The translations under genes were made by a program, and so were the position numbers. From Tautonia marina (lineage in GTDB: Bacteria; Planctomycetota; Planctomycetia; Isosphaerales; Isosphaeraceae): 64,000 nt of DNA. Below, one piece after another: positions 1-64,000 of the stretch (position 1 is the first letter of the stretch; every line of letters starts with the position of its first letter). The stretch lies in assembly GCF_009177065.1 (NCBI RefSeq), contig NZ_WEZF01000002.1, positions 310,001 to 374,000 on the forward strand, written 5' to 3'. Under the pieces are notes generated by a model. It searched no databases. It saw only the letters and a list, made by a program, of their open reading frames with translations, and had not been told where the DNA came from.

Positions 1-578
1 GGTTGGTCGTCGATCGTGATTCTGGCCCCAAGAAGGCGACGCCCGGCGGGGAAGGTTCGCGTGCCGCTCGGGTCGAGAGGAAGCCGCGTCAGGATGGCCG
101 GCTCGATGCGCCGTCCTGAAATGTTGTCCTGGTGGGCAATCCCGGTGTACTGCCATTCGGTTGGGAGGCGACGATTGATCGCCTGGCGAAGCAATTCCAC
201 CGCGCGACGGTTCTCGACTTCCACCAGCGCGAGGATGTCAGGTCCTCGGCCATCATTCATCAAAAGGAGTGAATCGGCGAGCAAGTTGTGCTTGTGTTCG
301 AGCGCTTTCGGATCGCTCGCGAACCAGGAGTCCAGGGGGTCTTGATTCTTGGGATCATCCACATCGTCAAAGAGGTTCTCGACGTTCCAGGAACAGAACA
401 AATAGCCTTCTGTCGAAGCTGGAGGAACGGGCGCCTGGGTTCTGGGATTGCGCTGAAACGAGTCGAGCAGGAACACGATCCCCGCAAGGACCAGGAGAGC
501 GATCAACCAGCGAGGATCGCGTCGAATGAGTCTGACCAGCATGGATTGCAGGTCTCGAGCATTCGAACGACGGGGCAT
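1..578 (-). CDS. Endonuclease/exonuclease/phosphatase-family membrane protein, 3' part missing
   Basis: The frame is open from the ATG at 578 to the left window edge, about 192 codons without a stop, so the C-terminus lies outside. A GGAGAGGAG ribosome site precedes the ATG. Residues about 21-40 form one hydrophobic segment, read as an N-terminal anchor or uncleaved signal. After it comes FCSWNVENLFDDVDDP, the first conserved block of the EEP (DNase I/exonuclease III) fold, then DILALVEVENRRAVELL, which carries the metal-binding Glu of the second block. The catalytic His and Asp blocks would lie beyond the edge. Members act on nucleic acids or phosphoesters; the membrane anchor suggests action outside the cytoplasm. 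The substrate cannot be told. Confidence 0.8.
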   Translation of the reverse strand, partial: MPRRSNARDLQSMLVRLIRRDPRWLIALLVLAGIVFLLDSFQRNPRTQAPVPPASTEGYLFCSWNVENLFDDVDDPKNQDPLDSWFASDPKALEHKHNLLADSLLLMNDGRGPDILALVEVENRRAVELLRQAINRRLPTEWQYTGIAHQDNISGRRIEPAILTRLPLDPSGTRTFPAGRRLLGARITIDDQ

Positions 579-888
579 CTCAGCACTCCTCTCCCTGAGC
601 TCTCGCATCCGGAAGTGGTCAACCAACGGGGACCACGACGTTACAGGACGTTCGGATCGTAGTCTCTGGGCCCTCCGGCCGTCTAGCCGGGTGCCGTCGG
701 CGTTGCTTGTTGAGACCTCGGATTCGCCGTAAAATCTTTTTTGAATTCAAGGCATGCGGAGCATCACCGCGTACTAGTGTCTCTCGGAACGAAACGTATT
801 GTCATCGCCTGGTCATCCGACAGTCTGGACATGCCCTGCCCTGAATTGCGTCGACTGAAGTGGTCGCTGAGCCCTCTGAGGAATGTGA
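579..888. other. Divergent intergenic region, no gene seen
   Basis: This 310-bp gap separates two divergently transcribed genes and should hold both promoters. I see no convincing coding frame. An AT-rich patch near 733-745 (ATCTTTTTTGAATTC) stands out against the GC-rich surroundings. No confident -35/-10 pair was identified. Confidence 0.5.
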
Positions 889-1326
889 ATGCCTGTGCTG
901 CTGCTCCTGGTTTGCCTCGGCTCGACCCTGTTCATGACGGGGCTGATCTGGCTGGTTCAGTTGGTTCATTATCCGCTGCTCAGTGAGGTGAGCCCCGGTG
1001 CGTTCGGTCGCTACCATGCCGAGCATGTGCGGCGCATCGGGCCGATTGTTGCACCAGCCATGCTCGCTGAACTGATCAGCGCGGGGGGACTGGTCGTGGC
1101 GCCCCCCTCGGGAACTCCGAACTGGCTTGCACTTGCAGGGCTGATCGTCGCCATCATGACGTGGGTCGTGACCGCGATGGTTCAGGTTCCCCTGCACCAT
1201 CGACTCGCTTCGGGGTTTGATCCCGTCGCCTGCCGATCGCTCGTGCGCAGTAACTGGATTCGGACCGTTCTTTGGTCCGTTCATGCCGGGATCGTACTGG
1301 CGATGGCCAGCCTCGCCATGAACTAG
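889..1326 (+). CDS. Small four-helix integral membrane protein
   Basis: The 145-residue protein is almost wholly hydrophobic. Segments at about 2-24, 48-70, 77-98 and 122-144 look like membrane helices. The loop between helices 1 and 2 has the polar run RYHAEHVRRIG, and PLHHRLASGFD lies between helices 3 and 4. The size, helix count and a helix-1 motif ending in HYPLL resemble DUF1772-like or anthrone-oxygenase-like small membrane proteins, but this is only a resemblance. The start follows GAGGA with good spacing. It stands alone, followed by a hairpin at 1350-1370. Confidence 0.7.
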   Translation: MPVLLLLVCLGSTLFMTGLIWLVQLVHYPLLSEVSPGAFGRYHAEHVRRIGPIVAPAMLAELISAGGLVVAPPSGTPNWLALAGLIVAIMTWVVTAMVQVPLHHRLASGFDPVACRSLVRSNWIRTVLWSVHAGIVLAMASLAMN

Positions 1327-1349
1327 GTTCAGAGAGCCATTGGATCGAC

Positions 1350-1370
1350 TTTCCGATCAAATGTCGGAAA
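1350..1370 (+). terminator. Hairpin 24 bases after the membrane-protein stop
   Basis: TTTCCGA and TCGGAAA form a perfect 7-bp stem around a 7-base loop. There is no T-run after it, so it may stabilise or end the upstream transcript without being a classic intrinsic terminator. Confidence 0.35.
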
Positions 1371-1658
1371 TCGTGTCGCAATCGGAGCGGGAATCCGGTC
1401 CTTGGAGTGGCGGAGTGAATCACCGCCCAGCACACGCAACCAGAGAGTCCACACCCTCTTGCCTACCGAACGGAGAGTTTTCCTACAACTCTCGACCCAT
1501 CGATCCGATGAAGAAATCTGATCGTGGTGAGTTCGGTTGAATGAAATCGCTGCTCAACGAACCGAGCATCGTGCGGGTGCGCCCGGCGTACATCCTGGCA
1601 CACAGACGCGATTCGACGTATCGATTCTAGCGGTCTTCGTCCGTTCAAGGGTCTTACC
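1371..1658. other. Non-coding stretch with a second hairpin
   Basis: No believable reading frame is visible. At 1473-1493, GAGAGTT and AACTCTC make another perfect 7-bp stem with a 7-base loop. It lies about 165 bases before the next start codon, where it could be part of a leader. The base composition is less GC-rich than in the genes. Confidence 0.4.
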
Positions 1659-1913
1659 ATGTTCGCGATTCGCCAACGACGACGTTCGCCCCGTTCTTCT
1701 CGATTCGTTCCTGCGGTTGACGGTCTGCCGACTCGAATTGTTCCGGTCAGCGTGGCCCCGCTGGAAATTTCCCTCGTCGAGAGCGAACCAGCCCCCGAAC
1801 CCGTGGCACCCCCGACTTACGAGAGCCAAACGGACGAATCGTTTTGCGAGATGATGGCCGAAATGCTTCGTGAACTTCAGGAGGAATGCCAATCCACAGC
1901 AGCCGATGTGTGA
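1659..1913 (+). CDS. Small protein with a surface-protein-like N-terminus
   Basis: The predicted protein has 84 residues. Its N-terminus is very basic (RQRRRSPRSSR) and is followed by FVPAVDGLPTRIVP. That segment resembles the 'P-x-V/L-E-x-L-x-x-R-x-x-P' opening found on many planctomycete exported proteins. The C-terminal third is acidic and helical (FCEMMAEMLRELQEE). No enzyme motif is seen. The ribosome site is weak (CAAGGGTC, about 8 bases upstream). The codon pattern fits a gene better than the opposite-strand frames do. It converges with the kinase gene. The function is unknown. Confidence 0.5.
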   Translation: MFAIRQRRRSPRSSRFVPAVDGLPTRIVPVSVAPLEISLVESEPAPEPVAPPTYESQTDESFCEMMAEMLRELQEECQSTAADV

Positions 1914-1947
1914 GCCTCAGCAAAGGCCCACCCCGTGACACTCGGAG

Positions 1948-4194
1948 TCAATCCAACTGACTTATGCGCTTATCCCAGGAGGACAGTTCACTCCGAAGCC
2001 GATTGAAGCGCTGAGTAAACTGATTGAGTTCGCCCTGAGAATCCTCGTCCTCGATCTGATCAAGGGCACGAGCGACGATGGCTTCGAACTCCTCAGTCAA
2101 GCGATCCCGATCATCACCGTCCGTTGCCTGAGTCAAGATCAACCCATACGTATACGCAGCAGCCCAATGGATGTCGATTCGCATTGCCAACGAAGCTTCC
2201 TCCGCGTATCTCAACGCGACCTTGACATCCTGCAAGACACCACGAAGTTCCACAGCGAGATTCTGGGCCTCCTTGGAACGAATCTGAGTCTTTCGAAGCA
2301 AGGGTTCAAATTTTCCGTTGGCCATGAGGATCTTCTGCAAATACAGATTCGCGACATAAGGCCGATGTTCCCTCATCCACTCGTCAAGTCCGAGGTCCAA
2401 TACATCAGCCTGGCCCGGGGCCTCGTACGAGCCGATTGCTCGCGCGAGCATTTGCTCGAACGTTTTCTCGTCCCCTTCATCTCGGGCGATCAGGGCGAGC
2501 CCGTGATAGGCACGCAGGTTGACACCCCACGCCTTCAAGGTCGAGGGGTTTTTGTGGATTGCCGCTCGAAATTCGGTGGTTGCATCCGATCGGAAATCAC
2601 GAGCCTTCTGTTCGGAAAAGACGTCTCTTTGAGACCGTTCGTAGAGAAGCGTGCCCAGATCGAGGTGGTCCTCTTTGGGCGAGACGGAGGTCGCAGCCAC
2701 GTTCTCGGGAGCAAAGATCGCTTTCCCGGCAAGGGCGACGGCGATCCCACCGCAGAGGATCAGGGCTGTCGTCGCGCAAGCCACCAACCTGCGTCGATTG
2801 CGGTACAGCCAGAATCCCAGGCGTTCTCGATGGCTGGGGTTGTGCTCGTGGATCAGGGGTTGGCGTTGGAGCAGGGCTCGCAAGTCTTCCGCAAGCGCTT
2901 CGGCCCATGGGTAGCGATCGCTCGGGTCGAAGGCAAGACACCGTGCGATGATCGCATCGAGCGCATAAGGCACGTTCGGGTTGTCGATCCGGGTCGGCGG
3001 CCAGCCGGCACAGCGAACGTCCAGCAGATCGTTGATGGTCCGAGGCAGCGGAACGTTGGCGGGAGGGGCTTCTGGACGGGTGCCGATCAACAATTCCCGA
3101 AGCACGAGCCCGAGGGCGTAGAGGTCGGCACTCGGGCCGACATCGTCCCAGTGATTGGGATCAAGGAAGGCTCGGAGCTGCTCGGGAGCCATGTACGGGA
3201 GGGTTCCGCCCCGGAGGGCACTTTCGGCGCGTTCCGGAGTGTGCGGATCGTGGGCCAGATTGAAGTCGAACAGTTGGGGACCGTCGGAACAGGAAATCAG
3301 GATGTTGGCGGGCTTCACATCCCGGTGCAGGACATCACGATCGTGGGCATGAGCCAGCGCATCGGCCAGGTTCGCGGTCATCCAGAGACAGGCATCCACA
3401 TAGGATCCGCCAGGGAAATCCGCCCAGCCGGGTTGAGCCAGATTGACGGTGTGGCCTTCGGGAGCGATGGCGTCGAGCAGGGTCTGGGCGGTGCGAGCTT
3501 CTGGAGGCGTGAGGCGCATCCGTTGCAGGATCTGATCGAGCGGCAGCCCGGGCAGGTAGGGCATGTCGAGGCCGCGCAAACCGGTCTCTTCATCAAAGTC
3601 GACCGAATACACCTCCATGATGTTCCGGTGCTTCAGTCGAGCCATGATCGAGGGTTCTTCCCCCCGATTGGCCGAGATTTTCAGAGCACTCGGCCGCCGA
3701 CCGAGTGCCTCGTTCTCTGCCAAGAAGACGCGGGCAGCCCCGCCCTGGCCAAGAATCGACCGCAAGTGATAGGTCTTGAAATACTCGCCGGGCTCGGGGA
3801 AACGGGGCAATCGGGGCATGCCACCGGCGGCCTGGCTGATGACCCGATGATAGTTCAGTTGCGAGATGAGCGAGTCACGCCACGGTTCATAGCGGTCGCA
3901 GAACGAGTCGGGACTGGGAGCCTCCCCCACTTCTTCGAGCAGGCAGAACTCCTCGTACAACAGGCTGAGGACCCAGTTCGAGTCGTCGCGCAGAGCAGGC
4001 AAGGCACTGAGGTAAGCGGCCACGGCCGGCCGCTCTCCCTGAGCAAAACGCCGCTGGAGGTCAGCCTTGACCAGACCGACGAGGTCCGAGCAAGACTGGC
4101 CGTTGCGTTTCCAGAGTTCCCACAGTTCCTGGAATTGTGTGGAGGAAGAAACCGGCACAAGACCAAGTGGCCGAGACGCCGAGGAGGCGTTCAT
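1948..4194 (-). CDS. Membrane Ser/Thr protein kinase of the ECF-linked planctomycete type
   Basis: This is a 748-residue protein. An N-terminal helical region of about 130 residues precedes the kinase domain (about 140-445). Visible kinase motifs are the glycine loop GQGGAARV, the ATP lysine in ALKIS, the catalytic loop HRDVKPANIL and APE as MAPEQL. The metal motif reads DFN (LFDFNLAHD) instead of DFG. One membrane helix follows (VACATTALILCGGIAVALAG). The remainder is helical and TPR-like and would be extracytoplasmic. The ATG overlaps the stop of the upstream ECF sigma gene by four bases (ATGA), which implies coupled translation and a shared signalling role. Such kinases are thought to sense a signal and control the partner sigma factor. 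The ligand is unknown. Confidence 0.9.
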   Translation of the reverse strand: MNASSASRPLGLVPVSSSTQFQELWELWKRNGQSCSDLVGLVKADLQRRFAQGERPAVAAYLSALPALRDDSNWVLSLLYEEFCLLEEVGEAPSPDSFCDRYEPWRDSLISQLNYHRVISQAAGGMPRLPRFPEPGEYFKTYHLRSILGQGGAARVFLAENEALGRRPSALKISANRGEEPSIMARLKHRNIMEVYSVDFDEETGLRGLDMPYLPGLPLDQILQRMRLTPPEARTAQTLLDAIAPEGHTVNLAQPGWADFPGGSYVDACLWMTANLADALAHAHDRDVLHRDVKPANILISCSDGPQLFDFNLAHDPHTPERAESALRGGTLPYMAPEQLRAFLDPNHWDDVGPSADLYALGLVLRELLIGTRPEAPPANVPLPRTINDLLDVRCAGWPPTRIDNPNVPYALDAIIARCLAFDPSDRYPWAEALAEDLRALLQRQPLIHEHNPSHRERLGFWLYRNRRRLVACATTALILCGGIAVALAGKAIFAPENVAATSVSPKEDHLDLGTLLYERSQRDVFSEQKARDFRSDATTEFRAAIHKNPSTLKAWGVNLRAYHGLALIARDEGDEKTFEQMLARAIGSYEAPGQADVLDLGLDEWMREHRPYVANLYLQKILMANGKFEPLLRKTQIRSKEAQNLAVELRGVLQDVKVALRYAEEASLAMRIDIHWAAAYTYGLILTQATDGDDRDRLTEEFEAIVARALDQIEDEDSQGELNQFTQRFNRLRSELSSWDKRISQLD

Positions 4195-4787
4195 GATCCC
4201 GACCTCTCGTTCGAGAGCCAGGCATCACCCAACTTCTTGAGCGCCCGCTGGACTTGCCTCACTTCCCAGCCCACGGTCTTGGAAATTTCCCGGGTGGAGT
4301 AGCCCTGTCGAGCCATCTCAAGCACGCGGCGATGCGTTTCGTCGAGTCGTTCGTAGACCCGTTGCCACCCTTCATTGGCCACGGCGTACTGGCTCGGCGT
4401 CGGGTCGGTTGAAGGCACCTGCATTCCCACGGAGAACCCTTCGAGATTTGCGTCGAGACTGATAGTCCGAGACTGATCCCGTTTTTGACTGTTCAGTTTT
4501 CGATGCTCGTCGATCACTTTCTGGGTCGCGGCTTTTTCCAGAAAGGCAAGCAAGGAGTTGATATTCGGAAAATCGAATCGATCCGATTTGGCCAGTAAGC
4601 TTCGCCAGACATCGCTCGCGAAATCGGCCGAATCGTAAAGAGAGCGCATCGGCTGATTCAATCGCCTGCGGACGACCCGAATGACCTTGGGGTAACACTG
4701 GCGGAACAACTCTTCCCAGGCGTCCTTATCTCCCGTCTGCGCACGAGCGAATAGGCCATCAAACGACCGCCCTGACGAGCCATGCAT
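4191..4787 (-). CDS. ECF-subfamily RNA polymerase sigma factor
   Basis: The product is a sigma-70 family factor of 198 residues. Region 2 is seen in FARAQTGDKDAWEELFRQCYPKV and SADFASDVWRSLL. Region 4 is seen in LDETHRRVLEMARQGYSTREISKTVGWEVRQVQRALKKL, a helix-turn-helix. The frame is open further upstream. The ATG at 4787 is preferred because it starts just before the conserved region, and GAGG lies nine bases before it. It shares an ATGA overlap with the kinase gene downstream. No anti-sigma factor is present, which fits kinase-regulated ECF groups of planctomycetes. Three TGCCACA boxes lie upstream. Confidence 0.9.
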   Translation of the reverse strand: MHGSSGRSFDGLFARAQTGDKDAWEELFRQCYPKVIRVVRRRLNQPMRSLYDSADFASDVWRSLLAKSDRFDFPNINSLLAFLEKAATQKVIDEHRKLNSQKRDQSRTISLDANLEGFSVGMQVPSTDPTPSQYAVANEGWQRVYERLDETHRRVLEMARQGYSTREISKTVGWEVRQVQRALKKLGDAWLSNERSGS

Positions 4788-4904
4788 GATGGAATTCCTC
4801 AAGAGTTCAGGTTCGAGGACGGAGGCCCCTACTGCGGCTATGTTTAGCATAGACGTCGACGGCCGTCCGAGAGCGAACGCCAGCTTCTCTGACAAGAATT
4901 ATCG

Positions 4905-4990
4905 TGCCACAGAGACGCCCAGAAAGAAAAGGGAAATCCCCTGGATTACTGTGGCATCGTTAATTCTGCAGGATCGTACGGGTTGCCACA
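4905..4990 (-). promoter_or_regulatory. Three TGCCACA boxes upstream of the ECF/kinase operon
   Basis: On the plus strand the boxes are TGCCACAG at 4905-4912, its inverse CTGTGGCA at 4949-4956, and TGCCACA at 4984-4990. They lie 118-203 bases before the sigma-factor ATG in an AT-richer patch. The first, read on the minus strand, is TGGCACG, a perfect sigma-54 -24 element, but the -12 GC is missing. They could be operator half-sites or ECF promoter pieces. This is inference. Confidence 0.3.
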
Positions 4991-5064
4991 ATGCAGAGCC
5001 CCTGGCCACGAGCCATCGAAACCAACGACTGCCCCACTCATCGCTCTCGTCGGCGAGCATCGAC

Positions 5065-5724
5065 CTAATTCCAACCGACGAAAGCACCTATCGGCAGCGG
5101 CGCCAAGGGGGAAGGCGGAAGAACCGCGATCGGATAGCGGTCTGCGGGCAAGAGACCACGACAGGCCAACTGATACAATGGGCAGCCGGCGTGTTGACGC
5201 AGAGCATCGTCACGAAGGAGCGCGGCCAGATCAGGGCGACCGAGCCGGATGGCCGCGACGTAGCGGCCAAGGGGCGAAAGCTTCCGTCCGCCCTGCACGA
5301 GTTGCGTTTCTACCGAGACGCCTCGAGCAGACTGCGTTCGGATCCATCGCAGCTCCGTACGCAACTCGAAACGAAGGCGCCGAACGATCCGAGCCACTCG
5401 ACGCCGATAGCGACGCACCGCCGCCGGGCCGACCAGGTCACCCCACGGATCGGCAACGGCATAACATTGAGATTGAGAATTAACGAACAGTTCGGGATCG
5501 AGCGGGAGATGCGGATTTGACCAGTGGGCATCAATCAAAGCCGCCGCCGAGGCCGACCAGACTGCCGCATCGGGATCCACGCCTGTCCACCATGGACGTC
5601 GACGAAGATAGGCCTGGCGGATCCGATCTGCCAGGCATCGGGTTGAGATCAGTGTCGCCAGCACAGTTCCCTCGCCTGCAGTGGAACGCGAGTGTCGAGC
5701 GGATTGAGATTCTTGCTGCCTCAT
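5065..5724 (-). CDS. Hypothetical protein, Arg-rich
   Basis: I do not recognise the family. The 219-residue protein is rich in Arg and Ala. It has a central region RRYRRRVARIVRRLRFELRTELRW that looks like a basic amphipathic helix, and a C-terminal tail rich in Pro and Leu (VLPPSPLAPLPIGAFVGW). The segment LSPLGRYVAAIRLGRPDLAALL may be another helix. There is no signal peptide or membrane helix. The frame was preferred over a longer plus-strand frame because it has the normal codon bias of the window. The start is uncertain: a GTG at 5664 preceded by GAGGGA is an alternative to the ATG at 5724. Confidence 0.6.
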   Translation of the reverse strand: MRQQESQSARHSRSTAGEGTVLATLISTRCLADRIRQAYLRRRPWWTGVDPDAAVWSASAAALIDAHWSNPHLPLDPELFVNSQSQCYAVADPWGDLVGPAAVRRYRRRVARIVRRLRFELRTELRWIRTQSARGVSVETQLVQGGRKLSPLGRYVAAIRLGRPDLAALLRDDALRQHAGCPLYQLACRGLLPADRYPIAVLPPSPLAPLPIGAFVGWN

Positions 5725-6023
5725 CGCAGCGACAAAGATCTCACCTGCTCAACTCGCCACACCGAGAACCGTAATCCCCGACGAGCCGCGACAGACAATT
5801 TTTGAGAATTCGTTCGAACCTCCGGAAAATCCCTTCCATCACTCGTCATCGAACTCCCTCCTTGGGCGTACGAATCGAGAGCAGCCGATCGAAATGGGGG
5901 GTCGGAGAGATTTGCGAGACTGGACGCCGCGCCGACAGCAAGCTAAATTAGAAGTCATCCTGTCTAGAAATAGCACATCACGTCGCGCGTCCTTCGGGGA
6001 AGTCCGGAGGTCATCGTTTCGCC
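5725..6023. other. Divergent intergenic region, no gene seen
   Basis: About 300 bases separate two divergent genes. The section 5790-5830 is AT-rich (ACAGACAATTTTTGAGAATTC) and may hold promoters. No coding frame or strong repeat was seen. Confidence 0.4.
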
Positions 6024-6296
6024 ATGAATCGCTTCAAACTTCCTGAGAACTGGGACTGGCCGTCGATCCGGGTCGAGGTGGCAACCCGGATTCGCGAGGT
6101 GCGGTTCGAGTTGTATGGCGAACACGGCGGGCCGCTCCTGGCTTCGGCCCTTCATCTGCCCTTCCATCGCTGGTCTGACTACGAACACGGAACCGCCATC
6201 CCCGGAGAGGTACTGCTGCGGTTTCTTGCGTTGACCCGAGTCGAGCCTCACTGGCTTCTGACGGGCCAGGGTCCCAAATACGCCGTTTCCGTCTGA
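6024..6296 (+). CDS. Small HTH-like DNA-binding protein candidate
   Basis: The product has 90 residues. The middle and end (WSDYEHGTAIPGEVLLRFLALT, shown here in part as WSDYEHGTAIPGEVL) follow the second half of a Cro/XRE helix-turn-helix: a recognition-helix-like stretch, the 'W-x-x-YE-G-x-x-IP' turn, then a helix and the ending EPHWLLTGQGPKY. That ending is common in XRE proteins of the phage-repressor type. The first half of the fold is less clear. A regulator role is inferred. It is followed by another small plus-strand gene after 129 bases. Confidence 0.65.
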   Translation: MNRFKLPENWDWPSIRVEVATRIREVRFELYGEHGGPLLASALHLPFHRWSDYEHGTAIPGEVLLRFLALTRVEPHWLLTGQGPKYAVSV

Positions 6297-6425
6297 ATCG
6301 CAGGGTTCACGGGACCAAACTCTGACTGCCACGAGTCCCTGGTGTCCTAGACTCCTTGGGGCGGACGGTCGCGGGGAGTTCATTCGGAATCCCGGGCCCC
6401 GCCTGATTGCGGAGGGATGGCGGAC

Positions 6426-6713
6426 ATGGGCGACCTGATTACTGAACTCTGGCAACAGTTGCGAGACGCCGGAATGCCCGAGGTGATGCTCTTTTTGGCC
6501 GATGGATCGGCGTCTCGGTGTCACTGGGACAACACCGCGCAGCTTGGCGAAACCCGAGTGGCCCTGCTGGGTGACCAGGAGCGGAATATCGTCCGGGTCG
6601 TCCCGATCAGCGCCTGTGTCGGGATCGGGATCGCCTCTCCCAAAGGGACCGACCCGAATGCGTATCGGGCGGTCATCCAGGATCGGCTTGCCTCGGTCAA
6701 GGCCGCCCCGTGA
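6426..6713 (+). CDS. Small hypothetical protein
   Basis: The 95-residue protein alternates strand-like segments (VMLFLADGSASRCHW, TRVALLGDQERNIVRVVPIS) with a glycine-rich turn (VGIGIASPKG) and a C-terminal helix. No family is recognised. An ATG at 6417 in the same frame sits immediately after GGAGGG, which is too close. The ATG at 6426 has that site at normal spacing and is chosen. It converges with trpA, about 70 bases away. Confidence 0.6.
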   Translation: MGDLITELWQQLRDAGMPEVMLFLADGSASRCHWDNTAQLGETRVALLGDQERNIVRVVPISACVGIGIASPKGTDPNAYRAVIQDRLASVKAAP

Positions 6714-6783
6714 GGCGGGTTCGTCGGGCAAGCACCCAGCAATGAAGGGAGAGCCGCAAGGGATCGCCCTCCTTCTCCACGAA

Positions 6784-7602
6784 TCAGGACGGCAACGCGC
6801 CCGCCAGTTCCTCGATAAACGCCCCGACCCGATCGACGAGTTCCTGACGGGGGGTTTCCGAGGCATCGGCAAGGCGTCGAACGAGAGCGCTCCCGACAAT
6901 CAAGCCGTCGGCAACCGGAGCCAGGGCCCGGATATGTTCGGGGCGACTAATCCCGAAGCCGATGCAGATGGGCAGTTCGGTCTGGGTGCGAAGCCAGTCG
7001 ACAGCCTCGGACAGGTCGGGCGGCAACTCGGTCCGCTCCCCCGTAATCCCGGCGACCGAGACGTAATAGATAAACCCGGTTGTCGTCCGGGCAATTGCGG
7101 CGGCGCGGTCTCGGGGGGTCCGCGGCGTGATGAGTTGAATGAGTCGGAGGTCCCGTTCGGCCGCCAGTTCGGCCAGGGGACCGGCCTCCTCCACCGGTAG
7201 GTCGGGCACGATCAGGCCATCGATTCCCGCGGCCTTCGCCTCGTCGAGGTAGCGGCTGACGCCTCGGCGATGAATGATCGCGTACGACGACATGGTGACC
7301 AGCGGCACCTCGACCGCGTCTCCTCCAGCGCCTCGACGCAGAGCGGCGATCATGTCGAAGATCGGACCGAGCTTGATTCCCGAGTCGAGCGCCCGCTGAT
7401 AGCTCGCGGCAATAACTGGTCCATCGGCAATCGGGTCGGAGTAGGGAATCCCGACCTCGATCATGTGCGCTCCACGACGGACCGCTTCTCGGATCAAGGC
7501 CGCGGTCGTCGACAGATCGGGATCGCCTGCGGTGAGAAAGGGCATCAACGCTCGATGGCCTTCGGATCGGAGACGAGCGAACAAGGCGTCGATTCGATTC
7601 AT
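6784..7602 (-). CDS. trpA: Tryptophan synthase alpha subunit
   Basis: The 272-residue TIM-barrel enzyme cleaves indole-3-glycerol phosphate to indole and glyceraldehyde 3-phosphate and passes indole to TrpB. The opening ALMPFLTAGDPDLSTT is diagnostic. The catalytic Glu lies in HMIEVGIPYSDP and the Asp in PIADGPVI. The phosphate-binding glycines are in GFGISRPEHI and GLIVGSALV. The length is normal. The frame extends upstream, but homology begins at the ATG chosen here. No other trp gene is in the window, so trp genes are apparently dispersed. It diverges from an SDR gene, with 190 bases between. Confidence 0.96.
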   Translation of the reverse strand: MNRIDALFARLRSEGHRALMPFLTAGDPDLSTTAALIREAVRRGAHMIEVGIPYSDPIADGPVIAASYQRALDSGIKLGPIFDMIAALRRGAGGDAVEVPLVTMSSYAIIHRRGVSRYLDEAKAAGIDGLIVPDLPVEEAGPLAELAAERDLRLIQLITPRTPRDRAAAIARTTTGFIYYVSVAGITGERTELPPDLSEAVDWLRTQTELPICIGFGISRPEHIRALAPVADGLIVGSALVRRLADASETPRQELVDRVGAFIEELAGALPS

Positions 7603-7792
7603 GGTTCGTCGGGTCCTGACGGCCCGCGGTTCGGTGCGAGGGTGGGTCGGCCTGCGGACGATCGCCGAGTCATGGCCCGCCGACCTCGATCGCACTAGAG
7701 TACCACAATCCGGCCCTCGGGCCGATCGGTCGGCGACCGAAGGTTTTCAAAGAAGATCGGGAACACCCCTTGGTCAAGAGAGCATCACGACA

Positions 7793-8530
7793 ATGGCAGA
7801 ACGACGAGTCGCATTGGTGACAGGATCAGCGGCAGGAATCGGACGCGCAGCAGCCTGGCAGTTCGCCGAGGCCGGATACGATGTGGTCGTCAACTACTCG
7901 CGATCGCAGACCGAAGCCGAGGAAACCGCTGACGGCGTGCGATCGCGGGGAACCGATGTTCGGGTTGTCCGGGCCGATGTGGGAGTCGATCAGGAGGTTC
8001 GGGGGCTCATCGCCGCCACGCAAGACGCCTTCGGGCGGCTCGATGCCCTGGTGAATAACGCGGCGACGACGCATTTTATTGCCCATCGGGACCTTGAGGC
8101 ACTGACCGAGGACGTCTGGGATTCGATCCTGCAGCTTAACGTCAAGGGGCTCTTTTATGCCTGTCGGGCGGCCATGCCCCTGTTGAAGCAAGGGCAAGGC
8201 TCGATCGTCAACGTGGCCTCGGTCGCCGGAATCGCCGGCTCGGGCAGCTCAATTCCCTATGCGGCGAGCAAAGGGGCCGTGATCACCATGACCAAGAGCT
8301 TCGCCCGAGCCTTCGCGCCGGAGGTTCGGGTCAATGCCGTAGCCCCCGGTCCCGTGCAGACCCGATGGCTGGCCGATCACCAGAACATGGTCGAAGAGGC
8401 CATGACCCTCACTCCCTTGAAACGCCCCGCCACCCCCGACGACATCGCCGAGGCGATATTGTACCTGGCCGATCGCGCCACCCTGACAACCGGCCAGATC
8501 CTGGTCATCGACGGCGGCAGGACCATGTAA
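7793..8530 (+). CDS. SDR-family oxidoreductase, FabG-like
   Basis: The 245-residue protein is a classical short-chain dehydrogenase. The nucleotide-binding motif is TGSAAGIGRA, followed by VNNAATTH, the catalytic Ser in NVASVAGIAGSGS, and YAASK with the catalytic Tyr and Lys. The C-terminus LVIDGGRTM is typical of FabG-like enzymes. NYSRSQ after the second strand suggests NADPH preference, as in 3-oxoacyl-ACP reductase. It is not next to other fatty-acid genes, so the substrate is unsure. The frame runs far upstream; the ATG at 7793 is where the fold begins. Confidence 0.9.
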   Translation: MAERRVALVTGSAAGIGRAAAWQFAEAGYDVVVNYSRSQTEAEETADGVRSRGTDVRVVRADVGVDQEVRGLIAATQDAFGRLDALVNNAATTHFIAHRDLEALTEDVWDSILQLNVKGLFYACRAAMPLLKQGQGSIVNVASVAGIAGSGSSIPYAASKGAVITMTKSFARAFAPEVRVNAVAPGPVQTRWLADHQNMVEEAMTLTPLKRPATPDDIAEAILYLADRATLTTGQILVIDGGRTM

Positions 8531-8830
8531 GCCGAAACCAATCGAGCGACGCGTCGAGCGGATTCAGGCCGATCTCCCTCCTCTCCGGTCCAGTCGGCCT
8601 TGCCCGCCTCGAACGTTCGCGATAGAGTACCCGCTCACCTGCCGACGATCCGCGCCGGCCCGGCGCTCTCAAACCCGTGCTGGGCCAGATTCTGCACCCT
8701 CCCCCGATGATCGGCCTCGCGCGGCGCTCCAAGGAAGGAGTCTCGTCCCGCTCGGCGACCTCTGGTCCTCCTGGACCGTGCTGTTCGGTCGCCGACTCCC
8801 GACCAAGGATGGCAAAAGGAGCCGCTCCCC
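8531..8830. other. Intergenic region with a GC palindrome
   Basis: No gene is seen in these 300 bases. GCGCCGG-C-CCGGCGC at 8652-8666 is an almost continuous palindrome. It would fold with a small loop and might end the SDR transcript. The last 20 bases contain the AAAAGGAG ribosome site of the next gene. Confidence 0.35.
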
Positions 8831-9304
8831 ATGCCGATCGTCGCTCGCCCCCGAATCCTTGTGGCGCTGCTGGCCTTACCCCTGGCAAACCTTGCCCATG
8901 CCGACGAACCGACTCCGAAGCCGAAGCCGACGGTCGAAACGGTTAACAATACCGTGAAGCTCGATCTCCAGATTTCCGGCGTCGAGCAAGGCTGGAAGGT
9001 CGAGATCAAGCCGGCGAATCCCGGTAGCCGATTCAAGCCGGTCGTTCGCCAGGTCGAGCAGTCCCAGGGCAATCCAGCTCAGCTCGGCCAGATCGCGATT
9101 GATGCCCGGAGCCTCAGCGCCGATCGTGACTGTGCCCTGGCGATCGTCTTGACCGACCCCGAAGGTGCATCGCAGACCTTCAAACGGAGCATCCGTCTCC
9201 TACCCCAGCCCGATGCCGACACGGTTCCGGAGTTGTCCAAAACCTTCTACCTGCGCAGCAGCAGCGTTGCGATCCGAGACACCCCCCGACGCCGGCCGAA
9301 CTGA
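8831..9304 (+). CDS. Secreted hypothetical protein
   Basis: The 157-residue protein begins with a signal peptide (RPRILVALLALPLANLAHA, likely cut after AHA). The mature part starts with DEPTPKPKPTVE and then alternates strand-like segments, consistent with a small beta-sandwich domain. No enzyme motif or family is recognised. GGAG lies nine bases before the ATG. It converges with the next gene, and the two share a hairpin at 9333-9366. The role in the periplasm is unknown. Confidence 0.7.
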   Translation: MPIVARPRILVALLALPLANLAHADEPTPKPKPTVETVNNTVKLDLQISGVEQGWKVEIKPANPGSRFKPVVRQVEQSQGNPAQLGQIAIDARSLSADRDCALAIVLTDPEGASQTFKRSIRLLPQPDADTVPELSKTFYLRSSSVAIRDTPRRRPN

Positions 9305-9332
9305 TCGCGTGGTGATGGTTTGCTGGGAGGAA

Positions 9333-9366
9333 AGCCGGTCCCGAACATGCCCGATCGGGGCCGGTT
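9333..9366. terminator. Bidirectional hairpin between convergent genes
   Basis: AGCCGGTCCCGA and TCGGGGCCGGTT pair over 12 bp with two G-T wobbles around a 10-base loop. The right arm touches the stop codon of the minus-strand gene. This is a likely shared transcript end for both genes. Confidence 0.55.
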
Positions 9367-9793
9367 AATCGTCCTCAAACTCGCCGTCTGCGTCTGCGCC
9401 GACGTAGAAGGGGAAAAACTCCTGGCCGGCGAAATAGTCGGCCATCGCGCGGCGAACAGATCGAAGCTGATCGAGGAAGTGGGAATACTGAATGATCAGG
9501 CGTCGCCGCTGTTCCTCGGGTAGTTGCAGGATGTCGTTGTAGTAGCGTTCCCGAGTGACCGGGTCTCGGAAGCTCCAGAGGCGCTTGATTTTGAGACCGG
9601 TTTCCTCATCCTCATAGGTCAGTTGACGCGCAAATTGCCGCGCCTTCATTTTCTTGGCGTAGGCAATCAGTTCGGCCTCGGAATCGAAGCCGCCCTGGCG
9701 GTCGATCCACTCCACGATCGTTTCGGTGCGGATCTTGGGGCCTTCCTCCGCGCAGAGTTCCTTGAGACTCATGACGATCTCGGCAGGTCCCAT
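9365..9793 (-). CDS. Conserved-looking hypothetical protein
   Basis: The 142-residue cytoplasmic protein is charged and helical. Its N-terminus MSLKELCAEEGPKIRTETIVEWIDRQ (seen in part as SLKELCAEEGPKIRTE) may be a small helix-turn-helix. The middle, AKKMKARQFARQLTYED, is basic. RYYNDILQLPEEQRRRLI and the acidic tail ADADGEFEDD complete it. No family is recognised. The frame continues upstream. The ATG at 9793 follows a clear GAGGGAGG site and is preferred. Confidence 0.65.
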   Translation of the reverse strand: MGPAEIVMSLKELCAEEGPKIRTETIVEWIDRQGGFDSEAELIAYAKKMKARQFARQLTYEDEETGLKIKRLWSFRDPVTRERYYNDILQLPEEQRRRLIIQYSHFLDQLRSVRRAMADYFAGQEFFPFYVGADADGEFEDD

Positions 9794-10074
9794 GGACGCC
9801 TCCCTCGGATTGGACGGTTGATGCGCAGTCTCTCTGCCTTGCGTCATCTCGGCGATTGCTCGTAGTTTACGATTCTTACCAGGCCGTGTCGATGGACTTC
9901 CGTACAAGTCGATCAAGGCACAACCCCTTCAATCGTCAGAATCGCCACCGTTTCTCGGCCCGCCGGACGATTGACGGGACGGCCCGAGCCCGATAGCGTG
10001 ACTGACCTGAGCGTCTCCAAGGTTTGCGAGGCCCGCTCGATCGATTGACGTCCCCACCCGGGAGGATCCGACTG

Positions 10075-10830
10075 ATGAGATTCCACTCCTCGCTGTGCGC
10101 CGCAATGGCTGCCATCGCGATCGTTGCCAGCCCTGCCCTCTCTGCCGATGACGAAGGCTGGACCTGGTTGTTCAAGGACGGCAACCTCGACCACTGGATC
10201 GTCCCCGAGGGGGACGGCGGCCACTGGAAGGTCATCGAGGTCGATGGCGGACCGGTCATTGACTACGACGCCCGCAGCGAGGCCGAGGGGGTCAAGGACC
10301 TCGTCTCCAAGGAATCCTATGGCGACTTCGTGCTGGAACTGGAGTGGAAGATCACCGACACCCCGAACATTAATCCGAACGTCCGCTACGTCCTGCCGGA
10401 CGGCACCCACGCCCGCGACATCAAGGGCGAGGAAATGGCCCTCGCGCTGCCTGATTCCGACTCGGGTGTCTTCCTCCGCGGGTCGAGCAAGTGCCAGGTC
10501 AACATCTGGTGCTGGCCGATCGGTTCGGGAGAGGTTTACGGTTACCGGATGGATCGCTCCATGCCCGCCGAGGTCCGCGCCGGTGTCACGCCGAAGACGC
10601 AGGCCGACAAACCCGTCGGCGAATGGAACGCCTTCCAGATCACCATGAAGGGGGACCGCTTGACCGTCGTCCTCAATGACGTCACCGTGCTGGACGAGGC
10701 CCAGTTGCCCGGCGCTCCTGAGGAAGGGCCGCTCTCGCTGCAGCACCACGGCGGCTATCGCGACGGCAAGTACACCGGATCGCCGAGCCTCGTCCAGTTC
10801 CGAAACATCCGGATCAAGTCGCTCGACTAA
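10075..10830 (+). CDS. Secreted DUF1080 / 3-keto-disaccharide hydrolase-like protein
   Basis: The 251-residue protein has a signal peptide ending in SPALSA and one DUF1080 domain, a concanavalin-like beta-jelly roll. Typical blocks are WTWLFKDGNLDHWIV, FVLELEWKI, SDSGVFLRGSS, WNAFQITMKGDRLTVVLND and the ending PLSLQHHGG followed by VQFRNIRIKSL. Such domains are abundant in planctomycetes, and some hydrolyse 3-keto-sugars. Activity here is inferred from family. GGGAGGA precedes the chosen ATG. It stands alone, with a long inverted repeat downstream. Confidence 0.88.
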   Translation: MRFHSSLCAAMAAIAIVASPALSADDEGWTWLFKDGNLDHWIVPEGDGGHWKVIEVDGGPVIDYDARSEAEGVKDLVSKESYGDFVLELEWKITDTPNINPNVRYVLPDGTHARDIKGEEMALALPDSDSGVFLRGSSKCQVNIWCWPIGSGEVYGYRMDRSMPAEVRAGVTPKTQADKPVGEWNAFQITMKGDRLTVVLNDVTVLDEAQLPGAPEEGPLSLQHHGGYRDGKYTGSPSLVQFRNIRIKSLD

Positions 10831-10879
10831 GTTCCGGCTTCCCAGATCGTGCTTCGATGGTCGGATGACGATCGATGCG

Positions 10880-10969
10880 AGGATGGCCGATCCCCTGGGC
10901 GAATCCGATCCGATCGATCACCGCGAGTGATCGGTCGATCGGGGTCGCGAACTGGTGATCGGCCATCCT
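10880..10969. repeat. Nested inverted repeat before the homoserine dehydrogenase gene
   Basis: AGGATGGCCGATC (10880-10892) and its exact reverse complement (10957-10969) form a 13-bp stem. Inside it, CGATCAC and GTGATCG (10915-10933) form a 7-bp stem around CGCGA, extendable by a few pairs. It starts 50 bases after the DUF1080 stop and ends 73 bases before the hom ATG. It could be a terminator for the first gene or a leader structure for the second. Confidence 0.6.
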
Positions 10970-11041
10970 TACGTTCCGAGCGTTCCGATCGTGTCTTTCG
11001 AATGAGATTCTTTCCGCGTGTTTGAGGAACTTGGAGGATCG

Positions 11042-12349
11042 ATGCAACCGGTCGCCATCGGCCTGCTGGGCCTGGGAACCGTCGGGGCGGAGGTGGCCCG
11101 GAGGATCGACGATCAGCAAGGCGCCTTCTCCCGCAGAGTCGGCCGAGCGGTCGTCGTCCGCAAGGTCGCGGTTCGAGATCCTCAGAAATCCCGAAACGTC
11201 CCGATTCTGCCGGATCGCTACGTCACCGATCCCATCCAGGTTGCCACCGATCCGGAGACCTCCGTCGTCATCGAGCTGATGGGCGGGATCGAGCCGGCGA
11301 GGACCGCAGTTCTTTCCGCGCTGGAAGCCGGCAAGGATGTGGTCACGGCCAACAAGGCCCTGCTGGCCGAGCATGGTGCCGAGATTTTCGCCGCGGCCCG
11401 CCGGGCCGGTCGCTCGGTGGCCTTCGAGGGAGCCGTGGGCGGCGGGATTCCAATCATCAACGCCATCGGAGTCGGGCTGGCGGCGAACCGATTCTCAGCC
11501 CTGGCGGCCATCCTGAACGGCACGTGCAACTTCATCCTGTCGAGCATGGCCAGGTCGGGACTCTCGTACAACGAGGCCCTTCGCCAGGCCCAGGAACTCG
11601 GCTACGCCGAGGCCGATCCAACCCTCGACGTGGATGGCACCGACACCAGCCACAAGCTGGCCATTCTCGCTCAACTTGCGTTTGGCGCCTCGGTGACGAC
11701 CGACATGATCCCTCGACAGGGGATCGACACCTTGCAATCGTCCGACATCCAGTACGCCGCCGAACTGGGATACACCGTCAAACTCCTGGCCGTGGCCCGC
11801 GATCACGGAGACGCCGGCCTTGAGCTTCGCGTTGCCCCTCGGCTTGTTCGCCGGGGATCTCCACTGGCCGAAGTCTCCGGGCCCGACAACGCGATCCGGA
11901 CTCTCGGCGATCCTGTCGGGTCGAGCCTGATGTCTGGCCCCGGAGCGGGAGCCGGGCCGACGGCCTCGGCGGTCCTGGCCGATCTGATCGACGTCGTCAT
12001 CGGCCGGGCCGCCCTGACGGCCCGATCGCTCGATCTCTGGCCGGCCGACGCCCCCGCTCCCCGGCTTTGCTCTCCCCGAGATGTCCGAGGCCGCTCGTAC
12101 CTTCGGTTCATGATTGCCGACCGTCCCGGCGTGCTCGGCACCATTGCCCAGATCCTCGGGCAGCATGGTGTCAGTATTGCCAGTGTCATTCAGCACGATC
12201 CGGGCGAGGACGATCACCCCGACGCCCCCGTTCCCCTGGTCATCATGACCCATCCCGCCTCCGAGGCCGACCTGGTCGCCGCCCTCCAGTCCATCGACCT
12301 TCTGCCCATCGTCACCCCCCCGAGTGTCCGGCTGGGAGTCGAGGATTGA
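11042..12349 (+). CDS. hom: Homoserine dehydrogenase with C-terminal ACT domain
   Basis: The 435-residue enzyme reduces aspartate semialdehyde to homoserine in the Thr/Met/Ile pathway. The Rossmann motif is GLLGLGTVGAEV. Substrate and catalytic blocks are DVVTANKALLAEHG, AILNGTCNFILSSM and AEADPTLDVDGTDTSHKLAI. The last 90 residues hold an ACT domain (LRFMIADRPGVLGTIAQIL) expected to bind an amino acid such as threonine for feedback control. The length is normal for the one-domain-plus-ACT form. The ATG follows GGAGGATCG. It is a single gene preceded by a strong nested hairpin. Confidence 0.96.
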   Translation: MQPVAIGLLGLGTVGAEVARRIDDQQGAFSRRVGRAVVVRKVAVRDPQKSRNVPILPDRYVTDPIQVATDPETSVVIELMGGIEPARTAVLSALEAGKDVVTANKALLAEHGAEIFAAARRAGRSVAFEGAVGGGIPIINAIGVGLAANRFSALAAILNGTCNFILSSMARSGLSYNEALRQAQELGYAEADPTLDVDGTDTSHKLAILAQLAFGASVTTDMIPRQGIDTLQSSDIQYAAELGYTVKLLAVARDHGDAGLELRVAPRLVRRGSPLAEVSGPDNAIRTLGDPVGSSLMSGPGAGAGPTASAVLADLIDVVIGRAALTARSLDLWPADAPAPRLCSPRDVRGRSYLRFMIADRPGVLGTIAQILGQHGVSIASVIQHDPGEDDHPDAPVPLVIMTHPASEADLVAALQSIDLLPIVTPPSVRLGVED

Positions 12350-12594
12350 CGCTTCGAGGTGGTGTCCACGCGCTCCGTCACGATCCTTGACCCCTGTCGG
12401 GTCCCAGGCAGCGTGAACACAGAAAAGAAATGACTTGTCTCAGGGTGGCGAGATCGTCATCATACCTAGGTCTTTCGCCCCGGAGGGGGCTTTGATCACG
12501 CTTGCCGAGCCGACCGGGCCGGAGGCCCGTGCCTCGACGGTGTCCCGTATTTGCCGAGGTCGCGAGACGGCTCCCGGAGGGGACCGATCAACTC
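12350..12594. other. Intergenic region with three small hairpins
   Basis: GACCC-CTGTC-GGGTC lies near 12389-12403. GCCCC-GGAG-GGGGC followed by TTT lies at 12477-12493. CGGGCC-GGA-GGCCCG lies near 12519-12533. The second resembles a weak intrinsic terminator for hom. No coding frame is supported. Confidence 0.35.
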
Positions 12595-13113
12595 ATGCCA
12601 CCTGTCGCTTTCATCACGCCCAGCGAAATCGATCTGACCCAAGTCGTCGCCGATCAGGAACAAATCCGTCGCTTCAACCCTCAGCGGTTCGAGATGGAGC
12701 AACTCTCGGCGATCGTTCAGATCGATACCGAGCAAAACCTGATCGTCGGCTACAAGGACATCACGGACGATGAGTTCTGGTGCCGGGGGCATATTCCCGG
12801 CTTCCCACTCATGCCGGGGGTCCTCATCTGCGAGGTCGCCGCGCAGCTTTGCAGCTACTTCTGCCAGGCGGTGCAACTGGTCCCCGACGGCTTCCTCGGC
12901 TTCGGCGGCATGGAGGACGTTCGCTTCCGGGGTCAGGTCCGCCCCGGAGATCGACTGGTGATTGTCGGCAAGGCTCAGCGACTCCATCGCCGCCAAACCA
13001 TCTTCGATACGCAAGGGTTCGTCGACGACGCCATGGTCTACCACGGCCGGATCATCGGTGTCCCGATCGTCTCCCCAACCAGCGCCCGAACTGCTGGCCA
13101 GAACGGCTCCTGA
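12595..13113 (+). CDS. FabZ/FabA-type hotdog dehydratase
   Basis: The 172-residue hotdog-fold protein has the signature HIPGFPLMPGVLICEVAAQL, with the catalytic His and Glu of 3-hydroxyacyl-ACP dehydratases. It continues with FGGMEDVRFRGQVRPGDRL and ends in short strands. The N-terminal 45 residues are longer than in typical FabZ. The likely activity is dehydration of 3-hydroxyacyl-ACP, but no other fatty-acid gene adjoins, so a relative acting on another acyl carrier is possible. The chosen ATG lies after GGAGGGG at slightly long spacing. It converges closely with the CCA enzyme gene. Confidence 0.85.
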   Translation: MPPVAFITPSEIDLTQVVADQEQIRRFNPQRFEMEQLSAIVQIDTEQNLIVGYKDITDDEFWCRGHIPGFPLMPGVLICEVAAQLCSYFCQAVQLVPDGFLGFGGMEDVRFRGQVRPGDRLVIVGKAQRLHRRQTIFDTQGFVDDAMVYHGRIIGVPIVSPTSARTAGQNGS

Positions 13114-13122
13114 ACCTTGGAA

Positions 13123-14460
13123 TCAGGTCGAAGCCGACCCTTCGGCCTCGATTTGCCGACTCAACCAGGCGACCGCCTCCTCCGGATTCGTCACCGTCCC
13201 TTCCAGCTGGGCATCGTAGGCTCGATCGATCCACTGCTTGAACACGGGACCGGGACGCAATCCCAGGCGTTTCAGATCATTGCCGTCAATCCAGGGGGCC
13301 GGCCGAATCGGCCCGTCCGGCTCGACCCTCAGGTAGTCTTCGCAAAACGCCACGTGGTCGATGGGCAGCTCGGCCGCCTCGGCCACCGCCCGATGCATCA
13401 CGAGCAATTCGCCGATGCCCGGCTCGGCCAGCAATCGCTTCAGGCGAGACACCGGAATCGATCGCGGTGCGTTCAGGGTTTCGTGATGGGCTAAGAGCCA
13501 CGAAGCGGCGTCCCGCTCGACGTTTGCCAGCTTCAAGCGATCGGCCACCCGATTCAGGGCCTCGACCGCTCCGTAACCCGTGGTTGCCCGGTCGATCTCG
13601 TGAAACAAGGCAGCCAGAGCGAGGCCGATCGAGGGATCGTGCGGCAGACCATCGAGTACGGCCAACGTCTGTTCCCAGAGATCGTGCTCGGGCCGGGCCG
13701 CCACATGCGCCGGGACTCCGACCAGGGACAGCAACTCCGGCACGATCACAGCCGCGAGGCCAAAATCCATCAGCAGACGCATGGCGGCCGAGCGACTCGG
13801 GTGAACAAGCATTCGCCGCAATTCCTGGGCAATGCGCTCGGCGGCCACCACGGTGACTTCTGGAGCCATTGCCACCAACGCCGCCTCGGTGGCCGGCTCG
13901 ATTCGGAGCCCGAACCGCGCCGCAAACCGAACCGCTCGGACCAGGCGAAGCTTGTCCTCGGCGAACCGCGAGGCTGGATTCCCGATCGCTCGCAAGAGTC
14001 CGCTATCCAGATCGTGCTTGCCGCCGATGTAGTCGATCACCTCTCCCGAGATCGGGTCGAAAAACATGCCGTTGATCGTGAAGTCTCGGCGAGAGGCGTC
14101 CTCCTCGGGACTGCTGAAGACGACTGATTCGGGGCGTCGGCCGTCGATGTAGGCTCCGTCGCTCCGGAAGGTCGCCACCTCGACCTCCCCTGCCCCCCTT
14201 GGTCCGATCACCTTGACCACTCCGAAGCTGACCCCAACCGGCACCGTTCGGCGGAAGATCTGCATCACCCGCTCAGGAGGGGCGTCGGTCGCCACGTCGT
14301 AGTCACTGGGGGTCAGCCCGATCAGCAGATCCCTCACGCAACCGCCGGCCCAGAGGGCCTGATGCCCCGCCTCCCGGAGCCCTCGGACGACCTGGACCGC
14401 GAACGCTCGCCTGCGCTCCTGAACCGTCGGCAAGGGCCGGGGTTGCGTCTCCTCTCCCAT
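13123..14460 (-). CDS. CCA-adding / poly(A) polymerase-family tRNA nucleotidyltransferase
   Basis: The 445-residue class II nucleotidyltransferase has AGGCVRDLLIG, the metal-binding DYDVAT, RRDFTINGMFFDP and the RNA-binding block RFAEDKLRLVRAVRFAARF. An HD-like region follows (EHDLWEQTLAVLD), with HEID where active HD phosphohydrolases have HDxGK, so phosphatase activity is doubtful. The enzyme would add CCA, or part of it, to tRNA 3' ends. The start lies four bases after the rsmD stop, and its AGGAG is inside rsmD, which implies one operon and coupled translation. Whether it is a full CCA-adding or an A-adding enzyme cannot be decided by eye. Confidence 0.9.
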   Translation of the reverse strand: MGEETQPRPLPTVQERRRAFAVQVVRGLREAGHQALWAGGCVRDLLIGLTPSDYDVATDAPPERVMQIFRRTVPVGVSFGVVKVIGPRGAGEVEVATFRSDGAYIDGRRPESVVFSSPEEDASRRDFTINGMFFDPISGEVIDYIGGKHDLDSGLLRAIGNPASRFAEDKLRLVRAVRFAARFGLRIEPATEAALVAMAPEVTVVAAERIAQELRRMLVHPSRSAAMRLLMDFGLAAVIVPELLSLVGVPAHVAARPEHDLWEQTLAVLDGLPHDPSIGLALAALFHEIDRATTGYGAVEALNRVADRLKLANVERDAASWLLAHHETLNAPRSIPVSRLKRLLAEPGIGELLVMHRAVAEAAELPIDHVAFCEDYLRVEPDGPIRPAPWIDGNDLKRLGLRPGPVFKQWIDRAYDAQLEGTVTNPEEAVAWLSRQIEAEGSAST

Positions 14461-14464
14461 CGCC

Positions 14465-15046
14465 TCAAAGCTCCTGCGCAGGCTGGTCGAGCGTCCGGAT
14501 CGCCACGTGCGTGTCTCCGTAGCGGCGAAGGTCCCAGGCGTCCGGGTCCGGGAGAAACTCCGGGCCGAGCGCCCGACCCGCCTCGGCCACGATGGTCGAG
14601 CCGATTGGCAAGCGATCGACGAGCGTCTGAATCAAGGTGCGAAGCTTCTTCTCGCTCTGGTCGTACTCTCGGTACGGCGGGTCGAGAAAAACGACGAACG
14701 GGCCGTCTTCGCTCGACGGCTCGAACTGGTTGACCCACGCGTACGCATTTGCGACCACCACCTCACCGAGCCCTTCGAATCGCAAGGCCGCGAGATTCTT
14801 TCGAACGACGGCGGCATTCTGCGGCCGTTTCTCGACGAAGACCGCCGAGACGGCTCCCCGACTCAGTGCTTCGAGCCCAAGAGCGCCCGTCCCGGCGAAC
14901 AAGTCGATCACGGGCCGATCCTCGACCTCGGTGCCGAGAATGTTGAAAATCGACTCGCGGACAAGGTCACTCGTCGGCCTCGTCCCTTTCGAATCATTCG
15001 GCCCCTGGATCGTATGCCCGCGCCGGATACCGGCGATGATACGCAT
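14465..15046 (-). CDS. rsmD: 16S rRNA (guanine966-N2)-methyltransferase
   Basis: The 193-residue SAM-dependent methylase has the RsmD opening MRIIAGIRRGHTI and the TRPTSDLVRESIFNIL block. The SAM site is VIDLFAGTGALGLEALSRGA and the catalytic motif is LDPPYREY. It methylates G966 of 16S rRNA during 30S assembly. The length is normal. It is the first gene of a two-gene unit with the CCA-type nucleotidyltransferase, both RNA-maturation functions. Confidence 0.94.
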   Translation of the reverse strand: MRIIAGIRRGHTIQGPNDSKGTRPTSDLVRESIFNILGTEVEDRPVIDLFAGTGALGLEALSRGAVSAVFVEKRPQNAAVVRKNLAALRFEGLGEVVVANAYAWVNQFEPSSEDGPFVVFLDPPYREYDQSEKKLRTLIQTLVDRLPIGSTIVAEAGRALGPEFLPDPDAWDLRRYGDTHVAIRTLDQPAQEL

Positions 15047-15536
15047 CGTTCACTCGCTTCGCCAGAAGGACAAGGCCCCGTTTCCGGATCGGCGGAGCCG
15101 ACCAGCCCCCGAGTATACCAGGCCCGATCCGATTCCCTCAGCCGGTTCGTTGCTCATCACCCGATTCCCGGTCCCTCCCCTGACACCCCGGGGCCGGATT
15201 CGGTTCTCAAGGAACCTGTCAGTTCGACTTGACCGGCTGGCGCAAGATGGCCATACTCCCCCCCGGAATGCCCACAGGATTCGCACCGCAACGTGTCCAA
15301 CCCTCACGTGATTGACGACGCGAGCGATGCTCCCTGACTCGGCGAGAATGACCCCAAGGACGCAGGGGTTGACCCGCCGCGACGGACACCGGCCCCTCGG
15401 CCCGTCCACCGCACCCTCTGAGCCTCCTACACCGACGACGAGACGTGTCGAAACGAGCCGGAAGACCCGATCCACTCCCTCGGATCTGGTCTGTCCGCCC
15501 GGATCGGGTTGGCCACAACCGAGGACACGGACCGTC
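15047..15536. other. 490-bp divergent gap
   Basis: This lies between rsmD and the secreted peptidase gene. The frame of the peptidase is open upstream to 15312, but the translation there is Pro/Arg/Thr-rich with no fold or signal, so I treat it as non-coding leader. No strong promoter or repeat was recognised. Confidence 0.4.
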
Positions 15537-17333
15537 ATGCATCGGCTTTTCGCCCCGACCGCCGCCCTGATGGCCGCGGCCCTGCTGTCGCTGTCCGCCG
15601 CGCTTTGCCATGCCCGAACGGCCGATCCGCCCGCCGACCTCCAGGCCGGTCGCGAGGCACTCAGCCGAGGCGATGGTCCGGCGGCCGTCGCCCTGCTCGA
15701 ATCGGCCTTGCTAGCCGTCTCCTCGGCCGAACGCCCGGCCGTTCTTGACGACCTGAGACGGGCGTATGAACGTGCCGCCGCGCAAGCAGAGGCCGCGGGA
15801 GACACACGCCACGCCCGGCTCTATCGTGAGAATCTCCTGATCTTGAATCGGCCGAAACGGCCTGCTGACCCTGCCGTCTCCAGGACCTCGAACGAGGCCG
15901 GAACGCCTCCCGATCCGGACGAGCCCCCCGCGGAATCGCCCTCCCCTGCTCCGCAACCGGAAGACTCTCTGCCACCCCCCGAATCACCGGGGCTGTCCCC
16001 AGTTCAGGAACCAACCGCCGGGGTTCTGGAAACCGATCCTCCAAAATCCGACTCGACGGCGGATGGAGAGCCTCAGCCCCCGGTCTCAATGAATGAGGCG
16101 GACACGACCCAGACTTCTCCTCAAGAGCAGACCGCTCCGATCGCGCAACCTCCGGCGGCCGACTCGTCCCCCGCTCCACTCTCGGCCCCCCCTCAGGGCC
16201 AGACCCTGGCCGAGGTGCTGCGATCGGCCGACGCGGCCTTCCGCTCCCAGAAGTACGAGGACGCGGGCCGGATCTATGCCCTGCTCGCTCAGCGAGGGCA
16301 GTTGCCCGAATCGCACAAGGCGGTCTGGGCCTACTGCCGATTCGTCGCTGTTGCTCGACGAATCAATGCCCAGCCCAGCACTCCGGCCGAATGGTCCGCC
16401 ATTCACGCCGAGATCCGCGAGGTCCGCGCCCTGGCCCCCGAAATCTGGTTCAGTGAGTACCTTCGTCGCCTGGCCACCGAACGTTCTGCAGCCGTCGGGG
16501 CCAAGCCAAGCGCGTTTATTGTTCGGGGGCAGTCCGAGTCCGGCGAGACGGTCAGGAGCACCGCATCGTGGCAGGTCCTCGAAACCGAGAATTTCCGGAT
16601 CTATCACGTCGATCCCTCCCTGGCGAATCAACTGGCTCGCCGGGTCGAGGACGCCCGGAGCGATCTCTATCGTTACTGGACCGCCTCGTCATCAGCGTCT
16701 TCCTGGTCCCCTCGCTGTGACCTGTACCTCTACCCCAACGCCGCGACGTTCGAACGGATGACCGCTCAGCCCGCCGATTCTCCGGGCTTCTCGACCCTCG
16801 ACCTGAGCCGGGGACGTGTGGTTTCGCGTCGCATCCATCTGCGGGCCGATGCCGACCGCCTGCTCGACGCGGTCGCACCGCACGAGGTCTCTCACGTCGT
16901 GCTCGCCGATCTCTTTCCAGGCCAGCAGATCCCCCGCTGGGCGGATGAGGGGATGGCCGTCATCGCCGAGCCGATCGACGCCCAGGTGGCCCGACTGGCC
17001 GATCTCGAAGCATCTCTCGCCTCCGGCCGCGTCTTCCGCACCGGAGCCATGATGAGTGCATCGGGGCCGAAGCCGCGCGACTGGGACCTGTTCATGGCCC
17101 AGAGTGCCTCGCTGACGCGATACCTGATCCAGCTTGACTCACCCGCTCGATTTCTCAGCTTCCTCCGAGCGTCACAGCGCCTCGGAACCGAAAACGCGCT
17201 GAAAACCGTCTATGGATTCCAGAGTGCCGAGGACCTCCATACCCGATGGCTCTCCCACGCCCGACGGAAATCGGCGACCACCCCCGATGAACTGATCGCC
17301 GTCCGCCCCGACGCGACACCCCGCGCCCGATAG
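15537..17333 (+). CDS. Secreted gluzincin peptidase (DUF1570 / peptidase MA-like)
   Basis: The 598-residue protein has a signal peptide (LMAAALLSLSAALCHA). A TPR-like helical part follows (about 28-110), then a 90-residue linker very rich in Pro, Glu and Ser, a second helical part, and a C-terminal metallopeptidase domain. The zinc motif is HEVSH at about residue 449 (APHEVSHVVL), followed by WADEGMAVIAEP with the likely third ligand Glu. The upstream in-frame extension lacks signal features, so the ATG before the signal peptide was chosen. The arrangement suggests a periplasmic protease whose low-complexity linker spaces the domains. The target is unknown. Confidence 0.82.
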   Translation: MHRLFAPTAALMAAALLSLSAALCHARTADPPADLQAGREALSRGDGPAAVALLESALLAVSSAERPAVLDDLRRAYERAAAQAEAAGDTRHARLYRENLLILNRPKRPADPAVSRTSNEAGTPPDPDEPPAESPSPAPQPEDSLPPPESPGLSPVQEPTAGVLETDPPKSDSTADGEPQPPVSMNEADTTQTSPQEQTAPIAQPPAADSSPAPLSAPPQGQTLAEVLRSADAAFRSQKYEDAGRIYALLAQRGQLPESHKAVWAYCRFVAVARRINAQPSTPAEWSAIHAEIREVRALAPEIWFSEYLRRLATERSAAVGAKPSAFIVRGQSESGETVRSTASWQVLETENFRIYHVDPSLANQLARRVEDARSDLYRYWTASSSASSWSPRCDLYLYPNAATFERMTAQPADSPGFSTLDLSRGRVVSRRIHLRADADRLLDAVAPHEVSHVVLADLFPGQQIPRWADEGMAVIAEPIDAQVARLADLEASLASGRVFRTGAMMSASGPKPRDWDLFMAQSASLTRYLIQLDSPARFLSFLRASQRLGTENALKTVYGFQSAEDLHTRWLSHARRKSATTPDELIAVRPDATPRAR

Positions 17334-17347
17334 CATGCTCAACCTCG

Positions 17348-17397
17348 ACCGAGATCCAGGGATGAACGCTCAAGGGGCCGAATCCCTGGTCCTCGGT
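17348..17397. terminator. Bidirectional hairpin between convergent genes
   Basis: ACCGAGATCCAGGGAT (17348-17363) pairs with ATCCCTGGTCCTCGGT (17382-17397) over 14 of 16 positions around an 18-base loop. It fills the 66-bp gap between the peptidase and phosphatase stops and probably ends both transcripts. Confidence 0.6.
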
Positions 17398-17399
17398 GC

Positions 17400-18245
17400 T
17401 CAGCGTTTCTGATCGGGGGCCAGAACCCGCAACACCTCATCATGCAAGTTTCGGTCACAGGTACTCAGAAGACTTCGCCTTGAGAGGATCTGGTCGCGCT
17501 CACCATCGAGTCCCGAGATCACCCCACCGGCCTCCTCGACACACGGCACCAGGGCCGCGATATCCCACGGACTCATCAACGAATCCCAGGCAATGTGGAG
17601 TCTTCCCCGACAGACCAGGGCATGCTGGATACAATCTCCCACGAACCGGAACCGCCGGGCCGAGCGGATCAGGTGCGTCAATCGAAACGGAATTTGTCCG
17701 TCGGATGCCTGAATGTCACTCGAATGAGGGCCGGTCGTGGAGGCATAGGCCTCACTAAGTCGCACAGGAGACGCCACCCGAACGGGTTCCGGCGACTCGT
17801 TGGGTGACGGACGCCACCAGCAACCAGACCCCTTGGCGGCGAAGGTCGTTTCGCCGGTGGCCGGTTGGTGGATCACACCGATTACCGGGTCGTCCCCTTC
17901 AACCAGGGCGACCAGGGTGCCGAACATCGGCAAGCCCAGGGCAAAGGCCGCCGTTCCGTCGATCGGGTCGATGACCCATCGGCGATTGCTTCCGTTCCGC
18001 GCGGGATGCTCGCCGAACTCCTCGCCAAGCACACCGTCGTCGGGCCGTTCCCGGCTCAAGAGTTCGCGAATGCGTTGCTCGGCTGCCCGGTCGGCCGCCG
18101 TCACTTCCGTCCCATCCGGCTTCCACTCGACCGCGCAGCGACGGAAGTAGGGCAGAATCGTCTCGGTCGCCGCATCGGCCAGGGCCAGCGCCAGGGCCAG
18201 GTCGGGGTGGTTCTTGACGTCGGTCATCGCATCAGGAGCGGTCAT
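17400..18245 (-). CDS. Inositol-monophosphatase-family phosphatase, HisN-like
   Basis: The 281-residue protein has the family motifs GEEFGE (metal Glu), WVIDPIDGTAAFALG (the DPIDGT core) and SLMSPWDIAALVPCVEEAGG (the second metal Asp). The family removes phosphate from inositol phosphate, histidinol phosphate or PAP. The best impression is of a HisN-type histidinol phosphatase, without neighbouring his genes to support it. The start at 18245 overlaps the end of the AddA-like gene by 14 bases. A second in-frame ATG at 18227 would avoid the overlap. Confidence 0.85.
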   Translation of the reverse strand: MTAPDAMTDVKNHPDLALALALADAATETILPYFRRCAVEWKPDGTEVTAADRAAEQRIRELLSRERPDDGVLGEEFGEHPARNGSNRRWVIDPIDGTAAFALGLPMFGTLVALVEGDDPVIGVIHQPATGETTFAAKGSGCWWRPSPNESPEPVRVASPVRLSEAYASTTGPHSSDIQASDGQIPFRLTHLIRSARRFRFVGDCIQHALVCRGRLHIAWDSLMSPWDIAALVPCVEEAGGVISGLDGERDQILSRRSLLSTCDRNLHDEVLRVLAPDQKR

Positions 18246-21200
18246 GTTCGGCCTCGGATCGAGACGCCCCGGCCGATCGCCGGCGAACCGGTCGGCGTTG
18301 GGAGCGAGCGGGAGAATCCTCGCTGGCGATTGTACGAGAGAACCGTCGACGGTCGAGCCTCTCCTCCAGGGCTTCTTCCGGCTCTGCTCTGAGACGAACG
18401 AGCCAGCCCTCCTCGATCCGAGCGAGTCCGAGCCCCGGCGCAGCCTGACCTGAAAGCACGAGCCGACGTTCCCCCCATCCCGCCGGTGACTGGGGATGTT
18501 CCCAGACCACCAGGTTCCACGAGCCCCCTTCACGAAACGCCAGGTCAAGCTCACCCCGGTGGACGCCGTCCATTGCCTCAGGACCGGTCCCGTCTGCAAG
18601 CAAGGTCCAGGAGCGCCTGCCGACCCGAGCCTCGGCCGCTGCAATCCGGCGGGCCAGCGATCCGACACACCACGGGATCACCAGATGTTTCGCCGCCTCG
18701 ACCACGCGACGTGGAGACGCCGGGATCGTCGCTCGACCAGCGCGCTCGATCGCGGCGATCGGATCGGCAACCCAGGCCGCGTCCGGATCGCAAAGGACTC
18801 CTCGGATCAGGCGAAGGACCCGAGTGGCGAAGGGAGGCAGCCCCGTTTCCGGCAGGTGTTCGAGCCAGGTCGGACGAATTGCCGGAGTCGAGCGATCGGG
18901 AGCCCCTCCCGGAGTGGCTCGCATAATCGTCCGGGCAATCGTGAACCGATCCACGCGCTTCCGGGTGACCGCATTTCGCAACGATTGCCGTTCCGGGGAT
19001 TGCGTGATGACCCCGACCCGAGGGAGAGGCCACTCCTCCGGGATCTCGACCCGCAACGCCCCGTTGGTCAGATCGAATCGCTGGGCAATGCGCACCATCG
19101 CCGGGGAATACGGTCGGTAGAACGATTGCCGGGACGACTCCTGACCACGATCCCCGAGCAGCAGGGGCTTGTTCAACCCATTGGAGAGAATCAAATGACT
19201 GACCGCTCGGGTCGCGGCCACATAAAAAAGTCGGTCGGCTTCGTCCCGCTCCTCGCGCTCCTCGGAGGCACGGTACAGCAGTTCGGCAAGCCCCCGAGGT
19301 GAGTTGTCCTGCCCGAAGGTCGGCGCGTCTTCACCTGGTTCGGGACTCGTGCGGACGATCGGTCCGTAGCGCGCATGCATCAACACCGATTGCGACCGCG
19401 GGGGAGCGGCGCGGTCGAGATCGGGCACGATGACGATCGGGAATTCGAGCCCCTTGGCCCGGTGGATCGTCATGAGGCGAACCGCATCCCCTTGCTCGGT
19501 ATTCGTAGCCGCCTGGTCCTCCCGCGCGAGGGTCCGCAGGTCGTTCCGGAGCCGGGCCACGAAATCGGCCAGCGGATACCCCCCTCGATCGTACGAACTG
19601 GCCAGGCGGACCAACTTCCGCACGTTGGCCCGCTTGCGATCACCGAGCGGATCAGCCACGATCGCTGCTTCAAAACCCGACTCATCGAGCACGTGATCAT
19701 ACAGAGTCGCAATGGGGGCCCGATCCTTGAGCAATCGCCAGCGATTCAAGAGTTCCCGCGCCCGAACCGCCCGACGACGATCTGCCGGGCCAAGCTCCTC
19801 GATCTGATCGCAGCGCCGGAGGTTTTGCTGCAGATCCGCCGGCCGATCGTCGGGTCGGGCGTTGGCGAGCCAGTAGAGCCCCTCATCGCTGATGCCGAAG
19901 AACGGGCTCCGGAGCGTCGCCGCCAGAGCGAGCGGATCGAACGGGTCTTCGATCGCCGCCAGCAAGTTCACGACGTCCAGCACTTCCTGCTGGGCAAAAA
20001 AGGCCGAGCCATCGACGGTATGATAATCAAGCCCTTCGGCGGCGAGGGCCTCCTCGTACACCCCCACATTCGTCAGGGCTCGGAACAGGATGGCGACGTC
20101 GTTGGGTCGGGCCGGACGCCTCGAGCCGTCGGTCGGGTCCTGAATCGTCCAGCCCTGTTCCAGCCGATCGGCGATGAGACGAGCAATCCAGCCCGCCTCA
20201 ACCCGTCGCGTTGCCGTTTTCGATCGTCCCGAGGATTCCGGCTCATACGCCCAGAGAAACTCGACCGCCGGGGGATCGTTCGGGGTCGAAGGCACGGGAC
20301 GCTCGGCCCGAAGGGCCTCCGAAGGGTCCGTGTAGAGATCCGCGAACAGGGCATTGACGAACTGAATCACCCCCGGAACACTCCGGAAGTTTCCGGTCAA
20401 TGAGAGCCGTCCCTCCTCCTCCAAACCGTCTCGAAATCGCGTAAAGATCGTCGGCTCAGCCCCTCGAAAGCGGTAGATCGACTGCTTCGAATCACCGACC
20501 AGGAACAGGCGACCCATCGAGGGATCGTCACCGGCCAGTGCCTGCACGATGGCGCCTTGAATCGGGTCGGTGTCCTGGAACTCATCGACAAGAAGCAACT
20601 CGATTTCCTCCTGAAGCGACGCGAGCACCTCCTCTCCGCGATCGAGCAACAATGACCGTGCCTTGATCAGGAGATCGTCGAAATCGGCCAGCTCGCGGCG
20701 GCGTTTCAGGCGATCGACTTCGTCCAGGGCCTCCCGAGCCAGCGCCGCGAACCGCACCCCCAGTTCGGCCGATCGGTGGGTCAGATCCTCATCCCACTGC
20801 AACGATTTGCGCGCCCGATCGACGGCGTCCCGAAGTGCCTTGTAACCATCTCGGACACTCATGTACACGTCGATCGACGTCCAGTGTTTCCCGGTCCCTC
20901 CTCCGGCGACAGTCGCATGCTCTCGAATCACCTCGAACGAGAGATCCGGGTGAGGCGCCTCGGGTAACAGCGGAATCTCAGCGAGCAGGACCGCTCGACG
21001 ATCGGCCCCCACCGGATGCTCGCATTCGTGATTTCGGAGCAATTCCAGCAGAGGCCGGGCATCCTCGACAAAACGCTGCAGGAGTGACGGTTGCCCCTCG
21101 CTCAACCAGGCCGATCGCCAGCGATCGATCAGCTCGGCCGCGCTCAGGTCGGCCCACTGACCAGGGTGGGCCAGGGCTCGACCGAGCAAGAGGGATCGCA

Positions 21201-21753
21201 AGCCGTTCCGAACGGCATCGAGCCCGAGTTCGACGGCCAGGGCGATGAGGTCGGGATGACCGTCCGCCAGCCATCGACGCATGCAGATCCGCAAGGCCTC
21301 ATCCCGGAGGGTCGGGGCGATCGACTCCTCCAGCACGCCGAATTCCGGTGGCAACCCCGCTTGCTCCGGAAACCGCTTCAACAGTTCAAGACAGAATCCG
21401 TGAAAGGTGCCGATTCGTCCAGCTTCAAGGCCACGAAGCACCCGACGCCAGTGGTGCGTGTCAGGGCCTCCGGCATGGATCCGGCGTCGGCATTCCGCCC
21501 GGATGCGGCCGCGCATCTCGGCCGCGGCCTTTTCGGTGAAGGTCACGGCAACGAGGCGATCGAGCGGCATCCGATCGTTCAACGCCAGAACGAAGCGGTC
21601 GGTCAAGACTCGGGTCTTCCCACAGCCCGCCCCGGACGCCAGCGCAACGCTCACCCTCGCGTCGAGCGCCCGTTGCTGTTCGGGGGTCGGCGGGTGGGAC
21701 GTGGCCGCCTCGACCACCACGGTCCGCTCGACGGCGTGATCCGGGCCACTCAT
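18232..21753 (-). CDS. addA: AddA-like UvrD-family helicase with degraded nuclease motif
   Basis: The 1173-residue superfamily 1 helicase shows motif I SGAGCGKTRVL, Ia VTFTEKAAAEMRGRI, II LLLVDEFQDTDP, III VGDSKQSIYRFRGAE, IV LTGNFRS, V MTIHRAKGLEFPIV and VI VAATRAVSHLI. These place it with AddA. Its partner AddB-like gene lies immediately upstream with a four-base overlap. Active AddA proteins end in a PD-(D/E)xK nuclease with a 'GxxDL...vDYKT' core. Here the matching stretch (about 1067-1088) reads GELDLAFREGGSW then NLVVWEHPQ, so DYK is lost. The protein should still be a DNA translocase for double-strand break processing. Helicase assignment is firm; nuclease loss is from reading the motif. 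Confidence 0.88.
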   Translation of the reverse strand: MSGPDHAVERTVVVEAATSHPPTPEQQRALDARVSVALASGAGCGKTRVLTDRFVLALNDRMPLDRLVAVTFTEKAAAEMRGRIRAECRRRIHAGGPDTHHWRRVLRGLEAGRIGTFHGFCLELLKRFPEQAGLPPEFGVLEESIAPTLRDEALRICMRRWLADGHPDLIALAVELGLDAVRNGLRSLLLGRALAHPGQWADLSAAELIDRWRSAWLSEGQPSLLQRFVEDARPLLELLRNHECEHPVGADRRAVLLAEIPLLPEAPHPDLSFEVIREHATVAGGGTGKHWTSIDVYMSVRDGYKALRDAVDRARKSLQWDEDLTHRSAELGVRFAALAREALDEVDRLKRRRELADFDDLLIKARSLLLDRGEEVLASLQEEIELLLVDEFQDTDPIQGAIVQALAGDDPSMGRLFLVGDSKQSIYRFRGAEPTIFTRFRDGLEEEGRLSLTGNFRSVPGVIQFVNALFADLYTDPSEALRAERPVPSTPNDPPAVEFLWAYEPESSGRSKTATRRVEAGWIARLIADRLEQGWTIQDPTDGSRRPARPNDVAILFRALTNVGVYEEALAAEGLDYHTVDGSAFFAQQEVLDVVNLLAAIEDPFDPLALAATLRSPFFGISDEGLYWLANARPDDRPADLQQNLRRCDQIEELGPADRRRAVRARELLNRWRLLKDRAPIATLYDHVLDESGFEAAIVADPLGDRKRANVRKLVRLASSYDRGGYPLADFVARLRNDLRTLAREDQAATNTEQGDAVRLMTIHRAKGLEFPIVIVPDLDRAAPPRSQSVLMHARYGPIVRTSPEPGEDAPTFGQDNSPRGLAELLYRASEEREERDEADRLFYVAATRAVSHLILSNGLNKPLLLGDRGQESSRQSFYRPYSPAMVRIAQRFDLTNGALRVEIPEEWPLPRVGVITQSPERQSLRNAVTRKRVDRFTIARTIMRATPGGAPDRSTPAIRPTWLEHLPETGLPPFATRVLRLIRGVLCDPDAAWVADPIAAIERAGRATIPASPRRVVEAAKHLVIPWCVGSLARRIAAAEARVGRRSWTLLADGTGPEAMDGVHRGELDLAFREGGSWNLVVWEHPQSPAGWGERRLVLSGQAAPGLGLARIEEGWLVRLRAEPEEALEERLDRRRFSRTIASEDSPARSQRRPVRRRSAGASRSEAEHDRS

Positions 21754-24700
21754 CGAAGGTCCTCCTCGCCGGGCTCACTCATCGTCGGGGCCTCGGGCCA
21801 GGGCTTGCGGGCCTGTCGAACCTGGTGGAAACGGCAAACGGTTCGGTAATCGCAATTCCGTTCGCAATCGGGCTTTTCGAACTGGGCCGGCATCATCCCG
21901 AGCCGGAGCCGATCGACGAGATCAAGCACGAAGCGAACGATCCGATCGGGACCGGGCTTCCATCCTTCTCGGGAGAACAGGTCGCCGTCTCGGTATTCGG
22001 CCAGGGTCACGAGCGGGGCGTACCCTTTCCCCCGCAAGGCCCAGTAGCCGGCGTCGATCGCCCGCGGATTCTCCTCGGCCGGCAAGGCTCGCTCGACCGC
22101 CATCGCATAAAGCGGCAGTTGCAGCGCCAGTCCCTCCTCCAGCTTCTTCCGCGAGGGGACCGATCCGGTCTTGTAGTCGATCACACGAAAGAGCAAGCCC
22201 GAGGGATGCCGGATCATATCGATGCGATCAATCATTCCTTGAAGCCGCACCTGTTCATCCCCCTCGCCCAGCACCAGGGCCGGGCCGTCGCGATGCTCCT
22301 CGTCGCCGAACGAAAATTCGAAATGCTCGGGAGCCAGATCACGCCCGAGCGACTCAGCATAACGCCGAAACTGATCAGCGTAGGTTTTCCCGATCCGAGC
22401 CATGCGCTCGGCCTCGATCGCCCGGAGCCCTCGGCCCACGTCGGAGCTGGGGCTCGCTTCGCGTTCCAGCTCATCACGAACCGCTCGCTCGATCCGATCG
22501 GCAATCGCCTCATCGAGCGAGATCCCGTTCGAGGGCGGCTCGTCGCGCAAGCCCAGATGCAACGATTCAAGGACCGCGTGCATCAGGCTCCCGCCGGCGG
22601 TCCGGTCCTCCTCCAGTTCGTCACGCTCCTCGATCGGATCAAGACGAAGCACATATCTGAGAAAGAATTGAAATGGGCAGAATGCCAACGATTCCAGTTG
22701 GCTCGCGCTGAAGGTGTACGACGGGCCGAACTCGGAGGCCAGGCGTTGGATGATTCGAGGGTCGCGTAGCATTCCCTCGAAGCGGCTGATTCCATGTCGT
22801 CGGGGCCGCCAAACGGGGTGCCGGGCCCGTCGCTCGTTGACCAGCAAGGCCGAGGCCGAGGCGCGAAGCAAGGCACGATGTTCGGGACCCGAGGCGAGCA
22901 TGGCCAGCTCGCTCGGATCATTGATCGCAGCTCGGGCCATTGCTCGAACGCGGCGCTCAAGCGGCGATTGCGGCGGCGTTTCTCGAAGCGCGGGATCGAG
23001 CTTCCGGTTGTCCCGAACAATCCGGTGCCTGACTTCGTCTGACAGTAGGGTCTCGACCTCGACGAGGAACCCGGCCGCGAGCTTATCGACTCCCTTCTCG
23101 TCGCTGGTCGGATACGCAAGCGTGAGGCTGACCTCAGCCGCCCCCAGCACGCGGAGAAACCGAGCCATCTCTCGACCGAACGGTGTGGGATCCGACGCCG
23201 CGATCGGTGCATCATCAAAGCGCAATCGCATTTGACTGATCGATCCACGACGGAGGACCGCGTCCGTAGGCTCGTCGTTCAGGGGGAGTTCCTCCCCATC
23301 ATGACCCGGTTCCGGCGCCTCGTGAGACTGGTCGTCTGGGTCGGCGGTCGGTCCCACGGAGGAGCGGTTGGGGAAGGTTCCCTCGGCCAGGTTTGTGAGA
23401 AGGATGTGCCGGGCAATCACCCCGGCCGCCTCATCGACGGTGGCGAAGCGAATGGCACCGACCGTCGATCCTTCCGGGGCGGGCAAGTCCTGAAGGATCA
23501 CCTCCACCTCCGCGACAAAGGAGGCCCAGTTCCACGATTCCCTCCCCAGTCCCAGCCCTTCGAGCACCATTGCATGATCATCAAGTGCGCTGAACAGGTG
23601 GCCCAACGCTCCCTCTGACTCGGGATCGAGTCCCAGCTCGATCGCCAGTCCGGCGAGTCGATCCACCTGTTCCGACCAGGGACCGGGAATGGCCACGGAC
23701 TTGAGGCACTCGGACAACCGTTCAAAGACGGGCAACGCGATTCCCCCCAGCCAGGCCAGGCGCTGCCGATGGCGTCGCCGGTAATCGGGCTTGGAGGTCA
23801 TTTCCTCGTCCGACGTTGGGTGATCGATCATCCGGCCGAGGGACTCTGCGATGGCGTCACATCCTCGATAGACACGGGCTTCACGCAAGGCCGCGGCCGA
23901 GGCGGCAAGGGCCATCGGATGCCCCTTGGCCTCCTCCCAGTCGGGGCGAAGACGGCCATTCCGGAGCAGTCGGCCGAGGAGTTCCGTGTCCCAGTCCTCA
24001 ACGGGCACGGCCATCGCTAGCTTCAGGGCCTGAACCGCCGCGTCGGAACCAATCGGCCGATCGCGTCCCGTGGTGACAGGAAGCCCCCAGGCGCGGAGCG
24101 TCTCGACGGAGATCGATGCCTGCTCATCCCAGGATCGGACCAGGATCAGCAGTTCTTCAGGAGGCTCCCCTTCCGCCAGGCGTTCGCGGGCCCAGACGGC
24201 CGCGACCCGGGCCAACCCTTCGCCACTCGAAGCTCCCCGAAGCGCTAGCCCTTCCGAACGATCGACCTGACCCTGACCGTGATCCCCTTCCCGGAACAGG
24301 TGCCGGTCGAGGCAAACAAGGCCGGCGGGTCGATGGTCGGACGGCTCGATCGACGTTTCAAGGAACCCCCACGCGAGCATCCGTTCGCGGAACCGGGCCG
24401 ATGGTGCATCAACCTCGGCTCGGGACGGATCACCGTCGAAGGTCAGGACCAGGCCGAGCTGGTTCACCGAGTGCCGCATGGCGTCGATGGCCAGCCGGAC
24501 GGGACGATCCTCGGTCGGAGGCTCGACCACGACCACCCGATCGACCGATCCCCAGGCCCGGGGAAGCGTTTTGGCCAGATGAAACCAACTGGCATAGTAG
24601 GACTGTAGCCCGGCCTCATCGACTGCCCCAAGCCGCGCCAGCACCTCTTGATACGAGCGGTACACGGCCCGAACCTCCGCCTCGATCGGCCCGATCGGCG

Positions 24701-25109
24701 GAGGCAGGTCGGATGGTGCCCGACCGGCGGCCATCCATCGGGCAATGCGGCGGAAGACCCGACGGCGAAAGCCGGAAGAATCGGCGACCGAGGCCGAGAC
24801 GGACAGGGCTCCGACGTGTCTGGCCTGCTCGATGGCCGCTTGCAAGGCGGCCCGAACCCCGGCCGGAGCCAGGCAGAGCGGTCCTCCGGGATCATCGGCG
24901 CGGAGGTCGTGCCAGAGATCGGCCCAGCAGAAGACCTGGTCAGCGGGCGATCGGCCCGGAGCCTGCGCGATCCGACGGGCCAGCCGGTCCCGGGCCAGCG
25001 GAGTCGGCATGATCCAGGTGGTGGCCCGCCCCTTCGGTCCTCGAACCCGATCGAGCCAGGACGCCCCCACCGGGCCGGTCCAGAGCCTCCGGTCGGCCGC
25101 CTTGCTCAT
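21750..25109 (-). CDS. addB: AddB-like nuclease subunit
   Basis: The 1119-residue protein ends in an AddB-type nuclease: FCPFQFFLRYVLRLDP (first cluster Cys), GGSLMHAVLESL, GMIDRIDMIR, VIDYKTGSVPSRKK (catalytic Asp and Lys) and a closing Cys group DCERNCDYRTVC for an iron-sulfur cluster. The N-terminus corresponds to the inactive-helicase arm. The usual Walker A Gly-Lys-Thr is absent (WTGPVGASWLD). It is translationally coupled to the AddA-like gene, and together they should form a RecBCD-like end-resection complex. The ATG at 25109 has GAGGGGGAT before it, although this places its start 170 bases inside the uppP frame. A later ATG at 25010 is possible. Confidence 0.85.
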   Translation of the reverse strand: MSKAADRRLWTGPVGASWLDRVRGPKGRATTWIMPTPLARDRLARRIAQAPGRSPADQVFCWADLWHDLRADDPGGPLCLAPAGVRAALQAAIEQARHVGALSVSASVADSSGFRRRVFRRIARWMAAGRAPSDLPPPIGPIEAEVRAVYRSYQEVLARLGAVDEAGLQSYYASWFHLAKTLPRAWGSVDRVVVVEPPTEDRPVRLAIDAMRHSVNQLGLVLTFDGDPSRAEVDAPSARFRERMLAWGFLETSIEPSDHRPAGLVCLDRHLFREGDHGQGQVDRSEGLALRGASSGEGLARVAAVWARERLAEGEPPEELLILVRSWDEQASISVETLRAWGLPVTTGRDRPIGSDAAVQALKLAMAVPVEDWDTELLGRLLRNGRLRPDWEEAKGHPMALAASAAALREARVYRGCDAIAESLGRMIDHPTSDEEMTSKPDYRRRHRQRLAWLGGIALPVFERLSECLKSVAIPGPWSEQVDRLAGLAIELGLDPESEGALGHLFSALDDHAMVLEGLGLGRESWNWASFVAEVEVILQDLPAPEGSTVGAIRFATVDEAAGVIARHILLTNLAEGTFPNRSSVGPTADPDDQSHEAPEPGHDGEELPLNDEPTDAVLRRGSISQMRLRFDDAPIAASDPTPFGREMARFLRVLGAAEVSLTLAYPTSDEKGVDKLAAGFLVEVETLLSDEVRHRIVRDNRKLDPALRETPPQSPLERRVRAMARAAINDPSELAMLASGPEHRALLRASASALLVNERRARHPVWRPRRHGISRFEGMLRDPRIIQRLASEFGPSYTFSASQLESLAFCPFQFFLRYVLRLDPIEERDELEEDRTAGGSLMHAVLESLHLGLRDEPPSNGISLDEAIADRIERAVRDELEREASPSSDVGRGLRAIEAERMARIGKTYADQFRRYAESLGRDLAPEHFEFSFGDEEHRDGPALVLGEGDEQVRLQGMIDRIDMIRHPSGLLFRVIDYKTGSVPSRKKLEEGLALQLPLYAMAVERALPAEENPRAIDAGYWALRGKGYAPLVTLAEYRDGDLFSREGWKPGPDRIVRFVLDLVDRLRLGMMPAQFEKPDCERNCDYRTVCRFHQVRQARKPWPEAPTMSEPGEEDLR

Positions 25110-25971
25110 GGGTCATCCCCCTCGAATCCTCGCCCTGGCCCATCAGCGCCACGGAGCCCAGGACCACCCCCGAAAGCAACACCAGGTATACAGAAAAATA
25201 CCAGAGTCGGCCCGATCGGACAATCCGAACCAGCCAGACAATTGCACCATAGCCGACGATTCCCGAGAGGATCGTCGCCAGGCCGGTCATCTGAAGAACC
25301 TCGGTTGAAAGGGACTCGATCTGAAGATCCTTGCCGACCAGGACCGATGCCCCGAGGATCGCCGGGACGTTGATCAGGAGGCTAAACCCGACCGCCCAGG
25401 TGCGCGAAAACCCCAACGCCAGGGCGGCGGCGATGGTCGAACCGCTTCGGCTGATCCCCGGAGTAATGGCGAACGCCTGCGCCACGCCGACAAGCAGGGC
25501 GTCGAGCCAGGTCGTCTCGGCCGGCCCCTTCAGCCCGGCCTTCATGCGGGTGGTCGAGAGCAGCAAGGCCGCCGTGACGAGGAAGGCAAACCCTGGCACG
25601 AGAATGTTTTCGAACGCCTCGTCCACGGTCTTCTTCAAGGTCAGCCCGACGACCACTGCCGGCAAGGTCGCGACGACCGCCAGCAAGCCGCTGCGGAGGA
25701 CGATCGCTCGGGTCGGGGTTTCGCCCACTCCGCCCCCGGTCACCAATCCCCGGGCTCCCGACCTCATGACGCGACGATAAAAGACCAGGATGGCCAGGAG
25801 GGTTCCCAGATGCAGCATCACGATGAAGAACAGGCCATCAGGACGGTTCTCGACCGTTCCCAGCGAGTGAAAGAGAGACGCCGCCACCGCCAGGTGCCCA
25901 CTGCTGGAAACCGGCAAGAATTCCGTCAGGCCCTGAAGCACGGCCAGGGTCAGGGCTTCGAACCAGGTCAT
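24940..25971 (-). CDS. uppP: Undecaprenyl-diphosphatase with extra C-terminal tail
   Basis: This membrane enzyme recycles undecaprenyl diphosphate to the carrier used in wall polymer synthesis. Signatures are LQGLTEFLPVSSSGHL near the N-terminus and ITPGISRSGSTIAAALALG in the middle, with about eight hydrophobic helices. Homology ends near VVLGSVALMGQGED. The frame then continues about 60 residues through the start of addB in another phase, and this tail is Gly/Arg/Pro-rich and unlike the family. The original stop was probably lost. An in-frame TTG at 25998 is an alternative start; the ATG is preferred because the homology begins with MTWFEAL. Confidence 0.92.
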   Translation of the reverse strand: MTWFEALTLAVLQGLTEFLPVSSSGHLAVAASLFHSLGTVENRPDGLFFIVMLHLGTLLAILVFYRRVMRSGARGLVTGGGVGETPTRAIVLRSGLLAVVATLPAVVVGLTLKKTVDEAFENILVPGFAFLVTAALLLSTTRMKAGLKGPAETTWLDALLVGVAQAFAITPGISRSGSTIAAALALGFSRTWAVGFSLLINVPAILGASVLVGKDLQIESLSTEVLQMTGLATILSGIVGYGAIVWLVRIVRSGRLWYFSVYLVLLSGVVLGSVALMGQGEDSRGMTHEQGGRPEALDRPGGGVLARSGSRTEGAGHHLDHADSAGPGPAGPSDRAGSGPIAR

Positions 25972-26025
25972 GGGTCGGTTACTCAGGGGATCGGGCAAGG
26001 AACTGGAGTTCGACTCAGAACGCCA

Positions 26026-26616
26026 TTACATCTCTCGCAGCTTCGGCGCTGCGACGGCCAGGTACTCCACTCCACTATAGATCGTCAACAGGACGGCAAC
26101 CCAGATGAGAAGATCGCGGCTGACCAGAACCCAGGTTGCCGGGTCGGGACTCAGGGCGAGGGCCAGCAGCGCGGCCACAATCGCCGCACACTGGAAGACC
26201 GTCTTGAGCTTGCCGGCCATCTTGGCGCCGAAGGCCACTCCTTTGCCTTCCATCATGCTGCGAAGCCACTGGATGACCAGTTCCCGAACCACGATGACTG
26301 AGGCCATCCAGGCCGCCACGCCACTGCCGGGAATGGCGACCAGGAAGATCAGGACCGAGGCAATCAGAAGCTTGTCGATCATCGGATCGAGCTGACGCCC
26401 GAAGGCTGTTTCCTGCTTCAAGAGCCGCGCCACATAGCCGTCCAGGGCATCGGTAATGGCGGCGATCAGAAACAGGACCAGGGCAGGGATGTACCAGTTG
26501 ATCTCGATGAGCCAGAGCGTCGCCACCCCGAAAAACAAGCGAGCCACACTCAGCGCGTTCGGGATGTTGAGGAGCCCGATCGGCTTGCTCGTGCTGGGAC
26601 TGGCCTCAACTCGCAT
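26026..26616 (-). CDS. pgsA: CDP-diacylglycerol-glycerol-3-phosphate phosphatidyltransferase
   Basis: The 196-residue membrane enzyme makes phosphatidylglycerophosphate, the first step to phosphatidylglycerol. The CDP-alcohol transferase motif D-x2-DG-x2-AR-x8-G-x3-D-x3-D is complete (DALDGYVARLL, then GRQLDPMIDK). The N-terminus NIPNALSVARLFFGV and four to five hydrophobic segments fit PgsA. The ATG follows AAAGGA. It lies 54 bases upstream of uppP on the same strand, so the two envelope-lipid genes probably share a transcript. Confidence 0.93.
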   Translation of the reverse strand: MRVEASPSTSKPIGLLNIPNALSVARLFFGVATLWLIEINWYIPALVLFLIAAITDALDGYVARLLKQETAFGRQLDPMIDKLLIASVLIFLVAIPGSGVAAWMASVIVVRELVIQWLRSMMEGKGVAFGAKMAGKLKTVFQCAAIVAALLALALSPDPATWVLVSRDLLIWVAVLLTIYSGVEYLAVAAPKLREM

Positions 26617-26689
26617 CGCGAATCCTTTGTGCAATCGAAGAGAACGTCATCGCATGAGCGTCTGATCGTCAAGGCACTGGGTTCTCCGG

Positions 26690-28138
26690 TCAACCCGGCA
26701 AGATGGTAAACGGGGAGGCCGGCGGAAGTTTCCTCGCCTTGGGCCTGTGACGGATCTTGCGCTTCGGGCTGGCACCCTCAACCGGCCGAGCGACCAGATC
26801 GTACCCCTCGGTCAACAGCACCTCGCAGGGAATCAGGTCCCCCGCGCGAAGGTTGCGGTCACGAACGAAGACGAGCCCATCGACGTCGGGAGCATCGGCG
26901 TAGGAACGCCCGGCCCAGACTCCTGGACCGAGTTCGGCCGGGGCCGGCCCATCGATCAACACATCCAGCGTTTTGCCAACGAGGGAGGTGTTGAAATCGA
27001 AGGCGATGGGTTGCTGGACCTCCATCACCCGATCGCGACGATGGGCCTTCACGTCGTCGGGCAGGTGGCCGGGCAGCTTGGCGGCCGGGGTGTCGGGCTC
27101 GAAGGAGTAAGGGAAGACGCCGAGCCGCTCGAACTTCGTCTCCTTGACGAAGTCCAGCAATTCCTCGAACTCCTCCTCCGTCTCGCCGGGGAAACCGACG
27201 ATGAAGGTCGTCCGCAGGACGAGGCCTGGCATCACCTCGCGAAGGCGTCGGATGATCTCGACGGTCTCGGCCCGCGTATGTCGGCGGTTCATCATCTTCA
27301 GCATGCGGTCGTTGATATGCTGAAGCGGCATATCGAGGTACGGGATGATCTTCTCGGACGAGCCAAGAACATCGTACAACTCCTCCGTGAAGTAATTCGG
27401 ATAGTTGTAGAGGATGCGGATCCAGCGGATGCCGTCGATCTGATCGAGTTCCCGGAGCAACTCGGCCAGGCGAGGGCGGCCGTAGAGATCGACGCCGTAG
27501 TAGGTCATGTCCTGGGCGACGAGGTTCAGCTCGACGACGCCGTCGGCGGCCAGTTCCTTCGCCTCGGCCACAACGGTCTCGATCGGCTTGGTCAGGTGCT
27601 TGCCCCTCATGTACGGGATCGCGCAGAAGGTGCAGAACCGGCTACACCCTTCCGAGACCTTGAGGTAGGCGAGGTGCCGGGGGGTGATCCGCAATCGGGC
27701 GGTGTCGTCCATCGCCCGAATCGGGGCGGGATTGAAGATGGATCGCTGCTCGTCGAGACCGCCAAGGATACGGTCGGCCGCCTTGACGATCTCCTCTCGA
27801 CCGAAGACGCCGATCACCTGATCGACCTCCGGGACCTCTTCGAGCAGCAGGTCTTTCTGACGCTCGGCCAGGCAGCCGGCAACGACCACGCCTCGAACCT
27901 GCCCGGCGGCCTTGCGGTCGAGCATCTCGCGGATCACCGCCAGGCTCTCGGCTCGGGCGGCGTCGATGAAGCCGCAGGTGTTGACGATCACCAGATCGGC
28001 GCCGTCGGGGGCCGCGACCGGCACGTAGCCGTCCTGGGCGAGCAGGCCAAGCATGCGCTCGGAATCAACAGTGTTCTTCGGACAGCCCAGGCTGACGAAG
28101 TGAAACGTACGGTCGGCTTTCATCTGATCGGGAATCAT
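26690..28138 (-). CDS. rimO: Ribosomal protein S12 methylthiotransferase
   Basis: The 482-residue radical-SAM enzyme puts a methylthio group on an Asp of ribosomal protein S12. The N-terminal cluster cysteines are in SLGCPKNTVDSE, VNTCGFIDAARAES and VVAGCLAERQ. The radical-SAM motif is CSRFCTFCAIPYMRG. The later blocks YLDMPLQHINDRMLKMMNRR and VGFPGETEEEF are typical, and the end holds a TRAM-like RNA-binding domain. The wording SLGCPKNTVDSE favours RimO over MiaB. The start is at an ATG after AGGAG; an ATG five codons later is possible. Confidence 0.94.
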   Translation of the reverse strand: MIPDQMKADRTFHFVSLGCPKNTVDSERMLGLLAQDGYVPVAAPDGADLVIVNTCGFIDAARAESLAVIREMLDRKAAGQVRGVVVAGCLAERQKDLLLEEVPEVDQVIGVFGREEIVKAADRILGGLDEQRSIFNPAPIRAMDDTARLRITPRHLAYLKVSEGCSRFCTFCAIPYMRGKHLTKPIETVVAEAKELAADGVVELNLVAQDMTYYGVDLYGRPRLAELLRELDQIDGIRWIRILYNYPNYFTEELYDVLGSSEKIIPYLDMPLQHINDRMLKMMNRRHTRAETVEIIRRLREVMPGLVLRTTFIVGFPGETEEEFEELLDFVKETKFERLGVFPYSFEPDTPAAKLPGHLPDDVKAHRRDRVMEVQQPIAFDFNTSLVGKTLDVLIDGPAPAELGPGVWAGRSYADAPDVDGLVFVRDRNLRAGDLIPCEVLLTEGYDLVARPVEGASPKRKIRHRPKARKLPPASPFTILPG

Positions 28139-28280
28139 CCTCGCTCCGCTCCTGAAGTTACGACACATGATACGGGGTTCGGGGGATTCCCGCCAAGACC
28201 GAGACCATGAGGAAAGGCATGACGAACGATGAATGGCATGGGTTCGATGGGGTTTCGGAGTTCAGGAACCTGGTTCGGGA

Positions 28281-29150
28281 TCAAGGCGTCTGGTCGATCG
28301 CCCTGAGCAGGCGATCGAGGCCGTCGAGGTTGGCCCGAAGCTGCTGCTCGGCGTCGGCTTCGGGGACGTGGTCGAGAATGCCGATCGGGCCGTGCCAGCC
28401 GCTCGATCGAATGACTTGAAGCAACCGGGCATCCTCCTCTCCCTCACCGATCACGAGGATCTTGCGTCCTTTCGCCTCGCCGTCGCGATCCATGCCGTTG
28501 AGGTTCAGGGCGAGGAGATGGGGCTTCATCGTTTCAAGCAAGGCGGGGAAGCGGTCGAGGTGGGGGTGACCGTGGTGCAGGTTGTAAACGATCCCGACGT
28601 TGGGCAAGTCGAGGGCCTCGATGATGGCGATCTGGTTCTCGGGCTCGCCGAACCAGCCGCCGTGATTGTACAGGGCCACCGTGCAGCCGATTTTGGCGGC
28701 GGCCTCGGCGATGGGTCGGATGCGGTCGGCCTCGGCAGCGACGCGGGCGGCCTGGTCTTCCGGAGAGGTGGTCGGCTCGCCTCCGCCGGTGACCCAGAGC
28801 TGAGGGGTGAGCTGGTGCTCGGCCAGGCTGTCGAGGAAGAACCGAGCGGTGTCGTCGAGCGTGGTCGGGAACCAGAGGGCGGTCAGCTCGATCCCGTGGC
28901 GGTCGAGGGTTGCCAGCTCCTCCTCGAAGGTCGGCAGGTGTTCGGCCCGCCAGTCGTAGGCGAGGCGACGGAGTTCGAGCCGGTCGAGCATCGCGGCCCG
29001 CTCCTCGGGGCCTCGCTGCGCCGCGTCGAACGGAACGATGCACCAGGCCACGAGGTTTTCGCGGTCGAACAGGTCGGCGGGGGGTTCGGTTCCGGTTCCG
29101 AACATGAGAACGGCGGTGAGGAGGATCGAGGAGAGGCTCTCGGGAATCAT
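28281..29150 (-). CDS. Sugar phosphate isomerase/epimerase-like TIM-barrel protein
   Basis: The 289-residue protein begins with a short hydrophobic leader (SILLTAVLMFGTG) that may be a signal sequence. The rest fits the xylose-isomerase-like barrel (AP endonuclease 2 fold): ELTALWFPTT, VALYNHGGWFGEPEN with metal-site residues, VGIVYNLHHGHPHLDRFP, LLALNLNGMD and GPIGILDHV. Such proteins are numerous in planctomycetes and are often exported. The substrate is unknown. The frame stays open for another 2.9 kb upstream, but that part is antisense to other genes. Confidence 0.8.
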   Translation of the reverse strand: MIPESLSSILLTAVLMFGTGTEPPADLFDRENLVAWCIVPFDAAQRGPEERAAMLDRLELRRLAYDWRAEHLPTFEEELATLDRHGIELTALWFPTTLDDTARFFLDSLAEHQLTPQLWVTGGGEPTTSPEDQAARVAAEADRIRPIAEAAAKIGCTVALYNHGGWFGEPENQIAIIEALDLPNVGIVYNLHHGHPHLDRFPALLETMKPHLLALNLNGMDRDGEAKGRKILVIGEGEEDARLLQVIRSSGWHGPIGILDHVPEADAEQQLRANLDGLDRLLRAIDQTP

Positions 29151-29330
29151 CGTCGAGGGGCTCCGGAGGGCTCGGGGGAGTCGAGGATCGCGCTCTATCA
29201 TACGCTCGATTCCGAACGGACAGGGAGCGTCCGGGTGGTGTGATTGCCGGTTTGGGGCCGTCGGCCTACGATGGTTGCACCCCCCAACCGGCCGAAATCG
29301 CTTCTGCTCATCGTCCCGAAGAGTCGGACC

Positions 29331-30173
29331 ATGCCCTCGTACAAACTGCTGGCGCTCGATGTGGACGGAACGCTGATCGGCAAGGATGGCATCCTGCGTC
29401 CTCGAACGGCGGCAGCGGTAGCTCGGGCGGCGGCGGCGGGAATCCAGCCGGTCCTGTGCACGGGCCGACGGTATCGAAGGGCCTTGCCGGTGGCCCGGCA
29501 ACTGGAGCTCGATGCGCCGGTCGTGTGCAACTCGGGAGCGTTGGTCAAGGAAACGAGCAGCCACGCAACCCTCTGGCGGGCCGATCTGGGTCGGGAGCTG
29601 ACGACGGCCGTGCTCGATGTCTTGCGACGCCTGGGAGAGCCGGCCGTGTCGATCGTGGATCATGAGGAAACGCCGCCGGACTTCCTCATCCCCGCCCGGC
29701 CGACCGGACGGGCCCTGTTCGATGAGTATGTGGAACGGAACGGGCCGTATGCTCGGGTCGATCCCCACTGGATGACCCGTCCCGACCAGGGGGACCACTT
29801 CCACCTGTTCGCCGTGGGAGAGCGGGCGGCGATGCTGGAGGTGGAAGCCGCCCTGATCGAGGCGGTGCCGGGCATCCTGAGGACGTTCGTGCTGCATACG
29901 TCGGCCTATTCGGGGACGATGTGCGAGGTCCTGAACACCGAGGCGAGCAAGTGGTCGGCCGTCCTGCACCTGGCCGAGCGCTGGGGGATCGACCCGTCGG
30001 AGATCGTCGCGGTGGGAGACGATGTGAACGACCTGCCGATGATCGAGGGGGCCGGGCTGGGGGTAGCGATGGGTCAGGCTCCGGAAGCGGTCCAGAAGGC
30101 CGCCGATCTGGTCGCTCCGACCTTCGAGGCCGATGGAGTTGCGACGCTCATTGAGGAGGTCTTGCTGGCTTGA
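29331..30173 (+). CDS. Cof-type HAD-IIB phosphatase
   Basis: The 280-residue haloacid-dehalogenase-family protein has motif I LLALDVDGTLIGKDG, motif II VLCTGR, a C2B cap with FHLFAVGE, a conserved Lys region (TEASKWSAVLHLAERWG) and motif IV AVGDDVNDLPMIEGAGLGVAMGQA. These are typical of Cof enzymes, which dephosphorylate sugar phosphates and cofactor intermediates. It precedes the NUDIX gene by 60 bases on the same strand and may share its transcript. Confidence 0.9.
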   Translation: MPSYKLLALDVDGTLIGKDGILRPRTAAAVARAAAAGIQPVLCTGRRYRRALPVARQLELDAPVVCNSGALVKETSSHATLWRADLGRELTTAVLDVLRRLGEPAVSIVDHEETPPDFLIPARPTGRALFDEYVERNGPYARVDPHWMTRPDQGDHFHLFAVGERAAMLEVEAALIEAVPGILRTFVLHTSAYSGTMCEVLNTEASKWSAVLHLAERWGIDPSEIVAVGDDVNDLPMIEGAGLGVAMGQAPEAVQKAADLVAPTFEADGVATLIEEVLLA

Positions 30174-30233
30174 GGCTCCCGGATCGAGGCGCGATCGGCT
30201 ATCGTACGACGAACTCCTTGACGAGGCCCGACC

Positions 30234-31163
30234 ATGAGCGCATCGACCGAACCTGAACCGCCGCAACGGGATCGATTCCAGGGAAAGGCCTCCTGGGTCC
30301 GGGAGCCCGAGGGGGATACGACCCTCGAATCGAACTGGCTGATCACGCTGCGTCGGGAACGGTACCGATCGCGCAAGTCGGGAAAGGCGCATGACTTTTA
30401 TGTGGTCCACCTGGCCGATGCGGTCAATGTGATCGCCCTGACGCCCGAGAATCGGTTGATCCTGGTTGAGCAGTTTCGGGCCGGCTCGGCGAACGACAGC
30501 CTGGAACCCCCTGGAGGGTTGCTCGACCCCGGAGAGGACCCGCTGGAGGCTGGAGCCAGGGAGTTGCTGGAGGAGACCGGGTACGCGGGAGACGAGCCGA
30601 TCATTCTGGGAACTGTCTGGGCCTGTCCATCGCTCTTGACCTCTCGGATCACGACCATTTTGATCCGCAACGCCAAATTGATCCGCGAACCGAACTGGGA
30701 TGAAGGAGAGGAGTTGCGTCTGAAGATCGTGCCGGCGCGAGAGGTCCCCTCTCTGATTCGGAACGGGAAGATCGGCCATGCGTTGGCGATCCAGGGGTTG
30801 CTCTGGTGGCTCGTCTCGGAACTGCCGGGCACGCCGCTCGAACTGCCGAAGGGTTTCCAGTCGAAGGACCGGCAGATCGGTCTCGGCCGCTTGATGGTGG
30901 CGATCGCCTTGATTGGCCTGGCGTTCGGGTTGATGCGGACGATCGGCGAGACGGGGACGCTCCTGATCATCCCGGTCTTGCTGCTCGTGCCGGCGTATCT
31001 CCTGGTCGATCGCGTGGTCGATCCGATGCCCAAGACGGTCCTGACCCGGTCGATGGCCCGCTGGGGACGACGGTCGCTGATCCGGGCTTTGGCCACGCTC
31101 GCCCTGGCGCAACTGCTCTGGCTCAGTGTGATGGTCATGGCCCGGATGGCATTCTTGATCTGA
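30234..31163 (+). CDS. NUDIX hydrolase fused to a membrane domain
   Basis: The 309-residue protein has an ADP-ribose-pyrophosphatase-like NUDIX domain. The box is complete at about 95-117: GGLLDPGEDPLEAGAREL then LEETGY, with the metal glutamates. It would hydrolyse a nucleoside diphosphate linked to another group. Residues about 217-234, 241-259 and 282-305 are three hydrophobic helices with basic loops (RWGRRSLIR), so the enzyme is tied to the membrane with the catalytic part in the cytoplasm. The helices lie in the same frame without a break, so this is a true fusion and not two genes. Confidence 0.85.
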   Translation: MSASTEPEPPQRDRFQGKASWVREPEGDTTLESNWLITLRRERYRSRKSGKAHDFYVVHLADAVNVIALTPENRLILVEQFRAGSANDSLEPPGGLLDPGEDPLEAGARELLEETGYAGDEPIILGTVWACPSLLTSRITTILIRNAKLIREPNWDEGEELRLKIVPAREVPSLIRNGKIGHALAIQGLLWWLVSELPGTPLELPKGFQSKDRQIGLGRLMVAIALIGLAFGLMRTIGETGTLLIIPVLLLVPAYLLVDRVVDPMPKTVLTRSMARWGRRSLIRALATLALAQLLWLSVMVMARMAFLI

Positions 31164-31656
31164 CGCAGAACGGGTGCAGGAATGCTTGGGAGCGCCTCGC
31201 CAATTTGTTCGAAAACCATTTTCCAGCAGCAGGTTACGTGATCTGCGATGGCTTCGTTCCGTTGTGGAGCGCTCCGGCGATGGCTTCGTTTCGCGCGAGG
31301 GGCCGGGCCGATCGGCGATCGGGATTTGAGAGGTTGCCAGGGGAGGATGGGAACAGGGCCAAGGGGGTGCATCGGGAGTTCGGGGCGCTTTGGGGAATCG
31401 CGTTGAAAACACAGAGCCACGAGAACAGTATCGAGGAATTCGGTCGGGCCAGTCACACAAAATGGCCAGGGATCGCCTGAGTGATGGAAGACCGAGGCGC
31501 GTGTTGGCAGGATCGGAATTGCGTAGAATAACTCGGAGTATCCGCAGCGCGGGGGAGGACGGCCTCGTACCGAACGCAGAGCCGTTCCGCCCCTCGGCAG
31601 CAGGCTTGTGATGGGCGCTGGGTGTTGATTTCCCGGTTCGGAGGTTCGATTCAACA
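31164..31656. other. Non-coding gap with a 17-base direct repeat
   Basis: I see no convincing gene in these 493 bases. GCGATGGCTTCGTTCCG at 31245-31261 is repeated with one change at 31277-31293, 32 bases apart. It might contain a decayed gene or long leader of the following lipoprotein. The last stretch before the ATG (GGAGGTTCGATTCAACA) carries the ribosome site. Confidence 0.4.
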
Positions 31657-32775
31657 ATGAGCCGGACGGCTGCAACGATTTGGGGCCTCGTAGCCCTGGT
31701 GCCGGTGGCGATAGGTTTGGGGTGTGGCGACTCGCAAGGAAACCGGATCGCCCCGGTCGCGACGGACTCGGAGAGCCGATCGGGGCTGTCGAGCCTGCCG
31801 GCGATCCCGACATCAAGGGGAGGGGTGCCTCGCATCACGTTCTTGCTGCCGAACGCGCCGCAGACGCAACCCTTGATCTGGAAGGAAGCGGCGCAGCTTG
31901 ATGCCGCGAAACAGAACGCGCTCTTCACCGCCCGAACGGCCGGCGAGGGGGAGTCGATGGCCGACTTTGTCCGCCGGGTCAGCCAGGAAGGCACGGCAGC
32001 GATGGTCGTGGTGGTGGATGACGCCGAGGCTCTCGGGCCGGCGATCGCCGAGGCCAGGCGTCGAGGCATCGCCGTCGTGACGATTCTCGAACCGGTGACG
32101 GCCGGGGGGGAACCGGTGCCGGTGGTCGTCCGGGGGGACTACAAGCGAGCCGCCGAGGAACTCATCGAAGCCGCTGCCAGCGATGCAAGCAAGCTGGGCA
32201 AGTCGGCCGAGGGACCGGCGCTCGTCGTGTACACAAAGGATTTTCCCGAGGCGGATCGGCGCGCCGGGGCCCTGTTCGAGGCCCTGACGCGAGCGGGAAT
32301 CGAGACGATTGGAGACGGCCCCCAGGCGGTCGCGGGAGGTCAGTACGACGTGGGCAACCTGGTGCTGGAGCGGCTGAAGGAGCGGCCGGAACTGGCCATG
32401 GTCCTGACCGGCGATGACACGAGCTTTCTCGGCGCGACGATCGAACGGAGTGAACTGCCGGAAGGCACGGGGGTGACGGTGGCGGGGTTTCTGGTGGACC
32501 CGGAGAGCTTCGTCGTCGTGGAGGAATCGTTCGCCTCGGCGGCGGCCTTCGCGGATGATCGGGGGTTGGGCATCCTGGCATATCGCAATGCGATGACGCT
32601 GGCAACGGGAGAGACGGTCCCCGATCGGATCGTCGTGCCGATGTCCGTGCAACGAGCGCCCGGGCCGCCGGCCTTCGGTCGGCTCCGGTTTGATCTGAAC
32701 CCGCAGGATGCTCCGCTGGAGGGGTTCGACCCGACCGAACGTGAGAAAACGGCCGAGCCGAAGGACGAGGGCTGA
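31657..32775 (+). CDS. Periplasmic sugar-binding-like lipoprotein
   Basis: The 372-residue protein begins with a lipoprotein signal whose box is IGLGC, giving a lipid-anchored Cys near residue 23. The mature part has the type I periplasmic binding fold of the ribose/LacI family: TFLLPNAPQTQPLIW, MVVVVDDAEALGPAIAEARRRGI, VVVRGDYKRAAEELI, ALVVYTKDFPEADRR and MVLTGDDTSFLG. It would bind a small solute, probably a sugar. No transporter genes lie beside it, so it may serve sensing or work with a distant ABC permease. The end of the gene overlaps the left arm of a hairpin. Confidence 0.8.
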   Translation: MSRTAATIWGLVALVPVAIGLGCGDSQGNRIAPVATDSESRSGLSSLPAIPTSRGGVPRITFLLPNAPQTQPLIWKEAAQLDAAKQNALFTARTAGEGESMADFVRRVSQEGTAAMVVVVDDAEALGPAIAEARRRGIAVVTILEPVTAGGEPVPVVVRGDYKRAAEELIEAAASDASKLGKSAEGPALVVYTKDFPEADRRAGALFEALTRAGIETIGDGPQAVAGGQYDVGNLVLERLKERPELAMVLTGDDTSFLGATIERSELPEGTGVTVAGFLVDPESFVVVEESFASAAAFADDRGLGILAYRNAMTLATGETVPDRIVVPMSVQRAPGPPAFGRLRFDLNPQDAPLEGFDPTEREKTAEPKDEG

Positions 32776-32825
32776 TCGAGGGACCGCATCGAAGGCTTGA
32801 GCAGCGTGTGAGAGATCCCTCGATC
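32774..32825. terminator. Inverted repeat between convergent genes
   Basis: GATCGAGGGA (32774-32783) and TCCCTCGATC (32816-32825) form a perfect 10-bp stem around a 32-base loop. The left arm overlaps the stop codon of the lipoprotein gene. This is probably a shared transcript end. Confidence 0.5.
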
Positions 32826-32841
32826 GGGTTGGCCTTCCCGG

Positions 32842-34149
32842 TCAGGCGGAAACGTACGCGCCGGAGGCGCGACGGCCGCGGACGCTGTGGGGAAAGAGGA
32901 ATTCCTGATCGAGTGTGCCGGCCTCGTCAATCGGCATGGGCTGGAAGTCGGTCTCGAAGCTCAGATGAGGGTGGGCGTCGACATCGGCTTTCATGGCGGG
33001 AGAAACCCAAAGGTGATCGACTTCGAGCGTGTTCGGGATGAAGACGACGCGGGCCTCGTCGGGGGTGATCCGCCAGCAGGTTTCGAGGCAGACGCGGAGG
33101 ACCTCGCGGTCGGTTGGTAGGGTGATCGGAATGCGAGCGCGTTCGAGGAAGCAGGAGGTGAGGACGTTGATCCGGAACGGCTCGGGGTCCATCTTCTCGA
33201 CGATTCGCTCGGTCGCCAGATCGGCAAAGCCAACGCCGACAATATTGCCGTGGCTTTCCTCGGAGACATCGAGGACAGCCAGGCGGGTGACCTTCGGGCG
33301 GTCGAAATCGGGCATCGTCTCGACCATGAGCCGGCCGATGACGTTCGGGTCCATGCCGGCCCCGGAGTAGTTCTTGCCGATCTCGCCGACGACGAGTACG
33401 TCGATCTGATCGAAGGGCAAGCGGCCCATCAACTCGCGGGCCCGCTGCAAGAGGCGGGGCTCGACGTCGAGGATCGTGTCGGGATCGACGGGGACGATCT
33501 CGGCCGGCTCATCCTTCGCGTTTTCGAGGATCGCCAGGCCGAGGGCGAAGGGGGTGTTCGAGATGAGGAACTTGCCGACGGCAGGAAGGACCTCTCGCAT
33601 GCCGGTGAGGCCGAGCTTGTGAATCTGGCTGGCCCCCTCGCGCTTGCCGAGGCCGATGACCATCATCTTGAGGATGCCCGACTCGAACTCACTGGTGAAG
33701 TCGGTGTGAGGCTTGACGCGGTTGAGCAGGACGATGCCGTCGGCCGCCAGGGCGTTGTTGTCGAAGTGGATGGGAAGGCCGATCGGGCTGGTCCCGATGA
33801 CGGTCGTCTCCATGTCGGTCTTCACCTCGACGCCGAGGCGATCGGGGGTGATGCCGTACTCGGCCAGAAGCTGGCGCTGGCCCTCGGAGGTGTTGCCGCC
33901 GTGGCTGCCCATGGCGGCGACGATGAAGGGATTGAAGCCCATCGCCTTGAGTTCTTCGATCGCCGCCTTCGCAATGACGAAGATGGTGTTGATCCCTCGG
34001 CTACCGACCCCAACGGCGACGCGCCCGCCGGCGGGAACCCGATCGGTGATCCGGCTCTCGCGGATCAGGCGGCGAACGGTGCCGGGAATGTCATCGACCC
34101 GGGGCTGGGGAACCGACTGGCGGACTCGGGCGATCGGCGGGAACTCCAT
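32842..34149 (-). CDS. LarA N-terminal-domain (DUF2088) protein
   Basis: The 435-residue protein has the core of the lactate-racemase N-terminal domain: GVGSRGINTI, FIVAAMGSHGGNTSEGQR, GIVLLNRVKPHTDFTSEFESG and GKREGASQIHKLGL. The two histidines in GSHGG and KPHTDF match positions that hold the nickel-pincer cofactor in LarA. A clear C-terminal LarA domain is not obvious, so this is a paralogue of uncertain reaction, perhaps another hydroxy-acid racemase or epimerase. The ATG at 34149 follows GAGG with 8-base spacing; a TTG at 34182 is in frame. Confidence 0.82.
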   Translation of the reverse strand: MEFPPIARVRQSVPQPRVDDIPGTVRRLIRESRITDRVPAGGRVAVGVGSRGINTIFVIAKAAIEELKAMGFNPFIVAAMGSHGGNTSEGQRQLLAEYGITPDRLGVEVKTDMETTVIGTSPIGLPIHFDNNALAADGIVLLNRVKPHTDFTSEFESGILKMMVIGLGKREGASQIHKLGLTGMREVLPAVGKFLISNTPFALGLAILENAKDEPAEIVPVDPDTILDVEPRLLQRARELMGRLPFDQIDVLVVGEIGKNYSGAGMDPNVIGRLMVETMPDFDRPKVTRLAVLDVSEESHGNIVGVGFADLATERIVEKMDPEPFRINVLTSCFLERARIPITLPTDREVLRVCLETCWRITPDEARVVFIPNTLEVDHLWVSPAMKADVDAHPHLSFETDFQPMPIDEAGTLDQEFLFPHSVRGRRASGAYVSA

Positions 34150-34354
34150 CGGGCGGACCTCATCGGCAACGGAGGGGGGCAACGGGCAGGAGACGTGGGC
34201 GTCGCCAGCCTCCGCGAAAGGGAGACCGGCGCGGTGGCCAGTCGATCGCGGGAGACGACGTAGACCCTTTCATTAGAATCGGCCGATCGAGCCCCGACAA
34301 GGCAAGCCACCGAAAGAGGAGATCAAGGGTCCCGCGCTGCTCGTCCTCCCCACC

Positions 34355-36256
34355 TTACGATCGGGCGGAATTGGGACGGCCGGCAGCCCCTTCGCCGAGG
34401 TCGTGGTGGCCTTGTTCGAGCGCCCGGGAGAGGTTGACGCCGGAGGAAATCACCCCGACTTGACTGAACGCCTGAGGGAAGTTGCCGAGGAACCGACCAC
34501 TGGAGGGGTCGATCTGCTCGGAGAAGAGACCGACAGGGTTGGCCCGAGCACAGAGGGAGTTGTAGAGATCGAGGGCCTCGTCGAGCCTGCCCTGAAGCGT
34601 CAGGTTATCGACGAGCCAGAAGCTACAGAGAATGAAGGCCCCTTCGTGGCCGGGGAGGCCGTCGGGAGAGTGGTCGGGGCGGTATCGGTAGAGCAGACCG
34701 TCACCGGCATCGAGGGTGCGGCGAATTGCCTCAGTCGTGGCGATCATGCGAGGGTGATCGGCCCGGACGACTCGACGCAAGGGGAGTGCCAAGATGCTGG
34801 CATCGAGTCCACTCCGCTGCTCGCCGCCAATGTGCTCGGTCAGGGCGTTCTGCTCGGGGTCCCAGGCGTGTTCGAGAATCGTCTTGCGGAGGTGGGCCGC
34901 GTCGGCACGCCAGCCGTCGATGTCTCCGGGGAGCTTCAGTCGCTCGGCGATCCAGGCGCCGCGATCGAGGGCGACCTGACACAGCGCGGCCGAGTAGGTG
35001 AAGGGGCGTCCCGAGGACCGGATCTCCCAGATGCCTTGATCCGGCTCGTTCCACTCGACGCGAGCCGCCTCGACCAAGGGGAGAAGACGGCTCCATAACC
35101 GCTCGCTGAGATGATCTTCGTGGCGAACCCACTGGAAGGCGCAGTCGATGATCTCTCCGAAGACATCATGCTGGCGTTGCTCGGCGGCGTCGTTGCCCCA
35201 GCGGACGGGATGGGAGCCTCGATAGCCGCTCAGGGTCGGGTCCTCCCGTTCCGGCTCGGGTTGCCGACCGTCGAGGGTGTAAAGGACTCGGGGACGCCCG
35301 CCATCCTGGTCGATGACGTCGTGGACCCAGGCGAGGAAGTTCCTTGCCTCGCGATTCAAACCGATGCGGCGTAACGCATAGACGGAGAAGGCGGCATCGC
35401 GGATCCAGGAGTAGCGGTAATCCCAGTTGCGGACGCCTCCGATTTCCTCAGGGAGGGAGGAGGTCGGGGCGGCCACGATGGCGCCGTTCTCGACGTTGTC
35501 CATGAGCTTCAAGGTGATGGCCGATCGCCGAACAAGGGCCTTCTGAGGACCGTGGTACGACAGGCAGCCGAGCCAGCGTCTCCAGGCATCAACCGTGTCG
35601 TCGATGGCCTGCAAGGGAGGCGTGGAGCGGTCGTCCTTCTCGACCCCGTTCCAGCGGAGGGTGAGGTTGATTCGATCTCCCTGGTGGAGTTCGATCACCG
35701 TTTGAGGACCGTCCAGGGGGCGATCGGCATGGAGGTTCAGGACGATCTCGGGACGATCGGCAAACCGGATCTGCCACGCCTCTCCCTGGCGTTGGATCGG
35801 GGAGGCCCGCCAGGGGTCGATTGCGATCCGAAGGCGGACGGAGCCTTCTCGGATTTCGACGGCGCGCACCAGTTCTCCCCGGGCGGCCTGGGCATCGTCG
35901 GAGAGGATCGAGCCCCGGTGAAACGTCAAGGCGTCGAGGACCCGGACGAGGCCGGTCGGGGATCGCATCTCGGTGGCCAGGATGCCGGTTTCGTCGAGGT
36001 AGCTCTGGCGTGATTCGAGCAGGTGCTCGGGGGCCACGGTGAACGCCCCTCCTCGGTGACGATCGAGGAGCCGACAGAACACCGGAGGAGCGTCGAACCG
36101 AGGCACGCAGAGCCAGTCGATCGCACCATCGCGGCCGACCAGGGCGCCGGTCATGCCGTCACCGATCAGGCCGTGATCCTCGATCGGCAAGGTTCCGTCG
36201 ACTTGCTCCAGCGGTTTTAAGGGTCCGAAGTGCAGTTGCCCGGTCCAGTCCATCAT
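34355..36256 (-). CDS. Glycoside hydrolase family 15 enzyme (glucoamylase/trehalase type)
   Basis: The 633-residue cytoplasmic protein begins with the GH15 lead IEDHGLIGDGMTGALVGRDG and WLCVPRFDAPPVFCRLLD. An N-terminal beta-sandwich is followed by an (alpha/alpha)6 barrel: VRNWDYRYSWIRDAAFSVYAL, the catalytic acid in DQGIWEIRS and the base region GHEGAFILCSFWLVDNL. Related enzymes release glucose from trehalose or alpha-glucans. There is no signal peptide, so it acts inside the cell, probably on storage sugar. Two tandem ATG codons make the exact start uncertain by one residue. Confidence 0.9.
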   Translation of the reverse strand: MMDWTGQLHFGPLKPLEQVDGTLPIEDHGLIGDGMTGALVGRDGAIDWLCVPRFDAPPVFCRLLDRHRGGAFTVAPEHLLESRQSYLDETGILATEMRSPTGLVRVLDALTFHRGSILSDDAQAARGELVRAVEIREGSVRLRIAIDPWRASPIQRQGEAWQIRFADRPEIVLNLHADRPLDGPQTVIELHQGDRINLTLRWNGVEKDDRSTPPLQAIDDTVDAWRRWLGCLSYHGPQKALVRRSAITLKLMDNVENGAIVAAPTSSLPEEIGGVRNWDYRYSWIRDAAFSVYALRRIGLNREARNFLAWVHDVIDQDGGRPRVLYTLDGRQPEPEREDPTLSGYRGSHPVRWGNDAAEQRQHDVFGEIIDCAFQWVRHEDHLSERLWSRLLPLVEAARVEWNEPDQGIWEIRSSGRPFTYSAALCQVALDRGAWIAERLKLPGDIDGWRADAAHLRKTILEHAWDPEQNALTEHIGGEQRSGLDASILALPLRRVVRADHPRMIATTEAIRRTLDAGDGLLYRYRPDHSPDGLPGHEGAFILCSFWLVDNLTLQGRLDEALDLYNSLCARANPVGLFSEQIDPSSGRFLGNFPQAFSQVGVISSGVNLSRALEQGHHDLGEGAAGRPNSARS

Positions 36257-36555
36257 GATTCCAGGAGGGTGGGTTCAGCCAAAGGGTCGAAGGGCGGGCA
36301 TCGAAGGTCTTGGCAAAGAAGTTCGAGGCAAGTCGCGGCTCGCCATTCGATCGACGTCGAGAGTCGATCTTCGCCGGGGTTTTTCGTGCAAGATTCATAC
36401 CGCGGCCGTCGAACCCACCGGAAGTTCCGCAGAGTCGCATCGGCAGAGCAACCTGGATGAACCCGGCCGCCGGGGAACCTTCCAATCGGTCGGGGAGCGG
36501 GTTGACGAGTCTGGAACCGCGTCGATAGCCTGACGAGGAAGGGGTTGTCCTGGGA
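36257..36555. other. Divergent promoter region, no gene seen
   Basis: About 300 bases lie between the GH15 and FHA-kinase starts. Frames on both strands are open but have no family features. No strong promoter pair was recognised; GAGGAAGGGG at 36535-36544 precedes the kinase ATG. Confidence 0.4.
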
Positions 36556-38310
36556 ATGTCCCGGAGGAACATCCCTTCCACTCTCGGGGAGAGTTTCGCC
36601 GTGGCCTCGTTGCTGGTGGTCCAGGGGGCCGATCGGGGCAAGCGTTTTGAGCTGTCGGAGCAACCGACCACACTGGGCCGGGAACGCTCCAGTCCGATCC
36701 GGCTTCATGACAGTGAAGTGTCTCGACGCCATGCCGAGATCCGACCCGAGGGAGGGGGCGGATTGCGGCTTGTGGACCTCCGTTCGGCCAATGGAACGTT
36801 CCTCAACGGCGAGTTGATTGACGAAGCCCCCTTGAAGACGGGCGATCGGGTCCAGATCGGCTCGACCGTGCTGCTCTTTGACGCCGGACCATCAGCCAAG
36901 GACGACCTGACCGACCGGGTCGATGTGCTGGCCCTGGCTCGGGCCGAGGATCGTTCGGAGATTGTCCGGAGCTTGCCGGTTGGGCACGGCTCTCAGGTGC
37001 TAGGGGCTCCCGAGTCGGCCGGCGAGTGGCTGAAGGTCCGGCTGGCGAACCTGTCGGTGATGTATCAGGCGACCCGGGCGATCAGCGATGTGCTGGACCC
37101 CGAGGCCCTCTTACCGCAGATTCTGGAGCTGGTGTTTGAGTCGATCGGGGCGGATCGCGGGGCGATTCTCCTCTTCGACCCTCGGGGAGAATTGACGCCG
37201 AAGGCCGTTCGGTGGCGAGGGCCGGTCCAGGACCCGGACGAACGGATGCGGATCTCGCGGTCGATCGTCGACCACGTCTTGACCGAGGGTCAGGGGGTGA
37301 TCACCTTCGATGCCCCGGTCGATCGGCGGTTTGGGCCGTCGCAGTCGATCGTCGATTACGGCATCCGAGAGGCGATCTGCGTGCCCGTTCAGGGAAGGCA
37401 CACGACACTCGGCGTGCTGTATGCCGATGTCAGGGGATCTCGGGAACTGGTGATCGACGGGCCGGAACGAGGCCGACCGCGCGGGAAGTTCACGCAGGAG
37501 CACCTGATGTTGATGGTCGCCATCGGCCATCAGTCGGGCCTGGCGATCGAGAGTACGAACTTCTACCGGGACAAGGTCGAAGCCGAACGCCTGGCGGCCG
37601 TCGGCCAGACGATCGCCACCCTGAGTCACCACATCAAGAACATCATGCAGGGGATCAAAGGGGGGAGCTACCTGGTTGACATGGGGCTGAACCAGCACGA
37701 CGAGGAAATTACGCGCCGAGGCTGGGGCATCGTCGAGAAGAACCAGGCGAAGATTTACAACCTGGTCATGGACATGCTCTCCTTCTCGAAGGATCGGGAC
37801 CCGGCGCTGGAGCCGACCGACCTGAACGAGGTGGTGGGAGACGTGGTCGAGCTGATGCAAGCTCGGGCCAATGAGCTGGGCGTGACCCTCGCCTGGCACC
37901 CGGCCGAGGACTTGCCGACCGTGCAACTGGACCCTGACGGGATCCATCGCGCCGTTCTGAACGTCGTGACCAATGCCCTCGACGCGGCGGAAGGGCGCCC
38001 CGAGGCCCTGGTGAGCATCACGACCGGGCTGGATGTCGAAACGCAGCAGGCCCTGGTTTCGGTCGAGGACAACGGGGTGGGCATTCCCGAGTCGGAACTG
38101 GCGACCATTTTCGAGATCTTTTCCTCGACCAAAGGAGCGCGTGGCACCGGAATCGGCTTGCCGGTCTCGGACAAGATTGTTCGGGAACATGGAGGGAGAA
38201 TCGTGGTCACCTCGACGGAGGGCGTCGGGTCACGCTTTCTGTTCCAGTTGCCCATGAGGCCACCGGAAGATGCCTCGGAGGAGGACGCCCTGGGCACCCT
38301 GGGCGATTGA
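36556..38310 (+). CDS. FHA-GAF sensor histidine kinase
   Basis: The 584-residue cytoplasmic protein has an FHA domain (about 17-110: TLGRERSSPIRLHDSEVSRR, SANGTFLNG), which binds phosphothreonine peptides. A GAF domain follows (about 165-340: GADRGAILLFDPRGEL), then a dimerisation/phosphorylation helix with LAAVGQTIATLSHHIKN (phospho-acceptor His). The ATPase domain has an N box NVVTNALDAA, G1 DNGVGIPE and G2 GARGTGIGLPVSDKIV. There is no membrane helix and no adjacent response regulator. FHA input suggests control by Ser/Thr kinases, which links the two kinds of phosphorylation signalling. Confidence 0.92.
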   Translation: MSRRNIPSTLGESFAVASLLVVQGADRGKRFELSEQPTTLGRERSSPIRLHDSEVSRRHAEIRPEGGGGLRLVDLRSANGTFLNGELIDEAPLKTGDRVQIGSTVLLFDAGPSAKDDLTDRVDVLALARAEDRSEIVRSLPVGHGSQVLGAPESAGEWLKVRLANLSVMYQATRAISDVLDPEALLPQILELVFESIGADRGAILLFDPRGELTPKAVRWRGPVQDPDERMRISRSIVDHVLTEGQGVITFDAPVDRRFGPSQSIVDYGIREAICVPVQGRHTTLGVLYADVRGSRELVIDGPERGRPRGKFTQEHLMLMVAIGHQSGLAIESTNFYRDKVEAERLAAVGQTIATLSHHIKNIMQGIKGGSYLVDMGLNQHDEEITRRGWGIVEKNQAKIYNLVMDMLSFSKDRDPALEPTDLNEVVGDVVELMQARANELGVTLAWHPAEDLPTVQLDPDGIHRAVLNVVTNALDAAEGRPEALVSITTGLDVETQQALVSVEDNGVGIPESELATIFEIFSSTKGARGTGIGLPVSDKIVREHGGRIVVTSTEGVGSRFLFQLPMRPPEDASEEDALGTLGD

Positions 38311-38352
38311 TCGGAAGGGACCAGGGATTGCCGGCGATCCCGATTCTGAGGA

Positions 38353-38835
38353 TCAGTCGGATTGCTCGCGCCCTGGTCGGACCCGAACCGCCAGGAGCTG
38401 GAGCGCCCGACGCTGCAACTCACGCCAGGCGACCGGAGCGATCTCAGGCGCCAGGTCGGCCGAGTCGCCAATCGGGACCGGTCGTCCGGCGGCATCGACC
38501 TGGACGAACTGCATCAGGCCGTCCATCCAGTCTCGGGAACGTCCGACGAGCGGCATCCCTCGCAAGGCGACGACGACCTGAGCCCGGGTTCGGTAGACCT
38601 CTCGCCCCCGCAACTCGACCACCCGGCCCACCGGGACGGGCTCGAAGCAGCGCAGGTCGAGCACGCGCTTGAGTACGAGATTGGCGGTGGCTCCCAGCGT
38701 CCGGTAACCGGTCGCATAGGCCGCCTCAAGCGCCAGTGAGAGCAGGGCGCCAGCATACAAGGTGCCGTGATGGTTGGCATCTCGGGGGAGAATCAGGCGA
38801 TGGGTCAGCGTTTCTCCCTCGCCTTCGGATAACAT
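38353..38835 (-). CDS. Acyl-CoA thioesterase-like hotdog protein
   Basis: The 160-residue hotdog-fold protein has the opening TLTHRLILPRDANHHGTLYAG, with the Asn and Gly positions of acyl-CoA thioesterases, followed by the central helix ALLSLALEAAYATGY. The strands RCFEPVPVGRVVELRGREVYRT and AQVVVALRGM complete it. It would hydrolyse an acyl-CoA or act on another thioester. The usual acidic catalytic residue in the helix could be the Glu of ALEAA. The ATG has GGGGAG 11 bases before it; a GTG four codons earlier is possible. It converges with the histidine kinase. Confidence 0.75.
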   Translation of the reverse strand: MLSEGEGETLTHRLILPRDANHHGTLYAGALLSLALEAAYATGYRTLGATANLVLKRVLDLRCFEPVPVGRVVELRGREVYRTRAQVVVALRGMPLVGRSRDWMDGLMQFVQVDAAGRPVPIGDSADLAPEIAPVAWRELQRRALQLLAVRVRPGREQSD

Positions 38836-39405
38836 GGCTCGCGACACTCCCCGTAGAAGTTATGGCTCGAAGGATTTCGCCTATCCTTCCGAGATTATCA
38901 CGCTCTGGCGGGTGCCGCAATCCGTTCCGCGCCGGAATGCGGATCGGGGAAAACCGGGGTGATGATGCCTCAGGGTGGATTGGCTCGGGGGAACACGTTC
39001 TCTCAGTGCGCGAAACGAGCGATGGGGACCGGAGGGTGTTCGAATCGTGTCGAACCCGTTTTTTTCGTCCTGAACGTGTTGGGGGAACGTCACACAGAGA
39101 CATGGCAATCGTAACCTGATTACCAACGACATCATCGTGTCGATCCCCGACACCATTGACAAACCTGTTCCTGCGTTTTCTTGACTCGCAACAGGTTTAC
39201 TTAAGCAATAAATGGTCACCCAATGGGACTGATCCCGATGAAGGTCTCGGATGATCGCGCGACGGGTCACCTCGTCCGATGGTCCCTGCAGGTGAACTCG
39301 CGTGGAGGCCTCCAGCGAGCCGATCAGAGCATGGGAGAGGTCATCGCGGTGGTTCGAGGCTCTTCCGAGATGACGATTGCTCCGAGATCGAGTCAAGGGT
39401 GGGCC
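38836..39405. other. 570-bp gap upstream of the recombinase, promoter candidate inside
   Basis: No supported gene is seen. The part 39060-39220 is clearly AT-richer than its surroundings. It holds TTGACA at 39156-39161 and TTGACT at 39181-39186, candidate -35 boxes. The latter is followed after 19 bases by CAATAA. The recombinase frame is open back to 39223, but the added residues resemble no recombinase. Confidence 0.4.
39161..39198. repeat. 9-bp inverted repeat in the recombinase upstream region
   Basis: AAACCTGTT (39161-39169) and AACAGGTTT (39190-39198) are exact inverses with 20 bases between. The arms overlap candidate -35 boxes, so an operator is possible. It does not match a dif-site pattern. 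Confidence 0.45.
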
Positions 39406-40296
39406 ATGACGCATCCGTCAATCGCCGAATTTCTGGACCATCTCCGCCGAGAGCGGAGGGCGTCGTCGCATACCTTGAGAGGCTACGCAGGCGACCTGGC
39501 CGTCTATGCCGAATTTTTAACCGAGACGGGAGGCGGGGAGGAACTGGACCCGCTTCAGGCCGATGCGAAGCGATTGCGCAACTTCTCGGCCTGGCTGGCT
39601 GGGCGAGGGTATTCGGCCGGCACGATGGCGCGTCGGCTGGCGAGTCTGAGATCGTTTTTCCGCTATCACCGGCGGCAAGGATCGGTGGCGATCGACCCGA
39701 CGGCCGGGCTCCGGAACCCGAAACAGCCGAAGCGTCTGCCGAGGGCCCTTCGGGTCGAAGACGTGGTGAATCTGCTCGATGGCATGCCGACCGATACCCC
39801 GCTGGCGATCCGGGACCGGGCGATGTTCGAGACGCTCTATGGCGGGGGTCTCCGGGTCGCCGAACTGGTGGGCCTGGATCTCGACGACCTGGACCCGGAA
39901 CGAGGTACGGTTCGGGTTCGAGGCAAAGGGCGTCGTGAGCGACTGGCGCCGATTGGTCCCGAGGCCATGACCTGGCTGGCTCGATGGCTGGAGGTCCGGC
40001 AACCGGATCGCCTGGACGAGCCGGCGATTTTCCTGAACCGATACGGCCGTCGGCTCTCGACTCGGAGCGTGGATCGGCTCTTTCAAAATCACTTGAGGGC
40101 CCAGGGGCTCGACCCGAAGGCCAGCCCGCATGCCTTGCGGCACAGTTTCGCAACCCATTTGCTGGACCAGGGTGCCGACCTGAGGAGCGTGCAGGAATTG
40201 CTTGGTCATCGCCGACTGACGACCACCCAGGTCTACACCCATGTCTCTCGGGAGCGGCTCATCGAAGCGTACCGTCGCAGCCACCCTCGGGCGTGA
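39406..40296 (+). CDS. Tyrosine recombinase XerC/XerD
   Basis: The 296-residue protein has the normal Xer length. The SAM-like N-terminal domain opens with IAEFLDHLRRERRASSHTLR. The catalytic set is complete: Arg in GGGLRVAELVGLDL, Lys in RGKGRRER, HALRHSFATHLL (His-x-x-Arg), then LGHRRLTTTQVYTHV (His and the nucleophile Tyr). It would resolve chromosome dimers at a dif site, or serve an integrative element. No element boundaries are near. The ATG at 39406 follows AAGGGTGGG and matches the family start. Whether it is XerC or XerD is not clear. Confidence 0.9.
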   Translation: MTHPSIAEFLDHLRRERRASSHTLRGYAGDLAVYAEFLTETGGGEELDPLQADAKRLRNFSAWLAGRGYSAGTMARRLASLRSFFRYHRRQGSVAIDPTAGLRNPKQPKRLPRALRVEDVVNLLDGMPTDTPLAIRDRAMFETLYGGGLRVAELVGLDLDDLDPERGTVRVRGKGRRERLAPIGPEAMTWLARWLEVRQPDRLDEPAIFLNRYGRRLSTRSVDRLFQNHLRAQGLDPKASPHALRHSFATHLLDQGADLRSVQELLGHRRLTTTQVYTHVSRERLIEAYRRSHPRA

Positions 40297-40362
40297 CGTT
40301 CCATGCTGTTCCCGGCCACCCTTGATCCCCACGCAAGGGGGGGCCTCCCGTTGATGCTTGAC

Positions 40363-40404
40363 GATCTTGCCGATGCGTTCAGGATGTCTTGAGTCGGCAA
40401 GATC
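40363..40404. repeat. 11-bp inverted repeat before the NtrC-like gene
   Basis: GATCTTGCCGA (40363-40373) and TCGGCAAGATC (40394-40404) pair perfectly. The 20-base loop can itself pair (TCAGGA with TCTTGA, one wobble). No T-run follows. It lies 67 bases after the recombinase and 137 bases before the regulator, so it may be a transcript end or an operator. Confidence 0.5.
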
Positions 40405-40541
40405 CCTCCTCTCCCCAGAGCGTTGAACGACCGGACCGTTGCGTCAGACCCTGCTCGAGCCGGCCGAATGGCTTCGGCCCCTTGTGAAGGACGCTGGCAG
40501 CCCCGTCATCGAAGGCGGTGGGCTGGCATCGAGAAGCACCC

Positions 40542-42044
40542 ATGAACGAGAACCGAATCCTTATTGTTCACCCTGATTCGTCGGCTCGCACGCTGCTTGC
40601 CTCGATGCTCCAAACGCTGGCCGTCCAGCTGGAGGAGGCACCGAATGACCCGGCCGCCGTTCGACGATTGGAACGGGGAGGGGTGGACGTCATCGTCGCG
40701 GGCGTGGAACCGGAAGATCCGGACTGCCTGGAACTGTTGCACTACATGAAGCGGAAATTCCCGGCGCTTCCGGTCATCCTGCTCTTTTCGGTCGGTGACG
40801 CGGAGCGGACCCGGGAGGCCCGACAGCGGGGGGCGGACGCCGTCCTGCGGTTCCCCTTGCCGGCAACACAACTGCGAGCCGCGGTCTCGCAAGCTCTGGG
40901 GGAAGCTGAGCCGTCGGCCCGAACGGTGGTGGGAGCCATGACGTCCCCGTCCGATGGGCGCACTTCAAACACCGCTCCGAAGGGGTCGGGCGCGGTGGAA
41001 TCGGCCCACGGGTGGACCTTCCTCAACGGTTCCGCCGGGAATCCTTCTTCGATGGGGGATTCGGGACATTTGAGAGAGCCCCTGGCTTTGATCGGCGAGG
41101 ATGAAAGCCTTCGGCAGACGCTTGAGCTGGCCGAGACGATCGCCTCGACTCGGGCGACCGTCCTGATTCAAGGGGAGGAAGGGACCGGCAAGAGCCTGAT
41201 GGCTCGGATCATTCACCAGCGAAGCCCTCGCAACGGAGCGCCGTTTGTGGAGGTTCGTTGCTCAGAGGAATCCGCCGGAGAGATCGACCGCTTGCTGTTC
41301 GGGGAACGTCCGATGCTCCGACCCGCGGTTCCGGGTCAGATCGAACGCGCCGAGGGAGGAACGCTTTACATCGACGATGTGGCGTCGCTCGGCCCCGAGC
41401 TTCAGGCGAAGCTGCTGCGGCTGCTCCGCGACGGGGTGTACGAACCGATCGGAGCGAGTCGTCCAGAACGGGCCGATGTCCGGGTCATCCTCGGAACTCG
41501 GGAAAACCTGGAAGAGCGCGTGGCCAGGGGGGGATTCCGCCAGGATCTCTGGTATCGGATGAGTGTAGCGACCCTGAAACTTCCACCGTTGCGACACCGA
41601 GGGACCGACCTCGATCGGCTGGCCGAACACTTCCGGTTCCGAGCCGCTCAGCGGAACAGTCGGACGGTCAGCGGCTTCAGTTCCGAGGCGATGGCGATGA
41701 TGCGGCGCTACCACTGGCCCTGCAATATTCAGGAACTGGAGGCAGTGGTCGAACGTGCCGTCTTGATCTGCCGAGGGCGACTGATCGAGCCCAGCGACTT
41801 GATCTTCTCCTCCAGCCCTTCGAGCAATCGGGGATCGGGCGAATTCCGGGGAGACCTGAGCCACATTCGGCCGTTGAAGGAAGCGCTGGAGGAACCGGAG
41901 AAGCAGATCATCCTCGAAGCGCTCAAAGCCCTCGGTTGGAATCGTCAGGAGACGGCGAGGGTGCTCGATATCAACCGGACAACCCTGTACAAGAAGATGA
42001 AGAAGTATGGGTTGCTGGTCGACGAACTCGCCTGGGCCAACTGA
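40542..42044 (+). CDS. NtrC-like regulator with pseudo-receiver and no GAFTGA
   Basis: The 500-residue protein has a receiver-like domain (1-119), a 60-residue linker, an AAA+ domain (about 180-415) and a Fis-type helix-turn-helix (LGWNRQETARVLDINRTTLY). The receiver lacks the phospho-acceptor: Gly at about residue 54 replaces Asp, the acidic pair reads HPD, and Phe at about 104 replaces the conserved Lys. The AAA+ part keeps Walker A GEEGTGKS and a Walker B GGTLYIDDV. The segment where sigma-54 activators carry GAFTGA (254-265) reads GERPMLRPAVPG. It is therefore probably a DNA-binding regulator that works without sigma-54 and without phosphorylation. Known GAFTGA-less relatives act with sigma-70. 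Confidence 0.85.
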   Translation: MNENRILIVHPDSSARTLLASMLQTLAVQLEEAPNDPAAVRRLERGGVDVIVAGVEPEDPDCLELLHYMKRKFPALPVILLFSVGDAERTREARQRGADAVLRFPLPATQLRAAVSQALGEAEPSARTVVGAMTSPSDGRTSNTAPKGSGAVESAHGWTFLNGSAGNPSSMGDSGHLREPLALIGEDESLRQTLELAETIASTRATVLIQGEEGTGKSLMARIIHQRSPRNGAPFVEVRCSEESAGEIDRLLFGERPMLRPAVPGQIERAEGGTLYIDDVASLGPELQAKLLRLLRDGVYEPIGASRPERADVRVILGTRENLEERVARGGFRQDLWYRMSVATLKLPPLRHRGTDLDRLAEHFRFRAAQRNSRTVSGFSSEAMAMMRRYHWPCNIQELEAVVERAVLICRGRLIEPSDLIFSSSPSSNRGSGEFRGDLSHIRPLKEALEEPEKQIILEALKALGWNRQETARVLDINRTTLYKKMKKYGLLVDELAWAN

Positions 42045-42074
42045 GGGGCGGGTCCCCGTTTCAGTTGGCCCAGG
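42031..42074 (+). terminator. Long hairpin covering the stop codon of the NtrC-like gene
   Basis: CCTGGGCCAACTGA (42031-42044) and TCAGTTGGCCCAGG (42061-42074) are perfect 14-bp inverses. The spacer folds as GGGG-CGGGT-CCCC. The left arm includes the last codons and the TGA. There is no T-run, so it may protect the mRNA end. Confidence 0.55.
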
Positions 42075-42085
42075 ATTGACCTGAC

Positions 42086-42128
42086 GGCCGGTCGGTGGGA
42101 ATCGTTTGACGGTTCCGACCGACCGGCC
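42086..42128. repeat. Second inverted repeat between convergent genes
   Basis: GGCCGGTCGGT (42086-42096) and ACCGACCGGCC (42118-42128) pair perfectly. After one mismatch, GGAA and TTCC extend the stem around the loop TCGTTTGACG. It lies 12 bases after the previous hairpin. Confidence 0.5.
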
Positions 42129-42221
42129 GCGGTCTTGCGCGCAGGGCCGAGGACGGCGGGACTCGCCCTCGGAGATCCTGATCACAGTTACTCGTTCGGG
42201 TTCGTCGATCGCGCAAAGGAA

Positions 42222-42252
42222 CACGGGGCCCGAGCCAGGCTCAGACCCCGTG
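42222..42252 (-). terminator. ilvB: Terminator-like hairpin after acetolactate synthase
   Basis: Read on the minus strand, CACGGGG and CCCCGTG flank a loop with a further GAG/CTC pairing. TTCCTTT follows. It begins 54 bases after the ilvB stop and fits an intrinsic terminator. Confidence 0.5.
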
Positions 42253-42305
42253 AAATCGAGCGCAATCGGCGGAGATCGATCCCACGAGAGAGACCGACCG
42301 GAGGG

Positions 42306-44075
42306 TCAGGTCTTGATGATGTCCTTGACCGTCATGCCGGCGGGAATCATCGGCAAGACGTGCTCCTGGTAAGGAACGAGCACATCAAGGACGTAAGGTC
42401 CAGGATGGGCGATCATTTCCTTGAGGGCGTCGATCAACTCGGCCTTGTTGCGTACCTGACGAGCGGCGACGCCGAACCCTCGGGCGACGGTCACGAGGTC
42501 GGGGTAGGTGACTTCGGGAAGTTCCCCGCCCCCTTTGCCGGTCGCCTCGGGATGGTCGATCGGTCCGAGGTAGGTATGGGCACGGTTGCCGGCGAAGAAG
42601 CGGTCTTCCCACTGAACAACCATGCCGAGGTGCTGGTTGTTCAGGACGATCATTTTGACCGGCAGCTTCTCGCAGTGGACGGTGGCCAGTTCCTGGATGT
42701 TCATGACGAACGAGCCGTCACCGTCGATGTCGACCACGAGCTTGTCAGGGAAGGCCGCCTGCATGCCCATCGCGGCGGGGAGGCCGAAGCCCATCGAGCC
42801 GAGGCCGCCGGAGGTGACCCAGCTTCTCGGGTGCTTGAAGCAGGTCCACTGCGCGGCCCACATCTGGTGCTGGCCGACGCCGGTGGACATGAGGAACTCG
42901 CCCTGGGTGAGCTTCGAGAACTGGTCGATGACGTACTGAGGGAGGATGGCGTCATCGCGATCGGGATAGGTCATCGGGTCGGAGGCTCGCCAGGCGTCGA
43001 TCTGGCGGTGCCAGTCGCGCCAGTCGCCTTTCTCGACCATCGGCGTCAGGGTGGCGAGGGCCTCCTTGACGTCGGCATGGACGGGGATGTGGGCGACCTT
43101 GTTCTTATTGATCTCGGAGGCGTCGATGTCGATGTGAACGATCCGTCCGTGCTTGGCGAACTCGGAGAGCTTGCCGGTCACGCGGTCATCGAAGCGGACG
43201 CCGCAGGCGAGGAGCAGGTCGGCCTCATTAATCGCGTAATTTGAGTAGACGGTGCCGTGCATGCCGAGCATGCCGAGGGAGAGGTAATGGTCGTTCGGCA
43301 CGGAGCCGAGTCCCTGAAGCGTCATGGCGACGGGGATTCCGGTCTTCGAGGCGAACTCGCGCATCTCCTCGGCGGCGTCGGAGGCGATCACCCCACCGCC
43401 ACAGTAGATGATCGGCCGGGAGCAGGCCTTGAGCGCCTCGACAACCTCGTGCAAGCGGGCCGGGCTGGGGGCCGGGGGAAGGTGATAGCCCGGCAGGTTC
43501 ATCGGCGGGTCGAAGTCGGGATCGCGGAGGATGGTGTTCTGAATGTCCTTCGGCACGTCGATCAGGACCGGGCCGGGGCGCCCGGTTCGAGCGATGTGGA
43601 AGGCTTCCTTGACGATCCGGGGAATATCTCGGGCAGCCTGAACGAGGTAATGGTGCTTCGTGACCGAGCGGCTGACCTCGACCATCGGAGTTTCCTGGAA
43701 CGCGTCGGTGCCGATGACGCCGGTGGGAACCTGGCCGGTGAAGGCGACGATGGGCAAGCTGTCCATCTTCGCGTCGGCCAGGCCGGTCACGAGGTTCAGG
43801 GCACCGGGGCCGGAGGTGGCCATGACGACGCCGGGTTCTCCGGTGACGCGGGCGTAGCCTTCGGCGGCGAAGATGCCCCCCTGTTCGTGCCGGGGCAAGA
43901 TCGTTCGGATTGTGTCCCGATAGCGCGTCAGGGCCTGGTGCATCGGCATGCTGGCGCCGCCCGGGTAGGCGAATACGACCTTGACGCCGTGCCGGTAGAG
44001 CGACTCGACCAGGGCTTCGGCCCCGGTCATCGGGTTCTGTCGGGTCTGCGGCGCGGTTTCGGTGATCGTGGCCAC
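42306..44075 (-). CDS. ilvB: Acetolactate synthase large subunit
   Basis: The 589-residue ThDP enzyme joins two pyruvates, or pyruvate and 2-ketobutyrate, in Val/Leu/Ile synthesis. The catalytic Glu is in [18 protein letters not shown]. The FAD/central domain has [13 protein letters not shown] and [12 protein letters not shown]. The ThDP motif is [18 protein letters not shown], ending [16 protein letters not shown]. Many blocks are close to the plant-type sequence as I recall it ([30 protein letters not shown]). The start is GTG with GAGG six bases before. No regulatory small subunit (ilvN) or other ilv gene adjoins. Confidence 0.95.
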
Positions 44076-44355
44076 GGCGTGCCTCGTCTGGTCACTAGCG
44101 TTGAGTGACGGTTCGATACGGAACAGTTCAGTGCGATTGGCAGGAGATCATCCGGCGTCTCAAGAACCTCGTCGGATGAATGCGGTATTGTACACGATGC
44201 TCCTCCCGAGAAACAACGGGCGTTGCCGCGATCCTGCCAGAGCGACCGACACCGGCGGCTGGGAGAGGTTCGGTCGGGCTGACGATCCGGTGGACCGATG
44301 GTAGAATCCTTCTGTTCAGGTCAGGTCGGGCACGCCCCAGGTATGCGAGGCGACA
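44076..44355. other. Divergent intergenic region
   Basis: About 280 bases separate ilvB and the Uma2 gene and should hold both promoters. No coding frame is supported. I recognised no leader peptide of the kind that attenuates ilv operons. Confidence 0.4.
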
Positions 44356-44976
44356 ATGACGGTGAGCCAGAGCAGTACGATCGATTCTCCCCAGGCGGTC
44401 GATCTCCCGGAGACCCTGACGACGGATGACCTGCTGTATGAGGTGATCGAGGGTCGAGTGGTGGAGCTGCCGCCGATGAGTTCCCGAGAAAGCCATCTTG
44501 CGTCGATCCTTGTTGGATTTTTAACACAACATATCTGGACACATCAACTCGGCCGCGTCGAGGCGGAGATGCTCTTCAAGCTCGACCCGAACCGGAACCA
44601 GAAGCGGCGACCGGATGTGGCCTTCGTGTCCTTCGATCGCTGGCCGAGGACGAGACGGGTGCCGGCCACTCATGGCTGGGAGGTGGTACCGGAACTGGCG
44701 ATTGAGGTCGTCAGCCCGACGGATGCGGCGGTCGATCTGCTCGAAAAAATTGAGGAATATTTTCAAACGGGAGTGCGTCGGGTCTGGGTGGTGTATCCAG
44801 GGAGTCGTTGCGTGTATGACTATGATTCGTTGACGACGATCCGAGTGCTTCGGGTCGGCGACCGGATCGAAGGCGGCGATCTCTTGCCAGACTTTGGCCT
44901 CACGCTGGCGGATCTGTTCGAGGTCGATCAGGTCGATGAGGAAGGAGACGAGTCGGGCTCCCGCACCGGGGCCTAA
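44356..44976 (+). CDS. Uma2-family (DUF820) putative endonuclease
   Basis: The 206-residue protein has a PD-(D/E)xK-like fold. Blocks are YEVIEGRVVELPPMSSRESH, RRPDVAFVSFDRW (metal Asp), ELAIEVVSPTDAAVDLLEKI (Glu and Lys) and EEYFQTGVRRVWVVYP. The family is widespread in cyanobacteria and planctomycetes, and its biological role is unproven. The ATG follows GAGG. The next gene begins 13 bases after the stop, so the two are probably co-transcribed. Confidence 0.9.
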   Translation: MTVSQSSTIDSPQAVDLPETLTTDDLLYEVIEGRVVELPPMSSRESHLASILVGFLTQHIWTHQLGRVEAEMLFKLDPNRNQKRRPDVAFVSFDRWPRTRRVPATHGWEVVPELAIEVVSPTDAAVDLLEKIEEYFQTGVRRVWVVYPGSRCVYDYDSLTTIRVLRVGDRIEGGDLLPDFGLTLADLFEVDQVDEEGDESGSRTGA

Positions 44977-44988
44977 GGATGGGATCTG

Positions 44989-45810
44989 ATGACCCTCTCG
45001 ACCGCCCTTGTCACCGGGGCTTCGGCCGGAATCGGCCGGGAACTGGTGCGGCAACTGGTGATTGACCAGGAAATGACCGTGCTGGCCACGGCCCGCCGGC
45101 AGGATCGTCTGGAGTCGCTCGCCGCAGAGTTGCCGGAGGGGCGCGTGATGATCGAGGCGGGGAGCCTCGCCGACGCATGCTTCCGCAACCGGCTCTGGGA
45201 CCGGACGATGAAGGTGTTTCCGCAGGGGCTCGACCTGCTGGTCAACAACGCCGGGATCGGCCATTACGAAGCGTTTGAAGACGAAGATCCGGCGATGCTC
45301 CGGGAGATCATGGAGGTGAACCTGATTGCGCCGATGGAACTGACGCAGCAGGCGATTCGCCACATGAAAGCCAACGGGCGCGGACAGGTGATGTTCGTGT
45401 CGTCGGTGCTTGGATTCGTCGGCTTGCCGTACTCGGCGGCCTATGCGGCGAGCAAGCACGCGGTGAACGGCCTAGTCCGGAGCCTGCGGTACGAGTTGAG
45501 GGGTTCGGGCGTGCGCGTCTGGGCGACCTGCCCGAACCGGACGGAGAGCGAATTTCATCAGGTGGCGTTAGGGGAAACTCCCGGAGAAGCCGCCCGGCGC
45601 GCCCCGCATGCCGAGCCGGTCGATCGGGTGGTGCGATCGATGGTCCGGGCGATCGACGGGCGATCGACGTTCCACTTTCCGGGGCGATCGGCGCGGTGGG
45701 TCGTCGGGGCGTCGAGGCTTGTTCCAACGCCCTTCGACTGGTTCATGGACCGCTGGTCGCCCGGTCATTTTCGGGCCGAAATGGATCGAGGACGGAAGCA
45801 GGAATCGTGA
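44989..45810 (+). CDS. SDR-family oxidoreductase, DltE/YqjQ-like
   Basis: The 273-residue short-chain dehydrogenase has VTGASAGIGRELVRQL, LLVNNAGIGHYEAFE, the catalytic Ser in VSSVLGFVGLPYSAAYAASK with Tyr and Lys, and a longer C-terminus with several prolines that may touch membranes. It lacks the ending of FabG enzymes. The substrate is unknown. It follows the Uma2 gene closely and ends before a terminator-like hairpin. Confidence 0.88.
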   Translation: MTLSTALVTGASAGIGRELVRQLVIDQEMTVLATARRQDRLESLAAELPEGRVMIEAGSLADACFRNRLWDRTMKVFPQGLDLLVNNAGIGHYEAFEDEDPAMLREIMEVNLIAPMELTQQAIRHMKANGRGQVMFVSSVLGFVGLPYSAAYAASKHAVNGLVRSLRYELRGSGVRVWATCPNRTESEFHQVALGETPGEAARRAPHAEPVDRVVRSMVRAIDGRSTFHFPGRSARWVVGASRLVPTPFDWFMDRWSPGHFRAEMDRGRKQES

Positions 45811-45877
45811 GGTGCGATCGCGAAGGCCGCGGATCGACGATCCTCAGCGTGTCCGTTCGCCCGACGTCGATCTCGAC

Positions 45878-45905
45878 CTCGGGCGCCAATTCCCTGGTGC
45901 CCGAG
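45878..45905. terminator. Hairpin between convergent genes
   Basis: CTCGGGCGCCA pairs with TGGTGCCCGAG over 11 bp with one G-T wobble and a six-base loop (ATTCCC region). It lies between the SDR and DUF1015 stops, and no T-run follows. Confidence 0.55.
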
Positions 45906-45951
45906 GACCGAGTGGCGCAACGGAACGAACGCAGCGCCTCGACCACCCCAA

Positions 45952-47247
45952 TCAGCGGATCGGATTCAGCACCAGACCTGTGAGCAATTTCGGATAGAAA
46001 TAGGTGCTCTTGGGTGGCATCTTTTCCAGGTTCGAGGCGATGGCCTCGACGTGATCCATGCCGGCCGGAGGAACAAGGCAGGCGAGGTCGCAGGAGCCGG
46101 ATTGGAACGCCTCAAGGACCTCGTCGATCAGGTGAACATACCGAACCGATGGGCTGAGATCGCCGAAGGTCTTCTTGAGCACCATTTCCTGGAGGATGCT
46201 GACGCCCAACGATCGCCAGTCGGGGCTGTGATCGGGGACGAGGGCATCCATCGTCGCGTCGGAGCGGAGCCGGGCGGTGCACCAGCGGTTGTCCATCGCG
46301 GTGCCGAAGCCGAGCAGGTTCTGGTCGCCGTGCAGCTCGATTTCCTGCCAGGCGGCGCGGCAGCCGGAGGGGCCTTCGCCGAAGTCTTCGATCTCGAACT
46401 CGGGGGAGAGTAGTTCGGCCAGCTTTCCCGAGGTCAGGAAGGGCAATCCCTGGACAAGCCGGTGGGTCGGCAGGATCTGCAAGCCGGGATCGCTCATCGA
46501 GACGAGCATCATGAGGCAGAAGTTGGCCGGGTCGTCGGGGCCGGTTAACTCTCCGGCGGCGGCGCGATCGGCCCGGTAGCGGAGGGCCGTCTCGTAGCGG
46601 TGGTGGCCGTCGGCGATGAACACGGAGCGGTCGGCCATTAAGCCCTGGACGGTGGCCAGGGTTTCGACGTCGCTGACCGGCCAGAGCTGGTTCTCAACGC
46701 CGAGGTGGTCGGTGACGGTCAAGGGGGTCCGGTCGCGGATGCCGTGCTCAAGGGCGGAGAAGGCGGCATTCTCGGCGTCGGGATACAGACCGAAGATGGG
46801 GCTGAGGTTGAAGCCGGTCGCCTCGTAGAGCTTCAGGCGGTCGGCCTTCGGGCCGGACATCGTTTCTTCGTGGGGGTAGATGCGCCCTTCGCCGAACGGT
46901 TCCAGACGCACTCGGGCGAGAAACCCCTTGCGCGTGTAGGATTTCCCCTCGACCTGGAAGGTCTGGTGGTAGACGTAGAGCGAGGGATGAGACTCATCGA
47001 CGAGAATGCCGTCGCGCCGCCAGTCCTTCAACAGCTTCGCGGCTCGGGAGTAGCGGTTGGTCGCGTCGTTATCGCCGGGTTCATCGCGGCCGAGTTCGAG
47101 GCGGATGATGTTGTAGGGACTGGCGTTGTAGAGCGATTCCTGAAGCTCAGGGCCGATGACGTCGTACGGAGGGGCGACGGCCTGCGACAGGTCGCCGACA
47201 CGGGCCAGATCGTAGCGAACACCGCGGAAAGGTCGAATCTCGGGCAT
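45952..47247 (-). CDS. DUF1015-family protein
   Basis: The 431-residue protein has the family opening MPEIRPFRGVRYD and the blocks AVAPPYDVIGPE, YNIIRLELGRD, GFLARVRLEPFGEGRIYPHE and FIADGHHRYETALRYRADR. It ends in VLEAFQSGSCDLACLVPPAGM. DUF1015 proteins are common next to amino-acid or SAH metabolism genes; the function is unproven, though kinase-like roles have been proposed. It lies 147 bases downstream of ahcY on the same strand, so it is probably in the same transcription unit. Confidence 0.9.
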   Translation of the reverse strand: MPEIRPFRGVRYDLARVGDLSQAVAPPYDVIGPELQESLYNASPYNIIRLELGRDEPGDNDATNRYSRAAKLLKDWRRDGILVDESHPSLYVYHQTFQVEGKSYTRKGFLARVRLEPFGEGRIYPHEETMSGPKADRLKLYEATGFNLSPIFGLYPDAENAAFSALEHGIRDRTPLTVTDHLGVENQLWPVSDVETLATVQGLMADRSVFIADGHHRYETALRYRADRAAAGELTGPDDPANFCLMMLVSMSDPGLQILPTHRLVQGLPFLTSGKLAELLSPEFEIEDFGEGPSGCRAAWQEIELHGDQNLLGFGTAMDNRWCTARLRSDATMDALVPDHSPDWRSLGVSILQEMVLKKTFGDLSPSVRYVHLIDEVLEAFQSGSCDLACLVPPAGMDHVEAIASNLEKMPPKSTYFYPKLLTGLVLNPIR

Positions 47248-47394
47248 GGTCGTTGGAGAGCGTAATTTGGTGGCGGTTTCGGCCGGGAGCGACACGCAAC
47301 ATGACGAAACGGGAAGGCGAACGTGGGACGACCGCGAAGGGTCGTCCAACGTCGTCCGACAGTCAGCGATGATACCGGAACTTGAAGGGAAAGA

Positions 47395-49221
<1,827 letters not shown>

Positions 49222-49279
49222 TCATCGATGTCACCGCGCCCGGTACTCGGGGTCGACCCGGGCCGTCTGCGATGGGGAG

Positions 49280-49308
49280 AAGATAATACGTACGTACGCG
49301 TGTGTCAA
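49280..49308 (-). promoter_or_regulatory. Sigma-70-like promoter with palindromic spacer
   Basis: On the minus strand, TTGACA (49308-49303) is followed after 17 bases by TATCTT (49285-49280). The spacer contains CGTACGTACG (49289-49298), a perfect palindrome that could bind a repressor. The promoter would drive the small gene and possibly ahcY. Confidence 0.45.
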
Positions 49309-49542
49309 CGGCACTTCTCCGAGGATGCGGTTCTCGACCCGAGCGTTCCCTCGACCTGCTCAAGCATCCGGCAATGAACGATGCGAACGATTCCGTGAGC
49401 GATTCGGCGCCTCGGGCAGAGCTTTGCATTGACCACTTGGGCCGGGTTCGCTAGCCTGCCGCCGAGGTGTCGCAACGAGATACCCAATCGAACCGGGAAC
49501 AGGACGACCCGACGGGGGACCATCGGCCAGGGAGGGGCATCG

Positions 49543-50085
49543 ATGACCGCGAGACGATTCCGACAGCTTGGCGGGGTGGCGGTCGCGACGGCAGCGCTTG
49601 CCGGATGTCGGTCGATGGGACCGATGAGCCCGTCAGGGCCTTCGTTGGTCGTGCCGACCTATGCGTATACCTCGGGGACCGCGTCTCAGGGGTTCGCCCG
49701 TCCGAGAGAAGAGGTCGAGGCAGCCCTCCGCGAGGCGATGACCGACCTGGGCATTCGTCGCGTGGGCCTAATCGAGGCCGACGCCGAGCAAACGACCGTC
49801 AAAGGACGAACCGGAGACGGCCGTCGCGTCGAACTCGCGCTCGTCGAACGGGGACCTGCGACCGAGGCCCGAGTACGAGTCGGCCTGTTTGGGGATGAGG
49901 CCCTGGCCAAGGCGGTTCTCGATCGCGTCGGCGTTCGTCTGGGGACACTTCCTCCCGAGGCCATTCCCTCGGCGGTTCCTTCGGATCCGGAGGGGAACCC
50001 CTACTTCTCTCGAGAAGCAGTGCCCGACTCCGTCATGCTCCGAGGATTCACCGAGGGCACCGAGTTCGGGGGAACGCTTCCATAA
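49543..50085 (+). CDS. Lipoprotein with DUF3568-like fold
   Basis: The 180-residue protein has a lipoprotein signal with the box ALAGC at about residue 22. The mature part begins with a flexible Ser/Pro stretch, followed by a small alpha/beta domain (VEAALREAMTDLGIRRVGLI, TTVKGRTGDGRRVELALVERG, EARVRVGLFGDEALAKAVLDRVG). This helix-strand-strand pattern is seen in DUF3568 and DUF4410-type lipoproteins. The ATG follows GGAGGGGC. The function is unknown; it should be anchored in a membrane. Confidence 0.75.
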   Translation: MTARRFRQLGGVAVATAALAGCRSMGPMSPSGPSLVVPTYAYTSGTASQGFARPREEVEAALREAMTDLGIRRVGLIEADAEQTTVKGRTGDGRRVELALVERGPATEARVRVGLFGDEALAKAVLDRVGVRLGTLPPEAIPSAVPSDPEGNPYFSREAVPDSVMLRGFTEGTEFGGTLP

Positions 50086-50114
50086 GCTTCTGCTTGCCAT
50101 AGCGAGCCATCGGA

Positions 50115-51293
50115 TCAAGGGAGATCCAGAGCGTACCCGAGGGTCGCATCGAACCAGGATGCCTGGCTCAGAGGGAAGCGAAGCGGGACACGATCTCCCG
50201 ATCCCGGGGCATCCCTCCCCGAAACGAGGAACCGGACGCGATGTGGTCCGACGCGAGCCGAAACAAGCATCATCCGGCTTTGAGGCTCAACCCGATCGAC
50301 CCGGCCAATGATGGTTGGCGTCGCGGGAGTATCGGCCGGGTCGTCTGATCCAATCACCTCGATCTGTTCTGGACGGAGCGCGAGATCAACCTCGCCGTCG
50401 GCCTGATTGGCCAGAACCTCGACCCAGGGAATTCCCCGGGGCACAGCCCACGATGCGCCCGGGACAAGCCCCTCGATCCGGACGGCGTTCGCATCGACCC
50501 AAAGCCGGCAGCGGAGCACGTTCGCACCCGGATCCCCCAGAAACTCGGCCACGAAGCGATGAGCCGGCCGGGCATAGACCTCCCGAGGGGGGCCGATCTG
50601 CAGGAGACGGCCGTCCCGGATCACGGCGAGGCGTTGACCGAAGGCCATTGCTTCGGCTTGATCGTGGGTGACGAGGAGAATGGCCCCGGTTTGCCGTCGC
50701 GAGTTCAGATCGATCAGGTCGGAGCGAATCGCGCGGCTCAAGGGGGGATCGAGCGCGGAAAAGGGTTCGTCAAGGAGCAGGAGATTGGGGCGGGTCGCCA
50801 GGGCTCGGCCAAGGACGACCCGTCGGCGCTCTCCTCCGGAAAGCTGGCTGGGGGATCGGGAGAGGAAGGGGGCGATTCCAAGCAGCTCGGCCACCTCGGC
50901 CACGCGGAGCCGGATCTCGGCCCTGGGTCTCCCCCGTGCCTTGAGCCCGAAGGCAAGGTTGCCGGCCACGTCGAGATGGGGGTAAGGCGGTTGCTCCTGA
51001 AAGACCATGGCCAGCGTTCGGCGGTGAGGCGGCCAATCGGTCGCCACTGCGCCGTCGATCCGGATGACCCCAGAGTCAGGGCGCTCCAGGCCGGCAATGA
51101 GGCGGAGCAAGGTGGACTTCCCAGAACCGGAAGGCCCGACAATCGCCAGCCGTTCTCCCGGAGAAACACTCAGGTCGATCTCCTCGACGCCGCCTCCTTG
51201 CGGATAGCGTCGGGTCAGGCCGACGAGTTCCAGGGTTGGCGTGATCCGTCGATCGGGCGCCGAATCGGTCAACACGAGCTTTCGTTCGTCCAT
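50115..51293 (-). CDS. ABC transporter ATPase, MalK/UgpC-like, without adjacent permease
   Basis: The 392-residue ATPase has Walker A IVGPSGSGKSTLLRLIAG, the Q-loop MVFQEQPPYPHLDV, the signature SQLSGGERRRVVLGRALA, Walker B NLLLLDEPFSALDP and the H-loop LLVTHDQAEAMAFGQRL. A C-terminal TOBE-like domain follows (LALRPEQIEVIGS and a later strand-rich part). This fits sugar or polyamine importers. No permease or binding protein lies beside it. Its ATG overlaps the stop of the HEAT-like gene (TGATG). Confidence 0.9.
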   Translation of the reverse strand: MDERKLVLTDSAPDRRITPTLELVGLTRRYPQGGGVEEIDLSVSPGERLAIVGPSGSGKSTLLRLIAGLERPDSGVIRIDGAVATDWPPHRRTLAMVFQEQPPYPHLDVAGNLAFGLKARGRPRAEIRLRVAEVAELLGIAPFLSRSPSQLSGGERRRVVLGRALATRPNLLLLDEPFSALDPPLSRAIRSDLIDLNSRRQTGAILLVTHDQAEAMAFGQRLAVIRDGRLLQIGPPREVYARPAHRFVAEFLGDPGANVLRCRLWVDANAVRIEGLVPGASWAVPRGIPWVEVLANQADGEVDLALRPEQIEVIGSDDPADTPATPTIIGRVDRVEPQSRMMLVSARVGPHRVRFLVSGRDAPGSGDRVPLRFPLSQASWFDATLGYALDLP

Positions 51294-51913
51294 CAGGATT
51301 GCCGATCCCGAAGCCGTTGGAGCATTTCCAGAAGGAGTTCCCGAACCTCGGGGTCGGCCTCGTCCTCCACGGCGTCTTCGAGGGGGGAGTGAGAGACTCG
51401 GGCGTGCTCGGGGTACTCCGCGAGGGCCTCGGCGATCGACTCACGAATTTCGGCGTGTTCGGAACGGAGGAAGGGGATCAAGAGGGGAATTCCGGGGGCG
51501 ATCGCAGATCGAACCGACTGGATCTCCCTCGCTTCCCTTTCCATCTCGGCGTCGAGCGACTTCCCTTCCTTCGCCAAGATCCGTTGCCAGAGGGGCTCAC
51601 CGAACGCGTCTCGTGCATGGACATCGAGATACCCGCGTCCGGTGGCGATGCTGGAGAGGAGCAGTGCGACCCCATCCGGATCAGGAAGATCCGCATCCTG
51701 CAGCAATTCGTACAGGAACGGGACGGCGGCGGCGGTCGCCGGATAGACGGTTCCCTGATGCCAGATGTTGCCGAAGAGGGTGTCAAGCGCCTCGTCTCGC
51801 TCGCCGGAGTCGGGCGACAGGAGTGCCCGGAGCAAGTTCGGCACGTCGGTCGCCTCGCCGTAGGCATGGGTCAGGGTCGCCCAGTCGATCGAATCGAGAC
51901 CTTCGAGCATCTG
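51293..51913 (-). CDS. HEAT-repeat-like protein
   Basis: The 206-residue protein is all-helical with repeating helix pairs: VPNLLRALLSPDSGERDEAL, TAAAVPFLYELLQDADLPDP, GIPLLIPFLRSEHAEIRESI and PEVRELLLEMLQRLRDRQS. These fit HEAT/ARM-type repeats that bind proteins. GNIWHQGTVYPATA is a conserved turn I associate with planctomycete and actinobacterial relatives. The ATG at 51913 follows GGAG; earlier in-frame ATG codons at 51973 and 51982 add residues without repeats. It is coupled to the ABC ATPase by TGATG. Confidence 0.7.
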   Translation of the reverse strand, partial: QMLEGLDSIDWATLTHAYGEATDVPNLLRALLSPDSGERDEALDTLFGNIWHQGTVYPATAAAVPFLYELLQDADLPDPDGVALLLSSIATGRGYLDVHARDAFGEPLWQRILAKEGKSLDAEMEREAREIQSVRSAIAPGIPLLIPFLRSEHAEIRESIAEALAEYPEHARVSHSPLEDAVEDEADPEVRELLLEMLQRLRDRQS

Positions 51914-52125
51914 ATCGCGCTCCGAAAGCAGAGGGCCCGTCCTCGACACGCCAGCGGTTCGATTATGGGCCATCTCGATCATCGAATCCAGGAAGGGAAG
52001 CCCGCGCTGGATCACAGAGAATTCTGGGTCGGGCGAGCCGAGTGGGATAGGATATGAAGAAGATGGCCCGATCGACCCGATCCGGCGGGCCGACCCGAAA
52101 CGATCGCCCGCAGAGGACCTGATCA

Positions 52126-54024
52126 ATGCTTGCCGCGACCCTGGCCACCGCCGTCCTGCTTCTTCCCCCGGTGGAGGACCCGCCTCGTCGCGCTGAAGGA
52201 GCGGCCCAACGCGCGGCCGAGGCAAACCGCCTGACGTACCTGGATCAGAGCAGCCCCTATGACGTCGGCCTGACTTTCCCGAAACTCACCACGCCGCAAT
52301 GGGTGGGAGAGGCTGGCGTGGATGCAGTGGTGATCCTCGCGATCGACGATCTTCGGGATACGATTCCCAAATATGAGGGGTACTTGCGACCGATTCTCGA
52401 TCGCCTGAAGCAGATCGAAGGCCGAGCCCCGGTGAGCATCATGACCAATCGGGTCGACCCGGAAAGCCCTCAGGTCGCCGACTGGATCGCCGAGGGAGTG
52501 TCGATCGAGGCTCACACGCTCGACCATCCCTGCCCGTTACTCCAGAAAGGGGACTTCGAGGCGGCAGCCCGCACCTACCATGAGTGTGTTGACCTGTTGA
52601 ATCGGATCGAAGGGAACACGCCGGTCGCCTTCCGAATGCCCTGCTGCGACTCGATGAACTCGCCCAGCCCGCGGTTCTACCGCGAGATTTTCCGGGAACG
52701 GAGCGCCGAGCAGCATTTCCTGACGATTGACTCGTCGGTCTGCGTGGTCTTGACCGACGATGACCCGGAACTTCCTCGAGGCCTGGTCGTCGATCCGGAC
52801 GGATCACCGAAATTCCGGAAGTACCTGCCGTCGGAAGGGTTCGTCAACTGGATTGAGAATTACCCGTATCCGTATCTCGTCGATGGGCTCTGCTGGCAGT
52901 TCCCATGCATGGTCCCCAGCGATTGGGAAGCACAGAATCTTCACGGCGAGAACAACCCGAAGACGATCGACGATTGGTCTCGGGCGCTCGATGCGGCCGT
53001 CATCAAGCAAGGGGTCTTCACCATGGTCTTCCACCCCCACGGGTGGATTGGGCCGGAGCAGGTGGTGGAGTTTCTTGACTACGCCTCGAAGACCTACGGC
53101 AATCGAGTTCGGTTCCTCAACTTTCAGGAAGCGCAGCAACGGCTCGACACCCATCTGCTCGGCGGTCAGCCGGTTCGGGATCAATACGGCCGAGACAACG
53201 GCGTGCGGCTCCTCGACCTGGATGGAGACGGCTATCTCGATCTCTTGCTGGGTGACGGCGGGCCGAGGCTCACGAAACTCTGGCGCCCTGCCGGTCGTCG
53301 GTGGGAGCTGGCCCCCTTACCGACGAGCCTGATCTTGCACGAAGGGGCCGAACGGCCTCCGGCGGTGCGTTTTGGCATTTTCGATGAGGAAGGAGCGCCG
53401 GCGATGATCGGAGGTGACGGGCCGGTGAAGCACTGCTGGATCTATGATCGAGGTCGCTGGGTTCTCAACGACGATCGGTTGCGGGGCCTGCCGGTGGATC
53501 TCGATGGCCTCCGTCTCCGTGACCTTGATGGCGACGGCCGTTGCGAGGCGATTGTCGCCAACCGGGACCGAGGGATCTCCGACGTCAATGGCGTGTATCG
53601 CTGGTCGGAGTCGGGCCGGATGTGGGAGAAGCTGCCGTTCGGTCTGCCCTCGGGGGCCTGGACCTCGGGCCTACAACGGCTCGATTCGGGCTTGCGCTTT
53701 GCTGACCTCGACGGAGACGGCATTGTGAACGACCTGCTCTTTGCCGACGACGAACAATTCGGAGCGTATGCTTTCACCGACCTCGAACGCGGCTGGTCTC
53801 GGAAGCTTCGCGCCGGTCGGGCCGGAGACGAGGGAGCCCTGCGGCCGATTGTCCGAAAGTTTGGCGAGAACAACGGATTTTTCCTCAAAGACCAGGTCCT
53901 GTACTGGCAAAATGAGGACACAGGCGACCTCAATCATCAGGTCGATCGCCTGCCGATCGCCGAGCTGGCCCGGCCGTCGTCCTCGGACGAAGCTGGCGGC
54001 AACGCTTCGAACGCTTCGCCCTGA
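52126..54024 (+). CDS. Polysaccharide deacetylase fused to FG-GAP repeats
   Basis: The 632-residue protein has a short signal-like start (LAATLATAVLLLPP). Residues about 60-340 form a NodB-type deacetylase domain: AIDDLRD with the catalytic Asp, and EAHTLDHPCP with the H-x3-H metal motif, then FHPHGWIGPEQ. Residues about 360-600 carry three acidic Ca-binding repeats: LDLDGDGYLDLLLGDG, RDLDGDGRCEAIVANRD and ADLDGDGIVNDLLFADD. It would remove acetyl groups from an outside polysaccharide while the propeller-like repeats bind carbohydrate or protein. Confidence 0.85.
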   Translation: MLAATLATAVLLLPPVEDPPRRAEGAAQRAAEANRLTYLDQSSPYDVGLTFPKLTTPQWVGEAGVDAVVILAIDDLRDTIPKYEGYLRPILDRLKQIEGRAPVSIMTNRVDPESPQVADWIAEGVSIEAHTLDHPCPLLQKGDFEAAARTYHECVDLLNRIEGNTPVAFRMPCCDSMNSPSPRFYREIFRERSAEQHFLTIDSSVCVVLTDDDPELPRGLVVDPDGSPKFRKYLPSEGFVNWIENYPYPYLVDGLCWQFPCMVPSDWEAQNLHGENNPKTIDDWSRALDAAVIKQGVFTMVFHPHGWIGPEQVVEFLDYASKTYGNRVRFLNFQEAQQRLDTHLLGGQPVRDQYGRDNGVRLLDLDGDGYLDLLLGDGGPRLTKLWRPAGRRWELAPLPTSLILHEGAERPPAVRFGIFDEEGAPAMIGGDGPVKHCWIYDRGRWVLNDDRLRGLPVDLDGLRLRDLDGDGRCEAIVANRDRGISDVNGVYRWSESGRMWEKLPFGLPSGAWTSGLQRLDSGLRFADLDGDGIVNDLLFADDEQFGAYAFTDLERGWSRKLRAGRAGDEGALRPIVRKFGENNGFFLKDQVLYWQNEDTGDLNHQVDRLPIAELARPSSSDEAGGNASNASP

Positions 54025-54151
54025 CCGAACGTCGATCGACGACAAGGTGTCGGAGGAGATCGGATCACAAGGAGCGGTAGCGACCGACGAGTGTGAAGCG
54101 ATTCGCATCACGGTCTCGACGGCGCAAACCATCGACGGGAGACGAACTCCG

Positions 54152-55615
54152 ATGCCCGGCGCCTATACCGGCCCGCTCGAAAAGGTCGGGCCTTGCCAGT
54201 GGAAAATTCCCAAAAGCTACCGAGACGACATGCGGGTCGACGGTCTGATCTTCGCCGATGACCGTCTGATTGAGCAAATCCGCAAGGACCAGGGGCCGGA
54301 GCAGGTCGCCAACGTGGCTACCCTGCCCGGCATCCAGCGCGCGAGTCTGGCGATGCCGGATATCCATTGGGGATACGGCTTCGCCATCGGCGGCGTGGCC
54401 GCGACCGACCCGAATGAAGGGGGAGTGATCTCTCCCGGCGGGGTCGGCTATGACATCAACTGCGGCGTCCGTCTGCTCCGCTCGAACCTGACATGGGACG
54501 ACGCGAAACCACACATTCGGAAACTTGTCGATCAGCTTTTTCGAGACATCCCGACCGGTGTCGGTCAGTCGGGGCCGTACAAATTCCGTCCCGACGAGCT
54601 GGCGGAACTGATGGAAATGGGGTCGGCCTACGTTGTCGGCCGTGGATGGGGCACCGAGCGCGACCTGGAATTCACCGAGGCACATGGACGACTTGACGAC
54701 GCCCACCCCGACCGCGTCAGCCCTCGGGCGTTTGCCCGAGGGGCCGACCAGTGCGGCACGCTCGGCTCGGGCAACCACTTCCTCGAAGTGCAGGTCGTCG
54801 ACCGAATTCTTGATCCGAAGGCCGCCGAGGTGATGGGCCTGCACGAGGGTATGATCACCGTCTTGATTCACTCCGGTTCGCGGGGGCTCGGCTATCAGGT
54901 CTGCGACGACCACCTCGCGATGTTCCGCAACGCGCCGCAGAAATACGGCTTCACCCTGCCCGACAGGCAGCTCGCCTGCGCCCCCGTTGAGAGCCCCGAG
55001 GGCCAGGCCTACCTGGGAGCGATGCGCGCCGCCGCCAATTACGCCTGGTGTAATCGACAACTTCTGACGCATCAGGCCCGCCTGGTGTTTGGAAGGATCT
55101 TCGGCAAACCGTGGGAGGATCTGGGGCTGGACTTGATCTATGACGTGGCGCATAACATCGCCAAGTTCGAGAATCATGAAATCGGCAATCATCAACGCAA
55201 GACGGTCTGCGTTCACCGCAAGGGGGCAACCCGAGCCTTCCCGCCAGGCCACCCGGAAATTCCGGAAACCTATCGCGGGATCGGCCAGCCGGTGATCATT
55301 CCCGGCAGCATGGGAACGGCAAGCTGGGTCCTGGTGGGCCAACCGGGAAGCATGGAACTGTCGTTCGGCTCAAGTTGCCATGGCGCCGGCCGGATGATGA
55401 GTCGAACCGCGGCCATCAAGCTCGCGGCCGGCCGTCGAATCGACAAGGAGCTGGACGAACTGGGCATCATCGCCCGAGCCCGAGGGCATAAAGGTCTGGC
55501 AGAGGAACAACCAGCGGCCTACAAGGACGTGGATCAGGTGGTCGAGGTGGTCGACCACGCCGGGATCTCGAAAAAGGTCGCTCGGTTGCGGCCAGTTGGA
55601 GTGATCAAGGGATAG
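54152..55615 (+). CDS. rtcB: RNA-splicing ligase RtcB
   Basis: The 487-residue protein has the RtcB landmarks: ISPGGVGYDINCGVRLLRS (metal Asp and Cys), GTLGSGNHFLEVQV, VLIHSGSRGLGYQ and SFGSSCHGAGRMMSRTAA with the catalytic His. RtcB joins 2',3'-cyclic phosphate RNA ends to 5'-OH ends using GTP. The N-terminus begins with the family pattern; the open frame further upstream is an unrelated overlap with the previous gene. No rtcA or rtcR is near, and no archease is visible. Confidence 0.95.
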   Translation: MPGAYTGPLEKVGPCQWKIPKSYRDDMRVDGLIFADDRLIEQIRKDQGPEQVANVATLPGIQRASLAMPDIHWGYGFAIGGVAATDPNEGGVISPGGVGYDINCGVRLLRSNLTWDDAKPHIRKLVDQLFRDIPTGVGQSGPYKFRPDELAELMEMGSAYVVGRGWGTERDLEFTEAHGRLDDAHPDRVSPRAFARGADQCGTLGSGNHFLEVQVVDRILDPKAAEVMGLHEGMITVLIHSGSRGLGYQVCDDHLAMFRNAPQKYGFTLPDRQLACAPVESPEGQAYLGAMRAAANYAWCNRQLLTHQARLVFGRIFGKPWEDLGLDLIYDVAHNIAKFENHEIGNHQRKTVCVHRKGATRAFPPGHPEIPETYRGIGQPVIIPGSMGTASWVLVGQPGSMELSFGSSCHGAGRMMSRTAAIKLAAGRRIDKELDELGIIARARGHKGLAEEQPAAYKDVDQVVEVVDHAGISKKVARLRPVGVIKG

Positions 55616-55627
55616 AGTTTCACTCTC

Positions 55628-56647
55628 ATGACGCGATCTGAGCGTCCGGCTCCTGAGAATCCGTATGCGTCTCCCTCTGTGCCAGGAGGGCGAGACGCCT
55701 TGACGGAGGTTTACAGACTGTCACTTCGGGGCCTGACCACCCAGGACCTTCGGGCCCTCTCGCCGAACTGGGTGAGCTTCGCGCTGCTCTGGATGGTGCG
55801 GACGCTCAGGTTCGAACTGACGACACTTGCCGGCATTCCGTTGTTCGACCATCTGGATGAGGTTGCCTACGAATCGATTCCCGAAGCGAGCCGGAATGCC
55901 CTCCGAGCCATGGAAACGGCCTGTCAAGCAGCCGGCCTGATGCGACGGTGTTGCTATCGATCACCGATCATCGCGCCGGGGCCTGGCGACTTCGGTCTGA
56001 TCTTCAGCGCTTCGGATGGCCGGATCACGGTCAACCTTCATGCCCAGTGGCAGCGGCACACGAGTCCGATGACGGTGGTCGGCACGATCGTCGCCTCCAG
56101 TCGACTCGGGAATGGGGGGTGGCTCATTTCCTCGAACACCGCGTGGTGGTCGCTTGACCCACCTCCGAACACCGAACGTCGGCACGATCCAAACTGGTCG
56201 CCGGAGGAGCTGCTGGCCCAACATCAGCGCTGGCTCTCGGAACGCAACGTCGAGGCGACTCCGATCGACCGGGCTCAGTTGCTCGACGAACAGGCCACTC
56301 GGGAACGCGAGTTTCTTCAGATGATGATCGATCGCGGAATCCTGGTGCCCATGACCGAGCAAGAGCTGAATCGCTTGCTTCGCCAGATGAACGCCGAAGC
56401 CTCGCAATCTCTCCATAACGATTCCTCGGCGTTGACACGGCTGAAGCAAGTGGAATCGGCTTCTGCGTTGACGATGATCATCCTGGTCCTCCTGAGCGGG
56501 TTCATGACAACCATCCCTGCGGCGATGATGCAACGCGGGGCGGCACTGTTCATGTTCGTCTGGCTAGGCTTGACGATTGCCCGACGAATGATGACACGAT
56601 CGGCTCGCTCCAGAGCACCAACGAACTCACACGCACGCACACGTTGA
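55628..56647 (+). CDS. Hypothetical membrane protein next to rtcB
   Basis: The 339-residue protein begins with a charged cytoplasmic part, a hydrophobic patch (WVSFALLWMVRTLRF) and a middle domain without familiar motifs. The acidic helix REREFLQMMIDRGILVPMTE and the C-terminal helices SALTMIILVLLSGFMTTI and ALFMFVWLGLTIARRMM anchor it. NPYASPSV near the start is a motif common in planctomycete membrane proteins. It starts 12 bases after the rtcB stop with a weak ribosome site, so it is probably in the same operon. The function is unknown. Confidence 0.7.
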   Translation: MTRSERPAPENPYASPSVPGGRDALTEVYRLSLRGLTTQDLRALSPNWVSFALLWMVRTLRFELTTLAGIPLFDHLDEVAYESIPEASRNALRAMETACQAAGLMRRCCYRSPIIAPGPGDFGLIFSASDGRITVNLHAQWQRHTSPMTVVGTIVASSRLGNGGWLISSNTAWWSLDPPPNTERRHDPNWSPEELLAQHQRWLSERNVEATPIDRAQLLDEQATREREFLQMMIDRGILVPMTEQELNRLLRQMNAEASQSLHNDSSALTRLKQVESASALTMIILVLLSGFMTTIPAAMMQRGAALFMFVWLGLTIARRMMTRSARSRAPTNSHARTR

Positions 56648-57026
56648 CCTGGATCGAGCGACCGAGGATGCGATCTGTGACACCGAGTTGACCAGCCTGG
56701 AGGATCGGCTCCCGATTACGTCGCAACGACTCAGACACACGAACGAGGGTATTGTTGAAGCTGCTGAGAGTTTCCCAAGTTTTTTGGCGCTTCGCGGTTT
56801 TTCGTTTTCTTGGTTTTGGACACGAATTACGTCAACGGCGAGCCGGGTCAACAGGCGCGTCAGGCCCGAAATTGCCCGAATAACCATGGAGATGGCATCG
56901 GTTCTGCGATGGCAACAAGGCCAGCGGCGGGCCACTTCCCCTTGACCGTTGATCGGAAACGGACAGGGGGGACGCCTGATCTCGGCATGCCCGCCCGGAA
57001 CCTTATTGATGAGGGAGATGCATCGC
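56648..57026. other. AT-rich intergenic stretch
   Basis: About 380 bases without a supported gene. The section 56755-56820 is markedly AT-rich (AAGTTTTTTGGCG, TTTTTCGTTTTCTTGG) and may hold the promoter of the following gene or a transcript end. No perfect long repeat was seen. Confidence 0.4.
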
Positions 57027-58991
57027 ATGATCCGAACCACATTGTTACCACTGACGATGTCGATGATCGTCGCCACGGCCTTGGCGACCCCGGCCGCTAC
57101 TGGCCAGCAAGTCGTCCAGTCGCAACGGGCCAGCCAGAGCATCCGAGGGGGTCAGTCGGCCGAGGCGCAGTGGCTTGATACCCTGCCGGCGGACCTGCCC
57201 ATTGTGGTTCGCGTGGGTGGCATGCAGCAGGCGACCAACAATCTGGTCACCATGATGCGAGCCATGAGCCCCAACCTGGCTGAGCAGCTCGGCTCTCAGA
57301 TTCAAGCAACTGTTTCCGAGTTCACCCGGAGCCTGGGCGCGGGTCAGGGTGAAGCGGCAGCCCTGGTCTTGATCGATGTGGTCACCCCAGACGAATTCGG
57401 CGAGCAGGTCGAACTGGAAGGCGCTCAACTGCAGGTCAAACCGCGAGCGATCGCCGTCTTCCAGACCCAGGATTATCGCGGAGCCCTGGCGTCGATCGCC
57501 GGTCAGCAGAACCTTCAGCCCGAGCAACGCGACGGCTATGACGTCGTGACCGTCGGCAATGGCGAGCAGATCTTCGCCGTTCAGAAGCAAGGATTCGCCG
57601 CGGTCACCCAGCATGAGGACCTGATCAAGAAGGTTACCTCGGCGCCTGAGCAGAATCTCGGTCATGTCATGACCGACGAGATGAAGTCTCACTTTCTTGA
57701 TGGCGACCTCGGCGTTTATGTCGATCTGGCGAGCATCAACGACGCCTACGCCGATCAGGGTGAGCAGGTTCGTGGATTCCTCCGACAGCAAGTCGATGAG
57801 CTTCGGGAGGAGAACCCCGAAACCGCTCAGCAGATCCGAACTGCATACCAGCAAGTGTTCAAGGCTGCGGAAAACGCTCGTTGCATGGCGGCAAACGCCT
57901 CGTTCGCCGAACAGGGCCTGAGCGTGTCGGGCAAGCTGCTCATGAACGACGATTACGAGCCGATCCGCCAGATGGCCGATCAGGGTGACGACCCCGCCGA
58001 CGAGCTGGCCAAACTGCCGAGAGGATCGGCCTACTACGCCTTCAACATGCTCGACCCTGAAACGATCGAGTGGAACATGATTCCTTCGGGCGATCAGATC
58101 GAGGAAGACTTCCCCGAAATCGCCAAGGTGCTGGAGTCTCCGGAATTCGACCAGGCCAATGAACAGTTCCGCAAGGCCGGTCTGATGCGCAGCTCTGCCT
58201 CGCTCGGGCTCGGCGAGAGCCGTCAAGGGATCTGCGTGATCGAAGCCGAGGACGCCCCGGCCCTGATCGACGCCGTCCGATCGTCCGTCGAGGCGATCAA
58301 GGGACGCGACTTCTCGTTGATCAAGGACCTCACGATCGAGACGGAGGCCCAGCAGCACGAGGGCTACACCTTCGACAAGATCGCGGCCACTTATGACTTC
58401 GACGCCTTCACGAAGGAGGTCGAAGAGCAGACCGAAGAGGTCAAGAATCAGGTCCAACAGAAGATCGACGACGAGAACATCAATCAGAACATCGATGAAG
58501 CTCTGGCCGATCGGCCGATCGATCGCGAGGAAGCCGTGGCGGCGCTCCGACGGATCGTCGGCGAGTCGACCACCATCTGGGTTGGGACCGATGGTTCGAA
58601 AACCCTGAGCGTTCTGGCCGAGAACTGGGATGACGCCCAGTCTCAGATCGATTCTTACCTGGCCAACGATCAGGGGATCGGCGAGACGGAGTCGTACCAA
58701 AAGGTCCGGGCCGAGCTTCCGGATCGGGTCCGTGCTCTGACCATGGTGGACGTACAGACCGGCTTCCGCCAGATTCTGGGCGAGCTGCGCCAGGCGACCG
58801 AGGAAGACGACCTTCGCGCCCCTGAGCAGACTCCCGAGCAAACGACGATGATCGGCATGGCAGTCGTGGCCGAACCGGATGGCCTTCGCTTCAAGAGCTT
58901 CATGCCCAGCGAGGTCGGCCCGGTCATCGAAAAGGGGATCGTCCCGGTGATCGAGCGACAACTGGAACAGCAGCAGAACCAGGGGCAGTAA
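57027..58991 (+). CDS. Secreted DUF3352-like protein
   Basis: The 654-residue protein has a signal peptide (LPLTMSMIVATALATPAATG). The mature part is acidic and Gln-rich. Repeated motifs such as LPADLPIVVRVGGMQQATNN, ALVLIDVVTPDEF and TQDYRGALASIAG, then GYDVVTVGNGEQIFAVQKQG and HFLDGDLGVYVDLASI, follow the DUF3352 pattern known from cyanobacteria and planctomycetes. Its function is unknown; it is likely a large periplasmic protein. A start at 57018 (ATG before) is also possible. A strong intrinsic terminator follows 75 bases after the stop. Confidence 0.78.
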   Translation: MIRTTLLPLTMSMIVATALATPAATGQQVVQSQRASQSIRGGQSAEAQWLDTLPADLPIVVRVGGMQQATNNLVTMMRAMSPNLAEQLGSQIQATVSEFTRSLGAGQGEAAALVLIDVVTPDEFGEQVELEGAQLQVKPRAIAVFQTQDYRGALASIAGQQNLQPEQRDGYDVVTVGNGEQIFAVQKQGFAAVTQHEDLIKKVTSAPEQNLGHVMTDEMKSHFLDGDLGVYVDLASINDAYADQGEQVRGFLRQQVDELREENPETAQQIRTAYQQVFKAAENARCMAANASFAEQGLSVSGKLLMNDDYEPIRQMADQGDDPADELAKLPRGSAYYAFNMLDPETIEWNMIPSGDQIEEDFPEIAKVLESPEFDQANEQFRKAGLMRSSASLGLGESRQGICVIEAEDAPALIDAVRSSVEAIKGRDFSLIKDLTIETEAQQHEGYTFDKIAATYDFDAFTKEVEEQTEEVKNQVQQKIDDENINQNIDEALADRPIDREEAVAALRRIVGESTTIWVGTDGSKTLSVLAENWDDAQSQIDSYLANDQGIGETESYQKVRAELPDRVRALTMVDVQTGFRQILGELRQATEEDDLRAPEQTPEQTTMIGMAVVAEPDGLRFKSFMPSEVGPVIEKGIVPVIERQLEQQQNQGQ

Positions 58992-59066
58992 TCTCAACTC
59001 GACGTCCGAGAAAACCTCAGGCCCTTGAACTCTGACTCGTCGTGCCTCCGCATAAAGAACCCCCAA

Positions 59067-59110
59067 AGCCCGTGCCCTGCACCGTTCGGTGTGGGTCGCG
59101 GGCTATTTTT
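59067..59110 (+). terminator. Intrinsic terminator after the DUF3352-like gene
   Basis: AGCCCG (59067-59072) pairs with CGGGCT (59099-59104). Inside, CCC/GGG and CACC/GGTG continue the stem to a GTTC loop. ATTTTTC follows on the plus strand. This is the clearest intrinsic terminator in the window. Confidence 0.8.
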
Positions 59111-59327
59111 CTTTCTAGAATAGTCCATCGAGACTGCACCTCAAAACGCCCTTCCTGTCGCGTCCAGACCGATGGAAACCGTATAATGGCGGTCTATTGT
59201 TCACCATCAGCCAGCAGCATGTCGACCAGGGTGCTTGAGTGGGACCATCTTCTGGCACGAGATACTCGCGTTGCTCAGCGGAATAAACAGAGATGGATTC
59301 CCGCTTTATCCAAACAATTCTTCTTTG
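59111..59327. other. Low-GC intergenic stretch
   Basis: The GC content is visibly lower than in the neighbouring genes. The downstream gene's frame is open from 59235, but the added residues are not membrane-like. No convincing promoter or repeat was found. Confidence 0.35.
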
Positions 59328-59786
59328 ATGAAACTTTTCCAATCTCTGACACACCTGCTCAACTCGGTGATCCGTTTCGGGTGTCGGCATCCCCGGCAAC
59401 TCTTCCTAGTGGATGGGGCCGGAGCCTTCCTTTCTGCCTTGATGCTTGGCGTGGTCCTGATCCGGTTGGAATCCTATTTCGGGATCCCACCTCGAATGTT
59501 GCTCATCCTGGCCGCGTTCCCTGTCCTGTTTGTCGTTTATGATCTCTGCTGTGTCATGTTCCACCCCCGATCACCCGGCCTGTTCCTGCGCATCATTGGA
59601 TTCGCCAATCTTTGCTATGTTTTCATTTGCTTCTTTCTGATCATCGATCACTCCGGCTCCATTCTTCGTCCCGGCTGGATCTACCTCGTCTCTGAAATGC
59701 TGATCGTTGCGGCGATTGGTTTTGGGGAACTATGCGTTTCATGGCAACTCGCTACAGGGCCGCGGGGAGGAGAACGACACCCATGA
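59328..59786 (+). CDS. Four-helix membrane protein translationally coupled to recQ
   Basis: The 152-residue protein has about four hydrophobic helices: LFLVDGAGAFLSALMLGVVLI, MLLILAAFPVLFVVYDLCCV, IIGFANLCYVFICFFLII and LVSEMLIVAAIGFGELCV. Its codons are less GC-rich than those of the neighbours, which suggests acquisition or lower constraint. Its stop overlaps the recQ ATG by four bases (ATGA). No ribosome site is clear for its own ATG, so the start is uncertain; in-frame starts exist back to 59235. No family is recognised. Confidence 0.6.
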   Translation: MKLFQSLTHLLNSVIRFGCRHPRQLFLVDGAGAFLSALMLGVVLIRLESYFGIPPRMLLILAAFPVLFVVYDLCCVMFHPRSPGLFLRIIGFANLCYVFICFFLIIDHSGSILRPGWIYLVSEMLIVAAIGFGELCVSWQLATGPRGGERHP

Positions 59787-62665
59787 GTGCTGCGGAGCGC
59801 ACGGCCGACCCGCAACGGATCTTGCACGAACGATTCGGCCTGGAGCGGTTCCGGCCGGGGCAGCGCGAAGTGATCGATGCAGTCCTTGACGGTCGGGACG
59901 TGCTTTGCGTGATGCCGACCGGCGGGGGCAAGAGCCTGTGCTACCAGCTTCCAGCGCTCCTGCTCGATGGTTTGACGCTGGTCGTCAGCCCGTTGATTGC
60001 GTTGATGAAAGATCAGGTCGATGGCCTACACGCCCGAGGCTTGCGCGCAACCTTGATCAACAGCACGCTTGATCCCGGCGAACAGCACGCTCGGCTGATG
60101 GAGGCCGAGGCGGGGCGGTACGACCTGCTCTACGTCGCTCCGGAACGGTTCCGAAGCTCGCGCTTTGTCGAGATCATGGCGCGCATGCGTCCGCGATTGC
60201 TGGCAATTGACGAGGCCCACTGTATCAGCGAGTGGGGCCACGACTTCCGCCCCGATTACGCAAAGCTCGGACTCGCCCGCCGGAAGCTCGGCATGCCCCC
60301 CTGCATCGCCCTGACGGCCACGGCGACCGACCTAGTGCGGCGCGACATTGCCGAGCAGCTCGACCTCCGAGAGCCCGCCCAGTTCGTCACCGGCTTCGAT
60401 CGGCCGAACCTGGCGTATGGCGTGGTCGAGGCCCGCCGCGATGCCGACAAGTTCGACGAACTGAGTGCCCTGCTCCGCCGGACGCCAGGCTCGATCGTTG
60501 TTTATGCCTCCAGCCGCAAGCGTTGCGAGATGATCGCCGAGTTCGTGCGCTTCGACCTGCGGAGGCCGGTCGTGGCCTATCATGCCGGGCTCGACCGCGA
60601 GCAACGTCACGCGGCGCAGGAGTCGTTCATGAGCGGCGACGTCGATGTGATCGTCGCGACCAACGCGTTTGGAATGGGGGTCGACAAGCCAGACATCCGG
60701 GCGGTCGCTCATTTCAACATTCCCGGAACGCTCGAAGCCTATTACCAGGAAGCAGGCCGAGCCGGTCGAGATGGGCAATCGGCCGAATGTCTCTTGCTCT
60801 ATGCGCCGGGAGATCGCAAGCTCCAGCAACTGTTTATCGAAAACGAATATCCTCCCCGCGAGGTCGTGTATCAAGTTTACGAGTACCTGCGACGGCTCGA
60901 CGCCGACCCGATCGAGCTGACTCAGGCCGAGATCAAGGAGGCCATCGGAACCGAGTTGAACGAGTCGGCCGTGGGAGCCTCGCTGAAGATTCTGGAAGGG
61001 GCCGAGGGGCTGGAACGGTTCAACCCGAGAGAGAACATGGCGATCGTCCGGATTGATCGGGAACCGGACGAGCCGCCTCTCTCCGATCGGGTCAGTGCGC
61101 AGGCTCATGTGCAACGGCTGGTCATGCTGGGATTGGAGGGGCTTTGCGACCGCCGATGGGGAGAGCCGGTCTATTTCCAGCCCGATGAGTTCGCCACGGC
61201 GATTGGAATCGAACGATCGGCGCTGAATCGGGCGTTGAAACATCTGGCAGCGGAATTACCCCTCACCTACGTTCCGCCCTTTCGAGGCAATGCGATCCGG
61301 ATTCTCGACCGTTCTCGACCAGCCCGAAGTCTTCCGATCGACTTCTCGACCCTCGAAGCGCGCAAGGAAGCCGAGTACGAAAAACTTGACCGGATGATCC
61401 GATACGCCGAGTCGCGTCAGTGCCGTCGGGCGGTGATTCTCGGCTACTTTGGCGATCCGCATCCTTCGAATTGCGGTCGTTGCGACGTCTGCGCCGGTGT
61501 GCGGATCGCGCCTTTAATTGCGTCGTGCCCGATTGATACGCCCCAGAGTCGGGAGGTGATTCTCAAGATCCTCTCCGGAGTCGCCCGAACGAAAGGGCGG
61601 TTCGGCAAGACCGTGGTCGCACAAATGCTCACAGGATCAGGCTCTGAGAAGATGAGCCGCTTCGGCCTGACTCACCTGAGTACATTCGGCATTCTGGAGG
61701 GATACCGCCAGCCGGAGGTCATTCAGATCATCGACGCGCTGACGATTGCGGGGCTGATTGAATCAGAAGAAGTCGATCGGTTCAAGCCGATCATCACGCT
61801 CAGTGACCGGGGGTGGTCGTTTTTAAAAGACCGGGGAAGCGGGTCGGAGGATCTGGGACTCGACGGGCTCCCTGAGGAACTCGTGCTCAAACTGCGCGGA
61901 AAGCGACGCCATCGGATCGAGCCGTCGGTGATGGAATCGAATCGCACCGACGAGCCGGCTGCGCAGGACCTGCCAGACGATCCTTCCGAAGTCGCACCGG
62001 GCGTTCGATCGGCGGCGGACGAATGGTTGATGCAACGCTTGCGGTCGATCCGATCGGCCTGGGCGAGAGAGGCGGGGCTCTCGCCGGGCTATGTTTTTTC
62101 GAACGAAACGCTGGAACTGCTCGTTCGCCATCGGCCCAGCTCTCCTCATGAACTGGGAACGATCAAGGGGATCGGCAAGGCGAAGCTGGAGCGTTATGGT
62201 TCTGCCCTGCTGGAAGCGATCGCCGGGGCTTCGAGGTCCTCAGTGGACTCGGAACGATCATCGTCGGCGATTTCCGGTTCCGCGTTGCACGAGTTCCAGG
62301 AGCTTCCGGAACCGGTCGCTTCCCCGGCTTTGACCGTCGAACCGGATCGGGTTTCGACCGAGGAGTGGACCTGTCGCCTGCTCGACCGGGGCTTCTCTGC
62401 AACCGAGGCAGCGGCCATTCGGGGAATCGACCTGGAGGAGATTACTCGACACGTGGTTGAGCAATCCCTCCAAGGTCGGATCGTACCGATCGAAGGCTTC
62501 CTTGATGCCCAAACGATTCAGCAATGGGAGGCGTGGGTGCGCGATCGCGGCCCCTCACTTCCTCCCGACGACGCAAGGGAACGCCCTGAACTCTGGAGCA
62601 TTTTTCTTGCGGTACGGCAGGTTGGCTCGACGCTCCCGAAGGGATCGGATCCGGTCGATCATTGA
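59783..62665 (+). CDS. recQ: RecQ-family ATP-dependent DNA helicase
   Basis: The 960-residue helicase unwinds DNA 3'-5' in repair. Motif I is VMPTGGGKSLCYQLPAL, II AIDEAHCISEWGHDFRPDY, III LTATAT, and later VIVATNAFGMGVDKPDIR and YYQEAGRAGRDGQSAE. A zinc region follows (CRRAVILGYFGDPHPSNCGRCDVC), then an RQC-type winged helix, an HRDC domain (residues about 760-830) and a C-terminal HTH_40-like region (CRLLDRGFSATEAAAIRGID). It is longer than E. coli RecQ because of the last parts. GGGGAGGAG precedes the ATG. It is coupled to the membrane-protein gene. Confidence 0.95.
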   Translation: MSAAERTADPQRILHERFGLERFRPGQREVIDAVLDGRDVLCVMPTGGGKSLCYQLPALLLDGLTLVVSPLIALMKDQVDGLHARGLRATLINSTLDPGEQHARLMEAEAGRYDLLYVAPERFRSSRFVEIMARMRPRLLAIDEAHCISEWGHDFRPDYAKLGLARRKLGMPPCIALTATATDLVRRDIAEQLDLREPAQFVTGFDRPNLAYGVVEARRDADKFDELSALLRRTPGSIVVYASSRKRCEMIAEFVRFDLRRPVVAYHAGLDREQRHAAQESFMSGDVDVIVATNAFGMGVDKPDIRAVAHFNIPGTLEAYYQEAGRAGRDGQSAECLLLYAPGDRKLQQLFIENEYPPREVVYQVYEYLRRLDADPIELTQAEIKEAIGTELNESAVGASLKILEGAEGLERFNPRENMAIVRIDREPDEPPLSDRVSAQAHVQRLVMLGLEGLCDRRWGEPVYFQPDEFATAIGIERSALNRALKHLAAELPLTYVPPFRGNAIRILDRSRPARSLPIDFSTLEARKEAEYEKLDRMIRYAESRQCRRAVILGYFGDPHPSNCGRCDVCAGVRIAPLIASCPIDTPQSREVILKILSGVARTKGRFGKTVVAQMLTGSGSEKMSRFGLTHLSTFGILEGYRQPEVIQIIDALTIAGLIESEEVDRFKPIITLSDRGWSFLKDRGSGSEDLGLDGLPEELVLKLRGKRRHRIEPSVMESNRTDEPAAQDLPDDPSEVAPGVRSAADEWLMQRLRSIRSAWAREAGLSPGYVFSNETLELLVRHRPSSPHELGTIKGIGKAKLERYGSALLEAIAGASRSSVDSERSSSAISGSALHEFQELPEPVASPALTVEPDRVSTEEWTCRLLDRGFSATEAAAIRGIDLEEITRHVVEQSLQGRIVPIEGFLDAQTIQQWEAWVRDRGPSLPPDDARERPELWSIFLAVRQVGSTLPKGSDPVDH

Positions 62666-62695
62666 TCCGCTCCAAGGCGATCGTCGTCGTCCCAG

Positions 62696-64000
62696 TTATG
62701 GGGCGTTGATTTCCTGGATCAGTTGATCAATCTGACTGGACATCTTGCGGCGGAATTCCGGATCGAAGCCGGTGATGACCGCGCGAATGGTTCCGTCGGA
62801 GCCGATCAGCAAGGCGGAAGGGATGGCCTGAACTCCAAAGGCACGCGCCATCTTGCCTTCGGAATCGAGGGCGACCTCGGCCAGTGGAGGACGGCGCAGC
62901 TTTAGATCGTTGCGATCAAGGAAGGTCAGCAGTTCCTTGGCGAGACCTTGAGCATCGTCTCCCCCCTCGTCGATGCTGACGCAGAGGACGCGGAGGTCAT
63001 CGGCGCGATCGGCCTCGGCATAGGCGTCGATCAAGGCGGCGACCTCGGGCAGTTCCTTCAAACAGGGACCGCACCAGGTCGCCCAGAAGTCGATGAGCAC
63101 CACCTTCCCTTCCAGATCGACTGCGCGAATCTCCTCTCCCATCCCCTCGTCATTGAGCAAGGGGACGGTGAACTGTGGGGCGGGGGTTCCGACGCGAGGA
63201 TCGGCGGCGAGTCGAGCGGCTTCCTCACGGGCTCGGGCCTCGGGATCGAGCAAAGGGCCGAGCATTGCCATGCCGGGAGGGGGCTCGGTGATGAAGGGGT
63301 TCGTGTCGTCGTCGGCCGGAGCGGTGGTGGTAATCTCTCCGGCGGACCAGGAAACCGAAACCTCGTCGAACGTCAACCCTGGAGGGGTCAACTCGGTGAC
63401 CGATTCGGGGTCCATGATGGCTTCGCCGCCGACGATCAAGAAGGTCTCGGGATTGATGAACAATCGCCAGTCGGTTCGACCGAGCATCGGCACGCGGAGG
63501 ACTCGAACCGTGGTGCCCTGCCACTCGCGATCTTCCTCGATCGCGAGTTGATCGGGATCGGTTGGGATGGCTCGGCCAGGTTCCTCGCCGGTCAGGAGTC
63601 CGAGCACCACGGGCAGTGGAGGTCCGATCGGATCCCCCAGCACGGCCGAACCCACGGCCGAAACGGCAAGCAGTTCGATACTGGCACGCTCGGGGGCGGC
63701 GGAGAGCTCGTAGTGACCGGCAGGGGTGACGACCGTAAGCATCTGCTCACCGTCACTGACGATCCGGGAGCCCGGAACCTGAACCGCGAACCGATCGGGC
63801 CGGGAATATGCCAGGCGGAACGGGTCGAACCGCTCGATCCGCTCGCCGTCGATCGACACGGTCACGACCCGATCGCCACGATCGACATAATGATCGAGGC
63901 CTTGATACGCCTCGGCGACGCGCTGCAGGAGAGCCAGGGCATCGTCGTCTCGAGGCGTGACGGCCGGAACGACGCAGAGCCAGACGGCGGTGAGGGTCGC
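62696..64000 (-). CDS. DUF2092-TlpA thioredoxin fusion, 5' end missing
   Basis: The frame is open to the right window edge (434 codons), so the start lies beyond it. The visible N-terminus contains a hydrophobic leader and then ALLQRVAEAYQGLDHYVDRG, the DUF2092 opening. That domain continues for about 220 residues (RFDPFRLAYSRPDRFAVQVP, WRLFINPETFLIVGGEA). The C-terminal 150 residues form a TlpA/AhpC-TSA thioredoxin domain with the active site FWATWCGPCLKELPEV. It is likely a periplasmic disulfide reductase of unknown partner. It converges with recQ, 30 bases apart. Confidence 0.85.
   Translation of the reverse strand, partial: ATLTAVWLCVVPAVTPRDDDALALLQRVAEAYQGLDHYVDRGDRVVTVSIDGERIERFDPFRLAYSRPDRFAVQVPGSRIVSDGEQMLTVVTPAGHYELSAAPERASIELLAVSAVGSAVLGDPIGPPLPVVLGLLTGEEPGRAIPTDPDQLAIEEDREWQGTTVRVLRVPMLGRTDWRLFINPETFLIVGGEAIMDPESVTELTPPGLTFDEVSVSWSAGEITTTAPADDDTNPFITEPPPGMAMLGPLLDPEARAREEAARLAADPRVGTPAPQFTVPLLNDEGMGEEIRAVDLEGKVVLIDFWATWCGPCLKELPEVAALIDAYAEADRADDLRVLCVSIDEGGDDAQGLAKELLTFLDRNDLKLRRPPLAEVALDSEGKMARAFGVQAIPSALLIGSDGTIRAVITGFDPEFRRKMSSQIDQLIQEINAP

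Follow-up and report, generated by a model that had tools for sequence, protein, structure and literature searches.

Model enzymes of the AddAB and RecBCD types keep degrading a DNA end up to the point where Chi alters their activity. In Escherichia coli RecBCD a single nuclease cuts both strands, both subunits of AdnAB carry a motor and a nuclease, and Fe-S cysteines reportedly occur in a subset of AddB proteins. In Bacillus AddAB the AddA nuclease cuts the 3' strand and the AddB nuclease the 5' strand, each nuclease being located at the exit of its own strand (PMC4824097, PMC4027173), and ATP at AddB stabilises the Chi complex (PMC4824097). Two described cases lie close to the one reported here: E. 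coli RecBC without RecD, which a title cited by PMC5443536 calls a Chi-independent recombinase, and six isopod Wolbachia strains in which a stop in addA removes the nuclease domain, with AddB alongside (PMC4224334).

The window, that is, the whole stretch of 64,000 nucleotides from Tautonia marina that was analysed, encodes an addA-addB pair that overlaps by 4 bases. The features of the two genes are as follows (evidence in brackets).

18232..21753, minus strand: addA, SF1A helicase subunit, 1173 aa (ORF, Pfam/TIGRFAM domains, motifs, structure model, PDB match)
AddA residues 41-47, 71-80, 387-396, 420-431, 554-559, 759-771 and 842-850, minus strand: helicase motifs, all intact (sequence)
18319..18834, minus strand: RecB-family nuclease domain of AddA, predicted dead, about residues 974-1145 (secondary structure of the model, fold match)
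18463..18465, minus strand: R1097, replacing the active-site Gln (alignment; among 33 dead copies of the window's own family, 28 have Arg here)
18499..18507, minus strand: V1083-W1084-E1085, where D-Y/F-K is expected (alignment)
18544..18546, minus strand: D1070, the sole active-site residue retained (alignment; D in 29 of the 33 dead copies, E in 3)
18802..18804, minus strand: R984, replacing the active-site His (alignment; Arg in 29 of the 33 dead copies)
21750..25109, minus strand: addB, 1119 aa, N-terminal half helicase-like, nuclease site intact (ORF, domain scan, sequence match)
21831..22715, minus strand: PDDEXK_1 nuclease of AddB, residues 799-1093, with H844, D961, D978, K980, Q997 and Y1001 (Pfam, alignment)
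21834..21866, minus strand: Fe-S cysteines 1082, 1086 and 1092 of AddB, with Cys811 at 22677-22679 (alignment)
25053..25076, minus strand: AddB residues 12-19, GPVGASWL, at the Walker A position (motif comparison)

The best sequence and fold match of the pair is Bacillus subtilis AddAB (3u44, 4ceh, 4cei, 4cej), with which it shares the domain order, the AddA motor and the AddB nuclease with its Fe-S cysteines, and from which it differs in the dead AddA nuclease and in the absence of the AddB Walker A and latch Glu. The AddA motor is of the SF1A type; its motifs I-VI were all located, and the earlier note too had described every helicase motif as kept. A Pfam scan of AddA at E up to 1 found UvrD domains and no PD-(D/E)XK domain; the AddA model TIGR02785 matches with an E-value of 1.7e-92 and 311 bits, under its cut-off of 707.65, and the best PDB match of the predicted structure (mean pLDDT 85.8) is subunit A of AddAB. 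Assignment to RecBCD, with its live RecB, dead RecC and RecD, fails because AddB is live, AddA is dead and the RecB model TIGR00609 scores 194 bits, short of its cut-off of 696; assignment to AdnAB fails because AddB lacks a Walker A and, at E up to 1, matches no UvrD model, and the AddA nuclease is dead. Given that the AddA nuclease fold is present and its active site lost, we file the pair as an AddAB-like variant with one nuclease.

The earlier note had proposed that AddA lost its nuclease, with GELDLAF...VVWEHPQ standing in place of D...DYK, and both strings were found, starting at residues 1067 and 1082. The reference alignment comprised 70 of the best 80 AddA matches across prokaryotes (10 were left out), and a second alignment comprised 51 of those 70. 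Among the 70 proteins, the active-site residues H, E, D, D, K and Y are all kept in 69 and Q in 68, the sole exception being a member of the window's own family. Alignment of the AddA C-terminus with these relatives shows the catalytic columns replaced in the window (H984R, E1046R, D1083V, K1085E, Q1097R, Y1101S), except for D1070. The loss of the nuclease core is thus borne out by the alignment, by its spread across the family and by the intact AddB, with the reservation that the first Asp is kept and the site is not fully erased. Chance or misalignment was ruled out: the neighbouring G1067 and D1070 are conserved, and the other columns are filled in 69 of the 70 relatives. Taken together, the sequence comparisons strongly support the prediction that the AddA nuclease domain is catalytically dead.

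To place the window among its relatives, we denote its own family f1 (presumably Isosphaeraceae) and other families f2, f3 (presumably Gemmataceae) and f11; L numbers are loci and G numbers genomes. Among 45 f1 genomes (3.4-10.9 Mb), an AddA match at 1e-45 was detected in 43, the remaining two being only 77-81% complete; two of the 43 loci are cut by contig ends, leaving 41 readable AddA. A search at the level of the order yielded this set of 45 again. None of these has an intact nuclease: the domain is dead in 33 and absent in 8. An intact AddA nuclease is likewise found in 0 of 16 f3 cases, the whole domain being gone in 6. In f2, where 50 of the 51 genomes with a match were examined, the domain is dead in L073 and L074 and absent in L240, each with DYK in AddB. 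From the rest of the phylum, where the match list holds 110 genomes, a further 25 loci were examined. A few loci need individual reading: L061 and L164 belong to the same genome; L200, scored among the dead copies, seems to carry a frameshift, and a domain match lies in another of its frames; in L145 the nuclease sits in the next frame; L186 ends early; and L067 has DYK. A sequencing or assembly accident is rejected because the loss is common to all 41 readable f1 AddA, including those from genomes of 1-9 contigs, and the closest congener (90% identical) carries the same AddA residues as the window. A quick AddA tree of 86 hand-chosen rows, built without a mixture model, requires 4 changes of nuclease state; the likelihood improves when f1 and f3 are constrained to one group (+33, p-AU 0.79), and 3 changes are then left. 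Thus, the AddA nuclease was probably lost three times in all.

A moved active site, with the catalytic residues elsewhere in the AddA C-terminus, would be an alternative to loss, as the earlier note had pointed out. Across the 33 f1 and 8 f3 dead copies, the alignment has no K at the Lys column and no acidic residue at the second Asp column, which argues against relocation, and no Lys after the linker reaches 70% conservation among the 33 f1 dead copies. D989 and E1130 are conserved in 25 of these 33 each, both outside the active-site columns of intact AddA; single rows retain H, Q or E1046 (1 of 33 each). The fold itself remains recognisable: the domain modelled alone matches the B. subtilis AddA nuclease domain (4ceh_A, E-value 9.1e-5) and also Cas4-family nucleases. 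At E 0.01, 15 of the 33 dead f1 domains are detected by an HMM of intact AddA nucleases (best L020, 1e-11); the window's own domain is not among them.

AddB presents the opposite picture. Its C-terminal nuclease, with a PDDEXK_1 Pfam match of 3.4e-40, keeps the IDYKTG motif (from residue 977; VIDYKTG from 976) and the four cluster cysteines at 811, 1082, 1086 and 1092, both as previously described. The D, D, K, Q and Y residues are intact in all 38 f1 AddB, among them that of the window, and in each of the 20 further AddB of the class; cysteines 1082, 1086 and 1092 are present in 38 of 38 f1 AddB and Cys811 in 37, with one gap in a partial row. Each of the 16 f3 genomes whose AddA lacks its nuclease has DYK in AddB, and DYK also occurs in the distant-type AddB of L210, L211 and L252; wherever AddB was found, no dead AddB nuclease was seen. 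Absence of AddB where the f3 addA stands alone was ruled out by a PF12705 search of 12 f3 genomes, which recovered an AddB-like DYK protein in each; it adjoins an addA piece in G106 and G352, and in G386 was seen only as a 317-aa frame. A separate nuclease might supply the 3'-strand activity in trans, leaving the overall pathway ordinary. We regard this as very improbable: the same search of the window's own genome found no second AddA/RecB-type nuclease, and the one other, weak PDDEXK_1 match that could speak for it is a 177-aa ORF on another contig, among genes that, judged by eye, are possibly contamination.

The N-terminal half of AddB has changed as well, and the claim that it lacks a Walker A is correct, GPVGASWL standing in its place. 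Walker A is present in 16 of the 19 Planctomycetia AddB examined beside intact AddA. In an alignment of 28 of the 33 f1 rows and 17 of the 19 class rows with intact AddA, the Walker A Lys is found in 0 of 28 f1 AddB versus 14 of 17, and the latch Glu in 1 of 28 versus 12 of 17; the latch Arg occurs in just 7 of the 17 class proteins. A strict coupling between loss of the AddB Walker A and loss of the AddA nuclease is refuted in both directions. Walker A is retained despite a lost AddA site in f3 (L060, L287) and f2 (L074), and the latch Glu is kept in 3 of 4 f3 AddB; conversely, Walker A and latch Glu are altered beside a live AddA nuclease in f11 (L066, L068, L070), and outside the class 9 of 17 AddB are without a Walker A and 8 of 17 without the latch Glu, every one of them paired with a live AddA nuclease. 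The 8 outside rows kept for one alignment do all carry a Walker A, but the set of 17 is the more balanced sample. The link is therefore loose.

The reading that we favour, and consider fairly probable, is that the f1 AddAB trims the 5' strand alone and produces 3' tails with no Chi switch involved; its polarity is carried over from Bacillus, and the Chi independence is likewise what we infer from that enzyme. The AddA motor would unwind the broken end as usual with its own nuclease domain dead, and the AddB nuclease, with its Fe-S cysteines, would cut the 5'-ended strand, so that the 3'-ended strand would exit uncut, available to RecA from the outset. With no 3' cutting left to switch off, the Chi switch would have lost its purpose. 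The Walker A Lys and latch Glu that are gone from the f1 AddB are features tied to Chi control in Bacillus, and the loss of the ATP site and latch Glu fits this reading, if through a loose connection to Chi.

Because the one nuclease of RecBCD cuts both strands, a single live nuclease is no proof of one-strand cutting. AddB might cut both strands in the manner of RecB, and a Chi-like response may persist; we consider this unlikely, given the placement of each AddAB nuclease at the exit of its own strand (PMC4027173, PMC4824097) and the loss of the Walker A Lys and latch Glu in f1. In its favour, the N-terminal region of the f1 AddB keeps conserved residues of its own, with a W-x-D-L-W pattern in the scanner region, which suggests that some DNA reading may remain, and the arrangement is the mirror image of RecBCD, where the nuclease-like domain of RecC is dead and RecB is live (PMC1185551). 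In both complexes one member of a homologous pair of nuclease domains is dead but retained in a structural role; the difference is that here the motor subunit AddA, counterpart of RecB, is dead and AddB, counterpart of RecC, is live. The death of AddA in f1 would thus mirror the history proposed for RecBCD, where it was the partner that lost its nuclease.

For the single-strand reading, the expected outcome is the same as for E. coli RecBC without RecD, namely tails for RecA without Chi, reached there by losing a motor subunit and in f1 by losing a nuclease active site. The isopod Wolbachia case affects only a few strains of an endosymbiont, through a stop, whereas f1 involves a whole family with large genomes in which the domain is mostly kept under selection. 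Among literature titles and abstract openings, a coverage that most subscription papers lie beyond, we found no report of a planctomycete AddA without its nuclease. A natural, family-wide AddAB that apparently lacks AddA 3' cutting and part of the Chi switch offers a way to probe the purpose of Chi control and, equally, of double-strand degradation: does their absence cost the cell in its defence against phages, its capture of spacers or the stability of its genome?

The locus could instead be decaying, with the AddA nuclease lost first and the whole AddAB on its way out. The complete absence of the domain in 8 of 41 f1 and 6 of 16 f3 AddA, the AddA match at 1e-80 in only 19 of 95 f3 genomes and the f1 addA of L038, split into two frames, are compatible with decay. 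The near-universal AddA match in f1, where the two exceptions are the incomplete genomes, and the AddB nuclease residues, kept in every case examined, make it highly doubtful. So do the dN/dS values (NG86, rough in GC-rich genomes; trimmed motors), which are below 1 in both the motor and the dead domain. The latter gives 0.12-0.56 over 12 pairs, higher than the 0.09-0.20 of intact AddA nucleases, which points to weaker selection and is a further argument for decay. Relative to the motor, the median ratio is 1.85 for the dead domain (range 0.9-2.9, 12 pairs) and 2.1 for intact nucleases (range 0.9-3.7, 7 of 8 pairs, one having given no value). The dead domain is thus under purifying selection, and it may have been retained for a structural role, perhaps to hold the 3' strand or RecA. 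A more elaborate version is an AddAB that stands permanently in its switched state, free of Chi, its AddA nuclease rebuilt as a clamp, an Arg pair and the kept Asp holding the 3' strand (or serving RecA loading), and the AddB ATP site and latch were lost as unneeded; we put it forward tentatively, as the less probable form of the proposal. The Arg pair in question consists of two newly conserved residues of the f1 dead domain, His to Arg in 29 of 33 copies and Gln to Arg in 28 of 33.

The genome that carries the window (7.07 Mb in 80 contigs) encodes AddB and AddA in two genes overlapping by 4 bases:

21750-25109, minus strand: addB, 1119 aa, the upstream gene of the pair
18232-21753, minus strand: addA, 1173 aa, following addB

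A UppP-like ORF, named by eye (24940-25998, minus strand), shares 170 bases with the start of addB.

The helicase motifs are found in AddA, and a Pfam scan of the protein yields UvrD domains and no nuclease domain; AddB matches PDDEXK_1 (3.4e-40). In an alignment of 70 AddA (the best 80 from a one-genome-per-species scan, minus 10 omitted), the active-site columns hold H, E, D, D, K and Y in 69 sequences and Q in 68, and the window AddA has R984, R1046, D1070, V1083, E1085, R1097 and S1101. The sole other failure among the 70 is L112, a locus in a Planctomycetales genome of f1, the window's own family. The alignment and the Pfam scan agree with the earlier note that this AddA has helicase motifs and seems to have lost its nuclease. 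The best match of the full AddA model (mean pLDDT 85.8) is AddAB subunit A; for the nuclease domain modelled by itself (mean pLDDT 72.0) these AddA chains are found again (E 9.1e-5), together with Cas4-family nucleases. Because the models match AddA chains while the catalytic columns are changed, the nuclease fold is kept and the active site is gone.

Loss of the AddA nuclease extends across f1. AddA is matched at 1e-45 in 43 of the 45 genomes, and none of these 43 loci has an intact AddA nuclease: 33 encode a dead domain, 8 stop soon past motif VI and 2 lie at contig ends. Of the 33 dead domains, 15 are detected at E 0.01 by a hidden Markov model of intact nucleases, most strongly those of L020 (1e-11) and L018 (8.6e-9); that of the window is missed at this threshold. 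In f3, another family of the same class (Planctomycetia), 19 of 95 genomes have an AddA match at 1e-80, the other 76 having none; the site is missing from all 16 planctomycete-type AddA (10 with a remnant, that of L200 apparently frame-shifted, and 6 without the domain), and the remaining 3 matches are of a distant type with DWK. In a third family, f2 (matches in 51 of 120 genomes, 50 of them examined), 43 of the 47 planctomycete-type AddA are intact, 2 are dead (L073 and L074), 1 is without the domain (L240) and 1 is at a contig end; the 3 distant-type AddA are all intact. This second type, seen in a few f3 and f2 genomes (L209-L211, L252-L254) with DWK, DYK or DFK intact, was perhaps acquired from outside. 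The AddA nuclease is intact in 10 of 10 loci examined from further families of the class (one of them, L079, being only distantly similar), in 21 of 25 from the rest of the phylum (3 at contig ends, 1, L186, interrupted) and in 73 of the best 80 of the species-wide scan (5 at contig ends, L145 with the nuclease in the next frame, and the dead L112).

A quick tree was built from the motor (helicase) part of 86 AddA. In it, f1 and f3 are each set apart by a single branch, with support of 88 and 100, respectively, and the intact/lost label requires four changes. The tree with f1 and f3 joined has a likelihood 33 units above that of the free tree (p-AU 0.79) and therefore points to three losses, namely in f1+f3, in the L073/L074 lineage and in L240.

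The AddB nuclease is retained. The residues D, D, K, Q and Y are present in all 38 f1 AddB with data, including that of the window, and in 20 of 20 other AddB of the class; the Fe-S cysteines of f1 AddB are complete except in one partial row. The stretches examined around five f1 loci (L009, L012, L017, L028, L039) contain no AddB. In f3, addB is frequently unlinked from addA, and AddB with DYK is found in all 16 genomes with a nuclease-less AddA. No dead AddB nuclease was found among the AddB examined, distant types included. With the nuclease residues intact, two Fe-S cysteines are lost in L058, L061, L063 and L080 (f2, genus g27), and all four in L073 and L074 (genus g62).

The two nucleases of Bacillus AddAB divide the work: that of AddA cuts the 3'-ended strand, that of AddB the 5'-ended strand (PMC4824097, PMC4027173). 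Because AddA is dead and AddB live, this division of labour would predict a long 3' tail that starts at the first base, without Chi. By descent the system is AddAB, lacking one defining activity, that of the AddA nuclease. RecBCD is its mirror image, the dead nuclease domain there being that of the partner subunit; AddAB has been suggested to resemble the stage preceding that loss (PMC1185551). The closest published precedent that we found is in six isopod Wolbachia strains, where a stop in addA removes the nuclease domain (PMC4224334).

The dead domain remains under selection: among 12 pairs of relatives, its dN/dS is 0.12-0.56, that is, below neutrality. The ratio to the motor (median 1.85, range 0.9-2.9) is comparable to that of 7 intact pairs (median 2.1, range 0.9-3.7), so that relative to its motor the dead domain is not more relaxed than a live nuclease; its absolute values exceed those of intact nucleases (0.09-0.20), and it is therefore freer in absolute terms. 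Among the 33 dead f1 copies, Arg occupies the His column in 29 and the Gln column in 28, and the first Asp is retained in 29; neither K in the Lys column nor D/E in the second Asp column occurs in any of them. The 8 aligned f3 dead copies have W (4), R (3) or Q (1) at the His column and G at the Gln column in 6, likewise with no K and no second Asp. The two conserved positive charges at the former metal site would fit a strand-holding, clamp-like role. Caulobacter AddA has been suggested to interact with RecA (PMC5443536); such an interaction, with a part in RecA loading, would give a reason for keeping the dead domain.

Chi recognition in Bacillus falls to the N-terminal half of AddB; the exit is kept shut by a latch formed by E129 and R629, and the complex with Chi is stabilised by ATP bound to a second site, which lies in AddB (PMC4824097). 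Walker A is found in none of the 33 f1 AddB N-termini seen and in 16 of 19 AddB adjoining intact planctomycete-type AddA. In an alignment of 28 f1 AddB and 17 AddB from loci with intact AddA, the former have the Walker A lysine in no case, the latch glutamate in 1 and the latch arginine in 1, against 14, 12 and 7 of the latter; f3 is intermediate (lysine 2/4, glutamate 3/4). The order of events that these residues suggest is loss of the AddA nuclease first and decay of the Chi switch afterwards. L074 has Walker A in AddB despite its dead AddA, and L066, L068 and L070 (family f11) show the opposite combination, a live AddA nuclease with an AddB that lacks Walker A and is altered in the latch region. 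In a low-identity alignment, 17 AddB from outside the class with live AddA have Walker A in about 8, the latch glutamate in 9 and the latch arginine in 15. Because absence of Walker A is common there, it says little by itself, and the stronger sign in f1 is that the latch pair is almost entirely lost. The f1 scanner region keeps a conserved pattern of its own, W-x-D-L-W, and may therefore still touch DNA.

The neighbours of a separate PD-(D/E)XK ORF of 177 aa (L002, G000:C31:28758-29138) are lipoprotein-like genes of gammaproteobacterial appearance, as judged by eye, which may be contamination.
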